Source of the DNA: Lentisphaeria bacterium
GTDB taxonomy: Bacteria; Verrucomicrobiota; Lentisphaeria; Victivallales; Victivallaceae
NCBI GenBank assembly: GCA_017450705.1
Contig: JAFSTC010000105.1
Coordinates: 1 to 49,402, forward strand
Length of the DNA: 49,402 nt
Direction: 5' to 3'
Part shown: piece after piece, positions 1 through 49,402 of the stretch
Layout: each line of letters begins with the position of its first letter
How positions within the stretch are numbered: position 1 is the stretch's first letter
Program-made: the position numbers and the translations under genes
The notes under the pieces: model-generated
What the model was told of the DNA's origin: nothing
The model's database searches: none
What the model saw: only the letters and a program-made list of their open reading frames with translations

Positions 1-628
1 CCAGCCGGGCGGAGGTGAGGGTCCGTTCCGCAGCCTCGCGGATGGAGATGAGAAGCCGTTTTTTCCCCGTGGCGACTTCGGTGATCCACACGCCGTCGTC
101 CGCGGCGGGACCTTTGCGGTAGGGCACTTTCTCATCGGGCAGAATGACGCCGTAGCCGCCCTGGGTGCGGCGCATGGTGCGCAAGTCCGCCGAAACGATG
201 AACTTTCCGTCGGGCGACGCGTGGTAAACGGTCCCCTCCAGTTTGCGCCATGCGCCCGTCAAGGGATCCAGCACCACGGCGTGCGGCTCCCAGACCGACG
301 TGTCCACGTCGTTGAAGATCAGCTGGTGATCGGACGCCCCCCAGTTGATGTTGGCGCCCATCTGGTACTCCCAGCCCGCGGTCTCCCAGACCTTTTTCGC
401 CTCTCCCGTCGCGAGATCGACGACGTAAATGCCGCAGCGGTCCCCCGGCTTGGGGAAAGCGTCCTCTTCCGGCAGCTGAAAGACCGCAAGATACCGCCCC
501 GAGGGACTCAGGGGACTGGTGTCGAAAAAGCGGTGGATCACGTTTTTCACCTTCGGCGTGAGACACCACACGGGGACCGCCGGAGCAAAGTCCGTGTACC
601 GGGGAAAACGGCCGTCAAGTCCGATCAT
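1..628 (-). CDS. Oligogalacturonate-lyase-like beta-propeller protein (3' end outside window)
   Basis: The N-terminal 209 residues are present and the rest runs off the left edge. The start ATG (626-628) gives MIGLDGRFPRY. The protein then shows repeated propeller blades with Ser-Pro-Asp/Ser-Gly turns (LSPSGRYLAVF, ASPDGKFIVS) and VVDLATGEAKKV and VLDPLTGAWRKL strand pairs. The stretches GANINWG, IFNDVD and RRTQGGYGV are typical of cytoplasmic-looking PL22/oligogalacturonate-lyase-type propellers in PVC bacteria. No signal peptide is visible. It is the last visible gene of a four-gene leftward cluster and starts 17 bases after its neighbour. Enzymatic activity cannot be judged without the C-terminal half; a non-catalytic WD40-like protein is equally possible. 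Confidence 0.7.
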   Translation of the reverse strand, partial: MIGLDGRFPRYTDFAPAVPVWCLTPKVKNVIHRFFDTSPLSPSGRYLAVFQLPEEDAFPKPGDRCGIYVVDLATGEAKKVWETAGWEYQMGANINWGASDHQLIFNDVDTSVWEPHAVVLDPLTGAWRKLEGTVYHASPDGKFIVSADLRTMRRTQGGYGVILPDEKVPYRKGPAADDGVWITEVATGKKRLLISIREAAERTLTSARL

Positions 629-645
629 GGTTTCATCCTTTTTTT

Positions 646-1455
646 TCAGTCGCGGACCTCGTCCCCGTGCTGAACGAGGTAGTCGCGCACGATCTTCTGC
701 GAATTCAATCCCATGCCCATGACCGCGTTGGTGCAGACGATGACGCCGTCGATGCGCTTTTCGCGCCACAGTCTGCGGTAGAGTTCCAGCTGGGAGTACA
801 TTTCTTCGTCCGAAAGGGGACACATATCGCCGAAGTTGTAGAGATAGCATCCGGCGTAATGCTGTTTGCCCGGCGTCATGGCGATGATGCGGTCGAGATT
901 TTCCGCCGCGTGAGCCAGATCCTCCCCGGTCCACTGCCAGAAGGTGATGACGTCGGCGGCCAGCAGATGGGCGGAGCAGTCGAATCCGAACAGGGCCGGA
1001 TAGCAGACGATCCAGAGTTTCATGGGCCTTTCCGCGGCATGGAGCTTCGCCGCCATTTCGCGCATGCGCTCGGGCGTCACCCGGGCGCTTTTGGTCTCGG
1101 CGCAGAAAAGGTCGTCGAGGATGCCCCCGGTGACGTTGGGGAATTTTGCCGCCTGCCGGAGAACTTCGTCCAGATCGTCCGCGCCGCCGTTGTTGCACAG
1201 GCTCGACGTGTCGCCGATCACCGACCACACCACCTGCCGGAAACTCGTGAGTTTTGCGGATTCTCCGTCGAAGGGCGGCCGGGGCTTGCCGTCGAAGACC
1301 ACCCGGCAGCAGTTGGGAATGCCCAGTTCCCTCGCCCCGTCCTCGGGCGAAACGGAACTCGGGCCTGAAAAGCGCCAGAGTTTCTGTATTTTTTCGGGAT
1401 TGTAGGCTCCGGCGTCATGTCCCCAGATCCAGAAGTCGTCACGAAAACAGGCCAT
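646..1455 (-). CDS. Uncharacterised protein of catabolic cluster
   Basis: The predicted protein has 269 residues and starts MACFRDDFWIWGHDAG. I do not recognise a named family. Alternating hydrophobic strands and helices (VTGGILDDLFCAE, MKLWIVCYPALFGFD, ADVITFWQWTGEDL, HYAGCYLYNFGDM, IDGVIVCTNAVMGMG) suggest a TIM-barrel of the sort found in glycosidase-like or sugar-isomerase-like proteins; that is inference. GTGAG lies a few bases before ATG 1455. A longer start at 1485 overlaps the previous stop as ATGA and would add 10 residues, so translational coupling is also possible. It sits between the phosphotriesterase-like gene and the propeller gene and is probably co-transcribed with both. No signal peptide is visible. 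Confidence 0.6.
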   Translation of the reverse strand: MACFRDDFWIWGHDAGAYNPEKIQKLWRFSGPSSVSPEDGARELGIPNCCRVVFDGKPRPPFDGESAKLTSFRQVVWSVIGDTSSLCNNGGADDLDEVLRQAAKFPNVTGGILDDLFCAETKSARVTPERMREMAAKLHAAERPMKLWIVCYPALFGFDCSAHLLAADVITFWQWTGEDLAHAAENLDRIIAMTPGKQHYAGCYLYNFGDMCPLSDEEMYSQLELYRRLWREKRIDGVIVCTNAVMGMGLNSQKIVRDYLVQHGDEVRD

Positions 1456-1481
1456 ATTTTTTCTCACTTTCGAATATTTTT

Positions 1482-2498
1482 TCATTTGGCCAGCATGGCC
1501 AGCGGATTGGCGCGCAGGATCTTTTCCTTGAGCAGTTTCTCCGGCACGCCCAGCTTCACCAGCAGGGGCAGGATGGTCTCGAATATGTGACCGTATCCGC
1601 CGCCCCCGCAGGCTTTGAGCATGCATTTGAGACAGATGTCGTTGGTCAGCAGCAGCTGATCTTCGAAGCCCGAAGCGATGATCCGCGCGGCCAGTTCCGC
1701 CCGCTCCCGGTCGGTGATGAATCTGCCCGCGGCGAAACCGCCGGGCTCCGGCGTGAACTCCTTGCCGAAGTTGTCCAGCTGGACATAGACGCCCCGGCGG
1801 AGAAGTTCGGCGATGTACGCCTTGTCGGGCGTCACGTCCGAGTGACAGATCACGATGCGCCGGGGCGGCACGCCGTATTTGAAAAGAATGTCCGTCGCCT
1901 CCAGACCGTTGGTGCACCACGGGTAGACGTGGACCTGTACGGCCAGTCCCGTTTCGCGCTGGGCCATGGCGGCGGCGCACAGCGCCTTGCGTTCGCCGGG
2001 CAGGATCTCGCGGCTCGTGCCGATCTCGCCGATGAGACCGGGACGAATGCCCGTGCCCTCCGCGCCGTCGCGTATCTCCGCGACAAGATGCTGCGCCAGT
2101 TCTTCCGCCGTGAGCGCCGCGACCTCCGCGGGATGGGCGTCGCCCGTGTACCAGCCGCAGCCCATGACGATGTCGACGCCGCTTTCCTGTGAAAGGCGTT
2201 TCAGTTTGACCGGATCCCGTCCGATCTCCCTGAGGGTGCAGTCGGCGACGACGGTGCATCCCAGTCCGGCCAGATGCCGCAGTTCGGCGAGGGCGGAGTC
2301 GTAACCGTCGACCTTGAGGTTGTCCGTCATGCAGTAGGGATCGCGCATGAGGGCGGGCCTGTCGGCGGGGGTGACGGCCCCCGCGCGACTGCCGGGCGCG
2401 GCCTGATTGGCGAGGTCGATGAACATATGCTCGTGCGAGAGCACCATGCCGCAGGCCCCGGTCTCCACCGGGCCGCGGACCGTCATTATCTGAGCCAT
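1482..2498 (-). CDS. Phosphotriesterase-family (PHP-type) amidohydrolase
   Basis: This 338-residue protein belongs to the amidohydrolase superfamily, COG1735 type. Visible metal-site elements are the HxH pair in SHEHMFID (His22, His24), the GEIG segment in which Glu takes the bridging place of the carboxylated Lys (as in E. coli PHP), His in QVHVYPW, His in VICHSDVTPD, and the late Asp in LLTNDICLK. Family members act as lactonases or esterases; the substrate here is unknown. The gene lies 17 bases after the M24 gene and shares its ATGA stop with a possible start of the next gene, so the three are very likely one operon. A role in opening a lactone or related intermediate of the catabolic route is inference. 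Intact and normal length. Confidence 0.85.
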   Translation of the reverse strand: MAQIMTVRGPVETGACGMVLSHEHMFIDLANQAAPGSRAGAVTPADRPALMRDPYCMTDNLKVDGYDSALAELRHLAGLGCTVVADCTLREIGRDPVKLKRLSQESGVDIVMGCGWYTGDAHPAEVAALTAEELAQHLVAEIRDGAEGTGIRPGLIGEIGTSREILPGERKALCAAAMAQRETGLAVQVHVYPWCTNGLEATDILFKYGVPPRRIVICHSDVTPDKAYIAELLRRGVYVQLDNFGKEFTPEPGGFAAGRFITDRERAELAARIIASGFEDQLLLTNDICLKCMLKACGGGGYGHIFETILPLLVKLGVPEKLLKEKILRANPLAMLAK

Positions 2499-2515
2499 GA
2501 TCCGCCAGTCCCGCT

Positions 2516-3682
2516 TCAGATCCCTTTGGTGACCAGTTCGCGGATGAAGGGCGTGATGGTCTCGGCGCCCTTTTCGGTGATGACGAAACCCTCCTCGATG
2601 CGGTTGGAGCCCGCCGGATGTCCCCAGATGCTGATGTCGCTGTTGACGCACATGCCGCTTTCGAAGCGGTAGGCGGTGTTTTCATCGGGGTAGGGGGACT
2701 CCGCCTCGGCCAGTCCGATGCCGTGCATGGGCGGATAGAGGTCGAACTCCGTCATGTTGTGTTTGGCGAATACCGCCTTCACCGCCCGGACCATTTCGCC
2801 GGAGACGGTGCCGGCCTTGAGGTAGTCCTGCTGCACGTTGGCCGCTTCGAAGAGGACGTTGAGGAACTTTTTCTGCTCGTCGGAGGCCTTGCCGATCACG
2901 AAGGGATACTCCACGGTCGAGACGTAGCCCTGATACTGCACGGCCATGGCGGCCATGAGCATTTCGCCGCTGCGCATGATCTTATTGGTGGCCCGTCCGA
3001 TGACGGTCTCGGTCCGTTTGCCGGAGCCGAAGACCATGAAGTTGATCCCCTCGGCGCCCGCCATGCGGGCCGCGCCCTCGGCGGCTCCGGCGGCCATGGT
3101 CTCGGGATTGCCGTCCACGGCGTATTCCAGCAGCTTCTTGTAGCCTTCACAGGCCTGACGTCCGGCCTCCTTGAGGCAGGCGATCTCGCTGGGCGATTTG
3201 ACCAGCCGCAGGGCGTTGAGGATGTGTCCGGCATCGACGATCTCGACGCCTTCCACCGCCGCCCTGATCCTCTCCATGATGTGGGCGGGGATGTCGAAAC
3301 AGCCAACGAGCCCCAGACGTTTGCCGCCTTTGAGGGCCGCGCCGAAGATCTCCTTGAACGAGGAGAATTTGGCCAGCGGGTAGTCGATCTCTTCGGGGAC
3401 CGACACGCAGGCGAATTCCTTGACGTTGAAGTAATCCTTCCACACGGACATCTCGAGCGCGTACTTCTCCCCCTCGGGCGCTCCCGCCAGCAGAGGACTC
3501 CCGCTTCTGGGGATCACGCACACCGCGCGCTCGAAGATCGGCCAGAAATTGCAGACGTAACGCAGATTCTCCTTGCGGTATTCGTCGCCGTAGACGGCCA
3601 CCGCGTCCAGCTTGCACTTTTCCATCTCCGCCTGGATGCGGACGATCCTTTCCTGAAATTCACTTGCCGGTATGCAGATCAT
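2516..3682 (-). CDS. M24 creatinase/prolidase-like protein lacking the metal ligands
   Basis: The 388-residue protein has the two-domain creatinase/aminopeptidase P layout: an N-terminal creatinase-like domain (about 1-150) and a C-terminal pita-bread domain (about 160-388). The M24 metal motif is eroded. The first two Asp ligands are replaced (LMAAMAVQYQGYVSTVEY where DxG...GYxxDxxR is expected), the His of MHGIGL is kept, the next Glu is Asp (SGMCVNSDIS) and the last Glu is kept (NRIEEGFVITEKG). Loss of the Asp pair recalls creatinase, but the position of the creatinase general-base His seems to be Ile (TETVIGRAT). Function is therefore open: a metal-independent C-N hydrolase or a non-catalytic homologue. 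It is the first gene of the leftward cluster, with GGAGG before the ATG and a good promoter upstream. Confidence 0.8.
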   Translation of the reverse strand: MICIPASEFQERIVRIQAEMEKCKLDAVAVYGDEYRKENLRYVCNFWPIFERAVCVIPRSGSPLLAGAPEGEKYALEMSVWKDYFNVKEFACVSVPEEIDYPLAKFSSFKEIFGAALKGGKRLGLVGCFDIPAHIMERIRAAVEGVEIVDAGHILNALRLVKSPSEIACLKEAGRQACEGYKKLLEYAVDGNPETMAAGAAEGAARMAGAEGINFMVFGSGKRTETVIGRATNKIMRSGEMLMAAMAVQYQGYVSTVEYPFVIGKASDEQKKFLNVLFEAANVQQDYLKAGTVSGEMVRAVKAVFAKHNMTEFDLYPPMHGIGLAEAESPYPDENTAYRFESGMCVNSDISIWGHPAGSNRIEEGFVITEKGAETITPFIRELVTKGI

Positions 3683-3727
3683 TTTTTCCTCCCGCCGCCT
3701 CCGCGGCTTTTCTGCTGTCCTGAAGAT

Positions 3728-3756
3728 ACTATACTTCCCTTATACCGAAAAAACAA
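3728..3756 (-). promoter_or_regulatory. Sigma70-type promoter of the catabolic cluster
   Basis: On the minus strand TTGTTT (3751-3756) is separated by exactly 17 bases from TATAGT (3728-3733). The predicted start of transcription lies about 40 bases before the M24 start codon. It faces the PocR-AraC gene, the obvious candidate regulator. Confidence 0.6.
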
Positions 3757-3806
3757 CGCGTTTTCAGTTTTTCTGTGCGCGTTTTCTGCTTTTGTCGGAT
3801 TTCGGC

Positions 3807-3837
3807 TTGCAAAAAGTCCGGGAGAGGTGTCTATTTT
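3807..3837 (+). promoter_or_regulatory. Weak candidate promoter of the PocR-AraC gene
   Basis: TTGCAA (3807-3812) and TATTTT (3832-3837) are 19 bases apart, a little long for sigma70. Only its position, about 40 bases before the ATG, supports it. Confidence 0.3.
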
Positions 3838-3876
3838 GCAGGGACAACGGATTTTCGACCCGAAAAGGAGGGCGGC

Positions 3877-4821
3877 ATGGCAAACAGCCACAGGAACAAC
3901 ACCATCACGGCGCAGGCTTTTGCCCGGCTGGGAGGCGAGAAACAGCTGCAGGAGTATTCCAAGATCATCTTCCAGCTTCTGGGGCTGGTGATCGACTTCA
4001 TCTCCGCGGACGGCGAAACACTGCGCATTTCCCGCGGCGTCAACTTCAATTCCTACTGCGCCGCCCTGCGGGCCACTCCCGCGGGCCGCGAGATCTGCTC
4101 CAAGTGCGACATGGACCACGCCCGCGCCGCCGCCGCGGAGCGAAAGAACATCTGCTATGCCTGCAGCGCCGGGCTCCATGAGATACTCGTCCCCCTGTTC
4201 GACAGCCGCGGCGAGTACATCGGCGCCATGACGTCGGGCCAGTTCCACCTCGACGGCCAACCGCTGTTTTCCCGGGAGAATGTCGCCGAACTCGCCCGCG
4301 GCTGCGGCCTCGATCCCGAAAAAATGTGGAAACTCTACCGCAGGTCCATTACTCTTTCCGCCCTTCAGGCAGAGGGTGTGACGGGGTATCTTGAGATCAT
4401 CGGCCGCCACCTGACCGGGATCCGCGAAAACCTGATCCTCATGGACCGTATCGATACCCCCGACAAGGTCGCCGAAATAAAGAAGTACGTGGAAAAAAAC
4501 TGCATGCACCGCCTGACCGTGGAACAGGTCTCCCGCAAATTCTATTTGAGTCCCGATTACCTCTCACACCTCTTCAGCCGCAAAGTCCACGTGTCCTTCC
4601 ACCGCTACCTTGCCCTGTGCCGCATCATCCGCGCCCGCAACATGCTGGCCGAAACCAGTCTCTCCGCCTCCGAGATCGCCTACGCCTCGGGCTTCGGCTC
4701 CATCTCCCAGTTCAACCGGGCCTTCAAGGCCGAGACCGGCCGTTCCCCCGGGGCCTACCGCCGCGCCGAACGCGGGCGGGCGGAACGGAAAACACTTGAA
4801 AAAACAGTACGGCCGTGCTAA
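3877..4821 (+). CDS. AraC-family regulator with PocR sensory domain
   Basis: This is a 314-residue transcriptional regulator. Residues about 20-180 form a PocR-type ligand-sensing domain, recognisable by its paired cysteines in GREICSKCD and CYACSAGLHEILVPLF and by GAMTSGQF. The C-terminal 100 residues are a double helix-turn-helix of AraC type (VSRKFYLSPDYLSHLFSR and the second motif SEIAYASGFGSISQFNRAFKAETGRSP). AAGGAG lies six bases before the chosen ATG; earlier in-frame codons have no such site. It is divergent from the M24/phosphotriesterase cluster across about 190 bases, so local activation of that cluster in response to a small ligand is likely. PocR-type domains are known from propanediol/cobalamin regulation; the ligand here is unknown. 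Confidence 0.9.
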   Translation: MANSHRNNTITAQAFARLGGEKQLQEYSKIIFQLLGLVIDFISADGETLRISRGVNFNSYCAALRATPAGREICSKCDMDHARAAAAERKNICYACSAGLHEILVPLFDSRGEYIGAMTSGQFHLDGQPLFSRENVAELARGCGLDPEKMWKLYRRSITLSALQAEGVTGYLEIIGRHLTGIRENLILMDRIDTPDKVAEIKKYVEKNCMHRLTVEQVSRKFYLSPDYLSHLFSRKVHVSFHRYLALCRIIRARNMLAETSLSASEIAYASGFGSISQFNRAFKAETGRSPGAYRRAERGRAERKTLEKTVRPC

Positions 4822-4824
4822 GTT
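4796..4824 (+). promoter_or_regulatory. Promoter of the GT39 gene
   Basis: TTGAAA (4796-4801), 17 bases, TAAGTT (4819-4824). The -10 box overlaps the TAA stop of the upstream regulator, which suggests that the glycosyltransferase is a separate transcription unit. Confidence 0.5.
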
Positions 4825-4881
4825 AAAATGCCTTCCGTGACGTCCCTGTCGAAAGCACGGCGGAAAAACGAATTGGAGAAA

Positions 4882-6435
4882 ATGAAGAGCAGAATTTCGA
4901 TCAAGTCCCGTCTGAAAATATGGTGGGAGTCTTTCGGCCGTTGTCCAGCCCGGTCGCTGGCGTTTTTCACCGCGGTCACGGGTCTTCTCTGGGTCGTCCA
5001 GACGTCGCTGTGCCAGAAGATCCTGCCGCTGGACGTCATCGAGGCGATCGTCTGGGGAGAGGAGATGCAGTGGGGCCAGATGAAGAGTCCGCCGCTCTCG
5101 GGCTGGATCGCGGCGCTCTTTTCGCGGCTTTCCGGGCACGCGGACTGGTCGCTTTATCTGGCCTTTCAGCTGACCATCGTCTGCGCGGTCTGGTTCTCGT
5201 ACAAACTGGCAAGGCAGTTTTTCGACGAACGCGGGGCGGCGACGGCGGCGATGCTGCTGTATTTCATCTACTACTACATGCCGCCCTCGATGAAATTCTG
5301 TTCGCACAGCACTCAGGTCGCCCTGCTGCCCGCAGTGGGATACTTTTTCTGGCGGGGCCTGAAGGATGACCGCCTGCGGGACTGGCTTGCGCTCGGGGTG
5401 TGCGCGGCTTTGGCCACGCTGGGGAAATATGCCGCCGTTCAAGTCCTGCTGGGGTGCCTTTTGTTCATGGCCGTCTGGCCGCCGGCGCGGAAGCGCTTCG
5501 CCTCGCCGGGGCCGTATCTTGCGGGGGGACTCTATCTGCTGCTTCTTCTGCCCCACTTCCTGTGGCTTCTCGACCACGATTTCCTGCCGATCAGACACCT
5601 CGATGCCCGTCTGAACGGCGGGGAACGGGGCGTTTGGCTCATGCTTCAGGCCCTGCTGACGATGGCGATGCCCTACGCGCTGCTGACGGCTCTGCTGGTC
5701 ATTATGAATCTGCCGGAGAAACTTCCGTGGCGCGTTTTCCGGCGCGGCGTGCCGGAAGAGCGGGATCCGCTCCGCCGTTCCGCCCTCGTCTATTCGCTTG
5801 CGCTGACGCTGATCCCCGAACTCTTTTACTTCGTGCCGACTCTCTTCGGTCAGTCCGTCATTCTGATGTGGTTCTCGTATCTGGCCGGTTTCACCGGCAT
5901 CACGGCGGTCGCGCTGCTGCCGGAGGGGGTGACGCAAAAGGTTTTCCGCCGTCTGTATGCCGTGCTGTGGGTGTATTTCATCATCCTCTTCATCGGCGTC
6001 ACCCTCGATGTTCTGAACAAACCGCGTTACCGGATCCACTCCTCTCCCGGCGTGATCGTCGGCATGGCGGAAAAATTCTACCGGGAGCGCTCCGGCGGAA
6101 AGGCCGTCCCGCTCGTCTACGGCGACCGCTGGCTTGCCGGGGTGATACAGAACTACTCTCCGCACCGCCCGCGGGCCTGCGTCCACGAGGATGTCTGCAA
6201 CATGGAGCTTTACCGTGAGCGGCTGAAACGTGACGGCGCACTGATCATTTTCAACGAAAGGACCGATTATTCCGCGGCGTTCCGCGCCTCCGGATTCGAA
6301 CCCGTGCCGCTTCACACCTTTGAATACACCTACTCGTCGCAGTTCGGCAGAACGAAAAAAGACCGCCTCACCTTCGGTTATCTGCCTCCGGCCGGGACCG
6401 CCCCCGGTTCCGCGGACAAAGCGCCGCGGAAATAG
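4882..6435 (+). CDS. GT39/ArnT-like membrane glycosyltransferase
   Basis: The 517-residue integral membrane protein has around a dozen hydrophobic segments followed by a soluble C-terminal domain (about residue 390 onward). The first periplasmic loop holds PLDVIEAIVWGEEMQWGQ followed by KSPPLSGWIAALF, the acidic signature of the ArnT/PMT (GT-C) fold with Asp51 as the likely catalytic residue. Such enzymes transfer a sugar from a polyprenyl-phosphate donor to lipid A, another glycolipid or protein at the outer face of the inner membrane; the acceptor cannot be told. ATG 4882 is preferred (GGAG just upstream) over an in-frame ATG at 4828 with no ribosome site. It has no functional partner nearby. 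Confidence 0.82.
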   Translation: MKSRISIKSRLKIWWESFGRCPARSLAFFTAVTGLLWVVQTSLCQKILPLDVIEAIVWGEEMQWGQMKSPPLSGWIAALFSRLSGHADWSLYLAFQLTIVCAVWFSYKLARQFFDERGAATAAMLLYFIYYYMPPSMKFCSHSTQVALLPAVGYFFWRGLKDDRLRDWLALGVCAALATLGKYAAVQVLLGCLLFMAVWPPARKRFASPGPYLAGGLYLLLLLPHFLWLLDHDFLPIRHLDARLNGGERGVWLMLQALLTMAMPYALLTALLVIMNLPEKLPWRVFRRGVPEERDPLRRSALVYSLALTLIPELFYFVPTLFGQSVILMWFSYLAGFTGITAVALLPEGVTQKVFRRLYAVLWVYFIILFIGVTLDVLNKPRYRIHSSPGVIVGMAEKFYRERSGGKAVPLVYGDRWLAGVIQNYSPHRPRACVHEDVCNMELYRERLKRDGALIIFNERTDYSAAFRASGFEPVPLHTFEYTYSSQFGRTKKDRLTFGYLPPAGTAPGSADKAPRK

Positions 6436-6493
6436 TTCCGCCCCGGCCGCTTCCAGAAAACCGTCCCGCCCGTGCCGTTCCCGGACAGGCACG

Positions 6494-6532
6494 AAAAAAA
6501 CGGGGAGAGACCTCGTGAAAAGTCTCTCCCCG
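6494..6532 (-). terminator. Intrinsic terminator of the GGGtGRT operon
   Basis: A perfect 11-bp stem (CGGGGAGAGAC at 6501-6511 with GTCTCTCCCCG at 6522-6532, 10-base loop) is followed on the minus strand by seven T (6494-6500). It starts 22 bases after the stop of the GGGtGRT gene. Confidence 0.9.
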
Positions 6533-6553
6533 CGGTAAAGACGGAATGCGGAG

Positions 6554-7561
6554 TTATTTGCCGGTCATGGCCTGGGCGACGGCGACCGCCACGTCGACGG
6601 AAGCGCCGACCATGGGGTTGTTGCCCATGCCGATCAGGCCCATCATCTCCACGTGGGCCGGGACCGAGGAGGATCCGGCGAACTGGGCGTCGGAGTGCAT
6701 CCTGCCCATGGTGTCGGTCATGCCGTAGCTGGCGGGACCGGCGGCCATGTTGTCCGGATGCAGCGTGCGGCCCGTGCCGCCGCCGGAAGCCACCGAGAAG
6801 AATTTCTTTCCCGCTTCCAGACGCTCCTTCTTGTAGGTGCCCATGACGGGATGCTGGAACCGGGTGGGATTGGTGGAGTTGCCGGTGATGGCGATGTCCA
6901 CGTCTTCCTTCCACATGATGGCCACGCCCTCGCGGACGTCGTCGGCGCCGTAGCACCGCACGGCCAGACGGTCGGGATTGCTGCCGAAGGGGGTCTCGGA
7001 GAGGATCGTGAGCTTGCCGGTGGCGTAGTCGAATTCCGTCTCGACGCCGGTGAAGCCGTTGATGCGGGCGATGATCTGGGCGGCGTCCTTGCCGAGGCCG
7101 TTCAGGATCACGCGCAGTTTGTTCTTGCGGACCTTGTTGGCCGACTTGGCAAGTCCGATGGCGCCCTCGGCCGCGGCGAAGGACTCGTGTCCCGCCGTGA
7201 ACGCGAAGCACTTGGTGTCTTCGGAGAGGAGCATGGAGGCGAGGTTGCCGTGTCCGATGCCCACCTTGCGGTCGTCGGCGACGGAGCCGGGGATGCAGAA
7301 GCTCTGGAGCCCTTCGCCCAGGGTCTTGGCGATCTCGCTGGCCACGGTCTGGCCGCGCTTGATGGCGACGGCCGCGCCCACGAGGTACGCCCAGCAGGCG
7401 TTCTCGAAGCAGATGGGCTGGATGTCTTTCACGCGCTGATAGATGTCGAGCCCCTTGCCTTTGGTGATCTTCTCGGCTTCCTCGATGGAGGAGATGCCGT
7501 TGTCGTTCAGAAACTTCGTGATCTGGGCGATCCGGCGTTCATAACTTTCGAAAAGTGCCAT
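6554..7561 (-). CDS. GGGtGRT protein
   Basis: This 335-residue soluble protein carries the family-naming motif in VASGGGTGRTLHPDN near residue 265, together with conserved-looking Gly/Ser-rich stretches (FCIPGSVADDRKVGIGHGN, FTAGHESFAAAEGAIG, ITGNSTNPTRFQHPV, GMGNNPMVGASVDVA). The family has no established biochemical role that I know of; it is recurrently found beside a NifU-like protein, and that is the arrangement here (12 bases apart, same strand, GGAGG before the ATG). Several Cys residues and the partner suggest a link to iron-sulfur or sulfur chemistry, but this is inference. The operon ends in a strong terminator directly downstream. Confidence 0.85.
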   Translation of the reverse strand: MALFESYERRIAQITKFLNDNGISSIEEAEKITKGKGLDIYQRVKDIQPICFENACWAYLVGAAVAIKRGQTVASEIAKTLGEGLQSFCIPGSVADDRKVGIGHGNLASMLLSEDTKCFAFTAGHESFAAAEGAIGLAKSANKVRKNKLRVILNGLGKDAAQIIARINGFTGVETEFDYATGKLTILSETPFGSNPDRLAVRCYGADDVREGVAIMWKEDVDIAITGNSTNPTRFQHPVMGTYKKERLEAGKKFFSVASGGGTGRTLHPDNMAAGPASYGMTDTMGRMHSDAQFAGSSSVPAHVEMMGLIGMGNNPMVGASVDVAVAVAQAMTGK

Positions 7562-7573
7562 GATGCTGCCTCC

Positions 7574-8284
7574 TTACGCCTTGCGGGGATTGATGACTTT
7601 GGCGGCGTCGGCGAACCGGCCGTAGCTCTTCTGGAACTTCTTGACGAAATCCTTGACGGACATCTTCTCCAGTTCCGCTTCGGGGGTCTTGTTGACGAAT
7701 TCCATCATCTTGCCCAGATTGACGAACTCGTAGCCGATGACTTTGTTTTCGTCGTCCAGAGCCAGATTGGTCACGTAGCCCTCGGCCATCTCGAGATAGC
7801 GCACACCCTTTGCGGCGGTGCTGTACATGGTCCCGGTGATGGAACGGAGCTGTTTGAGGTCTTCGAGACCGGCACCGATGGGCAGTCCGCCCTCGCTGAA
7901 GGCGGTCTGGGTGCGGCCGTAGACGATCTGGAGGAAGAGTTCGCGCATGGCGGTGTTGATGGCGTCGCAAACGAGGTCGGTGTTGAGGGCCTCGAGCAGC
8001 GTCTTGCCGGGGAGGATCTCGGCGGCCATGGCGGCGGAGTGGGTCATGCCGGAGCAGCCGATGGTCTCCACCAGAGCCTCCTGGATGATGCCCTCTTTGA
8101 CGTTGAGGGTGAGTTTACAGGCGCCCTGCTGGGGGGCGCACCAGCCCACGCCGTGGGTCAGACCGGAAATGTCCTTGATCTCCTTTGCCTTGGTCCAGGC
8201 GCCTTCCTGCGGGATCGGCGCGGGCCCGTGTTTGGGTCCCTTTGCGACGCAGGCCATCTGCTCGACTTCCTTGGTGAAGTTCAT
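7574..8284 (-). CDS. NifU-like iron-sulfur scaffold-type protein
   Basis: The 236-residue protein resembles the NifU/IscU N-terminal scaffold fold. Cysteines that could hold a cluster are in GVGWCAPQQGACKL, ETIGCSGMTHSAAMAAE and LNTDLVCDAIN, the last two corresponding to the usual spacing of the scaffold Cys residues. It is longer than IscU (about 130) with a C-terminal extension (about 150-236) without recognised motif. GGAGAT precedes ATG 8284. It is the promoter-proximal gene of a two-gene operon with the GGGtGRT protein. Its role as a dedicated scaffold or sensor for its partner is inference; it is not next to IscS, SufBCD or other cluster-assembly genes here. Confidence 0.82.
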   Translation of the reverse strand: MNFTKEVEQMACVAKGPKHGPAPIPQEGAWTKAKEIKDISGLTHGVGWCAPQQGACKLTLNVKEGIIQEALVETIGCSGMTHSAAMAAEILPGKTLLEALNTDLVCDAINTAMRELFLQIVYGRTQTAFSEGGLPIGAGLEDLKQLRSITGTMYSTAAKGVRYLEMAEGYVTNLALDDENKVIGYEFVNLGKMMEFVNKTPEAELEKMSVKDFVKKFQKSYGRFADAAKVINPRKA

Positions 8285-8369
8285 TGCGGATCTCCAAATT
8301 TTATTTGTTGAAGGTTTGGGAAATTGCCTCGAATGGATGCCGCGCTCCGGGCGCAAACAACCGTCGTTT

Positions 8370-8398
8370 AATATACTCGTTGGCCCCGCTTTTTTCAA
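8370..8398 (-). promoter_or_regulatory. Promoter of the NifU-like/GGGtGRT operon
   Basis: TTGAAA (minus strand, 8393-8398), 17 bases, TATATT (8370-8375). It predicts a leader of about 80 bases before the NifU-like start codon. Confidence 0.75.
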
Positions 8399-8482
8399 GG
8401 CCTTTTCGACGGTGGCCGTTTTCCCTCTGCCGTCGTCCCGCGCCGGGCCGCCCGCCCCGCGGCGAAAACCGGGGGAGGGGAC

Positions 8483-8511
8483 TTGACAAAAGCCCCGCGG
8501 CGTTGTATGTT
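8483..8511 (+). promoter_or_regulatory. Strong promoter of the AAA_14 ATPase gene
   Basis: A perfect -35 box TTGACA (8483-8488) is followed after 17 bases by TATGTT (8506-8511). Transcription would begin near 8518, which rules out the in-frame ATG at 8512 and supports ATG 8551. Confidence 0.75.
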
Positions 8512-8550
8512 ATGATAAAAACAGAATCGGATTCAGGATTTTTCAACACG

Positions 8551-9816
8551 ATGCAAGGCAAGTATATAACTCGGGCGATCGAGTCGAAACTCATGGCGGC
8601 GGCACAGTCTTACAAGGTCGTTCTCGTCACAGGTTCCCGCCAGGTTGGCAAGTCCACATTGCTCAAAAAACTTTTTCCCGGCTGCAGGTACGTGACGCTG
8701 GACGACCCGTTTCTGGAACAACAGGCAAGGGAGAACGGCGGCATGTTTCTGACGCTCAATCCGCCGCCGGCGGTCATCGACGAGGTCCAGCATGCGCCCG
8801 AACTCTTCCGTTACATCAAGATGCGCTGCGACGAAACAGACGAACGCGGGCTCTTCTGTCTCTCCAGGTCGCAGCAGTTCCACCTGATGAAGGGCGTTTC
8901 GGAGACCCTTTCGGGACGCATCGCCGTCATCGAACTCAACGGTCTGTCGCTGCGCGAGATCCTGGCGGACGGCTTTTCGCTTCCCTTCCTGCCGACGATG
9001 GAATACGTTCAGGCCCGGGGCAAAACCGCCCGCGCTCCCGGGAACATCTGGGAGATCATCCACAGGGGGGCCTATCCCGAACTGCAGGATCCCGCTTTGG
9101 ACTGGGCCTCTTATTACGGCAACTATGTCAAAACCTACCTCGAACGGGACGTCCGTGCGCTGTCGGCGATCCAGGAACTGGACAGTTTTCAGCGTTTCGT
9201 CATCGCCGCCGCCGCGCGGACCGGCCAGGTGGTGAACTATGCCAACATCGCCGACGAGGTCGGCAAGGATGCCGTGACGATCAAAAGCTGGATCTCCATT
9301 CTGGAAGCCTCGGGGATCATTTACCTTCTGGAGCCCTACGCCAACAGCGCCCTGAAGCGGGCGGTGAAGACGCCGAAGCTCTATTTCAGGGACACGGGGC
9401 TGGTCAGTTACCTGACCCGCTGGCTGTCGCCGGAGACGCTGGCCTACGGCGCGATGAGCGGACACATTTTCGAAACGTTCGCGGTTTCGGAGATCCTGAA
9501 ATCCTACGCCAACAGCGGGCTGGATCCCCGCCATTTCGTCTCCTACTACCGCGGCCACGACAAGCCGAAGAAGAAAGTCGGCGGCGAAGTGATCGAAGCG
9601 GAGGGGGAGATCGACCTCATCATCGAGGCGGATGGGGTGCTTTACCCCGTCGAGATCAAGCAGAACGCCAACGTCTCCCCCGCCGCGACAAGCGCATTTC
9701 AGATCCTGGACAAGATCCCCGACCGCAAACGCGGGACGGGCGCCGTCATTTGCACCTGCCCCCAGCCGGGTATGCTCCGCGAAAACATCTTTCAGCTGCC
9801 GGTCTGGTACATCTGA
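8551..9816 (+). CDS. AAA_14/DUF4143 ATPase
   Basis: This 421-residue P-loop ATPase of the archaeal/bacterial AAA_14 type has Walker A GSRQVGKST at residues 28-36, Walker B PPAVIDEVQHA near residue 75, and the later LSRSQQFHLMKGVSETLSGR segment. The C-terminal DUF4143 half contains ALKRAVKTPKLYFRDTGLVSYL. Near residue 365 EGEIDLIIEADGVLYPVEIKQ has the look of a PD-(D/E)xK nuclease-type core. Such proteins are common, often in many copies per genome, and their role is not settled; some are thought to belong to toxin-like or mobile modules. It has its own strong promoter and stands alone between divergent and convergent neighbours. Confidence 0.88.
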   Translation: MQGKYITRAIESKLMAAAQSYKVVLVTGSRQVGKSTLLKKLFPGCRYVTLDDPFLEQQARENGGMFLTLNPPPAVIDEVQHAPELFRYIKMRCDETDERGLFCLSRSQQFHLMKGVSETLSGRIAVIELNGLSLREILADGFSLPFLPTMEYVQARGKTARAPGNIWEIIHRGAYPELQDPALDWASYYGNYVKTYLERDVRALSAIQELDSFQRFVIAAAARTGQVVNYANIADEVGKDAVTIKSWISILEASGIIYLLEPYANSALKRAVKTPKLYFRDTGLVSYLTRWLSPETLAYGAMSGHIFETFAVSEILKSYANSGLDPRHFVSYYRGHDKPKKKVGGEVIEAEGEIDLIIEADGVLYPVEIKQNANVSPAATSAFQILDKIPDRKRGTGAVICTCPQPGMLRENIFQLPVWYI

Positions 9817-9829
9817 CGGGGGAAGAAAA

Positions 9830-9865
9830 GCGGACGACCACGGACTCACGCGGACGATCACGGAC
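9830..9865. repeat. Short tandem repeat, period 20
   Basis: Two 16-base units, GCGGACGACCACGGAC (9830-9845) and GCGGACGATCACGGAC (9850-9865), differ at one base and are 20 bases apart, just after the ATPase stop codon. No coding role. Confidence 0.6.
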
Positions 9866-9963
9866 GGCCCAACAGCAGATCGAACCGCGGCGGCGTTGTC
9901 ACCTCCAAAGCCCCGCTCGTCTCCCCCAAAAATATCTCGCTTTTTTTGAAAAGAGATAGGGGC

Positions 9964-10019
9964 CCGGGGAAAGGGGAAAACTTTTTTTCACGTGAAAAAA
10001 AGTTTTCTCCTTTCCCCGG
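9964..10019. terminator. 56-bp palindrome between convergent genes (likely bidirectional terminator)
   Basis: Two 28-base arms (9964-9991 and 9992-10019) are perfectly complementary apart from one G-T pair, with no spacer at the centre CAC|GTG. The arms contain a C7-T-type core: a run of seven T before CAC and seven A after GTG. It lies between the stop codons of the ATPase (+) and truA (-), so either strand could fold into a very long hairpin at the end of its transcript. The remaining sequence from 9866 to 9963 holds no feature I can identify. Confidence 0.7.
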
Positions 10020-10033
10020 AACAACTACCCCTT

Positions 10034-10858
10034 TCACGAAAGCAGAAAGGGGAGGCAGGGGAGCGTGTAGGCGTCGCGCTCGGCGGGGTCGTAAAAGACT
10101 TTCATGAGGAAGAGGCCGCGGGGGGGGGCGGTCTCGGGGGCGCAGGAGCGGTCTTTCGCTTCGAGGATGGCGGTCACGTCGTCGGGGGAGAGTTTGCCGG
10201 AGCCGGCGGCCTCGATGGTACCCATGAGGCAGCGGATCATTTTGTAGAGGAATCCGTCGCCCACGAAGGTGAGGCAGCAGAACTGGCCGAACTCCTGCAC
10301 GTCGATGCGGAAAATGGTGCGCACGGCGTCGTCGATGTTGGCGCGTTCCACGACGAAGCTGGAGTAATCGTGTTTCCCCGTGAGGCGTTGGGCGGCGGCG
10401 CGGATCTTTTCCACGTCCATGACGTGGATGGGCTTCCACGAGTAGCGGCCCGTGAAGGGGGATTCCGGTCCGAGGTTGAGGACGTAGGTGTAGGCTTTCC
10501 CCGCCGTGTCGTACCGGGCGTGGAACTCCAGCGGGACCTTCTTTATCGTTCGGATGCGGATGTCCGGCGGGAGCATGTGGTTGAGGGCTTTCCGGACTCT
10601 TTCGGGAGGGATGGAGGGCCGTTCGGGGGTGAGGAAGGTGGCGACGAAGCCTTGTGCATGGACGCCCGTGTCGGTGCGGCTGCACCCGATTATGTGGATG
10701 GGGAGCCGGTCGAAGAGGCCGGTCAGCTTTTTCTGGATCACCTCCTGAACGGCCAGACAGTGGGGCTGGATCTGCCAGCCGCTGTAATTGGTGCCGTCGT
10801 AGGCGATCTCCATGAAATAGCGTTCGAAGGGCGTGTAGGATGTTTCTTCGAGGCTCAT
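10034..10858 (-). CDS. truA: tRNA pseudouridine synthase A
   Basis: TruA (274 residues) converts U38-U40 of the tRNA anticodon stem to pseudouridine. The catalytic Asp is in the signature GCSRTDTGVHAQGF (near residue 60); other family landmarks are the N-terminal AYDGTNYSGWQ, the central FHARYDTAGKAYTY and FVGDGFLYKMIRCLMG. The start ATG overlaps the hemW stop as ATGA, indicating translational coupling. It is the last gene of the pyrR-pyrB-pyrC-hemW-truA run, ending before a large palindrome that probably terminates it. Length and motifs are normal. Confidence 0.97.
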   Translation of the reverse strand: MSLEETSYTPFERYFMEIAYDGTNYSGWQIQPHCLAVQEVIQKKLTGLFDRLPIHIIGCSRTDTGVHAQGFVATFLTPERPSIPPERVRKALNHMLPPDIRIRTIKKVPLEFHARYDTAGKAYTYVLNLGPESPFTGRYSWKPIHVMDVEKIRAAAQRLTGKHDYSSFVVERANIDDAVRTIFRIDVQEFGQFCCLTFVGDGFLYKMIRCLMGTIEAAGSGKLSPDDVTAILEAKDRSCAPETAPPRGLFLMKVFYDPAERDAYTLPCLPFLLS

Positions 10859-11940
10859 GACAAAAGCTCCTCCGCGATGGTGTCCCAGAAGTCCAGCCCC
10901 TTCCGGGCAAGTTTGATCCTTTGCGGCGCAATGACGAAACAGCCGGGGAAACGCTTTGCCGCCGCTTCCGCTTTTTCCCGCCGGACCTGCCACAAGTCGG
11001 CATGGGGGACCTTGTCCCACAACTCCTTTGTCCAGCCTTCCGTCGTCCGCAGGTTGACGGCAAATATCTCGTCCAGCCGGGCCCCGGGCGCAATGCGGTC
11101 GGCCGCCGGGGGCGCGCCCGCCAGCCATTCCGTCAGGGAGGCGGCTTCCGTCGCCCGGTCCCTCCCGTCGAAACTTGACGCCGAGGGGCCGAAGCCCCGC
11201 AGCAGACCGCCGCGCCAGACGTTGACGTTGTGGCGGCATTCACACCCCGGCCGGGCGTAGTTGGAGACTTCGTACTGTCCGATCCCCCGTTCGGCGAGTT
11301 TCGATCGGGTCACTTCCTCAAGCTCGGCGGCCAGTGCGTCGCCGCAGGGGGCGAGTTTGCCGTAGAGGCGCGCCCCTTCCTCGGGGGTGAGGCTGTAGCA
11401 GGAGACGTGATCCACGGGGTAACGCGCCAGAAAATCGAATTCTTTTCCCCAATCCTCTTTCCCCCGCCCCGGAACGGCGTAGATCAGGTCGCAGTTCCAA
11501 TGGGGGAAGCCCGCCTCGGCGATTCCGGCGAGGGCGGACTCCAGCTGTTTTTGGCCGCACTTCCGCCCGAGAAGCTCCCGGACTTCCGGAAAAAAGCTCT
11601 GGACCCCCGTGCTGAGGCGCGTCACGTGCTTTTTCAAGACGGCGATCTTTTCCCGCGTCAGCGTTTCCGGATTGGCTTCGATGCTGATTTCGGTCTCTTC
11701 TCCGCAGGGCAGGGAGGTCGATATTTTGTCGAGGAACCGCGCCAGCGTTTCCGCGTCGAAGAGCGTCGGCGTGCCGCCGCCGATGTAGACGGTCTCGGCC
11801 TTTTCCGTCTGCGTCTCCAGCTGGGAAAAAAGTTTTTCCAGATAGCGTTTTTGCAGTTCCGCGGAGGCGTCCGTCACGGAATAAAAGACGCAGTAGCCGC
11901 ACTTGGAGGCGCAGAAGGGGACGTGGATATAGTAATTCAT
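10855..11940 (-). CDS. hemW: Radical SAM heme chaperone HemW-like protein
   Basis: The 361-residue radical SAM protein has the CxxxCxxC cluster motif at Cys10, Cys14 and Cys17 (PFCASKCGYC), with the YIHVPFC start typical of HemW/HemN-like proteins and the SAM-binding YIGGGTPTLF. The HemN_C-type C-terminal domain is present (GQYEVSNYARPG, ECRHNVNVWRGG). Known HemW proteins bind and transfer heme and do not oxidise coproporphyrinogen. It lies between pyrC (33 bases away) and truA (4-base overlap), a co-transcription without obvious functional link. Confidence 0.92.
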   Translation of the reverse strand: MNYYIHVPFCASKCGYCVFYSVTDASAELQKRYLEKLFSQLETQTEKAETVYIGGGTPTLFDAETLARFLDKISTSLPCGEETEISIEANPETLTREKIAVLKKHVTRLSTGVQSFFPEVRELLGRKCGQKQLESALAGIAEAGFPHWNCDLIYAVPGRGKEDWGKEFDFLARYPVDHVSCYSLTPEEGARLYGKLAPCGDALAAELEEVTRSKLAERGIGQYEVSNYARPGCECRHNVNVWRGGLLRGFGPSASSFDGRDRATEAASLTEWLAGAPPAADRIAPGARLDEIFAVNLRTTEGWTKELWDKVPHADLWQVRREKAEAAAKRFPGCFVIAPQRIKLARKGLDFWDTIAEELLS

Positions 11941-11973
11941 GCCTTCCTGCTTTGCCTCCTTATCCCGGAAGCC

Positions 11974-13245
11974 TCACGCCTGATGGACGATCTTTCCGCC
12001 CACGGCGGTCATGACGACGCGCCCGGAGACCTTGCGTCCGTCGAAGGGCGTGTTGCGGGATTTGGACTTGAAGGTCTCCTTGTCGATGACGTATTCCGCT
12101 TCGGGATCGATCACCGTGAAGTCGGCGGCGTTCCCGGGGGCCATGGAGTAGTTGTCGATGCCGATGACCTCCGCCGGGCCCACGGTCATCTTCTTGATGA
12201 GCCGGGGCAGGGAGATGACCTCTTTCTTCACCAGTTCCGTGAAGCACAGCGGGAAGGCCGTTTCGAGGCCGATGATGCCGCAGGGGGCGTAGTCGAACTC
12301 CACCATCTTGGCCGTGCGGGTGTGGGGCGCGTGGTCGGTGGCGATGACCGTGATGGTGTCGTCGGAGACGCCTTCGATCAGGGCCAGCCGGTCCTCCTCG
12401 GAACGCAGGGGCGGGTTCATCTTGTAGTTGGTGTCGAACTTTTTGATGCACTCGTCGGTCAGCGTCAGGTGGTGGGGCGTGGCTTCGCCCGTGACCGGCA
12501 CGCCCTCGGCCCGGGCGGCGCGGAGCATCCGGACGCTGCCCTTTGTGCTGACGTGCTGCATGTGGATCTTCCAGTTGATCTTGCGGGCGAAAATGATGTT
12601 GCGGGCGATGATGATCTCCTCCGCGGCGGCGGGGATGCCGTTCATGCCCAGCAGCACCGACCACTTGCCCTCGTGCATCACGCCGCCCTCGGAGAGTTTG
12701 GCCTCTTCGCAGTGGTCGAGGATCGGCAGACCGAAGGCTTTGGCGTATTCGACGATATGGCGCATTAGGGCGTGGTCCTGCACGCACTTGCCGTCGTCGC
12801 TGAGGGCCACGACCCCGGCGGACTTGAGGGAACCGATGGGAGCCATTTCCTCCCCTGCGCTGCCCACGGTCATGCATCCGCAGGGCAGGACGCGCACCAC
12901 GGCCTCCCGCGCGGTGAGGCGGTGCAGGAGTTCGATCGCGCCCACCGTGTCGGCGGCAGGTTTTGTATTGGGCATGGCGACGATGCTGGTGAAGCCTCCG
13001 GCGGCGGCTGCGGCGGTCCCGGTGGCGATGGTCTCGGCCAGCGTGTTGCCCGGGTGGCGCAGATGCACGTGGATGTCGATGAATCCCGGCGAAAGGACTT
13101 TTCCCGAGAGATCGACGGACTTCGGAGCCTTGAGCGCCGCAGGTTCGGCGAAGCGGCCTTCGGCGTCGACGCCGATGTCGCCTTTGCAGTCGATGTTGCG
13201 GCCCGGATCGATGATCCTCGCGTTTTTCAAAATGTATTCGTTCAT
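11974..13245 (-). CDS. pyrC: Dihydroorotase, class I
   Basis: This is a 423-residue amidohydrolase that cyclises N-carbamoyl-aspartate to dihydroorotate, third step of pyrimidine synthesis. Zinc-site elements seen are DIHVHLRHPG (HxH; most homologues have REPG), LSDDGKCV, LDHCEEAKL, MQHVST and the late ATDHAPHT with catalytic Asp. Class I is indicated by length and by MNPPLRSEEDR. ATG 13245 overlaps the pyrB stop as ATGA, so translation is coupled to aspartate carbamoyltransferase; an earlier ATG at 13257 is not needed. The PyrB-PyrC pairing is typical of class I dihydroorotases that act with their carbamoyltransferase. Confidence 0.96.
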   Translation of the reverse strand: MNEYILKNARIIDPGRNIDCKGDIGVDAEGRFAEPAALKAPKSVDLSGKVLSPGFIDIHVHLRHPGNTLAETIATGTAAAAAGGFTSIVAMPNTKPAADTVGAIELLHRLTAREAVVRVLPCGCMTVGSAGEEMAPIGSLKSAGVVALSDDGKCVQDHALMRHIVEYAKAFGLPILDHCEEAKLSEGGVMHEGKWSVLLGMNGIPAAAEEIIIARNIIFARKINWKIHMQHVSTKGSVRMLRAARAEGVPVTGEATPHHLTLTDECIKKFDTNYKMNPPLRSEEDRLALIEGVSDDTITVIATDHAPHTRTAKMVEFDYAPCGIIGLETAFPLCFTELVKKEVISLPRLIKKMTVGPAEVIGIDNYSMAPGNAADFTVIDPEAEYVIDKETFKSKSRNTPFDGRKVSGRVVMTAVGGKIVHQA

Positions 13246-14165
13246 TTTTTCACACATCCTACGAGATAGAGGACGGCCATGCGGATGGCCAGCCCGTTGG
13301 TCACCTGTTCGAGGATCACCGAGTTGGGACCGTCGGCGATGTCGCCGGTAAGTTCTATATCCCGGTTGATGGGGCCGGGATGCATGACCAGCGCGTCGGG
13401 TTTCAGGTACTTCATCCTGTCGTGGTTGAGGCCGAAGAATTTTGCGTACTCCCCGGTGCTGGGGAAGAAGCCCGCAGTCTGCCGCTCCCGCTGGATGCGG
13501 AGCATGTTGACCACGTCGGCCCCTTCCAGAGCCTCCGCAAGATTCGTACAGGTGCGCACGCCGATGCTCTCGAACTCCCGGGGGACCATGGTGGCGGGAC
13601 CGGCGACGGTCACGTTGGCGCCGAGTTTGAGCAGTCCCCAGATGTTGCTGCGGGCGACGCGGCTGTGGATGATGTCGCCCACGATGGTGACGTTGAGCCC
13701 CGCGATCCGGCCCTTTTTTTCGCGGATGGTGAAGATGTCCATCAGCGCCTGGGTGGGATGGCTGTGGGCGCCGTCGCCCGCGTTGACCACGCCGCAGGAG
13801 AGGTTGCGGGCGATGAAGGCCTGAGCCCCGGGGGCGGAGTGGCGCATGACCACGAGATCCACCTGGAGGGCTTCGATGTTTTTGACGGTGTCCAGAAGCG
13901 TCTCGCCCTTGAGGAGACTGCTGGCCTGGGCCTGCATGTTGACGATGTCGGCCGAGAGCCGCTGTTCGGCAAGTTCGAAGGAGACCCTCGTGCGGGTGCT
14001 GGGCTCGACGAAGAAGTTGACCACGGTTTTTCCCCGGAGCGCGGGCACTTTTTTCACCCGGCGTTCGGAGACTTTCTTGAATTCCTCTGCGGTGTCGAGG
14101 ATATACGTGATCTCGTCACCCGAGAGGTCGTAGAGGGAGAGCAGATCTTTTCTCGTCCATTGCAT
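13242..14165 (-). CDS. pyrB: Aspartate carbamoyltransferase catalytic chain
   Basis: The 307-residue enzyme condenses carbamoyl phosphate with aspartate. The carbamoyl-phosphate loop FVEPSTRTRVSFE (near residue 52), SSLLKGETLLDT, and HPTQALMDIFTI are diagnostic, and VMHPGPINRDIEL closes the active site. No pyrI regulatory chain is in the window. It follows pyrR by 15 bases and overlaps pyrC, so control is expected through PyrR or upstream transcription rather than an allosteric subunit. Intact and of normal length. Confidence 0.97.
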   Translation of the reverse strand: MQWTRKDLLSLYDLSGDEITYILDTAEEFKKVSERRVKKVPALRGKTVVNFFVEPSTRTRVSFELAEQRLSADIVNMQAQASSLLKGETLLDTVKNIEALQVDLVVMRHSAPGAQAFIARNLSCGVVNAGDGAHSHPTQALMDIFTIREKKGRIAGLNVTIVGDIIHSRVARSNIWGLLKLGANVTVAGPATMVPREFESIGVRTCTNLAEALEGADVVNMLRIQRERQTAGFFPSTGEYAKFFGLNHDRMKYLKPDALVMHPGPINRDIELTGDIADGPNSVILEQVTNGLAIRMAVLYLVGCVKK

Positions 14166-14180
14166 GATGCAGGCGATCCT

Positions 14181-14735
14181 TTATCTTTTGGGCCATTTGA
14201 TGTCGTAGATGCCGGGAGAACCGTCCGGATCGGTCTCGAAGCGGACTTGGATCTTGTGATCGGGCGGGACCGCGAATTTCATGCCGATGAAATCGGCGCG
14301 GATGGGGAACTCCGGCTCTCCCCGGTCCACCAGCACCGCCAGCCGGATCAGACGGGGCCGCCCGTAGTCGGTGAGGGCGTCCAGCGCGGCCCGGATGGTG
14401 CGGCCGCTGGAGAGGACGTCGTCCACGAGGATGATGAGTTTGTCGTTGACGTCGAAGGGGATGCGTGTCTCCCTGATGAGCGGCAGGCGCGACCTGTTGC
14501 CGATGTCGTCGCGGTACATCGATATGTCGAGCGTTCCGAAGTCCGGTTCGAACCCTGATTTTTCCTTCAATACGGCGTTGATGCGCTCGGCCAGCGGCAC
14601 GCCCTGCTGGTGGATCCCCACCAGCGCACCGTCGCCGGGGTGGGGGGCCAGCACTTTGCCGATATCCTCCGCGAGCCTTTCCACCGCCGCGTTCATCTCC
14701 CGCTCATCGCACAGCAATTCGGGAATGTTGTCCAT
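14181..14735 (-). CDS. pyrR: Bifunctional pyr operon regulator / uracil phosphoribosyltransferase
   Basis: PyrR (184 residues) carries the PRPP-binding motif LIILVDDVLSSGRTIRAALDAL and the hood-region IHQQGVPLAERI with MYRDDIG. In Gram-positive bacteria it binds pyr mRNA and causes attenuation; it also has uracil phosphoribosyltransferase activity. It is the first gene of the pyr run. GGGAGA lies seven bases before the ATG. I see no clear promoter in the 36 bases between the upstream hairpin terminator and the start codon, so transcription must come from inside or before the NUDIX gene; whether RNA attenuation works here is not shown. Confidence 0.95.
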   Translation of the reverse strand: MDNIPELLCDEREMNAAVERLAEDIGKVLAPHPGDGALVGIHQQGVPLAERINAVLKEKSGFEPDFGTLDISMYRDDIGNRSRLPLIRETRIPFDVNDKLIILVDDVLSSGRTIRAALDALTDYGRPRLIRLAVLVDRGEPEFPIRADFIGMKFAVPPDHKIQVRFETDPDGSPGIYDIKWPKR

Positions 14736-14771
14736 TTTTTAGCGGTCTCCCTATGTTTTCTGCCGCCGTAC

Positions 14772-14798
14772 AAAAAATCCGCCGGAAATTCCGGCGGA
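14772..14798 (-). terminator. Hairpin terminator between NUDIX gene and pyrR
   Basis: TTCCGGCGGA (14789-14798) and TCCGCCGGAA (14778-14787) pair around one central base and are followed on the minus strand by six T (14772-14777). It begins eight bases after the NUDIX stop. It may serve as that gene's terminator or, since no promoter is visible before pyrR, as an attenuator of pyr transcription. Confidence 0.85.
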
Positions 14799-14806
14799 GT
14801 CGAAAG

Positions 14807-15313
14807 TCATATCAGATGATGTTCCCGGAGCAGTTCCAGCTCTCTCACGAGATTGGGGGTGAAGAGCGCCTGATTGCCCGGCTCGAACAGCGATTTTGCG
14901 CTCCAGAAACGCACCTCGTCGATCTCGTCCCGCTGGAAGGTGAAGGGCCCGCCCAGCTTGACGCCGAAAACGCGGATGTCCTCGGATTCGATGTCGTTGC
15001 GCAGCTGCATGTCGAAGAGGACCTCCAGCTCCGCGTCACCGGTATAGCCCAGCTCCTCGGCCAGTTCCCGTTTCGCGCCTTCGAGATAGTCCTCGCCCAG
15101 CACCAGATGACCGCCCACGGCGGTGTCCCATTTGCCGGGCTGGATGTCTTTTTCCATGGAACGCTTCTGGAGCAGGAGCCTGCCGCCGTCCGGATGGAAG
15201 ACCACCACGTGGGCCGTGTGGTGCAGAAGCCGCGGGTCGCCGTGACACTGGCTCCTCAGCGCCATGCCGATGCGCCAGCCGTGCCGGTTGTAGATGTCAA
15301 GCAGATCGTCCAT
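14807..15313 (-). CDS. NUDIX hydrolase
   Basis: The 168-residue protein has a perfect Nudix box: GHLVLGE, seven residues, RELAEELGY (GX5EX7REUXEEXGU) near residues 67-90. The N-terminal HTAHVVVFHPDG and LLLQKRS strands fit the isopentenyl-diphosphate-isomerase-like/YfcD subgroup of NUDIX enzymes, which hydrolyse or isomerise diphosphate compounds. The substrate is unknown; a true Idi would need its characteristic Cys/Glu pair, which I do not see. It lies nine bases after the phosphohexomutase gene and ends just before a hairpin terminator. Confidence 0.88.
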   Translation of the reverse strand: MDDLLDIYNRHGWRIGMALRSQCHGDPRLLHHTAHVVVFHPDGGRLLLQKRSMEKDIQPGKWDTAVGGHLVLGEDYLEGAKRELAEELGYTGDAELEVLFDMQLRNDIESEDIRVFGVKLGGPFTFQRDEIDEVRFWSAKSLFEPGNQALFTPNLVRELELLREHHLI

Positions 15314-15322
15314 GAGAAGGCT

Positions 15323-16639
15323 TCACCCCCTGATGATCGCGAGCAGTTCGTCGCGCTTCGACTCCATGAGCTCCCGGGTGTCGGCCTCGACGATGAGCCG
15401 CAGAAGCGGCTCGGTGTTGGAGGCGCGGACGTTGAACCACCACTCGGGATACTCGGAGCTGACGCCGTCCAGCTCGAACATGCCGGGCCCGGCGTAGCGC
15501 TTGCGGATGGTGTCGAGGATGGGCGCGACGTCCGCCACCTTGGAGTTGATCTCGCCGCTGGAAAAATATTTGCGCAGCGGTTTGACCAGTTCACTCACGG
15601 GTCTGTTCTTTTTGCAGATCAGATTGGCCAGCATGATGAAGGCCAGTCCCTGGCACTCCGCGGTGAAGTTCTGCTTGAAGTAGTAGTGCCCCGAGAGCTC
15701 TCCGGCGAAGACGGCGTCGTTTTCACGCATCTGCGCCTTGATGAAGGCGTGACCCACGCGGCAGCGGATGACCTTGCCGCCGTTGGCTTCGATGCACTCC
15801 GGCACCGCGCGGCTGCTCCGCAGATCGTAGAGGATCGTGGCGGGGCCGGCGGAGAGGATGTCCTGGGCGATGAGGGCGGTGAAGAGATCCATGGGGATGA
15901 TCTCGCCCTTGTCGTCGATGAAGCCGCAGCGGTCGGCGTCGCCGTCGAAGGCCGCGCCGAAATCGGCGCCGCACTCCTTCACTTTCGCGCGGATGGCGTC
16001 CAGCGTGTAAGTTTTGAGCGGATTGGCCTCGTGGTTGGGGAAGGTCCCGTCGAGCGTGTCGTACAGGGGGACGATCTCGAAGAGGTCGGTGATCCCCCCG
16101 ATCTCGTAAAGGCCCATGGCGTTGGCGTAATCGACCACGACCTTGAGCTTGCGGTCCATTTTTGCGAAGGAACGCAGGAACGCGGCGTACTCGGGTTTGA
16201 TGTCATACGTGGAGATCTTTCCGGGGACGGCGTTTTTCTTCCACGCGCCGCTTTGGGCGATGCGCTTGATGTCCATGATGCCCGTCGCGCCGGAGATGGG
16301 GACGGCCCGGGCTTTGCACAGCTTGAAGCCGTTCCACTCCCCGGGGTTGTGGCTCGCGGTGATCATCACGCTGCCGTCGGCCTTGAGAGTCCCGTTGGCG
16401 AAGTAGCTCTGGGGCGTCGAGGAAAGCCCCAGATCGATCACGTCGGCGCCCTGGGATGTCATGCCCCGGGCGAGGCCGTCGAAAAGCTCCTGCGAGTGGG
16501 GGCGCATGTCCCGGCCCACGACGACTTTTTTCGCCCCCGTGAACTCGATATACGCCCGGCCGATCTTTTCGGCCACGTCGCCGTTGATATCCGCGGGGTA
16601 GACGCCGCGGATGTCGTACGCTTTGAAGATCTCAGCCAT
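15323..16639 (-). CDS. Phosphomannomutase/phosphoglucomutase
   Basis: The 438-residue alpha-D-phosphohexomutase interconverts hexose 1- and 6-phosphates. All four domain signatures are visible: KAYDIRGVYP at the N-terminus, phosphoserine loop ITASHNPGEWNGFK (near residue 100), metal loop FDGDADRCGF (near 243), sugar-specificity loop AGELSGHYYFK (near 325), and phosphate-binding RASNTEPLLRL near the C-terminus. GEMSG/GELSG and the overall length fit the PMM/PGM (AlgC/ManB) group rather than GlmM. It is 29 bases after tkt and nine before the NUDIX gene, so the three form a probable operon for sugar phosphate metabolism. Confidence 0.93.
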   Translation of the reverse strand: MAEIFKAYDIRGVYPADINGDVAEKIGRAYIEFTGAKKVVVGRDMRPHSQELFDGLARGMTSQGADVIDLGLSSTPQSYFANGTLKADGSVMITASHNPGEWNGFKLCKARAVPISGATGIMDIKRIAQSGAWKKNAVPGKISTYDIKPEYAAFLRSFAKMDRKLKVVVDYANAMGLYEIGGITDLFEIVPLYDTLDGTFPNHEANPLKTYTLDAIRAKVKECGADFGAAFDGDADRCGFIDDKGEIIPMDLFTALIAQDILSAGPATILYDLRSSRAVPECIEANGGKVIRCRVGHAFIKAQMRENDAVFAGELSGHYYFKQNFTAECQGLAFIMLANLICKKNRPVSELVKPLRKYFSSGEINSKVADVAPILDTIRKRYAGPGMFELDGVSSEYPEWWFNVRASNTEPLLRLIVEADTRELMESKRDELLAIIRG

Positions 16640-16668
16640 GATGGACTTTCTCCCGGAACCGGATGCGG

Positions 16669-18702
16669 TTACTTTTTGCAGCCGCAGTCGCAGCCGTCTT
16701 CGCAGTCGCAGCCGTCGTCATCGCAGCTGAAGAACTCTTCGATCTGCTCGACGATGCCCTCGGGCGTGAAGCCGAACTTCTCTGCCAGCACCTTGTAGGG
16801 CGCGGAGGAGCCGAAGTGGTCCAGACCGATGGCGAAGTTGGCGAAACGGTTCCAGCCGAAGGTGGAGGCCGCCTCGATGGAGACCACCGGGCAATCTTCG
16901 GGCAGGACGGAATCCTGATACTCGAAGTCCTGCGCGAGGAAGAGCTCCTGCGAGGGCATGGAGACGACGCGGACGCGGACTTCTTCCTTGCGGAGCAGCG
17001 CCGCCGCCTGGAGCGCGAGATTGACCTCGCTGCCGGTGGCCAGCAGGATCAGGTCGAAATCCTTTTCGTCGTCGATGACGAAGGCGCCCTTGGAGACGTC
17101 GGCCTTCTTGGCCATTTCGGCACTGTAGGGCTCCAGATTCTGGCGGGTGAAGAGCAGCACCACGGGGCCCTCTGCCTTGAGGGCGCAGGCCCAGGCCTGA
17201 GCCACTTCGTGGGCTTCCGCCGGACGGATCACCGTCACGCCGGGGATGCTGCGCAGCATGGCGATCTGCTCGATGGGCTCGTGGGTCGGGCCGTCCTCGC
17301 CCACATAGAAGGAGTCGTGGGTGAAGATGTAGATCTCATGGAGTTTCTGCAGCGCGGCCAGACGGATCGCCGGCTTCATGTAGTCCGAGAAGACGAAGAA
17401 CGTGGAGGTGTAGGGGATCGCGGTGCCGAAGAGCGCCATGCCGTTGCCGGCAAGGCCCATGGCCAGCTCGCGGACGCCGAAGTGGATGTTGCGCCCCAGG
17501 GGATTCTCGGCGGAGAAATCGCCGCCGCCCTTGATGTCGCTCTTGGTGGAGGGGGCCAGATCGGCCGCGCCGCCGAAGAGGGCGGGAACCAGTTCCGCCG
17601 CCTTCTGGAGGACGGTCCCGGAGCTGGCGCGCGAAGCGACGGGCTTGTCCACCGGCGCGGCCTTGAGCAGTTCTTCCTCGATGTTGGCCGGAACTTCGGC
17701 GTTGAGGAAGCTGGAGACGACCTTGGCGCGGCCGGCGTCGGCGTCGAGGAAAGCCTGGAACTCCTTGTCCCACGCGGCAGCGGCCTTTTCCAGTTCGGCG
17801 CAGCGGGCGTCGCAGTAGGCGCGGACGTCGGCGGGAACGGTGAAGGGCTCCTCGGTGAAGTTGAGGTTCTTGCGCAGAGCGGCCAGTTCCTCGTCGCCCA
17901 GAGGCTCGCCGTGGCTGCTGGATTTGCCCTGCTTGTTGGGCGCGCCGAAGCCGATGGTCGTCTTGCCGACGATCAGGGTCGGGCGGCCGTCGGACTTCAT
18001 GGCCTGAGCCAGCGCGGCGTCGCACTGGGAGGCGTCGTTGGCGTTGGCCACGCGGATGATCCGCCAGTTGAAGGCCTCGAAGCGGGCCGCGACGTTTTCG
18101 CTGAAGGCGAGGCTGGTGCTGCCTTCGATGGAGATGGTGTTGTCGTCGTAGAAGACCACCAGTTCGTCAAGCTTGAGGTGTCCGGCGAGACTGGCGGCCT
18201 CGCTGCTGCACCCCTCCATCATGCAGCCGTCTCCGGAGATGACGAAGATGCGCGGATTGTAGAAGCCGGTCTTGTCCAAACCGGTCGCGGCGGCGAAGCG
18301 GCGCTTGGCGATGGCCATACCGACGGCGGAGGCGAAACCGCTGCCCAGGGGACCGGTGGTGATGTCGACGCCCGCGGTGTGGCCGTATTCGGGATGGCCC
18401 GGGGTCAGGCTGCCCCACTGACGGAAGTTCTGGAGATCCTCCTTGGTGAGGCCGTAGTTGAAGAGGTGGAGCAGGCTGTAGATCAGCATGGAGCCGTGTC
18501 CGGCGGAGAGGATGAAGCGGTCGCGGCCGATCCACTTGGGGTTGGCCGGGTTGTGGCGCAGATACTTGTCCCACAGCGTGAACGCGTAGTCCGCACAGCC
18601 CAGCGGCATGCCGGGGTGGCCCGATTTCGCTTTTTGGATGGCCTCCGCAGCCAGAACGCGGATGGTGTCAGCTGATTTTTTCGCCAGAATTTCGTTGTAC
18701 AT
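16669..18702 (-). CDS. tkt: Transketolase with Cys/Asp-rich C-terminal tail
   Basis: The 677-residue thiamine-diphosphate enzyme moves two-carbon units in the pentose phosphate pathway. Seen are the start region SADTIRVLAAEAIQKAKSGHPGMPLG, the ThDP/Mg motif GDGCMMEGCSSEAASLAGH, and the pyrimidine-domain stretch FVFSDYMKPAIRLAAL with YVGEDGPTHEPIEQ. The last 18 residues are a unique tail with six Cys and seven acidic residues ending CGCKK, encoded by an 18-base tandem repeat. ATG 18702 is preferred because GAGGG lies eight bases upstream; an in-frame GTG at 18717 is the alternative. First gene of the tkt-phosphohexomutase-NUDIX run. Confidence 0.95.
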   Translation of the reverse strand: MYNEILAKKSADTIRVLAAEAIQKAKSGHPGMPLGCADYAFTLWDKYLRHNPANPKWIGRDRFILSAGHGSMLIYSLLHLFNYGLTKEDLQNFRQWGSLTPGHPEYGHTAGVDITTGPLGSGFASAVGMAIAKRRFAAATGLDKTGFYNPRIFVISGDGCMMEGCSSEAASLAGHLKLDELVVFYDDNTISIEGSTSLAFSENVAARFEAFNWRIIRVANANDASQCDAALAQAMKSDGRPTLIVGKTTIGFGAPNKQGKSSSHGEPLGDEELAALRKNLNFTEEPFTVPADVRAYCDARCAELEKAAAAWDKEFQAFLDADAGRAKVVSSFLNAEVPANIEEELLKAAPVDKPVASRASSGTVLQKAAELVPALFGGAADLAPSTKSDIKGGGDFSAENPLGRNIHFGVRELAMGLAGNGMALFGTAIPYTSTFFVFSDYMKPAIRLAALQKLHEIYIFTHDSFYVGEDGPTHEPIEQIAMLRSIPGVTVIRPAEAHEVAQAWACALKAEGPVVLLFTRQNLEPYSAEMAKKADVSKGAFVIDDEKDFDLILLATGSEVNLALQAAALLRKEEVRVRVVSMPSQELFLAQDFEYQDSVLPEDCPVVSIEAASTFGWNRFANFAIGLDHFGSSAPYKVLAEKFGFTPEGIVEQIEEFFSCDDDGCDCEDGCDCGCKK
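16684..16719 (-). repeat. 18-base tandem duplication coding the transketolase tail
   Basis: Two adjacent 18-base units, GAAGACGGCTGCGACTGC (16684-16701) and GACGACGGCTGCGACTGC (16702-16719) on the minus strand, differ at one base and encode E/D-D-G-C-D-C twice. A further GGCTGC follows. Repeat expansion by slippage is the likely origin. Confidence 0.85.
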
Positions 18703-18847
18703 GGAACAAACCCTCACTTTTTTTGTTGGTTGTACTGGTAATTTCCAAGTTTTGCGTTATCTTTATTAAAGTAACACCACCCCGGGATAAAAACAAGGTC
18801 CGGAACGGGGAAAATACGGGATTTTCAACAGACAGGCTTTTTTCGAC

Positions 18848-19867
18848 ATGACGGAACGGTTCATCACATCGACGCTCAACCGCCGGGATTCCGCCCGGGA
18901 GGCGACCCTGCGGCCGCCCGCTTTTTCGGAGTTTCCCGGGCAGGACCGGGTGAAGGAACAGCTGGAACTCTTCGTTCAGGCGGCCAAGGCCCGGGACGAG
19001 GCCCTCGACCACATCCTGCTCTCGGGGCCCCCGGGGCTGGGCAAGACCACGCTGGCCTATATCATCGCCAACGAGCGCGGCACCAACATCAAAAGTTCAA
19101 GCGGTCCGGCCATCGAGAAGCCCGGCGACCTCGCGGGACTCCTCACCAGCCTCGAACCCGGCGACGTGCTCTTCATCGACGAGATCCACCGGCTCAGCAC
19201 CACCGTCGAGGAGTATCTTTACAGCGCCATGGAGGATTTTTTCATCGACATCATGCTGGAGCAGGGGGCGGGAGCCCGCTCCGTGCGGCTCTCGGTGCCC
19301 CGCTTCACCCTCATCGGCGCCACCACGCGGCAGGGCATGATCTCAGCCCCCCTGCGGGCCCGCTTCGGACTCAACATCCGGCTGGACTACTACGACACGG
19401 AGCCCCTGTGCGCCATTCTTGCGCGGTCGGCGGGCATCCTCGGCGTCGAGATCGAGCCCGAGGGGGCCGAGGTCATCGCCTCCCGCTGCCGGGGAACGCC
19501 GCGCATCGCCAACAATCTGCTGCGCCGGGCGAGGGACTACGCCCAGATCCGCGCCGACTCCGTCATCACGAAAAAGGTCGCCGAGGACGCGCTTGCCATG
19601 CTCCAGATCGACACCGACGGTCTGGATGAGATGGACCTGCGGATCCTCGACGTCATCATCAGCAACTTCCGGGGCGGTCCGGTGGGGCTCAAAAATATCG
19701 CCGTCTCCGTGGGCGAGGAGGAGGACGCCATCGAGGACGTCTACGAGCCCTTCCTCATCCAGCGGGGATATCTCACCCGCACCAGCAAGGGCCGTGTCGC
19801 CACGGACCGGGCGTGGCGGAAACTGGGGATCAAGCGGACTCTGGGCGGGACGCAGGAGCTTTTCTGA
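18848..19867 (+). CDS. ruvB: Holliday junction branch migration helicase RuvB
   Basis: RuvB (339 residues) is the hexameric AAA+ motor that drives Holliday junction migration with RuvA. Walker [13 protein letters not shown] (near residue 59), Walker [11 protein letters not shown], sensor 1 [10 protein letters not shown], arginine finger region LRARFG and the C-terminal winged helix (RRGYLTRT-like [16 protein letters not shown]) are all present. No ruvA or ruvC is in the window. It opens a rightward run of seven closely spaced genes dominated by DNA maintenance functions. No convincing promoter or ribosome site is seen in the 145 bases shared with the divergent tkt gene. Confidence 0.98.
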
Positions 19868-19913
19868 TGGAACGGACGATCCCTGTGACACATAACTTCA
19901 AGGAGGAACTCAA

Positions 19914-20630
19914 ATGCCGCTGACCGATGTTGATTCTTTGCTCGCCCTTCAGGAGGTCGATCTCAAGATCCGCGATATGGAGTCCCGTCTCAAACTGCTG
20001 CCCAAGGAGATGCAGTCGCTCATCGGCCGGCGCGACGCTCTGCTGAAGGATACGGCTTCCGCCGCCGACAGGGCCCGGCAGGTGGAACTCGAGGTGAAAA
20101 ACACCGAGAACGCCATCGCCGGACTGGAGGCCGAAAACCGCAAGCTTCAGCAGCAGTCCGGCATGGTCAAGAAGAACGCCGAGTACCAGGCCCTCCTGGC
20201 CGCCGTCGAGACCAACAGGAAGAAGATCGGCGAGCTGGAGGAGAAGACTCTTCTGCTCTTTGACGAACTGGAGACCGCCCGGGCCCGCGCCGCGAAGGTC
20301 AAAGAGGACAATGCGCAGACGATCAAAAACATCAAGTCCGAATTCGACGAGCTCTTCGCCTTTTCCAAGACCGTGGAGACCGAGCTTGCCCGGCTCAAAA
20401 AAGAGCGGCCCGACCGCCTCTGCGGGATCGATCCGGACACCCTGTCCCTCTACACCAGGCTGCTCAATGCCAAAAATGTCCGCACGCCCGTGTCGAAGGT
20501 CGAAGAAGGCGTCTGCGGCAACTGCCATCTCCGGGTGACGCCCCAGTGCATGAACCACCTCCGGCGCGACAGACTGGCCGTCTGCGACAACTGTCAGGGA
20601 CTTCTTTACATCGACGGGGATGCGGACTGA
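19914..20630 (+). CDS. Coiled-coil zinc-ribbon protein (DUF164/CdsZ-like)
   Basis: The 238-residue protein has a long heptad-rich coiled coil (about 5-175) rich in Glu, Lys and Leu, followed by a C4 zinc ribbon: CGNC near residue 200 and CDNC near 223, the second followed by QGLLYID. This is the C4-type zinc-ribbon domain family (COG1579). Family members have been linked to DNA or nucleotide-related processes and to secretion in chlamydiae, without a general function. AAGGAGG precedes the ATG. It is followed by the AlbA_2 gene after three bases. Confidence 0.88.
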   Translation: MPLTDVDSLLALQEVDLKIRDMESRLKLLPKEMQSLIGRRDALLKDTASAADRARQVELEVKNTENAIAGLEAENRKLQQQSGMVKKNAEYQALLAAVETNRKKIGELEEKTLLLFDELETARARAAKVKEDNAQTIKNIKSEFDELFAFSKTVETELARLKKERPDRLCGIDPDTLSLYTRLLNAKNVRTPVSKVEEGVCGNCHLRVTPQCMNHLRRDRLAVCDNCQGLLYIDGDAD

Positions 20631-20633
20631 AGG

Positions 20634-21875
20634 ATGGATCTCGACCGTACCGACTGGAAAGAACTGGTCTTCCGCGGCGTGGAGTCCGATGAACTGGACT
20701 ACAAGGCGGCGCAGGACTGGGACGAGCTCCCCAAAAGCGGCCGGGCGAAATTCGTCCGGCACCTGCTGGCCTTCGCCAACACCCGGGGCGGATACCTCGT
20801 CGTCGGCGTGGGCGAGGACGCCTCGGGATATCCCTCGAAACGCACGGGACTCACGCCGAAACAGTGTGCGTCCTTCGATCCCTCCAAGGTCGGCGCCTTC
20901 GTCAACCGGCACGTGGAGCCGCCCATCGACTTCATCATCGAGCGTCCCGTCGTGCGGGGCAAAAGATACGCGATCTTCGTCGTGCGTCCCTTCAAGGAGC
21001 TCCCGCACGTCTGTTCCAGCGGCGTGGAGGGGGAGCTGCAGACGGGAGTCTTCTATATCCGCAGCGCCGACGCCTCCAGCCGTCCCGCGCACCGGGCTCT
21101 GGAACTTTCGGGCATGATCCGCCGCGCTCTCCGCAACCAGCGGGAGATGCTGGGCCGGATGCTCCGCGGCATCCTCTACGAAAACCGCTCCGGTGTCGCC
21201 GAGCCCGCTCCGGCCAAGGAGCGCTTCGAGGATCTCGTCTCCTCCGCCGGGAGCTATTTCCGCCGCCGCCGTCAGGCTTCGAAGGAGACGATCCGGCTCC
21301 TGTTCGCCGTCGAGCCGGAGAAGCGGGGCGCCTTCGACGTCTCCGAGCTGCGCGGCGCCGTCGATGCGGCCGGACTTCCCCGGCCCGGCGGCAGTTTCCT
21401 CACGCCGGCCTTCATGGCGTCGACGCATCCCTTCAATCTGGGGCTGCGCTGTCTGGCGGGGGACGCTCCCCGCATGTGGCAGCTTTTCAAGACCGGGGAG
21501 TTCCTGTTTTTCGCGGACCTTCCCGCCCCCGGCGGAAAAGTGCGTACCGAGGATGTCCTCAAATTCCTCTCCGAATCCGTGGCGTTTTCGGGGAAGCTCT
21601 ATTCGGCGCTGGAACTTCCGGACAGTCTCCTTGCCGTGACCCTGAGATTCTCCTCCGGAGAGAAGATCAAGCTGCGTTTCGGCGGGCGGGTCGTCTCCCG
21701 GGCCGCGGCCGACAGGAGTTCCGCTTCCCTGTGCCGCAGCGCCGCCGATCTGGCCGCCGGGGACCGGGCTCACGCCTCCCGGCTGTGGACCGAGTTCGCC
21801 GTCCCCTTCCGGATCGCTCCGGCCGCGATGAACGACACGATCCGTTTCATCGGAGAACACCTGTCGGGATCGTGA
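20634..21875 (+). CDS. AlbA_2 (Schlafen-like) domain protein
   Basis: The 413-residue protein has an N-terminal AlbA_2/Schlafen-type domain (about 1-160): ESDELDYKAAQDWDELP, FVRHLLAFANTRGGYLVVGV, and the closing GVFYIRSADAS. This domain is usually taken as a nucleic-acid-binding or ATP-binding module of regulators and nucleases. The remaining 250 residues (helical with a beta-rich part, e.g. LRGAVDAAGLPRPGG) match no family I know. It sits between the zinc-ribbon protein and the DinG-type helicase with gaps of three and four bases, so a role in nucleic acid processing is likely but unproven. Confidence 0.75.
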   Translation: MDLDRTDWKELVFRGVESDELDYKAAQDWDELPKSGRAKFVRHLLAFANTRGGYLVVGVGEDASGYPSKRTGLTPKQCASFDPSKVGAFVNRHVEPPIDFIIERPVVRGKRYAIFVVRPFKELPHVCSSGVEGELQTGVFYIRSADASSRPAHRALELSGMIRRALRNQREMLGRMLRGILYENRSGVAEPAPAKERFEDLVSSAGSYFRRRRQASKETIRLLFAVEPEKRGAFDVSELRGAVDAAGLPRPGGSFLTPAFMASTHPFNLGLRCLAGDAPRMWQLFKTGEFLFFADLPAPGGKVRTEDVLKFLSESVAFSGKLYSALELPDSLLAVTLRFSSGEKIKLRFGGRVVSRAAADRSSASLCRSAADLAAGDRAHASRLWTEFAVPFRIAPAAMNDTIRFIGEHLSGS

Positions 21876-21879
21876 TGCC

Positions 21880-23961
21880 ATGATCAAGATCAAGGACGGA
21901 CCCTTCGACGACGGGACCTCCCCCGCCGAAATAGAGGTCTCCATCGATGATTTCGAGGTGGAGTACGAAACGCAGACGGAAAATCCGCCGCAGGAGGAGA
22001 TCATCTCGCTCTGCGAGGCGTTTTTCTCCCCCGGCGGCCCCCTGATGACCTCCGGCCTCGCCGGCGGCAAAGCCGAGGAACGGCCCCAGCAGCGCCAGAT
22101 GGCCTCGGCCATCGCCCGGGCGCTGGTGAACGGCGAGAACCTGTGCGTCGAGGCCCCCACGGGTGTGGGCAAGAGCTTCGCCTATCTCGTGCCCCTGATC
22201 CTCCGCTCCAAATACTGCCGCCGCCCCTCCGTGATCGCCACCGAGACCATCAATCTTCAGGAGCAGCTCATGGAAAAGGACCTGCCCATGCTGTCGAAGC
22301 TCGTGGGCGTGGAGTTCAAGGCCGCTCTGGCCAAGGGACGGCGCAATTACCTCTGCCGCCGCCGGATGGAACTGCTTTCGGGCGACCAGCGCGACATGCT
22401 GCTGCCCAACCCCTCGCTGGTCCTCGATGTGGAAAGGCTCAACGAAAAACTGGCCAAAGGCGCGGACGGCACCCGGGACGGCTTCGGTTTCAACGTGGAA
22501 AATCCCGTATGGAATTTAGTCTGCTGCGAATCGGGCAACTGTCTGGGCGCCAAGTGTCCCTATTTCCGCAACTGCTACTACTACAAGGCCCGGCGCCAGT
22601 GGGAGGAGGCGGATATCATCGTCGCCAATCACGCGCTGTTCTTCACCGACCTTGCCATGCACGGCGCGGGGGAGTCCATGGAGACGGAGGGCTCTCTTCT
22701 GCCCAACTACGGCGCGGTGATGATCGACGAGGCCCACACGCTGGAAAACAACGCGGCGGAGTACCTGGGGCTGCACATCTCTCAGGCGGGGGTCGTCGGC
22801 ATGCTCAACCGGCTGTACAACCCCGACAGCGCCCGGGGGCTTCTGATGCGTCCCGGCACAGGCACTCTGGAGCTGCGGTCCGCCGCGGCGGAGGCCCGGG
22901 ACGAGGCCTACGGATTTTTCGCCCCCTACGAGAACTGGCTCTCCGAAAAGCGGGAGAGCGCGGCGGAGATCACTTCTCCCGACCGGTTTCCCGACCGGCT
23001 CTCCCCGGCGCTCCTTTCCCTTGCGCGGAAACTTGCGGCGAAACTGGAGGACGAGGAGGACGAAGCCTTCTCCACGGAGCTCAAATCCCAGCTGACCCGC
23101 TGCCGCGAATACGTCGACGGGCTGGACCGCTTCACCCACCAGACCCTGCCGGACACCGTTTACTACGCGGAGACGGAGAGGAACTCCCTCACGCTCCATG
23201 CGGCTCCCCTCAACGTGGCGGAGATCCTGGGGAAACTCCTCTTCGATCAGGATTTCCCCGTGATGCTGTGCAGCGCCACGCTGACGGTGCGGGGGCGTTT
23301 CGACTACTTCACGGGCCGGACGGGGTTCCACGGCGGTCCCTGCGTCCGGCTGGACTCGCCCTTTTCTCCCGAACAGGCGACGATCTACGTCTCCTCGCGG
23401 ATGCCCGATCCGGCCAGCAGCGAATATCTCCCGGCGCTGGTCCAGGAGATCCCCCGCTACATAGAACTTACCGACGGCAAGGCCTTCGTGCTCTTCACCA
23501 GCCATCAGGCGCTGCGCACCTGCGCCGAGTCCCTGAGGACGGAGTTCCAGGTGCGGGGCTGGCGTCTGCTGGTCCAGGGCGAGGAGTTGTCGCGCTACCA
23601 GATGCTCCGGGAATTCAAAGAGGACATCGACTCCGTCCTTTTCGGGACCGACAGCTTCTGGACCGGAGTCGACGTTCCCGGCGAGGCTTTGAGCAACGTC
23701 ATTTTGACGCGGATCCCCTTCGCCTCGCCCGGACACCCGCTGATCGCCGCGCGGATGCGCCGGATCGAGGCCGCGGGCAAAAGTTCCTTCTCCGAGTACA
23801 GTCTTCCCGAAGCGGTCCTCAAGTTCCGTCAGGGCGCGGGGCGGCTGATCCGCAGCCGCACCGACCGGGGCGTCATCGTCCTGCTGGACCGCCGGGTCAT
23901 CACCAAAAGCTACGGCAGAGTGTTCCTCGAAGCGCTGCCCTACCGTGTCATCAGGGAATAG
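21880..23961 (+). CDS. DinG/XPD-family ATP-dependent DNA helicase
   Basis: The 693-residue superfamily 2 helicase has Walker A EAPTGVGKS (near residue 92), ATETINLQEQL (motif Ia), and a DEAH box IDEAHTLENN. Between motifs Ia and II, four cysteines (YLCRR and CCESGNCLGAKCPYFRNC) match the 4Fe-4S site of DinG/XPD helicases. C-terminal helicase motifs include FVLFTSHQALRTC, FGTDSFWTGVDVPG and QGAGRLIRSRTDRGV. These enzymes unwind DNA 5'-3', including D-loops, R-loops and G-quadruplexes. The first 45 residues are an acidic extension without known motif. Co-operonic with ruvB and mutY. Confidence 0.93.
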   Translation: MIKIKDGPFDDGTSPAEIEVSIDDFEVEYETQTENPPQEEIISLCEAFFSPGGPLMTSGLAGGKAEERPQQRQMASAIARALVNGENLCVEAPTGVGKSFAYLVPLILRSKYCRRPSVIATETINLQEQLMEKDLPMLSKLVGVEFKAALAKGRRNYLCRRRMELLSGDQRDMLLPNPSLVLDVERLNEKLAKGADGTRDGFGFNVENPVWNLVCCESGNCLGAKCPYFRNCYYYKARRQWEEADIIVANHALFFTDLAMHGAGESMETEGSLLPNYGAVMIDEAHTLENNAAEYLGLHISQAGVVGMLNRLYNPDSARGLLMRPGTGTLELRSAAAEARDEAYGFFAPYENWLSEKRESAAEITSPDRFPDRLSPALLSLARKLAAKLEDEEDEAFSTELKSQLTRCREYVDGLDRFTHQTLPDTVYYAETERNSLTLHAAPLNVAEILGKLLFDQDFPVMLCSATLTVRGRFDYFTGRTGFHGGPCVRLDSPFSPEQATIYVSSRMPDPASSEYLPALVQEIPRYIELTDGKAFVLFTSHQALRTCAESLRTEFQVRGWRLLVQGEELSRYQMLREFKEDIDSVLFGTDSFWTGVDVPGEALSNVILTRIPFASPGHPLIAARMRRIEAAGKSSFSEYSLPEAVLKFRQGAGRLIRSRTDRGVIVLLDRRVITKSYGRVFLEALPYRVIRE

Positions 23962-23972
23962 GAGTTTTTTTC

Positions 23973-25025
23973 ATGGCCAAAGTCTATTTCGTTCCGCTTC
24001 CGGAGGGTTCCTCCGTCGAAAGCATCTCCCGCGCCGCGGGGCGGCTTTTCGATCACGTCGTCGAAGCCGAGGGCATCGTTCTCGAAAAGGAGATCCCGCT
24101 CAAAGTCCACTGCGGAGAAGCGGGCAACCGCACCTTCATCCCGGCGGGGTGCTATGACGGCGTCATCGACCGTCTGGAAGCGCAGGGGATCGCCTCGTGT
24201 TTCATCGAGACCAGCGTGCTCTACGGCGGCAAGCGGGGCGACCGGGAGTCCCACACGAAACTCGCCGCCTCCCACGGATTTACCCGTCTGCCCTTCGTCA
24301 TCGCCGACGGGGAGCACGGCGAGGACTCCTGCGACGTCACCATCCCCGGGAAGCATTTCAAGCACTGCCATCTGGGGAAGGCTTTCGCCGATCACCCGCA
24401 GCTGCTGGTCATGTCCCACTTCAAGGGCCACGCGCTGGCGGGGTTCGGCGGCTCCATCAAACAGCTGGGCATGGGCTTTGCCTCCAAGGGGGGCAAGATG
24501 GCCATGCACCTCGGGGTCAAGCCCCGGATCCGGGCGTGGAAGTGCAAAAAGTGCGGCATGTGCCTCGCCCGGTGCCGCGCGGGGGCGATCACGCTCTCTC
24601 CCAAGCCCTCGATCGACCGGGAGAAATGCCTCGGCTGCGGGGCCTGCTACTCGGCGTGCCGGAACCACGCCGTCTCGATCCTCACCTGGGGCGGACTGCT
24701 CAACGCCCTTTTCAAGGGCCGCTTTTTCCGCGAGAAGCTGGTGGAGTACGCTCTGGCCGCCCACACGGGACGGCGGAACATCTACTTCGTCTTCGCGCTG
24801 AACATCACAAGAGGATGCGACTGCGAACCCGTGCCCATGTTCAAAGTCCTCAAGGACATCGGCGTTTTCGTCTCCACCGATCCCGTGGCCGCCGACGCGG
24901 CGGCCTTCGACGCGGCGGTGAAACGGGGCAAGCGCTTCCGGGGCGGGGAACAGCTGGACTACGCAGAAAAGATCGGCCTGGGGAGCCGGAAGTACGAGCT
25001 GGTGGAGCTTCCCTGCGATGCGTGA
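23973..25025 (+). CDS. DUF362 protein with two 4Fe-4S clusters
   Basis: The 350-residue protein joins an N-terminal DUF362 domain (MSHFKGHALAGFGGSIKQLGMG near residue 150) with a ferredoxin segment bearing CKKCGMCLARC (near 190) and CLGCGACYSAC (near 220), enough for two 4Fe-4S clusters. The C-terminal part returns to DUF362 (VFVSTDPVAADAAAFD). Proteins of this kind are presumed electron carriers; the partner is unknown. It begins 11 bases after the helicase stop and overlaps mutY by eight bases. Both flanking enzymes, DinG-type helicase and MutY, also carry 4Fe-4S clusters, so a role in their cluster chemistry is a possible but unproven link. Confidence 0.9.
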   Translation: MAKVYFVPLPEGSSVESISRAAGRLFDHVVEAEGIVLEKEIPLKVHCGEAGNRTFIPAGCYDGVIDRLEAQGIASCFIETSVLYGGKRGDRESHTKLAASHGFTRLPFVIADGEHGEDSCDVTIPGKHFKHCHLGKAFADHPQLLVMSHFKGHALAGFGGSIKQLGMGFASKGGKMAMHLGVKPRIRAWKCKKCGMCLARCRAGAITLSPKPSIDREKCLGCGACYSACRNHAVSILTWGGLLNALFKGRFFREKLVEYALAAHTGRRNIYFVFALNITRGCDCEPVPMFKVLKDIGVFVSTDPVAADAAAFDAAVKRGKRFRGGEQLDYAEKIGLGSRKYELVELPCDA

Positions 25026-26034
25026 GAAGAAAATGGCCCGCGAGGCGGATCTTCTGCTTGCGTGGTACGGCGCGAACGGCCGGGAGCTCCCCTGGCGCGT
25101 CCGGGGCGGCGCTCACCCGGACCCCTACGCCGTGTGGGTGTCGGAGATCATGCTCCAGCAGACCACGGTGAAGACCGTCCTCGATTATTTCCCCCGGTGG
25201 ATGGAGCGTTTCCCCACGCTGAAAAGTCTGGCGGAGTCCACCCTCGACGACGTGCTGAAGCAGTGGCAGGGACTGGGCTACTACGCCCGGGCCCGCAAGA
25301 TGCACGAGTGCGCCCGGCATGTCATGACCTTCTGCGGCGGCGTCTTCCCCCGGGAGCGGGCAAAACTCCTGAAACTCCCGGGGATCGGGCCTTACACGGC
25401 TTCCAGTTTGTGCGCCTTCGCCTTCGACTTGCCCGAAACGGTGGTGGACGGCAACGTCATCCGCGTCCTGGCCCGGTACCGGGGGGTGACGGAGGCGGTG
25501 GACCGGGAGAAGATCTACCCGCTGGCGGCGGCGCTGACGCCTCCCGTCTCCGGGGCGGATTACGCTTCGGCCATCATGGACTTGGGCGCCACGGTGTGCC
25601 GGGCCTCTTCCCCCCTCTGCGGCGAGTGCCCGTGGCGTGAAAACTGCGTCGCCCGCCGGGAGGGACTTCAGGAGAAGATCCCCGTGCTCAAAAAGCTCGA
25701 GAAGAAGAAGAAAGCGGGCGCGGTGTTCGTTCTGGAAAACGGGGAGGGAGAGCTTTTCATCCGCCGCCGGCCGGGGAGGGGGCTTCTGGCGGGCCTGTGG
25801 GAACTGCCGTGGTCTGACGACGGCGCGTTCCCCTTTGCGGCGGAGTGGCGTGAGATGCCGCAGCAGGTGCGCCACGTGTTCACGCATTTCGATCTGGAAC
25901 TCAAATTTTTCCGGTGCGAATCCCCGTTTCCCGGGGAGTTCACTTCGGGGGGCGTGTTCGTTCCCGATGACCGTTTGAAGGAATACGCTTTTTCGACGCT
26001 GATGAAAAAGGTGCTGAAAAAGCTGGGCAGATGA
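25018..26034 (+). CDS. mutY: A/G-specific adenine glycosylase
   Basis: MutY (338 residues) removes adenine mispaired with 8-oxoguanine. Present are the catalytic Glu in WVSEIMLQQTTV, the helix-hairpin-helix LPGIGPYTASS followed by catalytic Asp in VVDGNVIRVLAR, and the 4Fe-4S motif C-X6-C-X2-C-X5-C (CRASSPLCGECPWRENC). A C-terminal MutT-like domain (about 235-338: LFIRRRPGRGLLAGLWELP) recognises the oxidised base. It overlaps the DUF362 gene by eight bases. ATG 25018 has GGAG ten bases upstream; ATG 25033 is an alternative. Confidence 0.96.
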   Translation: MREKKMAREADLLLAWYGANGRELPWRVRGGAHPDPYAVWVSEIMLQQTTVKTVLDYFPRWMERFPTLKSLAESTLDDVLKQWQGLGYYARARKMHECARHVMTFCGGVFPRERAKLLKLPGIGPYTASSLCAFAFDLPETVVDGNVIRVLARYRGVTEAVDREKIYPLAAALTPPVSGADYASAIMDLGATVCRASSPLCGECPWRENCVARREGLQEKIPVLKKLEKKKKAGAVFVLENGEGELFIRRRPGRGLLAGLWELPWSDDGAFPFAAEWREMPQQVRHVFTHFDLELKFFRCESPFPGEFTSGGVFVPDDRLKEYAFSTLMKKVLKKLGR

Positions 26035-26044
26035 GGTGTTTTTC

Positions 26045-26719
26045 ATGGAGCTGAAAGTTGAAAAGCGGATCCTTTCCTTCGGGGAGATCCCGGGTCTTTC
26101 GGAAGCGTCGGAAAAAACGGTGCTTCTTTTGCGGCACTCTTTCCGGCAGTCGCTGAACGGCGGCACCTACGATCCGCCGCTGACGGAGGAGGGGAGGGCC
26201 TACGCCAAAAAGTGCGGAGCGCTTCTTGCGGGGTGGAAGGACGTTTCCTTCGGCGCGTCCCCCCGCATCCGGGCGCGCCAGACGGCGGAGGAATTGAGGC
26301 GCGGCGGCGGCTTTCCGGAGGGGGAAATCGGCGTCCATCCCGAGATCGGCGACACGGCGATGTTCACCCGGCCGGAATATCTGGATTTGGCGCTGGCCTC
26401 GGGCGGCATCGCGGAGAAACTCAACAGTTATTTTTCCACAGGGCACGCGCCGAACATGATCGACTTGCCCGTCTTCGCCCGCGGTCTGCTGGATTTTCTC
26501 ACGGGGACGGACTTCGGGCGTAAAAACGCCGTGTTGGCCACCCACGACATCCTGCTGGTGGCCCTGCTTTCGGTGTATGAGGTCTATCCTTTCAAACTTG
26601 ACGACTGGTGCGGTTACGTTCAGGGCGCCGCGCTGTTCCGGGGCAAAAACGGCGTTTGGTCCATCGCCTACGCCGTCCCCGACGCCGCGAACCGTCAGAA
26701 ATACGCCCTCTTCGTGTGA
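26045..26719 (+). CDS. Histidine phosphatase superfamily protein
   Basis: This is a 224-residue protein of the phosphoglycerate-mutase-like fold. The catalytic loop is LLRHSFRQ (RH at about 31-32; the family usually has RHG), followed by PPLTEEGRAYAKKCG, SPRIRARQTAEEL and the second catalytic His in VLATHDILLVAL. Substrate unknown. GAGG lies eight bases before the chosen ATG; an in-frame GTG at 26036 would add three residues. It is the last gene of the ruvB run and ends three bases from the convergent lactonase gene, with no visible terminator between them. Confidence 0.82.
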   Translation: MELKVEKRILSFGEIPGLSEASEKTVLLLRHSFRQSLNGGTYDPPLTEEGRAYAKKCGALLAGWKDVSFGASPRIRARQTAEELRRGGGFPEGEIGVHPEIGDTAMFTRPEYLDLALASGGIAEKLNSYFSTGHAPNMIDLPVFARGLLDFLTGTDFGRKNAVLATHDILLVALLSVYEVYPFKLDDWCGYVQGAALFRGKNGVWSIAYAVPDAANRQKYALFV

Positions 26720-26722
26720 GGA

Positions 26723-27667
26723 TCACGCTTCCCGATCCCAAAGCACGCACATCGGTTTTTGCACGGCGAACTGCGCCGTGATCCGCGCCTCGGAGAGATC
26801 GAGGAAGACCACGGAGGACGATCCCTGACAGCAGACGCAGACCGTTTCGTCGCAGGCGTAATCGAAATCACGGACGCATTTTCCGCCGCAGGAGAGTTTC
26901 GACTTCAACTCCAGCGTCTCGGCGTCGAAAAAGACGAGCCGATCCGAACCGCGCACGCCGATCCCGAGGGTCCGGCCGTCGGGGGAGAGCCGGACGGCCG
27001 AAAGAGCGTCGCCAGGACCGCCCGCGGGACGCTTTTCGACGATGCGAAGACCCGGGACGTCGATGACGAAGAGTTCGCAGCTCAGTTCGCTTGCGCAGTA
27101 CACCCGGTTTCTTGCCGGATCATGGACGAGATGACGCGGCCCCGCGCCGGAGGGGAAAACGATCCGATGGAGCTCCTTCCCGAGTTTCTCTCCGTCCCAC
27201 GGAAAGATGAAAATCGCATCCTGCCCCAGATCGACCGTCCAGAGGTTTCCGCCGATGAAGGCGCAATAGTGCGCGTGGGGGCCCTCCTGACGCACCCGGT
27301 TCTTGCCGCAGCGGCCTTGCCCGGTCACGCTCTGCGTGAACTCGAATCCGGCGTCTCCGATCCTGAACACGGCGACGTTCCCCGAAATGTAGTTCGCGCA
27401 GAAGAGATGCTTCCGCTCCGGCGAGAGGCACAGATGACAGGCGACATTCCCTCCGCAGGGTGTTTTGTACAAAAAACGCGGTCTGTCTTCCCTCAGCTCG
27501 AAAGCGCAGATCTCGTATCTCGCCGTCGCGTAGATCCGTTTGCCCTCCCGGTCCGCCGCCAGATAATTCAGCGCCGGAGCCGGTTCCATGCCGGAACCCG
27601 TCAGCCGGTCACGCTCCCATGCGCCGTAAAGCAGCCCCTCTTCCGCCGCGATGAAGCAACGGATCAT
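26723..27667 (-). CDS. Lactonase-family seven-bladed beta-propeller protein
   Basis: The 314-residue protein has the repeated propeller pattern of the 6-phosphogluconolactonase/YbhE (Lactonase) family: LSPERKHLFCANYISGNVAVFRI, the key EGPHAHYCAF segment, GAGPRHLVHDPARNRVYC and LSPDGRTLGIGVRGSDRLVFF. In YbhE-type enzymes the HaH and R...H residues of these stretches are near the active site. It lacks a signal peptide. Its ATG overlaps the SDR stop as ATGA and it ends the six-gene carbohydrate operon, so opening of a sugar lactone made by the dehydrogenase upstream is a reasonable inference. Confidence 0.85.
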   Translation of the reverse strand: MIRCFIAAEEGLLYGAWERDRLTGSGMEPAPALNYLAADREGKRIYATARYEICAFELREDRPRFLYKTPCGGNVACHLCLSPERKHLFCANYISGNVAVFRIGDAGFEFTQSVTGQGRCGKNRVRQEGPHAHYCAFIGGNLWTVDLGQDAIFIFPWDGEKLGKELHRIVFPSGAGPRHLVHDPARNRVYCASELSCELFVIDVPGLRIVEKRPAGGPGDALSAVRLSPDGRTLGIGVRGSDRLVFFDAETLELKSKLSCGGKCVRDFDYACDETVCVCCQGSSSVVFLDLSEARITAQFAVQKPMCVLWDREA

Positions 27668-28407
27668 AGCTGCCAGCCGCCGGAGATGGAGATCTCGTTT
27701 CCGGTGATGTAGCCGGTATTTTCCGAGGAGAGGAAGGCGATGAGTTCGGCGCATTCCGCCGTCGTGCCGAAGCGGTGCATGGGGATCTCCCGGCGGAGTT
27801 CCTCCGCGAAGGCGGCGTCGGTGAGGGCGTTGGCGTTGCGGTCGGTTTCGATGACGCCGGGCAGGATGGTGTTGACCGTGATCCCGAAGGGGGCGTTTTC
27901 CATCGCGGCGGTTCTGGCGATGTTCATGAGTGCGGCCTTGGCGGCGCCGTAGACGGCCAGCCGGGAGGCGGGCTTGACCCCGTTGATGCTGCCGACGAAG
28001 ATCACTCTTCCCCAAGATTTTTTCCGCATTTCCGGGAGGAGTTCATGGAGCAGGATACAGGCGCTTGCCACGTTGGTCAGGAACATCCTGAGAAACTCAT
28101 CGGTGCTGAAATTGGCAAGTCCGGTGTAGCTTTGGACGGAGGCGTTGAGCACAAGGATATCGGGAAGGAGGCCGCGTGTTTTGACGGTGTCCGCGATTTT
28201 TTTTACCTCCTCTTCCCGGCCGAAATCGGCGGTGAGATACGTCGCGCCGCTGCCGGCTTCGGCGACGGCGGAGCGGAGATTGTCGCTCTCGCGCACGCCG
28301 TGGAAGATGACTTTTGCGCCGAGGGCGGCCAGTTTCAGTCCCGCCGCCCGACCGATGCCCCGGCTGGAACCTGTCACCAGCGCGGTTTTGCCTGAAAGAC
28401 CGTTCAT
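27664..28407 (-). CDS. Short-chain dehydrogenase/reductase
   Basis: This classical SDR of 247 residues has the NAD(P)-binding TGSSRGIGRAAG (near residue 13), LNAS at the NNAG position, catalytic Ser in VGSINGVKP, YGAAK for YxxxK and the substrate loop LPGVIETD. ISGGWQL is the usual C-terminus. Substrate unknown; it could oxidise a sugar or sugar acid released by the hydrolases of the operon. It overlaps RraA-like and lactonase genes by one and four bases, so the three are translated together. Confidence 0.92.
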   Translation of the reverse strand: MNGLSGKTALVTGSSRGIGRAAGLKLAALGAKVIFHGVRESDNLRSAVAEAGSGATYLTADFGREEEVKKIADTVKTRGLLPDILVLNASVQSYTGLANFSTDEFLRMFLTNVASACILLHELLPEMRKKSWGRVIFVGSINGVKPASRLAVYGAAKAALMNIARTAAMENAPFGITVNTILPGVIETDRNANALTDAAFAEELRREIPMHRFGTTAECAELIAFLSSENTGYITGNEISISGGWQL

Positions 28408-29162
28408 CAGAAATATCCGCCTTTGTCGATGATTTCGGAGATCGTGTCGCCCTGCCGGACCCAGCTGAAGATATCCACTTCGTTGCGTTCGATGCCCTCG
28501 GCGCGGAGAAGCACGTCATAAGCGATCTCGCGGGGGATGCACAGCACGCCGTCGATATCGCCGAAAATGATGTCGCCGGGGCGGACGGTAACCTTGCCGA
28601 TCCTGATCGGAACCTGATAATGCGTGATCATGCACCGGCCGAGGGAGCCGTTGCTGGTCCGGTACTTGTAGAAGACGGGGAAATTCTGTTCCAGGATCTG
28701 CTTGGTATCGCGGATCCCTCCGGCGATCACCGCGCCGCGGATGCCTTTGGTGATGGCCGTGGCGGTCATGACGCCGCCCCAGAGACTGGCTTCGGTATCT
28801 TCGCTGGTATCCCAGACCACCACGCCCTCGGGCCTGAAGTCGTCCAGCATCTGGGCCCGGAAGGTCATTTCTCCCTCGATCATGACGTTGGGGGCGCTCT
28901 TCACTGTGAAGGCTTCGCCGCAGAGGGTCATTTCATCCCGCAGGGGCATGATGTCGCTGGGGAGGTTCTGGTTCAGCAGAGTAAGTTCGCGCATGACGTC
29001 GTTGATGCACCCGGTATAGAGTTTTTCATAGCGGGAGCACAGCTCCCTGATCGGGATGGGGATCTCGCAATCCGGGATCCGCTGACGGCTTGCGATGAGT
29101 TTATCCAGTTTCATGAGCCCGGCCTCCTTGGCCTTGCCCCGCATGTCTTTCAAAGACGGCAT
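28407..29162 (-). CDS. RraA-family protein (aldolase-like)
   Basis: The 251-residue protein belongs to the RraA/HMG-aldolase family: ASLWGGVMTATAITKGIRGAV and GGIRDTKQILEQNFPVFYK hold the conserved G-G and R-D of the active site, and VRPGDIIFGDIDGVLCIP the D-x-D-G. Members are either RNase E regulators or metal-dependent aldolases/decarboxylases on oxalo or HMG-type substrates. Its length, above the 160 of true RraA, and its place in a sugar operon favour an aldolase or decarboxylase. AAGGA precedes the ATG. The stop and the next start share one base (TGATG). Confidence 0.85.
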   Translation of the reverse strand: MPSLKDMRGKAKEAGLMKLDKLIASRQRIPDCEIPIPIRELCSRYEKLYTGCINDVMRELTLLNQNLPSDIMPLRDEMTLCGEAFTVKSAPNVMIEGEMTFRAQMLDDFRPEGVVVWDTSEDTEASLWGGVMTATAITKGIRGAVIAGGIRDTKQILEQNFPVFYKYRTSNGSLGRCMITHYQVPIRIGKVTVRPGDIIFGDIDGVLCIPREIAYDVLLRAEGIERNEVDIFSWVRQGDTISEIIDKGGYF

Positions 29163-29225
29163 GATACAAAATCCTTTTCAGTTTTTGGAAATACTGTTTT
29201 TATCGGGCTCCGGCCAATACGGACA

Positions 29226-29246
29226 CCGGATCCCGGGGCGATCCGG
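29226..29246 (-). other. Hairpin between GH113-like and RraA genes
   Basis: CCGGATC (29226-29232) and GATCCGG (29240-29246) form a 7-bp stem with a 7-base loop, two bases after the GH113-like stop. There is no T run, so it looks more like an mRNA stabiliser or processing site than a terminator. Confidence 0.4.
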
Positions 29247-29248
29247 AG

Positions 29249-30292
29249 CTACGTTGTCTCCGGATTTTTCCACGCCTTGAAGACCTTCGCGGCGGCCTTG
29301 CCGTAAATGGTCCAGTCCTTGTTCCCCGCCGGATCATCCCGGAAGGAGGGGCGATCCAGCTGTTCATCCCATTTCCACCAGAAAAGCCCGCGCCACCAGT
29401 CGGTTGCTCCATAAACTTTCAGGACGGCCGAGAGATAATTCGCCTGTTCTTCTTCGTTGAAAGGCAATCCCTCACCGAAGCCATTCGAAAGGCCGCGGCA
29501 CTTGGCCTCCCATGCGTTGCTGGCGTGATGATAGGAACAAGTTCCGCATTCGCCGAAATAGCAGATCTTCGGATATTTTTCCCCGAACGCGATATACTGA
29601 TCGTTCCAGATCTTCATTCCCTCGATCATCTCGTCCACGGACGGCGTATGACCGTCCAACGGATAATTTTCCACTTGCGGGTAGGCGCTGAGCCCGAAGG
29701 AATCCAGTTCGCAATGCCAAAAATCGGGACAGTTGTCCTTCGTGTCAAGAACGGGCTTGATCGCGCTCATGACACAGGTCAGATGGCCGTGATAGACTTT
29801 TCTTGCCTCCTCGATGGTCTTGCGCCAGTGGGCATCCTGCGTGACGGTCTGATTGAGTTCGCTGTCCATGCAGTAGGCTTCGCATCCTGTCCGTTCGGCC
29901 AACTCGGCGAAGTGCCGGGTCAGCCTTTGGTAATTGGCGAACCAGTCCCGCCAGTAAGTCATCGGACGGCCCGGGATGACCTCCCCGTCGCCCGGGAATC
30001 CGATATTCATGCGCATACCGCCGTCCAGACATTGAAGCATGGGCCGGAGATATGTTTTCATGCCGGAAGCGTGGATCATGCGGACGGCTTCCGCGATCTC
30101 GTCGTCGGACGGAGAGAGTTCCACGTCCTGAAACTGCAGTGTGGAGTAAAAATGTTCCTGCCACATGGTCGCCACAAGACACACCCATTCCGCACCGGTC
30201 TCCGCCATTCGCCTGATCTCGGCGGCAGCGGCCTCTGAAGCCAAGTACCCGTGCGGGGCCATGAAACCGAAGGTCACACCCTTGAAAAACAT
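29249..30292 (-). CDS. GH113-like TIM-barrel glycoside hydrolase
   Basis: The 347-residue protein looks like a (beta/alpha)8 hydrolase related to GH113 beta-mannanases. It starts MFFKGVTFGF with GAEWVCLVATMWQEHF, has candidate acid/base Glu in CMDSELNQT (near residue 144) and candidate nucleophile Glu in ICYFGECGTCS (near 247), each at a strand end, and a tryptophan-rich active-site rim WWRGLFWWKWDEQL. No signal peptide is visible, so it may act inside the cell on oligosaccharides. The start is one base after the stop of the large secreted hydrolase, indicating coupling. Assignment to GH113 rests on the two Glu motifs and fold impression only. Confidence 0.72.
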   Translation of the reverse strand: MFFKGVTFGFMAPHGYLASEAAAAEIRRMAETGAEWVCLVATMWQEHFYSTLQFQDVELSPSDDEIAEAVRMIHASGMKTYLRPMLQCLDGGMRMNIGFPGDGEVIPGRPMTYWRDWFANYQRLTRHFAELAERTGCEAYCMDSELNQTVTQDAHWRKTIEEARKVYHGHLTCVMSAIKPVLDTKDNCPDFWHCELDSFGLSAYPQVENYPLDGHTPSVDEMIEGMKIWNDQYIAFGEKYPKICYFGECGTCSYHHASNAWEAKCRGLSNGFGEGLPFNEEEQANYLSAVLKVYGATDWWRGLFWWKWDEQLDRPSFRDDPAGNKDWTIYGKAAAKVFKAWKNPETT

Positions 30293-30293
30293 C

Positions 30294-33200
30294 TTATTTC
30301 CCCCTCATTTCGAGGATCACCGGCATCCGGGCCGGGATCTCCATTTTCAGGATCGTATTTCCCTGCCTCGTTTCGACAGCGTACTTCAGTTTTTCCGGAT
30401 AAAGCACCGTCATTTCTTTGTATGTGCCCGGAATTTCGAATTCCGCCCGATACGGCGCCGTTCCGATATTGTATGTGACGACCGCCCGGCTGTCGTCCCG
30501 CGCCTTCCAGAAGGTCGCGAAAAGTTCCGGGACCAGGAGCTCCCGGTAGGCCGGACCGTAGGACCGATTCCATTTGACCGGCAGTTCCCCGACGGGGGAA
30601 ACGATTGTCGGCGGCCGGAGCATTTCTCCGTAGATCAGGAATTTTTTTGCGCGGTTATAGGCTTCGTAACGGTGTTTCGTCGTCTCCTGCGCGATCTCCT
30701 TGTTTTTGTATTTGTAGAACAGATTCATGACCGCCCAGCCCGGTTTGACACCCCAGCAAAACGTCTGTGCGTGCTTTGCGACGAACCCCATGGCGTCTTT
30801 CTGTTCCACATCCTGAACCCCGGTCCATGCGCTGTACAGCAGAGTGTGGTCATGGTATACCGCGTGGATCATCGGGATCGCCGTAACGCGGTTTCCCTCG
30901 AGATACGCATTCGTGGTATTGCACACGAGAAACGCATCCAGACATCCGATATTGCCTTCCCAGAAACTTTCCGCGGTCGTGCAGAAATCCGGGCGCACTT
31001 TTCTTGCCCGTTCCCGGATATTTTTCAGCAAGTGCATATTTCCGTGAACGTACCCCAGGCCGCCGCCGGACTCCCTGCTGCAGGCCGGTGTGAAATTGAG
31101 GTAAGTCCCGCCGTGATTGCCGGAGTCAAGATAGGCCGCGTCAAAACCGTTTTCGGCCATTTGAACGACATGGTCTCCGAGAACCTTTTCCCAGAGCGGA
31201 CCGGGATAGGCGATACCGCGATTTCCTTTTGAGTTCTTCTCGCGGGGCCAGCAGATGAACTGACCGTGATAGTTGCGGACCATATTCTGCGCGGCATCCG
31301 GCTGGGATTTATAGGATTCCGAAGAATCCGGCCAGCTCGTGCACTGGATATATCCCATGACCTTGACATGGTTTTTATGAAAATGTTCGAGCATCGCCAG
31401 ATCGTCTTTCTGGAGCGGAAAGCGGTCCGGGCTGGCAACACTGTCCCCCGTCCGGCGGTCTTTGCCCCAGTAGAAAACCCACGCGCCGAGCTTGTAGGCT
31501 TTGTAATCCTGGATGAACCGGCTGTTTTTTGTCAAGGCCTCTTCCGGACTTCCCTGGAACCATTCATTCAGTTCTTTGAACCATACGGGGATATCCTTTC
31601 GGGCTTCCAGTTTCCCGTTGGCGCACCAGAATTGACGCAGCGCCCATTTCCGGTACATCATGCAGCCGTCATACCAGTCTCCGGAAAACGGACGGATCTG
31701 CGCCTGATAGGGCATCTCCCATGTCTGCGGGACGTGCCGCATATTATCGGGAATGTTGACGACATTCCAGGCAAGACCGTGCTCCCGGCTGCTCGCGACC
31801 CTCCAGCGTTTGGCGTACTGGGAGGGATCCGGCACGGCAAGATACAGGGAATCGTTTTTGTTGCTGAAAACGTCGAAGTGCATACTGTGACCGGACCGGT
31901 TCGGCTGAAAGATCACATTGCCGCCCAGCAATCCCTTGCGTACCGGATCGGCTATCAGGCGGCCGTTGAAAAACGGCGTTGCAAGCCGGTCCGCCGCGAA
32001 ATCTCCGCGCACGCCGCCGATCCCGTCCACGCACGGGCAATCGAAGTAGTAAACGGTGTATTCTTTTGAGCGATTGGAAAAACCTCCCTGAAAGGAACAG
32101 CTCCCGTCCTCCTCCATCGTGATCCGGACGGAGACGTCGAGGGCGTCCTTCTCATTCCCGACGCGGAGATTTTTCCACTCCATGACCAGCTGTTGCGGGG
32201 AGAGCTGCCGGACCGATGCCGTCCCGCCGAGTTGTTTCGTCTCGGCGGAGGACAGACGGATCATGCTCTTCGCATCCTCGCCGCCGTTCCCGCGGTCATC
32301 CTGTTCCGGATCGATGGTCAAGGTCGCATGCGTCGGCAGATTTTTTTTATCCGTTTTTATTTTGCGGAGTGTCACCGTCCACAAGATGCCGGAAGGCGTC
32401 ACATTCAGGAACTCGACGCCCTTTTCGTTGGCGAGACGTACCGCGCCGCCCCCCGCCGCCGGGTCGGCGAAGCCGTACGAGGTTTTCCCCTGCACCAGTG
32501 TATATTTTACTGCCGGTGTTTCAGAGGACTTTTTTTTTTCGGCGGTCAGAATGCAGTCCGAAATATCCGCTTCGCCCGTGGTGCGGAAACAGATGATCAT
32601 CCGTTGGCACCGTTCTGGAAGTTCGAAGGGAAGGGAAAGGTCCGTCCACTGATCGGGCGCTTCCATTTTTTTCAAATCCTGCATTACCGGAGCGGGACCG
32701 CCTTCATATCGTCCGATGCCGACGACAAGGATCCCTTTGCCGCGGACCCGGCATTTCAGCAGATAGGACGTGCCGTTTTTCCGGATGAAATCGGAACGGA
32801 AGAGCGCCGACGAATTCGTAGAACCGGTCACTCTGACATAAGTTATTTTTCCGAAAAATCCCTCTCCCGTCATTTGTTTGGCCGAGTCCTGATTCTTTTT
32901 CCACAAGACCCAGGCTCGCGGAAGACCTTGCGGATCGGCTTGAGCAAAGGACCCGTTGCGGAGCAGATTCCCCGCTTCGGTCGTTGCGGAACGAAGCGGT
33001 GTCGGCCGTTTTTTTGCTTTGGCGAGCTCCGGATTCCAGATCGCCCACAAATAGGAGGGATAATTCTCCCCCGTGACCGTTCCGGCGCCGGGCAGATTTG
33101 CTCCGAAGGTCAGACTGTCCCCGTAGCAGACGACTTTCTTCCCCGGGACAAAATTTTTTGCGATCTCCGCCGCAAGAGCCCGATAGCCCTCCGCCGTCAG

Positions 33201-33719
33201 GTGGACGCCGTCTTTCCCGCCCTTGTTCTTCAAGTTCCGGAGAAAACTCTCCGCCGACTCCCCGGTCCCGCCGTTCCGCATCACGAGGGCGTGCATATCG
33301 ATCAGGATCAGATTTTCCTCTTTCGCGAGCTTTCGGATCACGCCATTGTATTTGATGATCTTTTGATTCAGATTGCCCTTGTCCGGGTGATCCGGGAAAC
33401 GTCCCCGCAAATAGGACTCGATGATCGGACCGACCGTCAGGATCGCGATCTTTTTCACCCCCGATTTTTTCACCAGCCGGACGAGCTCGCGGTAGTTTTT
33501 GCCGAACTGTTCCGGGGACATCATCTGTTCCGGATTGACGGCGTCGTTCGTTCCGAATCCCAGAATGACCGTGTCGGGGCGGTAATCCGCCACGGAATCG
33601 TAAAAAGCATTGAGCGCATTCCGGGTGGACCACCCGCCCGTACCGGCGTTGCGCACCTGAGTTTCCGCCCAGACGAAACTCCCGCACAGGAGGAACAAAA
33701 GCAGCAGTTGTCTTTTCAC
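30294..33719 (-). CDS. Secreted SGNH-hydrolase plus DUF6259-type glycoside hydrolase
   Basis: The 1141-residue exported protein has a signal peptide (MKRQLLLLFLLCGSFVWAE). Residues about 20-220 are an SGNH/GDSL domain with blocks in unusual order: NAGTGG (24-29), GTND (56-59), DGVH (170-173), then YGDSLTFG (199-206), i.e. circularly permuted. A carbohydrate-binding-like beta domain (about 240-390) follows, then a DUF6259-type TIM barrel with possible catalytic carboxylates in DAAYLDSGNH (near 863) and TTAESFWEGN (near 917), and a C-terminal beta domain. It probably deacetylates and cleaves a polysaccharide. The start is GTG 33719 with GGAG upstream. Base composition is visibly lower in GC than in flanking genes. 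It follows the prepilin-like gene by 22 bases. Confidence 0.85.
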   Translation of the reverse strand: MKRQLLLLFLLCGSFVWAETQVRNAGTGGWSTRNALNAFYDSVADYRPDTVILGFGTNDAVNPEQMMSPEQFGKNYRELVRLVKKSGVKKIAILTVGPIIESYLRGRFPDHPDKGNLNQKIIKYNGVIRKLAKEENLILIDMHALVMRNGGTGESAESFLRNLKNKGGKDGVHLTAEGYRALAAEIAKNFVPGKKVVCYGDSLTFGANLPGAGTVTGENYPSYLWAIWNPELAKAKKRPTPLRSATTEAGNLLRNGSFAQADPQGLPRAWVLWKKNQDSAKQMTGEGFFGKITYVRVTGSTNSSALFRSDFIRKNGTSYLLKCRVRGKGILVVGIGRYEGGPAPVMQDLKKMEAPDQWTDLSLPFELPERCQRMIICFRTTGEADISDCILTAEKKKSSETPAVKYTLVQGKTSYGFADPAAGGGAVRLANEKGVEFLNVTPSGILWTVTLRKIKTDKKNLPTHATLTIDPEQDDRGNGGEDAKSMIRLSSAETKQLGGTASVRQLSPQQLVMEWKNLRVGNEKDALDVSVRITMEEDGSCSFQGGFSNRSKEYTVYYFDCPCVDGIGGVRGDFAADRLATPFFNGRLIADPVRKGLLGGNVIFQPNRSGHSMHFDVFSNKNDSLYLAVPDPSQYAKRWRVASSREHGLAWNVVNIPDNMRHVPQTWEMPYQAQIRPFSGDWYDGCMMYRKWALRQFWCANGKLEARKDIPVWFKELNEWFQGSPEEALTKNSRFIQDYKAYKLGAWVFYWGKDRRTGDSVASPDRFPLQKDDLAMLEHFHKNHVKVMGYIQCTSWPDSSESYKSQPDAAQNMVRNYHGQFICWPREKNSKGNRGIAYPGPLWEKVLGDHVVQMAENGFDAAYLDSGNHGGTYLNFTPACSRESGGGLGYVHGNMHLLKNIRERARKVRPDFCTTAESFWEGNIGCLDAFLVCNTTNAYLEGNRVTAIPMIHAVYHDHTLLYSAWTGVQDVEQKDAMGFVAKHAQTFCWGVKPGWAVMNLFYKYKNKEIAQETTKHRYEAYNRAKKFLIYGEMLRPPTIVSPVGELPVKWNRSYGPAYRELLVPELFATFWKARDDSRAVVTYNIGTAPYRAEFEIPGTYKEMTVLYPEKLKYAVETRQGNTILKMEIPARMPVILEMRGK

Positions 33720-33741
33720 GATCTTTTTTTCTCCGCATTCC

Positions 33742-34467
33742 TTAAAAACGATAGACCTGATCTTCCAGACAGCCCATCTCCACGATGGAAGCCAGTTCGG
33801 CCGCCCGCGCCGATCCGTCGGCGAACCACATATTCGCGTAATTGCCGTGCCGCGTATGGATCTTGTTCGCGTGGATTATCGCGGTGAAAAAAAGATTGCA
33901 TTGCGACTTGTTTGCGTCCGTCGTCTTGACGGAGTCGGAAAAAAGGAAAAATTTGCTCGGGGAGTACTCTTTTCCCGAACAGAGATCGCTTACCCGGGCC
34001 GCATTCACGCGGAAGTGCCTGTCCTGATAATCGGCGCCGCTCTTCGTCTGCGGACGCATCCCATACGTCCAGTAGGACCAGTTTGCATCGGTGTGAGGCC
34101 ACAAGGCGCTTCCCGGATATTGGGACGGGCAATAAAACACGTTGGAAACCCTGAGGAAATTTTCTTTGACCAGAACGTTGTTCCAGAGCTGCCGAGATGC
34201 TGCGCCGGGATAGTACTGCTGAACGGCGGGAGCATACCCTTTGAACGAGTCCGCATACATCAGCGTGGCCGTTCCGAGCTGTTTCATGTTGTTGAGGCAG
34301 TTGTTCGTGCGCCCCCTTTCACGGGCCTGCTGCAAAGCGGGCATGAGCATTGCGGCCAATATCGCGATGATGGCGATGACGACCAGAAGCTCGATCAGGG
34401 TGAAAACGCTCCGTCTTACCCGCTTGAGATCATGATTGCCGGAAGTGTGTGTGATTGTGTTCGACAT
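33742..34467 (-). CDS. Prepilin-type N-terminal domain protein with H-X9-DG C-terminus
   Basis: The 241-residue protein has a 20-residue basic leader followed by [12 protein letters not shown] and a hydrophobic helix, the type IV pilin/pseudopilin signature with Glu at +5. The residue before Phe is Val, not the usual Gly. Near the C-terminus [14 protein letters not shown] gives exactly His-X9-Asp-Gly, the prepilin-processing-associated motif. Proteins of this type are abundant in Lentisphaerota and Planctomycetota and are assumed to be surface or secreted; their function is unknown. AAAGGA lies before the ATG. First gene of the locus A operon, ahead of the giant hydrolase, so a role in its export or in substrate contact is inferred. 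Confidence 0.88.
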
Positions 34468-34493
34468 GACGCCATCCTTTCCGAAACGATTTG

Positions 34494-34503
34494 CCGATAT
34501 CGG
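34494..34503. promoter_or_regulatory. Palindromic operator candidate for locus A
   Basis: CCGATATCGG is a perfect 10-base palindrome flanked by TTTG and TTTT, about 30 bases downstream of the predicted transcription start of the prepilin operon. Position and symmetry suit a roadblock operator for the divergent LacI-type regulator; the centre is AT, unlike most LacI sites. Confidence 0.45.
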
Positions 34504-34537
34504 TTTTTTTGCGATTTTATGACCCGGTCCGCTGAAG

Positions 34538-34566
34538 AATATAAATTCCGGCAAATGAAAATGCAA
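34538..34566 (-). promoter_or_regulatory. Promoter of the locus A hydrolase operon
   Basis: TTGCAT (minus strand, 34561-34566), 17 bases, TATATT (34538-34543). It would drive the prepilin-like, SGNH/DUF6259 and downstream genes. Confidence 0.7.
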
Positions 34567-34621
34567 CGGTCCCCGCACCCTTTTTTGAAAATAAAAAATA
34601 ATAATTTTTATCCTTTTTAAG

Positions 34622-34650
34622 TTGATTTTTTCGGAAACAGCGTGTATTTT
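34622..34650 (+). promoter_or_regulatory. Promoter of the LacI-type regulator gene
   Basis: TTGATT (34622-34627), 17 bases, TATTTT (34645-34650). Transcription would begin near 34657, after the in-frame ATG at 34651, so the regulator must start at ATG 34699. Confidence 0.6.
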
Positions 34651-34698
34651 ATGCCGGTAAAGGCAAATGAAATAAAAGGCAAAATTTTTACACCCGGC

Positions 34699-35919
34699 AT
34701 GAAAAAGGAACCGGAAAGGCCCCGAAAGAAAATCACCGGAACGGATATCGCCCGCGCGGCGGGGTGTTCGCAGTCGAGCGTCTCCAAGGTGATGAACAAC
34801 GATCCCCGCGTCTCGGAATTTCTGCGCGCAAAGGTGCTGGAACAGGCCCGGAAACTGAATTACGGCGCTGGAAACGGCGGCGATCTCCGGCAGGTCGCCC
34901 TGATCCTGCCCGCCCCTTGGCGTTTCCGGCTGGACGGCTACGTGGCCGCCCTGCTGAACGCCATGATCTACGTCCTCCACCGCAGAAATATCCGCATGGA
35001 GATCGTGCTGGAAGACAGCCTCAACACCCTGCTGACCCACGTCTTCGACGGCGGGATCGGCATCTCCTGGGAACCGGGCCTGACCGCGGACTGGTTCGAG
35101 CATTTCGAACTGCCCCTCGTCCGGATCAACACCAACAGGGAACTCTCGGGAAGGCGCGATCAGCTGGCCTATGTCAATATGGACGGCGAAGGCTCCATGC
35201 GGATCCTGCTGGACAAACTCTACTCCCTCGACCACCGCCGCATCGTCCTGCTGGCCCCCGATCCCCGGGAGATCGAGGAACGCCGGGCCCGGTGTCAGGG
35301 ATTTTACAAGTATCTCCACGCGAAACGGATCCTCCGCCCGGAAAAACGCTGCATTTTTTCCATGCGCGAAAATTCACCCGAAGAAAATCTCGCTCTGCTG
35401 AAACAGGCGGTTTCCGACGGCGCCACCGCGCTGATCGCCGTCGACGAAGGAGCCGCGAGAAACGCCCTCGTCCTGATCGAAAAACTCCGGCTGAACATCC
35501 CCGGCAGGATCAGCGTCGTGAGCTGGGAGCAGAAAGACGTGCTCCCTTATTACAATCCGCCCATCACGGGCATGTCCATGGATTACACCCGCCTAGCCGA
35601 GGCGGCGGTGGAGCTGCTGGCCGCCCTCCGCCGCAAGGAGAAGGTCGCCGACGTCCATTTCCCCTTCCGATTGATCGAGCGCGAGAGCGTCGCTCCGGCC
35701 TATCGAAAAAAGTCCCGGGGGAAACTGCCGCAGCGGATCCTCGATCTGCTGGCCCGCGGCCCCGAGACCCGCGCCCGGATCGCTTCCGCGCTGGGCGTGA
35801 AGCCTTACAGCGGCCATTTCAACCGGACGCTCCTCGAATTGCTGAACTCAAAAAAGATCGCCTACGGTCCGAAAGCCCCTGCCGGCAGGACCCGTCTGCT
35901 CCGGCTGTGCGGAGACTGA
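34699..35919 (+). CDS. LacI-family regulator with extra C-terminal winged-helix-like domain
   Basis: The 406-residue regulator has an N-terminal LacI helix-turn-helix ([20 protein letters not shown], residues about 12-31, with the hinge-region leucine helix after it) and a periplasmic-binding-protein-like sensor domain (about 60-335; [51 protein letters not shown]). Most LacI proteins end there at about 340 residues. Here a further 68 residues ([22 protein letters not shown], then [14 protein letters not shown] and a beta wing) look like a second winged helix. Divergent from the locus A operon, so it probably represses that operon in the absence of its sugar. Confidence 0.85.
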
Positions 35920-35950
35920 TGCCGTCCCCGCGGAACTGCGCGCTTACAGT

Positions 35951-37087
35951 CTATCTGGCGAGTTTTTTCCAGACGGGTTCGAGATCGACGACTTTTCCCG
36001 TGCGGGCGGATTCGTCGAGAGCCAGGGCGTACACGGCGCTCTCCAGACCCTCGCTGCCGCCGCATTTTGGCGTACTGCCGGTACACATGCACTCGTACAA
36101 CTCTTTCATGATGTAGTTGTCGCCGCCGGCGTGGCCGTCGCCCGCGAAATTCATCACGGTCACGCCCTCATCGCCCAACTTTCGGTACTTCAGGATCCCG
36201 CTGTAAAGTTCGACTTCGAGGATCCCCTCGGTGCAGCAGAAACGCATGCGGCGTTCCGGAATGGCGTTGCTCATGGTGCAGGAAAACGCGACGCGGATGT
36301 TGTTGCGGAACTCCGCAACGGCAACCATGTTGTCCATAAGGTCCGTGTCGTCGGTGAAGGGGGTCTCCGTGCCGTGGGGATCCCGCCACGCGTGAAAGGT
36401 TTTGACGCCGTATTTCTGCTCGAGGAAACGGTTCTCCGGCTTGAAGAAATCCCGGCCGCCGAAGGCGGAAACGCGCGAGGGCAGCGAGCCGCAGAACCAG
36501 TTGATCAGATCCAGGTCGTGACAGCACTTTTCAAGGATGTGGGGCCCTGCGAACTTCGTAAAACGGCGCCAGTTGCACATGATGTACCCGCCGTGTTCGG
36601 GGGCGATGTGCTCGTCGGCGTCGATGGAGAGGATCTTCCCCAGTCGCCCGGAGTCCAGGATCTCCCGGGCCTTGCGGTACAGCGGCGCGTAGCGCAGGAC
36701 GAACCCCGTGGCGAAAAGGACGCCGGAACTTTTCCACGCGTCGAATATCTCGGCGCAGTCGGCGATGGAGGTGGCCAGGGGCTTCTCGCTGAAGACGTTC
36801 TTTCCTTCGCTGAAACCTTCGAGGATGTGCTGCTTGTGGAAGGCGTTGGGCGAAAAGACCATGACCCAGTCCACACCGGGGGTGCGGACGGCTTCGAGAC
36901 TGGAGGTACAGCATTTCGCGTCGGGAGTTTTCCACATTTCCAGACAGCGGTGCGACTCCGCCGGATCGGGGTCGTACACCGACACGACATGGACATTTCG
37001 TTCAGAATCCCGGAGCAGATTCCCAACCACGGTACAGCTGCGTGCCCCATTGCCGATGACGGCGACATTGATTTGTTTGTTTCCCAT
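35951..37087 (-). CDS. Gfo/Idh/MocA-family oxidoreductase
   Basis: This 378-residue NAD(P)-dependent dehydrogenase has the N-terminal Rossmann motif VAVIGNGARS, the conserved EKP (NVFSEKPLATS near residue 97) and the catalytic region HILEKCCHDLDLINWFCG (near 190). Family members oxidise sugars, inositols or take part in keto-sugar glycosidase pathways. No signal peptide. The 3' end is 31 bases from the LacI-type gene on the other strand. It is divergent from an AraC regulator with overlapping promoters, so its expression probably depends on that regulator. Substrate unknown; a link with the sugar loci is inference. Confidence 0.92.
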   Translation of the reverse strand: MGNKQINVAVIGNGARSCTVVGNLLRDSERNVHVVSVYDPDPAESHRCLEMWKTPDAKCCTSSLEAVRTPGVDWVMVFSPNAFHKQHILEGFSEGKNVFSEKPLATSIADCAEIFDAWKSSGVLFATGFVLRYAPLYRKAREILDSGRLGKILSIDADEHIAPEHGGYIMCNWRRFTKFAGPHILEKCCHDLDLINWFCGSLPSRVSAFGGRDFFKPENRFLEQKYGVKTFHAWRDPHGTETPFTDDTDLMDNMVAVAEFRNNIRVAFSCTMSNAIPERRMRFCCTEGILEVELYSGILKYRKLGDEGVTVMNFAGDGHAGGDNYIMKELYECMCTGSTPKCGGSEGLESAVYALALDESARTGKVVDLEPVWKKLAR

Positions 37088-37109
37088 ATATCAGGCATCC
37101 CTTTTACAT

Positions 37110-37137
37110 TTGCATTCCATTTCGGAACACCTATATT
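37110..37137 (+). promoter_or_regulatory. Promoter of the AraC gene, overlapping the divergent one
   Basis: TTGCAT (37110-37115), 16 bases, TATATT (37132-37137). Its -10 box shares bases with the minus-strand TATAAT of the oxidoreductase promoter. Confidence 0.55.
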
Positions 37138-37163
37138 ATACAGCGGGAAAGCAAAACCAATAA
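37135..37163 (-). promoter_or_regulatory. Promoter of the Gfo/Idh/MocA gene
   Basis: TTATTG (minus strand, 37158-37163), 17 bases, TATAAT (37135-37140), about 45 bases before the start codon. Confidence 0.55.
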
Positions 37164-37176
37164 GGATAAAACGCGC

Positions 37177-38025
37177 ATGGCGCATGACAAAAAAATCGAG
37201 ATCGCCTGTTCGGGGGCGATCCACCGGCTGACGGCCCGCATCCCGGAACCGCAGCGGGAGTTCGGCCTGTGGATCATCAGGGGCGACATCGCCGGCCGCA
37301 GGGCTCCCATGGGCGACAGGGCTCCGTTCGAGAGATTTTTCGAATTTTACTCCATCTCGCATCTGCTGGCCGGACGGGGCCGCTTCATCGCAGACGGCCG
37401 CGAACGGGAACTTCTCCCCGGAGACGCCGTGCTGGTTTCCCCCGGCAAGCACCACTGGTACGGCAGTACGCCGGATGCCCCCTACGTGGAAGACAATCTC
37501 TGCTTCTGCGGACGTATTCCCGACGCACTCCTCAGGGCGGGACTTCTGCGCAACGGGGTGGTCCGTCTGGGCCGCACCCGAAGACTCCTGCCCATCCTGC
37601 GCCGCCAGCAGGAACCGGGACCCGCCAACTGGCTGGACTGCGATCTCATGCTGCTGCAGCTCCTGCGCGACAAGTTCTGCGGAGCGGCCGATCCGGGAGC
37701 CTCCCCGCTGGAACCCCTTCTTGAAACCATACGGGATTCCCCGCCGGATCACTGGTGGCGCGTCGACGAGCTGGCGGAACTTTTCGGCGTTTCGCCGTCG
37801 CAGCTCCGCCGGGACTTTCTGCGCTACACCGGCATGCGTCCCAAAGCCTATGTGGAACAATTCAAACTGCGCCGTGCCGCGGATGTCCTGCTCTCGGGAG
37901 ACGACCGGATCGCGGACGTCGCCGCCCGCTTCGGCTATATGGACTGCTGCCACTTCAGCCGCCGCTTCAAGCTGCTTTTCGGCGCATCCCCCGACCGCTA
38001 CCGGCAGATGTTCAAGCGCCATTGA
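37177..38025 (+). CDS. AraC-family regulator with cupin-type sensor domain
   Basis: The 282-residue regulator has an N-terminal cupin-like domain (about 30-110: SHLLAGRGRFIADG, LLPGDAVLVSPGKHHWYG) that would bind a sugar or related ligand, and a C-terminal AraC double helix-turn-helix (VDELAELFGVSPSQLRRDF and IADVAARFGYMDCCHFSRRFK). AAGGAT lies nine bases before the ATG. Divergent from the Gfo/Idh/MocA gene, its likely target. Not related in sensor domain to the PocR-AraC protein at the other end of the window. Confidence 0.9.
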   Translation: MAHDKKIEIACSGAIHRLTARIPEPQREFGLWIIRGDIAGRRAPMGDRAPFERFFEFYSISHLLAGRGRFIADGRERELLPGDAVLVSPGKHHWYGSTPDAPYVEDNLCFCGRIPDALLRAGLLRNGVVRLGRTRRLLPILRRQQEPGPANWLDCDLMLLQLLRDKFCGAADPGASPLEPLLETIRDSPPDHWWRVDELAELFGVSPSQLRRDFLRYTGMRPKAYVEQFKLRRAADVLLSGDDRIADVAARFGYMDCCHFSRRFKLLFGASPDRYRQMFKRH

Positions 38026-38088
38026 AAAGTCTCGGCCGCGGAGCCGGAAATGCCTCTCCCGGCGGAACTGTCCGTTTTCGGCGGGGGC

Positions 38089-39447
38089 TTACAGCGATAT
38101 GCCCTTGAGCTTCTGGTGGAGCGAGACGGCGTAGCTGTCGGTCATTCCCGAGATGAAGTCGAGGATGCCGATGAGCCGCAGATAGGTCTCGGTGAGCCAG
38201 AATTCGTTCCGGCGCTCCACTGTGTAGAAGGGCAGCATGGCCGCGAGACGGCGGCTGCGGTAGCTGGCCGGAACGCCGCCCCTGTACTCCCGGGCCAGTT
38301 CGTCCACACAGGGCACGAAGACGTCCAGCAGACCCGACACCATCTCGAAGCCCGCGCCGACCACCTCGGCTACGCTGCGGTGATTGTAGATGCCCTTGGC
38401 GCTGCGGGCGCGGATCTTGTCGAGCGTCGGGGCACAGTCCAGGTAATCGACGAGGGATTTCTCCAGCGTGCCCGAGATCAGCTCGTCGTGATGCTGCGTA
38501 AAGACCTCCGTGACCTTGCCGATCAGGACGCCGATGGCCTTGGCCCGCAGAAATTCGGCCTTGCGGACCGGGGACTCCAGCTTTCTGACGTACTCCTCCG
38601 CCCGCGGGGAGTTGATGATGGCGAGGAAGGACTCCTCCAGTTCGTGGTAATCCACAAGCCCCAATCGGTGGCCGTCCTCGAAGTCCACGATGAGGTAGGC
38701 GATGTCGTCGGCGGCTTCCACCAGGAAGGCCAGCGGATGACGCTTCCACGCGAATTCCCCCACCTGGATGAGGCCGCAGGTGGCCGCCACTTCCGAAAAG
38801 GTCGCCTTCTCCGTCTGGAAAAAGCTGAATTTCTTTCCCGAGATCCCCTCCGGCCGGGCATCCGGCGGGGAGGCTGTGGGATACTTCGCAAAGGCCCCCA
38901 AAGTTGAGGCCGTGAGCCGCATGCCGCCGGGCCGGTCGGGCATTTCCAGACGGGTGATGACCCGGAACCCCTGGGCGTTGCCTTCATAGAGTTCGATGTC
39001 CGAGACCTGTTCCTTCGACATGGACTGCTGATAGAAACGCCCCGCATCGCTGCTGGTGAACCAGTAGCGGATGGCCTCCTCTCCGGCGTGCCCCAGGGGC
39101 GGATTGCCGATGTCGTGGGCCAGCGCCGCCGTGGCCACCACCGCGCCCACGTCGGAGGGGTGCAGTCCGCCGATGTCGAAATGCTGCGCCACGAAAGCGC
39201 CGCAGGCGGTCCCGAGGGAACGTCCGATGGAGCTGGCTTCCAGACTGTGAGTGAGTCTTGTCCGCACGTAGTCGGTCTTCACCAGCGGGAAGACCTGGGT
39301 CTTGTCCTGAAGTCGTCTGAACGCGCCGGAGAAGACGATGCGGTCGAAGTCCTGCTGAAAAGGCGAGCGTTCGGGCGAGAGCGCCCTCTGCGGATCGGGA
39401 TCGCCGATGCGCTTGGGCGACAACAGTTTTTTCCATTCCATCTTCAT
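38089..39447 (-). CDS. dgt: dGTP triphosphohydrolase
   Basis: The 452-residue HD-domain enzyme hydrolyses dGTP to deoxyguanosine and triphosphate. The HD metal site shows as RTRLTHSLEASSIGRSLG, AALAHDIGNPPLGHAGEEA (His-Asp) and the later LVEAADDIAYLIVDFED. The N-terminal SPERSPFQQDFDRIVFSGAFRRLQDKTQVF is the family hallmark. ATG 39447 is used because it follows AGGG by about eight bases; upstream codons are within the promoter. Its promoter is 50 bases upstream. Ends tail to tail with the AraC gene; the 63 bases between hold no evident terminator. Confidence 0.95.
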   Translation of the reverse strand: MKMEWKKLLSPKRIGDPDPQRALSPERSPFQQDFDRIVFSGAFRRLQDKTQVFPLVKTDYVRTRLTHSLEASSIGRSLGTACGAFVAQHFDIGGLHPSDVGAVVATAALAHDIGNPPLGHAGEEAIRYWFTSSDAGRFYQQSMSKEQVSDIELYEGNAQGFRVITRLEMPDRPGGMRLTASTLGAFAKYPTASPPDARPEGISGKKFSFFQTEKATFSEVAATCGLIQVGEFAWKRHPLAFLVEAADDIAYLIVDFEDGHRLGLVDYHELEESFLAIINSPRAEEYVRKLESPVRKAEFLRAKAIGVLIGKVTEVFTQHHDELISGTLEKSLVDYLDCAPTLDKIRARSAKGIYNHRSVAEVVGAGFEMVSGLLDVFVPCVDELAREYRGGVPASYRSRRLAAMLPFYTVERRNEFWLTETYLRLIGILDFISGMTDSYAVSLHQKLKGISL

Positions 39448-39493
39448 GGGGGAACCCTGTCTTTGAGTCTTCGGATCTGTTCTGCTTGCGTAT

Positions 39494-39522
39494 AGCATAC
39501 ACCGCGGAGCGGGAATTTTCAA
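39494..39522 (-). promoter_or_regulatory. Promoter of dgt
   Basis: TTGAAA (minus strand, 39517-39522), 17 bases, TATGCT (39494-39499). Confidence 0.7.
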
Positions 39523-39545
39523 GCGGGGCCCGGCGTGTTTTCCCC

Positions 39546-39574
39546 TTGAAAAAAGGCTTTTTCCCGGCTATATT
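39546..39574 (+). promoter_or_regulatory. Promoter of the HAD gene
   Basis: TTGAAA (39546-39551), 17 bases, TATATT (39569-39574), about 20 bases before the ATG. Confidence 0.75.
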
Positions 39575-39596
39575 AGGCCGAAACCCCGGAGGAAAA

Positions 39597-40163
39597 ATGA
39601 AATACATCGCGCTGGACATCGGCAACGTCTGCATCAAAATAGACCATATCGGCTGTTATGCGAGGGTGGGCTTCACCGCCGCGCCGCCGCCGGAAGTGCT
39701 GTTCCTCTCCCGGGAGTTCGAGTGCGGCCGCCTGACCGAGGACGCGTTCTGGACCGCCTTCCGGAGATTCGTCCCCGACAGGAGCAAGACCCGGGCCGAG
39801 CTGGAAAGGGATTTCGACGCCATCCTCGTGGGAGCCGTTCCCGGCATGGAGGAACTGGTTGCCTCTCTGCCGGAGAGGGGGATCCAGCCCGTGTTCTTTT
39901 CGGACGTTTCCGCGCGGCACATGAAACTCGTGCGGCAGATGTTCCGCGCGGCGTCCGCCGTGCCCGAGGGCGTGTACAGCTACGAGGTGGGGGCCATGAA
40001 GCCTGAGGACCCCATGTTCGAGACTTTCGAGAGGCGTTTCGGCGTGCCCGCCCTTTACGTCGACGACCGCGCGCCCCTGATCGACGCCGCCCGCAAACGC
40101 GGCTGGAACGCCGTCGTCTTCACAGGGGCGGCCGATCTCGAGAAAACGCTTCAGAACTGCTGA
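39597..40163 (+). CDS. HAD-superfamily hydrolase (YihX-like)
   Basis: The 188-residue haloacid-dehalogenase-like protein has motif I ALDIGNVCI (nucleophile Asp near residue 7), a helical cap inserted after it, motif II FFSDVS, motif III Lys in MKPEDPMFE and motif IV LYVDDR. The DIGN variant of motif I is common in the YihX/epoxide-hydrolase N-terminal group, whose members dephosphorylate sugar phosphates. Substrate unknown. GGAGG lies just before the ATG. Its last 13 bases overlap the 3' end of the convergent membrane protein gene. Confidence 0.85.
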   Translation: MKYIALDIGNVCIKIDHIGCYARVGFTAAPPPEVLFLSREFECGRLTEDAFWTAFRRFVPDRSKTRAELERDFDAILVGAVPGMEELVASLPERGIQPVFFSDVSARHMKLVRQMFRAASAVPEGVYSYEVGAMKPEDPMFETFERRFGVPALYVDDRAPLIDAARKRGWNAVVFTGAADLEKTLQNC

Positions 40164-40558
40164 GGCGTTTGCGAGGGCAGGGCGCTCTCGACTTTTTTCC
40201 ACGCGGCTTCCGTCACGTAGGGGTTGACGTCTCCCGTCGCCGACGCCTGAAGGACCCAGACCTGTCCCGTCAGGGTGTCGATTTTGAAGAGCATCTTCTG
40301 TCTGTTCCTGCCCGAGGGCTGGAGATTTTTCACGTTGACCTCGGCGGCTTCCAGCGCGAAGCGGCAGGGGGCAAACGCCTGCGTCGTCTGAGCGCCCTGA
40401 GCCGTGAGCCGGGCCGGGTAGAACGCGATGACCGTCGCCGCCGCGCCCAGCGTCGCCGCGATCAGCGAGACCCAGAGCACGGACGCGATCTCAAACGCGC
40501 CCCGGCGGGGTTCTTTCTCCGGATGGTTTTCCGGAGAGGGAAATGTCGAGTTTTCCAT
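40151..40558 (-). CDS. Small single-pass membrane protein
   Basis: The 135-residue protein has a charged N-terminus (MENSTFPSPENHPEKEPRRG), one membrane helix (about 24-46, SVLWVSLIAATLGAAATVIAF) and a C-terminal domain outside the cytoplasm with MLFKIDTLTGQVWVL, a stretch seen in many small PVC-type anchored proteins of unknown function. No family name can be given. GGAGGAG precedes the ATG and a good promoter lies 20 bases further up, so it is a single-gene unit. Confidence 0.75.
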   Translation of the reverse strand: MENSTFPSPENHPEKEPRRGAFEIASVLWVSLIAATLGAAATVIAFYPARLTAQGAQTTQAFAPCRFALEAAEVNVKNLQPSGRNRQKMLFKIDTLTGQVWVLQASATGDVNPYVTEAAWKKVESALPSQTPQQF

Positions 40559-40578
40559 AATTTCTCCTCCGAAAAACC

Positions 40579-40606
40579 AATATAAACGCCTCGCCGGGAA
40601 TATCAA
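40579..40606 (-). promoter_or_regulatory. Promoter of the small membrane protein gene
   Basis: TTGATA (minus strand, 40601-40606), 16 bases, TATATT (40579-40584). Confidence 0.65.
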
Positions 40607-40628
40607 GAACGAGAGTGCGGCTTTTCCT

Positions 40629-43600
40629 TCAGCGGCACTCCAGAATGCGGGTCTCGCCCGGCGAGAGGGACACTTCGGCCGTATGATCGGCGCGGAGGGG
40701 GAGCTCCTCCCCCGTCGTCATGTCGTACAGCTTTTTCCCCTGCGGCGGCGCGAGGACGTTCCTGTTGCCCTCAACGCCGTGGAGGACCATCAGGTCGTCC
40801 CTGCGGTGCAGGAACATGTCCCCGGGCGTCCGGTTGTAAAGCCGGACCCCCGCGGCCGCCGCGATCCGCGACAGGAATTCCGCCGTGAACGGCGAGGGCA
40901 GGGCAAAATAAATACTGGTATAGCCGGGGAACTTTTTCATCGCGCCCGAGACGCCGCTGCCGTCCGCGTAGGTGCAGAGCGCCACGGCTTCGGGATCGGT
41001 GATGCGGAACCGCAGATCGCCCAGCGCGTTGTCCAGCCCCGCCTCCTTGCCCTCGATCCCCTTCGTGAGGGGACTCTTGACAAAGAGCGACTTCTGGGGG
41101 CCCGGACCGATCTTTTCGGTCCGGATGCCTGTGATGCGGCCGATGTTGGCGGCGTCCGGCCCGTTGTCGGTGCTGTAACCCGGCGCGTAGACGAACACCA
41201 GGGTCCTGCCGTCCCGGCAGAGGGAATCGATATACGCCTGTGTCCGCGGGGAGATCCAGTAAAGGTTGAGGAAGCAGTAGACCTTGTGATGGGTGATGTT
41301 CCGCGAGATCAGATCATCGAGGTACACGAAATCATACTTCAGCCCCGAGCGCATCATCGCCCGCTGGCTTTTGCGGACGGCGTGGAAATTCGGGCCGTTC
41401 CAGCAGTGGAGCTGTTCCGAGGTCGCGAGGAAATTCTCCTCGTCCGCGACGAAGGCGATCTCCGCCGGGGAGAAGGGACGGTCGTTTTTCGCGAGTTTTC
41501 CGGCGATCCGCTTGACCAGCGCCGCATCCTCCATGAGAGCGGGGTCGTCGAACCACCCCGCGGTCATGTCGTAGAACCAGATGCCGCCGCCCACGCTGAA
41601 AAGCCTGCCCGCCTCCCGGAGCAGGGCGTTCCGGAACGCGTCGGGCGTCCAGTACCGGACGACGTGGCTGTCCTGCTGCAGAGATTTGTACATCGTCGTC
41701 CACGTGCGGAAGTCCGCTTCGATGATGGGGATTTTGTTGTTCATCCGCAGCGAATCGGGGATCCACGGGTAGTAACTGGTGCACCCCGTCTCCCGCTCGC
41801 CGAAATAGCCGGGCTGGCCGCCCATGAGCTCCATCTCCTTCCCCGGCAGGATCACATGGGTCTGCGCGAAGTGCGGCTGGACGAACTGTTCCCCGCCCCG
41901 GCCCCACCACATGGCGGCGATCACTTTTTTGCCCGCGGCCTTCTTGGCCTCGCGGCAGAGGGCCGCCGCGAATTCCCCCACGCCCTCGTTCATGAAGACC
42001 GAGAGATCCCAGTACGCCATGTCCCGGGACCTGTCCCAGAAAAAGGTGTCAAGGGGGCGCGGTTTGCGGGGCGGGACCGCCGTTTCGAAGGTGACGCCCC
42101 TTTGGCCCCACGCCTTCCGCAGGGCCTCCTGGTCGTTGTTGTACCGCTTGCGCAGAAACGCCCGGAAGGGCTCCAGTGCGGAGGGCGGGTAGGCCTCGTC
42201 CCGGTATCGGCCGAACTTCACCTGATAATAGAACTGCCCGTCCTCGTTCCCCGTGATGTGGAATCCCGCGACCGCCTTGAAGTAGGGCTGTTTGCGCATG
42301 TGGCCGATCACCTGCCGGACGTAGTCGAGGGCCTGTTCCTGATAGACGCGACTGTAGTAGCAGGGGAGATTTTTGCGGCCGTCGCGGCTGACCTGCGGCT
42401 GGCCCTTGCGGTTGACCGCGGTTTCGGCGGGGAAGTCCTCGTGCCATGTGAGATAGGGCGTGACGGAGAGGCCGATGAGGAAATTCCCGCGGGGATTGCG
42501 CCGCACGTTTTCCATGATGGTCCTGTCGACGTTGGCGAAATCGTATTTGCCGTTCCCCGCCCAGTAGAGGTTTCTCCGGAAGAGCGGGATGATCTGCAGA
42601 TCGATCCCCGCCTCCTGAAAGGCCGCGGTCTTGTTCCGCGTCCCGTCGAAGGCGTCGCCGAAATAGATGACCGGGATCTCCTTTTTGCCGTTGATCAGCA
42701 GCCGGGGCGAATTGCCGGGCAGCATCTCCGCCGTCGCCTCGCTGCGGGCGGCCAGGATCTTTGTCACCTCTTCGTCGGGCAGGGGATCGGTGTTCTTGAG
42801 GAAGTGGCGGCTTTGATCGGAGTCCTTGGCCCGGCTGTCGGGCATCCACGGGCCGAGACCGAAATAGATGCTCCTCCAGCGGATCGACGCGGGATCGCCC
42901 CGCAGGAACACGCCGATCCGGACATATTTCACATTGGCCGGAGCCGTGTACTTCAGCGTCCTGCGCTGCCATTGGCCCGGCTTGCGGTTGACCAGTTCGT
43001 AACTTGCCAGCGGGCTGTAGGGGCGGAAATGATCCAGTTTCTCCGGCCAGTCTTTCGCCCGGCTCTCGGTCAGGACGGCCAGACCGCCGGAGTTGCCGAA
43101 ATGCAGATCGGAAGTGTGGTAAAGTCCCGTCAGGATGTAACTCTTCCCCGCCTCCACGGGGATCCGCGCCGAGAGCATGGAGACGGCGGCGCCGCTTTTG
43201 GTGTTGACGAGTTCGAGTTCCGACGTGATGCCGACGACATCCTTGCCGGAAGCTGCGGGAAATCCCGGGAAAAGATTGGGTTCGGTGTAGACCGGGAGCA
43301 CTTCCCCGGGCATCCGGCACGAGGTGTCCAGATGATTTTTCTCTTTCGGCATTTCTTTCATTTCCTCCGTTTGGACCTGATGCAGGGTGAATTCTCCGGA
43401 AACGATCCGCAGGACGGCTCTCATCCAGCCGACGGGTTCCCGGCTTTTCGGCAGTTGGAGGAACCAGGTCTCCTCCCGGACTTCCCGTGAATCGATCTTC
43501 CGCGTCCCGGCGGCAAAGGGATAGCGGGTGATGAAGCGCTTCTTTTCGGCGCTGTAACAGCCCAGCGCCCCCTGGATCTCGCCTTTGCCGGAGAGCCGGA

Positions 43601-43811
43601 CTTTGAGCATCAGGATCTTCCGCTCGCCGACGCGGAGGAAGGGGCCCCACAGCAGCGTGCCGTTTTTTTCCGGGCCCCGCGGCACCCGGAGGAGGGCGCC
43701 CTCTTTTTGCGCGCTCTGCGGCAGTTTCCACTTGTCGAAGGGGACGTCTTCCGCGGCGGCGAGGAGCGCCCCCGCTACCGCGCAGACCGGCAGGAGTGAA
43801 TGTCGGATCAT
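40629..43811 (-). CDS. Secreted GH42-like glycoside hydrolase with N-terminal beta domains
   Basis: The 1060-residue exported protein has a signal peptide (MIRHSLLPVCAVAGALLAAAE). Residues about 25-330 are beta-rich, carbohydrate-binding-like. A GH42/beta-galactosidase-type TIM barrel (about 365-780) follows, with acid/base candidate Glu in FHITGNEDGQFYY (near 520), the GH42-like FRAFLRKRYNNDQEALRKAWG, and nucleophile candidate Glu in PIIEADFRTW (near 697). About 800-970 resembles the GH42 trimerisation domain (KVYCFLNLYWIS, TLVFVYAPGY), then a small C-terminal beta domain. The substrate is likely a galactose- or arabinose-containing glycan, but the family call is by motif only. It follows the prepilin-like gene by 13 bases. 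Confidence 0.82.
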   Translation of the reverse strand: MIRHSLLPVCAVAGALLAAAEDVPFDKWKLPQSAQKEGALLRVPRGPEKNGTLLWGPFLRVGERKILMLKVRLSGKGEIQGALGCYSAEKKRFITRYPFAAGTRKIDSREVREETWFLQLPKSREPVGWMRAVLRIVSGEFTLHQVQTEEMKEMPKEKNHLDTSCRMPGEVLPVYTEPNLFPGFPAASGKDVVGITSELELVNTKSGAAVSMLSARIPVEAGKSYILTGLYHTSDLHFGNSGGLAVLTESRAKDWPEKLDHFRPYSPLASYELVNRKPGQWQRRTLKYTAPANVKYVRIGVFLRGDPASIRWRSIYFGLGPWMPDSRAKDSDQSRHFLKNTDPLPDEEVTKILAARSEATAEMLPGNSPRLLINGKKEIPVIYFGDAFDGTRNKTAAFQEAGIDLQIIPLFRRNLYWAGNGKYDFANVDRTIMENVRRNPRGNFLIGLSVTPYLTWHEDFPAETAVNRKGQPQVSRDGRKNLPCYYSRVYQEQALDYVRQVIGHMRKQPYFKAVAGFHITGNEDGQFYYQVKFGRYRDEAYPPSALEPFRAFLRKRYNNDQEALRKAWGQRGVTFETAVPPRKPRPLDTFFWDRSRDMAYWDLSVFMNEGVGEFAAALCREAKKAAGKKVIAAMWWGRGGEQFVQPHFAQTHVILPGKEMELMGGQPGYFGERETGCTSYYPWIPDSLRMNNKIPIIEADFRTWTTMYKSLQQDSHVVRYWTPDAFRNALLREAGRLFSVGGGIWFYDMTAGWFDDPALMEDAALVKRIAGKLAKNDRPFSPAEIAFVADEENFLATSEQLHCWNGPNFHAVRKSQRAMMRSGLKYDFVYLDDLISRNITHHKVYCFLNLYWISPRTQAYIDSLCRDGRTLVFVYAPGYSTDNGPDAANIGRITGIRTEKIGPGPQKSLFVKSPLTKGIEGKEAGLDNALGDLRFRITDPEAVALCTYADGSGVSGAMKKFPGYTSIYFALPSPFTAEFLSRIAAAAGVRLYNRTPGDMFLHRRDDLMVLHGVEGNRNVLAPPQGKKLYDMTTGEELPLRADHTAEVSLSPGETRILECR

Positions 43812-43824
43812 TCCGGGCTCTTCC

Positions 43825-44610
43825 CTATTTCGCGGGATCGCTGATCAGCGGATCCCAGTGGAACTTGGGAACGGGATAGGGCGTTGCCTGATATTTCTGC
43901 CAGGGGGACTCCACCGACGAGACGTGTCCCTCAAGCCACGTGATGTTGCCTCTGTTCTCATGCCTCGGCGGGATGAAGGGGCTGACGTATTTCAGATCCG
44001 CGGAGGTCGGGAAGAAGCCGGAGCTCAATCCCCGGCGTTTGCCGGCCGCCAGAAACTCGTAATTGCCGGCGTTGGCCGGGTCTCCGCAGCTGTCCGCCAG
44101 CAGGATCTTCTGCGACGGAAAAACGGATTTGTTCATTTTCCGCAGATCGGCGTCGGCGTAGCCCGACGAGGCGCCGATGAAAAACCTGTTCAACGTGTAG
44201 TGGACGTAGTTGAAGTACGTCAGCCCCGACGTCGTCAGAAGCGAACTGCGGCCTTTCCCCTTGGCGTGCATCACGTAGCGGGCATATTCGTACTCGGTAG
44301 CCTCCGGGCAGATGAAAAACTCCAGCGTGGGGATGTAGTTTCCGAGAAACACCAGCGCCGGCCAGCGGGTGAATTCGCTCCCCTTGACCACCGGTCCCCA
44401 GCCGTCGTTGTTGTCGGCGTAGGCCGAAACGCAGAAAAACAGCTGCTTCTCCTGATTGATGCACTGGGAACTGCGGGCGACGCCCCGGGCCCGGCTCAGC
44501 GCGGGCATGAGCATTGCCGCCAGGATCGCAATGATGGCGATGACGACAAGCAGTTCGATCAACGTGAATTTCCGCGCGGCCGAATTTCTCTTTCCTTTCC
44601 CGGTTTTCAT
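43825..44610 (-). CDS. Prepilin-type N-terminal domain protein with H-X9-EG C-terminus
   Basis: The 261-residue protein has a 14-residue basic leader, [12 protein letters not shown] and a long hydrophobic helix with Glu at +5, almost identical to the locus A paralogue over the first membrane segment. The residue before Phe is Lys. The C-terminal motif [14 protein letters not shown] is His-X9-Glu-Gly, a variant of the usual Asp-Gly. The middle ([21 protein letters not shown]) resembles the paralogue's FYCPSQYP segment. GGGAGG precedes the ATG, which overlaps the LacI stop as ATGA. Encoded between the regulator and the GH42-like enzyme. Confidence 0.88.
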
Positions 44611-45599
44611 TGGGCGCCTCCCTGTTTTGACGGCATGTTGTTCAAATTCGCTACGCTTTCGCGTCGGACAAGTTCGGATCTCAAAAGCACTTTTTCCCGG
44701 GGCCGGCCGGGATCTTTTATCCGCGCAAGCAGGAGATCGACCAGCGCGGAGGCGATCTTGTCGATGGGACCGCAGCTCATGCTGGTCAATGCCGGGATGG
44801 AACTTGCGCAGTAAGAGGTGTTGTCGTGACCGATGACGCTGAAATCCTCCGGGATCCGGAACCCGGCTTCGTGGATGTGGCGGATCGTCTTGAGGGCCAT
44901 GGCGTCGTTGTGGATGATCAGCGCCGTCGGCAGATCTTTTCCCCGGTTCGTTTCCAGAAGCCGCTCGAAAAGATTTTCGGTCAGGGGATGCCGGGCCCCG
45001 AGCCGCCAGCGGGGAGGGAAGTCGAGTCCGCACCGTTCGGCTTCGGATATCAGCCATTTGAGGCGCAGATCCTTCAGCCACCCCAGATAGCCGATCTTCC
45101 GGTGTCCGCAGGCTCTCAGGTAGGCGATGATCTGCCGGGAGTCCAGTTCCGGGTCGGGACAGACGCTGTCGAAGCGCGGATCGTCGAAGAAATAGCTCAC
45201 GACCGGGAGATCGACGTCGTCCGGCAGGAGCGACGAGGCAACGGTGATCAATCCCGCGATGCGCAGCGAGAGCAGTTTCTCCAGATTTCCGGGAACGGGA
45301 TTCTGCGTGTTGTCCACCGCGAAGACCGGGGTGTAATTCCGGGCGGTGAGACACGCCTGGATCCCCATGCAGAGTTCGGCGATGTAGGGATTGTTCCACG
45401 GCGGCATCACCACGCCGACCTGACAGGATCGGCCGCTTCTGAGCATGCGTCCGGCGTTGTCCGGCTGGTAGCCGAAGCGCGCCGCCGCCTCGACGACCCG
45501 TTTGCGCGTGGCCTCCGAGACCCCGCTCTTGCCGGAGAGGGCCACCGAGACCGTGTAGGTCGACACACCGAGTTTTTCCGCCAGTTCCTTTATGCGCAC
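44607..45599 (-). CDS. LacI-family transcriptional regulator of locus B
   Basis: This 330-residue regulator has the helix-turn-helix [21 protein letters not shown] (residues 3-23) and hinge helix [11 protein letters not shown], then a periplasmic-binding-protein-like sensor domain ([58 protein letters not shown]). It starts at GTG 45599 with GAGG upstream. It is the first gene of a three-gene operon with the prepilin-like protein and the GH42-like enzyme, so it represses its own transcription unit, probably until the matching sugar is present. Confidence 0.93.
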
Positions 45600-45618
45600 A
45601 GGGAACCTCGAATGAGAA

Positions 45619-45628
45619 TAATCGTTTA
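45619..45628. promoter_or_regulatory. Candidate LacI operator of locus B
   Basis: TAATCGTTTA is an imperfect palindrome with the central CG typical of LacI-family sites, placed just downstream of the promoter and upstream of the LacI start. Confidence 0.3.
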
Positions 45629-45641
45629 GGTTCTGGGGGCT

Positions 45642-45669
45642 AATATAACACCGTTTTCCGATTTGTCAA
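45642..45669 (-). promoter_or_regulatory. Promoter of the locus B operon
   Basis: A perfect -35 TTGACA (minus strand, 45664-45669), 16 bases, TATATT (45642-45647). Confidence 0.8.
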
Positions 45670-45699
45670 GCGCGAAGGCGCGGGGACCTTCGGACGGAT

Positions 45700-45981
45700 T
45701 CAGCCGAAAAGGTCGCTGTGCGAGCCCGTGCGGAACAAAGTCAACACCAGAATGTTCTCGTCATAATCATAAATGAGAAGCCAGTCCGGGCGGATATGGC
45801 ACTCGTGAAATCCGGTGTACCCGTCGCCTGTGAGAATATGATCGTGATACGCGGGGGGAAGTGGCTGGCCCGCGGCAAGCATTCTGATCACGGAATCCAG
45901 CAGTTCAATGTTCTCTCCCCGGCTCATCATCAGTTTATACTGCTTTTTGAACCGGGAGGACCATTTGATCGTGAAACTCAT
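45700..45981 (-). CDS. YafQ-family mRNA interferase toxin
   Basis: The 93-residue RelE-superfamily toxin has the YafQ signature: HDHILTGDGYTGFHECHIRPDWLLIYDY and LFRTGSHSDLF, carrying the His residues and the Asp that form the YafQ active site. YafQ cleaves mRNA in the ribosome. The start codon overlaps the antitoxin stop as ATGA, so the toxin is made only when the antitoxin is translated. Intact. Confidence 0.95.
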   Translation of the reverse strand: MSFTIKWSSRFKKQYKLMMSRGENIELLDSVIRMLAAGQPLPPAYHDHILTGDGYTGFHECHIRPDWLLIYDYDENILVLTLFRTGSHSDLFG

Positions 45982-46250
45982 GCTTTCAAATCCCGCAGGG
46001 CTTCTTCGACATCGGTGTAACCTTTGATTTTCGGGTCTCTGGCAATTTCCCGAGCCTCGCGAAGAGCGGCAAAAGCCTCCGAATCGGGAATGTTTTCAGT
46101 AATGCTGAAAGGAATCCCGCGAACCCTGAGAGATTGTTTTACGAAAATGTTGAATGCCGTTGAAATACTCATGCCGAGATTTCCAAACAGTTGTTCTGCC
46201 TGCTTCTTGGTCTCGGTATCCATGCGGATGCTTAAATTCGTCGTAGCCAT
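45978..46250 (-). CDS. DinJ/RelB-family antitoxin
   Basis: The 90-residue protein has the ribbon-helix-helix N-terminus TNLSIRMDTETKKQAEQLF followed by GMSISTAFNIFVKQSLRVRGIPF, the DinJ pattern. It binds and blocks the YafQ toxin and represses the pair. AGGAGG lies six bases before the ATG. Confidence 0.95.
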   Translation of the reverse strand: MATTNLSIRMDTETKKQAEQLFGNLGMSISTAFNIFVKQSLRVRGIPFSITENIPDSEAFAALREAREIARDPKIKGYTDVEEALRDLKA

Positions 46251-46267
46251 ATGCACCTCCTGTTTTC

Positions 46268-46302
46268 TGCACCAAATATAATTCTTTTTGCGCCAAATGC
46301 AA
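46268..46302 (-). promoter_or_regulatory. Promoter and operator repeats of the toxin-antitoxin operon
   Basis: On the minus strand TTGCAT (46297-46302), 16 bases, TATATT (46275-46280). The plus-strand units TGCACCAAAT (46268-46277) and TGCGCCAAAT (46289-46298) form a direct repeat with 21-base period that covers both promoter boxes, fitting binding by the DinJ-type repressor. Confidence 0.6.
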
Positions 46303-46375
46303 GTGTTTTTCCGTGCATTGCGCGTAAAAATCTCATTTTTTGCAAGGAGGGTGTCGGTTGATACCGCCGCGGGGG

Positions 46376-47485
46376 TCACTTCCCTTTCCCGACGACGAGG
46401 ATCATGCGGTACGGCGCGGCCCCGTTTTCGGTGTCGTCGATGAAGAGGACGAAGCGGTTCGGGTGAACGACCAGCGCCATGGTGCCGCGCCCTTGTCTGT
46501 CGACGGGGCGTGCCGTGGCAAAATCGGGCGTGAATCCCAGTTCGAAGGGCCGGTCGAGATCTTTCCAGGGGCGGCCGTCGATCTTCACCCGCGAGGGGTA
46601 TTGCCAGGTGAAGTGCTCGTAATAAACTTTGCTGCCGCGGAACGTGAAACTGCCGGCGCCGTCGATCACGCCCTCGAAAGTGATTTTGACGGCGCCTTCA
46701 GGAACGGTCACGTGTTTCTCCCTCAGCCACGGCGCCTTGCCGAAACAGGTCGAAAGATCCCGGTCCTTTATTGCCCGCCACAGTTCCGCCGGGGAGCGGA
46801 AACCTTTTTCCTCGTGCCAGGTCATGATGATGTCGGCACCGCCTTTGTAGCGGTCTTTTCTCGAAGCCCGGCGCAGGGCCTGCCGCCAGTTGGCTGCGGC
46901 GGCGGGCATGCCCGATTCCTTCAGCAGCCAGTAGCGCATGTAATCGCAAAGCGCCTCGTGCCACGCGTTGTTTTCGTCCGAGCCGACGATTTTGGGGAAG
47001 CGCAGGAAAAACTCGTGACTCAATTCGTGGGTCAGCCAGCCGAACCAGTCCTCGGAACCGACGCCGCGGAGATCCCGCAGACCGATCACCGGCCGGGGCA
47101 GCCGGCCGCCGAAGTTGTAGTCACGCATCCCGTTGTGGATGAAGATGAGGCGCGCGCGCCGGCCGCCGGGTCTCCCCGCGTTGAGCTGCCGGTCGGGATC
47201 GATGTCCAGCCAGCGGACGCAGAGGGTGTAGCACCGTTCGAGCCACTCGGCCAACTGCCGGGGATCCTTCACGTTTGACTCCGGGCACCATTTTACCCGG
47301 AGGTCCTTCGGCCACACCAGAACGATGTGTTTCTGCTCGTACACATCGGACTTTTCCAGCGCGGATGCGGCGATGCTCTTTTCGGTCGGCGACAGCCCGG
47401 CGTCGGCCGAAAGCGGCGCGGCCGCCAGAAAGACAGGCAGCAGCAGCCGGAGAAACTTCGAGATCGGAGAGGGGCCTTTTCGCAT
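46376..47485 (-). CDS. Secreted HExxH (gluzincin-like) protein
   Basis: The 369-residue protein has a signal peptide (about 1-29, SKFLRLLLPVFLAAAPLSADA). Near residue 154 THELSHEFF is an HExxH zinc motif; 19 residues after the second His the sequence AWHEALCDYM supplies a Glu, giving HExxH-X19-E as in gluzincins such as M60-like peptidases. The preceding ARLIFIHNGMRDYNFGG strand and Trp-rich helix fit a metallopeptidase fold, but no family name is certain. The C-terminal 120 residues are beta-rich (ITFEGVIDGAGSFTFRG). GAGGA lies before ATG 47485. It is a single-gene unit with its own promoter. Confidence 0.7.
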   Translation of the reverse strand: MRKGPSPISKFLRLLLPVFLAAAPLSADAGLSPTEKSIAASALEKSDVYEQKHIVLVWPKDLRVKWCPESNVKDPRQLAEWLERCYTLCVRWLDIDPDRQLNAGRPGGRRARLIFIHNGMRDYNFGGRLPRPVIGLRDLRGVGSEDWFGWLTHELSHEFFLRFPKIVGSDENNAWHEALCDYMRYWLLKESGMPAAAANWRQALRRASRKDRYKGGADIIMTWHEEKGFRSPAELWRAIKDRDLSTCFGKAPWLREKHVTVPEGAVKITFEGVIDGAGSFTFRGSKVYYEHFTWQYPSRVKIDGRPWKDLDRPFELGFTPDFATARPVDRQGRGTMALVVHPNRFVLFIDDTENGAAPYRMILVVGKGK

Positions 47486-47559
47486 TTCAAGATCCTCGTG
47501 TGCCAATGTGTTTCATATGTCCGCCGACGCAGGGCTTCCCGGATACGGTCGCTCCCGAT

Positions 47560-47588
47560 AATATAGCGTCTCATCGGGGATATTCCAA
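47560..47588 (-). promoter_or_regulatory. Promoter of the HExxH gene
   Basis: TTGGAA (minus strand, 47583-47588), 17 bases, TATATT (47560-47565). It predicts a leader of about 65 bases. Confidence 0.65.
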
Positions 47589-47693
47589 ATTCCGGCGGAG
47601 ACCCCGAACCCCGGACCCGGGATGCCGCTTCTCCGGCGGTCCTCCAGTTGCCGACACGAGGGGCTTTTGCGCGCAGACATCGGACTTTTGCTG

Positions 47694-47722
47694 TTGACTT
47701 TGGGTAAAAAAGGAGGTATATT
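47694..47722 (+). promoter_or_regulatory. Promoter of the pyrophosphatase gene
   Basis: TTGACT (47694-47699), 17 bases, TATATT (47717-47722). It lies about 200 bases before the start codon. Confidence 0.75.
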
Positions 47723-47920
47723 ATCGACAATCTCTTGCGTGCGGACTTGACTTCCGTCTTCGGCGACAGCCGCCGGGGGCTTTTTTGTGCGGCCGGTCTG
47801 CGGAAGAGCGGGGAGGCCGGTCTGATATCCCCTCCGGAGATGTCGGACCGTAGGTGAATAATGTTTCCGTCAAAAGCGGTTTTGACGGGGGATCCTTATC
47901 GGGAAAGGCAGTGTTTCAGT
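47723..47920 (+). other. Long structured 5' leader of hppA
   Basis: About 190 untranslated bases separate promoter and ATG. They hold a small hairpin (CGGA...TCCG near 47742-47756), a 5-bp stem CGGCG/CGCCG followed by GGGGCTTTTTT (about 47760-47787), a direct repeat GGCCGGTCTG (two copies about 31 bases apart), and CGGTC...GACCG enclosing a pyrimidine stretch CCCCTCC that can pair with an upstream GGAGG. Such folding could expose or hide the ribosome site. I do not match it to a known riboswitch. The sequence from 47589 to 47693 shows nothing recognisable. Confidence 0.45.
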
Positions 47921-49402
47921 ATGTGCAGTTGGTTCCTTGCCGCGCTGGTCGTCGTCGTTTTCGCGATCGCATTCGTTCTCCTGAACTATTTGCAGATCAA
48001 ACGGATGAAAGAGGGAACGCCGGAAATGATCGAGATGGCCGCGATCATCCGCTCCGGAGCCAATACCTTCATCAAAACGGAATTCAAGGTCATCGTCCCG
48101 ATCGTGTTCGTCGTCGCCGCCGTGCTCACGCTCCTCGTCGAGAAGTGGAGCGGTCTGAGTTTCGTCACGGGGACGCTGATGAGCAGTCTCGTCTGCATCC
48201 TCGGCATGAAAAGCGCCACCTATGCCAACGTCAGGACCGCCAACAGGGCCCGCGAGACCCGGAGCATCGGAGAGACCGTCAAGGTCGCTCTCTGCGGCGG
48301 TTCCATTTCCGGTATCGCGGTCCAGGCGTTCGGTCTGCTGGGGCTGCTGGGACTCCTCTTCCTGTTCAACCGCTCCGGGTTCGGCGGCGCCCGGGAGGAG
48401 GCTCAGGGTGTGCTGGTGAAATTGGGCGGCAACGCGGCGCTTATCCGGATCACCGCCTATTCGCTGGGCTGTTCTCTGGTCGCGATGTTCAATCGTGTCG
48501 CGGGCGGCAATTACACCAAGGCCGCGGATATCTCGTCCGACATCCTCGCCAAGATCCGTCACGATCTTCCCGAAGACGACAGCCGGGTCCCGAACGTGGT
48601 TGCCGACTTCATCGGCGACAACGTCAACGACATCGCCGGCAACTGCTCCGATCTGCTGGAGAGTTTCGTGGCGACGATCATCGCCGGCATCATGATCTCC
48701 GTTTTCTGTTTCGGCGATCTGTCCTCCCGCGATCTGCTGGACGCGGCGACGCTCTTTCCCCTGTCGCTCGCCGCGGTGGGACTGATCGGGTGCGTTACCG
48801 GCGTCGCTTTCGCGAAGTTCCGCAAAATGGGGACCGATCCCGCAAGGGAACTGAATATCGCGACCTGGATCGCCGCCGGCATGACGATCGTTCTCAGCGG
48901 CGTGATCTGCTGTCTCCTTTTCCGCGGCCAGGATTATGACATGGCTGTCGGCGGCGGCCTGACGCTCAAGCATCTCTTCGTCTGCGGCTGGGCCTCTCCG
49001 TGGCTCTCCTGCGTGCTCGGGATCGTTTCCGGGATCGCGATCGGCTCCATCACCGAATATTACACCAGCACGGATCACAAACCGACGGTCCAGCTTGCGA
49101 ACATCGCTGTCGAAGGCGAGGCCTTCGTCGTCACCAAAGGCGACGCCATCGGTTCCCGTTCCTGTCTGGCGCCCACGCTGGTCATCTGTTTTGCGCTGCT
49201 GATCTCCGGCATCATCTGCGGCACCTACGGCATTGCGGTCGCCGCAGTCGGGATGCTCTCTTTCGTCGGCATGACGGTCTCCATCGACGCCTTCGGGCCC
49301 ATCGCGGACAATGCCGGGGGACTGGCCGAGTCCTGTCATCTTCCCCACGATATCCGCGAGATCACGGATAAACTCGACGCCGTGGGCAACACCACCGCGG
49401 CC
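47921..49402 (+). CDS. hppA: Membrane-bound K+-dependent-type pyrophosphatase (C-terminus outside window)
   Basis: 494 residues are visible of an ion-pumping pyrophosphatase of usually 650-800 residues. The N-terminus MCSWFLAALVVVFAIAF is the first of many membrane helices, followed by the family's EGTPEMIEMAAIIRSGA. The pyrophosphate site is divergent: NYTKAADISSDILAKIR (near 203) against the usual DVGADLVGKVE, then PEDDSRVPNVVADFIGDNVNDIAGN. ITEYYTS, IAAVGMLS-like AVAAVGMLSFVG, DAFGPIADNAGG and TDKLDAVGNTTAA are conserved. Ala after GNTT marks the K+-dependent class. It pumps H+ or Na+ at the expense of pyrophosphate. ATG 47921 fits the family; ATG 47861 with AGGTGA upstream would add 20 residues. 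Confidence 0.92.
   Translation, partial: MCSWFLAALVVVVFAIAFVLLNYLQIKRMKEGTPEMIEMAAIIRSGANTFIKTEFKVIVPIVFVVAAVLTLLVEKWSGLSFVTGTLMSSLVCILGMKSATYANVRTANRARETRSIGETVKVALCGGSISGIAVQAFGLLGLLGLLFLFNRSGFGGAREEAQGVLVKLGGNAALIRITAYSLGCSLVAMFNRVAGGNYTKAADISSDILAKIRHDLPEDDSRVPNVVADFIGDNVNDIAGNCSDLLESFVATIIAGIMISVFCFGDLSSRDLLDAATLFPLSLAAVGLIGCVTGVAFAKFRKMGTDPARELNIATWIAAGMTIVLSGVICCLLFRGQDYDMAVGGGLTLKHLFVCGWASPWLSCVLGIVSGIAIGSITEYYTSTDHKPTVQLANIAVEGEAFVVTKGDAIGSRSCLAPTLVICFALLISGIICGTYGIAVAAVGMLSFVGMTVSIDAFGPIADNAGGLAESCHLPHDIREITDKLDAVGNTTAA

Follow-up and report, generated by a model that had tools for sequence, protein, structure and literature searches.

The protein encoded on the minus strand at 30294..33719 of the window, i.e. 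the whole 49,402-nucleotide stretch of Lentisphaeria DNA analysed here, contains an SGNH (GDSL) hydrolase domain that is, with high confidence, a natural circular permutant of this fold. The canonical order of the catalytic blocks is S-G-N-H, with the GDS block first. Natural circular permutants, in which the order of the chain is altered and the active site is kept, are rare. Taken together, our results make it likely that the order G-N-H-S represents a second, independent permutation of the SGNH fold, which arose once and gave rise to a widespread secreted family (Bacteroidota, PVC phyla, Acidobacteriota and Fibrobacterota) with its own signature residues and a recurrent FAD-dependent oxidoreductase partner in polysaccharide loci, hidden in annotation as GDSL lipase.

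Gene and domain organisation

From the N-terminus, the protein consists of a signal peptide, the permuted SGNH domain, a region without Pfam matches and a DUF6259 region. The features are as follows:

30294..33719 (-), coding sequence, 1141 aa, GTG start (open reading frame, translation, Pfam)
33666..33719 (-), putative signal peptide MKRQLLLLFLLCGSFVWA, residues 1-18 (from the sequence: hydrophobic core and small terminal residue)
33018..33665 (approximate, -), predicted circularly permuted SGNH domain, residues 19-234, order G-N-H-S (AF2, Pfam, rotation scan)
33633..33650 (-), block II (Gly), NAGTGG, residues 24-29 (sequence)
33543..33554 (-), block III (Asn), GTND, residues 56-59 (sequence)
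33201..33212 (-), block V (Asp and His), DGVH, residues 170-173 (sequence)
33102..33125 (-), block I (predicted nucleophile Ser202), YGDSLTFG, residues 199-206, behind the C-terminal strand (sequence; GDS invariant in 59 aligned members)
33048..33071 (-), GENYPSYL, residues 217-224, beginning of the helix found after block I in the usual order (sequence, AF2)
30831..31718 (-), DUF6259 region (PF19773), residues 668-963 (Pfam, E 6e-32)

The positions of NAGTGG, GTND, DGVH and YGDSLTFG given in a first-pass annotation of the sequence were all verified in the translation, and the block order II, III, V and then I, which it had pointed out, is confirmed. The interval given there, 33070-33719, ends slightly before the last conserved element: the gene is on the minus strand and the domain spans about 33665..33018, with GENYPSYL ending near 33048 and the final helix near residue 234, or near 33018. 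Between the SGNH domain and the DUF6259 match lie about 400 residues without any Pfam match. The proposed joining to a DUF6259-type barrel holds for the Pfam assignment at residues 668-963, which lies well above the gathering cut-off (111.4 versus 28.7 bits). The barrel nature of this part was not confirmed, since the AF2 model of residues 241-1141 from five sequences, with alternating strands and helices, is of low confidence (pLDDT 52). A PDB sequence search with the DUF6259 region gave no match and hence no solved relative, and no paper naming DUF6259 was found in a literature search.

A search for homologues with the same block order, suggested in the first-pass annotation, yielded 86 distinct permuted relatives, comprising 65 stand-alone proteins, 16 with a C-terminal and five with an N-terminal partner. 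Since most of them stand alone, the window protein is a fusion built on a complete, independent permuted SGNH domain.

Evidence for circular permutation

The Pfam profile Lipase_GDSL_2 aligns its positions 34-178 to residues 21-181 of the window protein and leaves its first 33 positions, corresponding to block I, without a partner. When the sequences were de-permuted, the same profile aligned over positions 1-178 with a gain of 11-14 bits in all four cases tested, the window domain and three relatives. According to Pfam there is one GDS block only, and a second complete SGNH domain with its own GDS is absent.

A rotation scan was performed with an HMM built exclusively from 42 canonical SGNH sequences, against which 59 permuted domains were scored in rotations of two-residue steps. 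The best cut was located 7-10 residues before GDS in every one of the 59 domains, with gains of 22-45 bits (median 32). Shuffled-tail controls (295 trials) gained 1.5 bits on average and 8.2 bits at most, and canonical proteins obtained their top score unrotated or near the chain end. In the alignment of the 59 sequences, whose members are 25-43% identical to the window domain, block I is invariant at its C-terminal position; the invariant columns are G8, N40, D152, H155, G182, D183 and S184 (add 18 for the full protein). The unusual block order of the window domain is therefore not due to chance, given the rotation scan with its shuffled-tail controls and the invariance of the C-terminal block I in 59 members. 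The domain has the full set of blocks (I, II, III and V), including the Ser, Gly, Asn and His (and Asp) residues, and they follow each other as G-N-H-S instead of S-G-N-H. The domain thus belongs to the SGNH/GDSL superfamily by homology and fold, not by block order.

Predicted structure

A structure prediction had also been proposed in the first-pass annotation. AF2, supplied with the 59-sequence alignment, modelled the SGNH part as a single compact unit with a mean pLDDT of 96.9 and a pTM of 0.92. In model numbering (add 18 for the full protein), the elements follow each other as beta-2, alpha, beta-3, helices, beta-4, helices, beta-5, the post-DxxH helix (158-171), beta-1 (177-182) and helices (202-216), and the linker from the post-DxxH helix to beta-1 comprises only about 5 residues. 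The alpha/beta/alpha fold of the superfamily is present: the best PDB fold match is 1yzf (Z 16.8, 1.9 A over 151 residues), and the 50 PDB entries listed, with Z of 12.7 or more, are ordinary SGNH enzymes. The leading matches cover model residues 1-176, paired with chain residues from about 39 onward, as would be expected for a permutant that is aligned sequentially. Among the best rows of the PDB sequence and fold searches there was no chain in permuted order, and sequential aligners cannot display a permuted alignment.

The suggestion that the N-terminal strand and helix had been moved to the C-terminus is thus supported by the rotation scan, the fold prediction and the many stand-alone relatives. 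The first strand would have been relocated to the C-terminal end together with the catalytic GDS loop and the next helix, behind the post-DxxH helix, so that the chain would begin straight at the strand of block II, with fold and active site presumably unchanged. The pTM is high, and Ser, His, Asp, Asn and Gly are conserved together, from which we infer that the active site is formed in cis from Ser202, His173 and Asn58. Here, Ser202 would act as nucleophile, His173 and Asp170 would complete the triad, and Gly and Asn58 would form the oxyanion hole.

Comparison with known SGNH enzymes

Canonical SGNH/GDSL enzymes (PF13472, PF00657; 1yzf, 4iyj, 7ddy AlAXEase, Axe2) have the four blocks GDS, Gly, GxND and DxxH in common with the window class, as well as the alpha/beta/alpha fold over model residues 1-176, at about 20-27% identity; they differ in being S-G-N-H instead of G-N-H-S. 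The residues N62, R107, N165, G213 and P221 are conserved in the permuted class and mostly absent from the canonical rows compared.

SGNH-type active sites with permuted blocks, as in the window class, are known from AlgJ/AlgX, PatB1 (DHHW family) and WssI: the blocks run H-S-G-N in AlgJ, AlgX and PatB1, where Tyr replaces the Asn of AlgJ/AlgX, and H-S-G-D in WssI (PMC9487903, PMC4148444, PMC10302187). However, the cut in these proteins lies between blocks III and V, whereas in the window class it lies between I and II. The Asn of block III, replaced by Tyr or Asp in AlgX/AlgJ and WssI, is kept in the window class, and while the known proteins have extra elements such as a cap, the window class has canonical motifs. 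In place of the H-S-G-N(Y) order of AlgX/AlgJ (PMC9487903, PMC4148444) the window domain has G-N-H-S, and instead of a block III Tyr and a DxH block V it has conserved Asn58 and DGVH (DxxH). PatB1 has KDS/DHHW motifs; the KDS block I and TDHHW block V of its family are replaced by canonical GDS and DGVH. The NCBIfam model of the AxeA1 acetylxylan esterase (NF042968) was matched by 54 of the 59 members, but the window domain scored far under the cut-off of that family (32 of 700 bits) and is not a member.

Neither Pfam nor NCBIfam contains a model specific for the G-N-H-S class, and none of the PHROG and PDB entries found has such an order. In the literature on circularly permuted SGNH/GDSL proteins, in which subscription journals were thinly covered so that a prior description is possible, we found H-S-G-N cases only. 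The question raised in the first-pass annotation, whether this class has been described, can thus be answered in part: permutation in SGNH proteins is known, and G-N-H-S is a different permutation for which no described family was found.

Distribution of the permuted class

Among 165 collected loci, 103 open reading frames are permuted, some of them copies of one locus, and 49 are canonical. The two forms are distinguished by the position of GDS relative to the match start, about 155-192 residues after it in the permuted and about 23-54 before it in the canonical form. In a class-wide search of 198 genomes, permuted matches extended to model position 214-219, nearly all with E < 1e-40 (one short fragment had 1e-28), whereas canonical matches ended at about 174 with E near 1e-26, leaving an E-value gap between both groups. 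Further permuted members are encoded elsewhere in the window's own genome and in other genomes of the same order.

A collection of 84,980 genomes, each representing one species, was scanned with an alignment query. The use of the single window domain as query on the genome contigs gave no match, whereas the alignment query did find members. Since the scan pattern was C[LFI]GDS[IL]T[YFH]G, the sample is biased towards members with an intact block I. The matches listed include permuted members from at least Lentisphaerota, Verrucomicrobiota, Kiritimatiellota, Planctomycetota, Bacteroidota, Acidobacteriota and Fibrobacterota, and the cultured carriers among them include Victivallis vadensis DSM 14823, Terriglobus roseus DSM 18391 (a complete sequence), Chitinophaga varians, Cellulophaga baltica and Neorhodopirellula pilleata. 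Searches of PHROGs and BFVD gave matches mostly within the domain body and no clear permuted viral family. One permuted gene (L121, IMGVR_UViG_3300028595_000028) lies on a contig catalogued as viral, which is perhaps host DNA. A plasmid search with the Bacteroidota form gave no match.

Some members deviate from the consensus. In the window's own genome, the permuted protein L004 (G000:C94:40919-41479) has lost the catalytic residues (GDD, GTVD, DGIR), as has the permuted domain of L035 (GGE, GRDD); judged from these motifs, both are likely pseudoenzymes. L004 is located about 2.3 kb from L003, a member that stands alone and has kept GDS and DGIH. In L003 and L024, GDS, GTND and DGIH are intact and block II is altered, with RSVPGKP or KSAPGRP instead of NxGxxG.

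Alternative explanations and origin

The known permuted SGNH proteins are those of the AlgJ/AlgX/PatB1 group, and one relative has a weak ALGX Pfam match (E 1.4e-5), so that the domain could be an acyltransferase of this kind instead of an esterase. This is clearly unlikely in view of the block order, G-N-H-S versus H-S-G-N, of the canonical block III Asn and DxxH spacing in place of Tyr and DxH (PMC9487903), and of the profile and fold neighbours, most of which are ordinary esterases or acylhydrolases, acetylxylan esterases among them. In another reading, two chains swap the C-terminal strand and helix, with block I acting in trans and an active site made from two subunits. Although a terminal strand is easily swapped and dimers are compatible with the data, the monomer is modelled with confidence over its whole length (pTM 0.92) and the short linker of about 5 residues before beta-1 favours packing in cis, which renders an exchange between subunits very unlikely.

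The window originates from a fragmented genome of 117 contigs; yet the chance of an assembly or annotation artefact is negligible, with G-N-H-S present in many independent genomes including those of Victivallis vadensis DSM 14823, Terriglobus roseus DSM 18391 and Chitinophaga species. In a decaying tandem, the C-terminal GDS block would be what is left of a second, truncated SGNH domain, and the first domain would have lost its own block I; this reading is extremely unlikely. Tandem canonical SGNH proteins do exist in the genus of the window, namely L162 and L159, open reading frames of 542 aa with two SGNH matches each. However, the permuted unit occurs alone in 65 relatives, its GDS is invariant in 59 divergent members, unlike in decay, and none of the open reading frames classified in the 165 loci has block I on both sides.

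The usual source of such a permutation is a tandem duplication whose two outer parts are subsequently lost. The tandem canonical domains of the same genus indicate that the raw material for such a duplication-and-trimming route exists, and the G-N-H-S permutant may have emerged in this way; no intermediates were found among the collected proteins. When a tree was built from de-permuted and canonical sequences after removal of long branches, a branch with a modest support of 75 had the 83 permuted rows on one side. A larger tree placed one long-branched canonical row within the permuted group. A single origin of the G-N-H-S class is the simplest reading, and the class probably arose once.

Gene neighbourhood and proposed function

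The SGNH gene is surrounded by the following genes:

29249..30292 (-), GH113 glycoside hydrolase, 347 aa, next gene, probable operon (Pfam E 7e-62; starts beside the stop codon)
28407..29162 (-), RraA-like aldolase gene (Pfam E 1e-32)
33742..34545 (-), DUF1559 / N-methylation-motif (pseudopilin-like) gene (Pfam; its end lies about 22 nt ahead of the SGNH gene)

The DUF1559-type gene is apparently in one operon with the SGNH gene. Further neighbours with Pfam matches are LacI, AraC and Gfo/Idh genes, and these surroundings form a carbohydrate-use region. Within the loci scanned, permuted genes of Bacteroidota lie near GH95, alpha-L-fucosidase, sulfatase, SASA and SusC/SusD-type genes. Given such neighbourhoods, and nearest profiles and folds that are mostly those of ordinary esterases and acylhydrolases including acetylxylan esterases, the most likely role for the window domain is that of a secreted carbohydrate O-acetyl (acyl) esterase. 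It would act like a normal secreted SGNH esterase via an acyl-enzyme mechanism and may take O-acetyl or similar acyl groups off a polysaccharide that is attacked by the DUF6259 region and GH113. For carbohydrate O-acetyl groups as the actual substrate, the neighbourhood suggests roughly even chances, and acetylated mannan is a guess based on the GH113 neighbour.

A gene with the FAD_oxidored motif DV[IV][IV]YGGTSAA[IV] was found fused to the permuted gene or within about 1.5 kb of it in at least 19 loci (18 from Bacteroidota, one from Planctomycetota). Same-strand pairs are present in L054, L056, L062, L065, L066, L070, L072, L073, L075, L077, L080, L081, L084, L088, L092, L094, L099, L100 and L112. 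Pfam confirmed PF12831 in the five loci tested (L054, L055, L056, L062 and L066); L054, the locus of Neorhodopirellula pilleata, encodes the fusion of the permuted SGNH domain to PF12831. This pairing suggests a joint step in glycan processing.

Implications

The G-N-H-S permutant belongs to one of the large esterase superfamilies and occurs in cultured species. The class is easily overlooked, as profile tools report a GDSL lipase and silently drop the block with the catalytic serine; with a dedicated profile, many polysaccharide-utilisation genes would be annotated correctly. Together, the S-G-N-H and G-N-H-S forms provide a natural pair of topologies for probing the role of strand order in folding and evolution, and the recurrent pairing with FAD_oxidored genes hints at an uncharacterised step in glycan breakdown.
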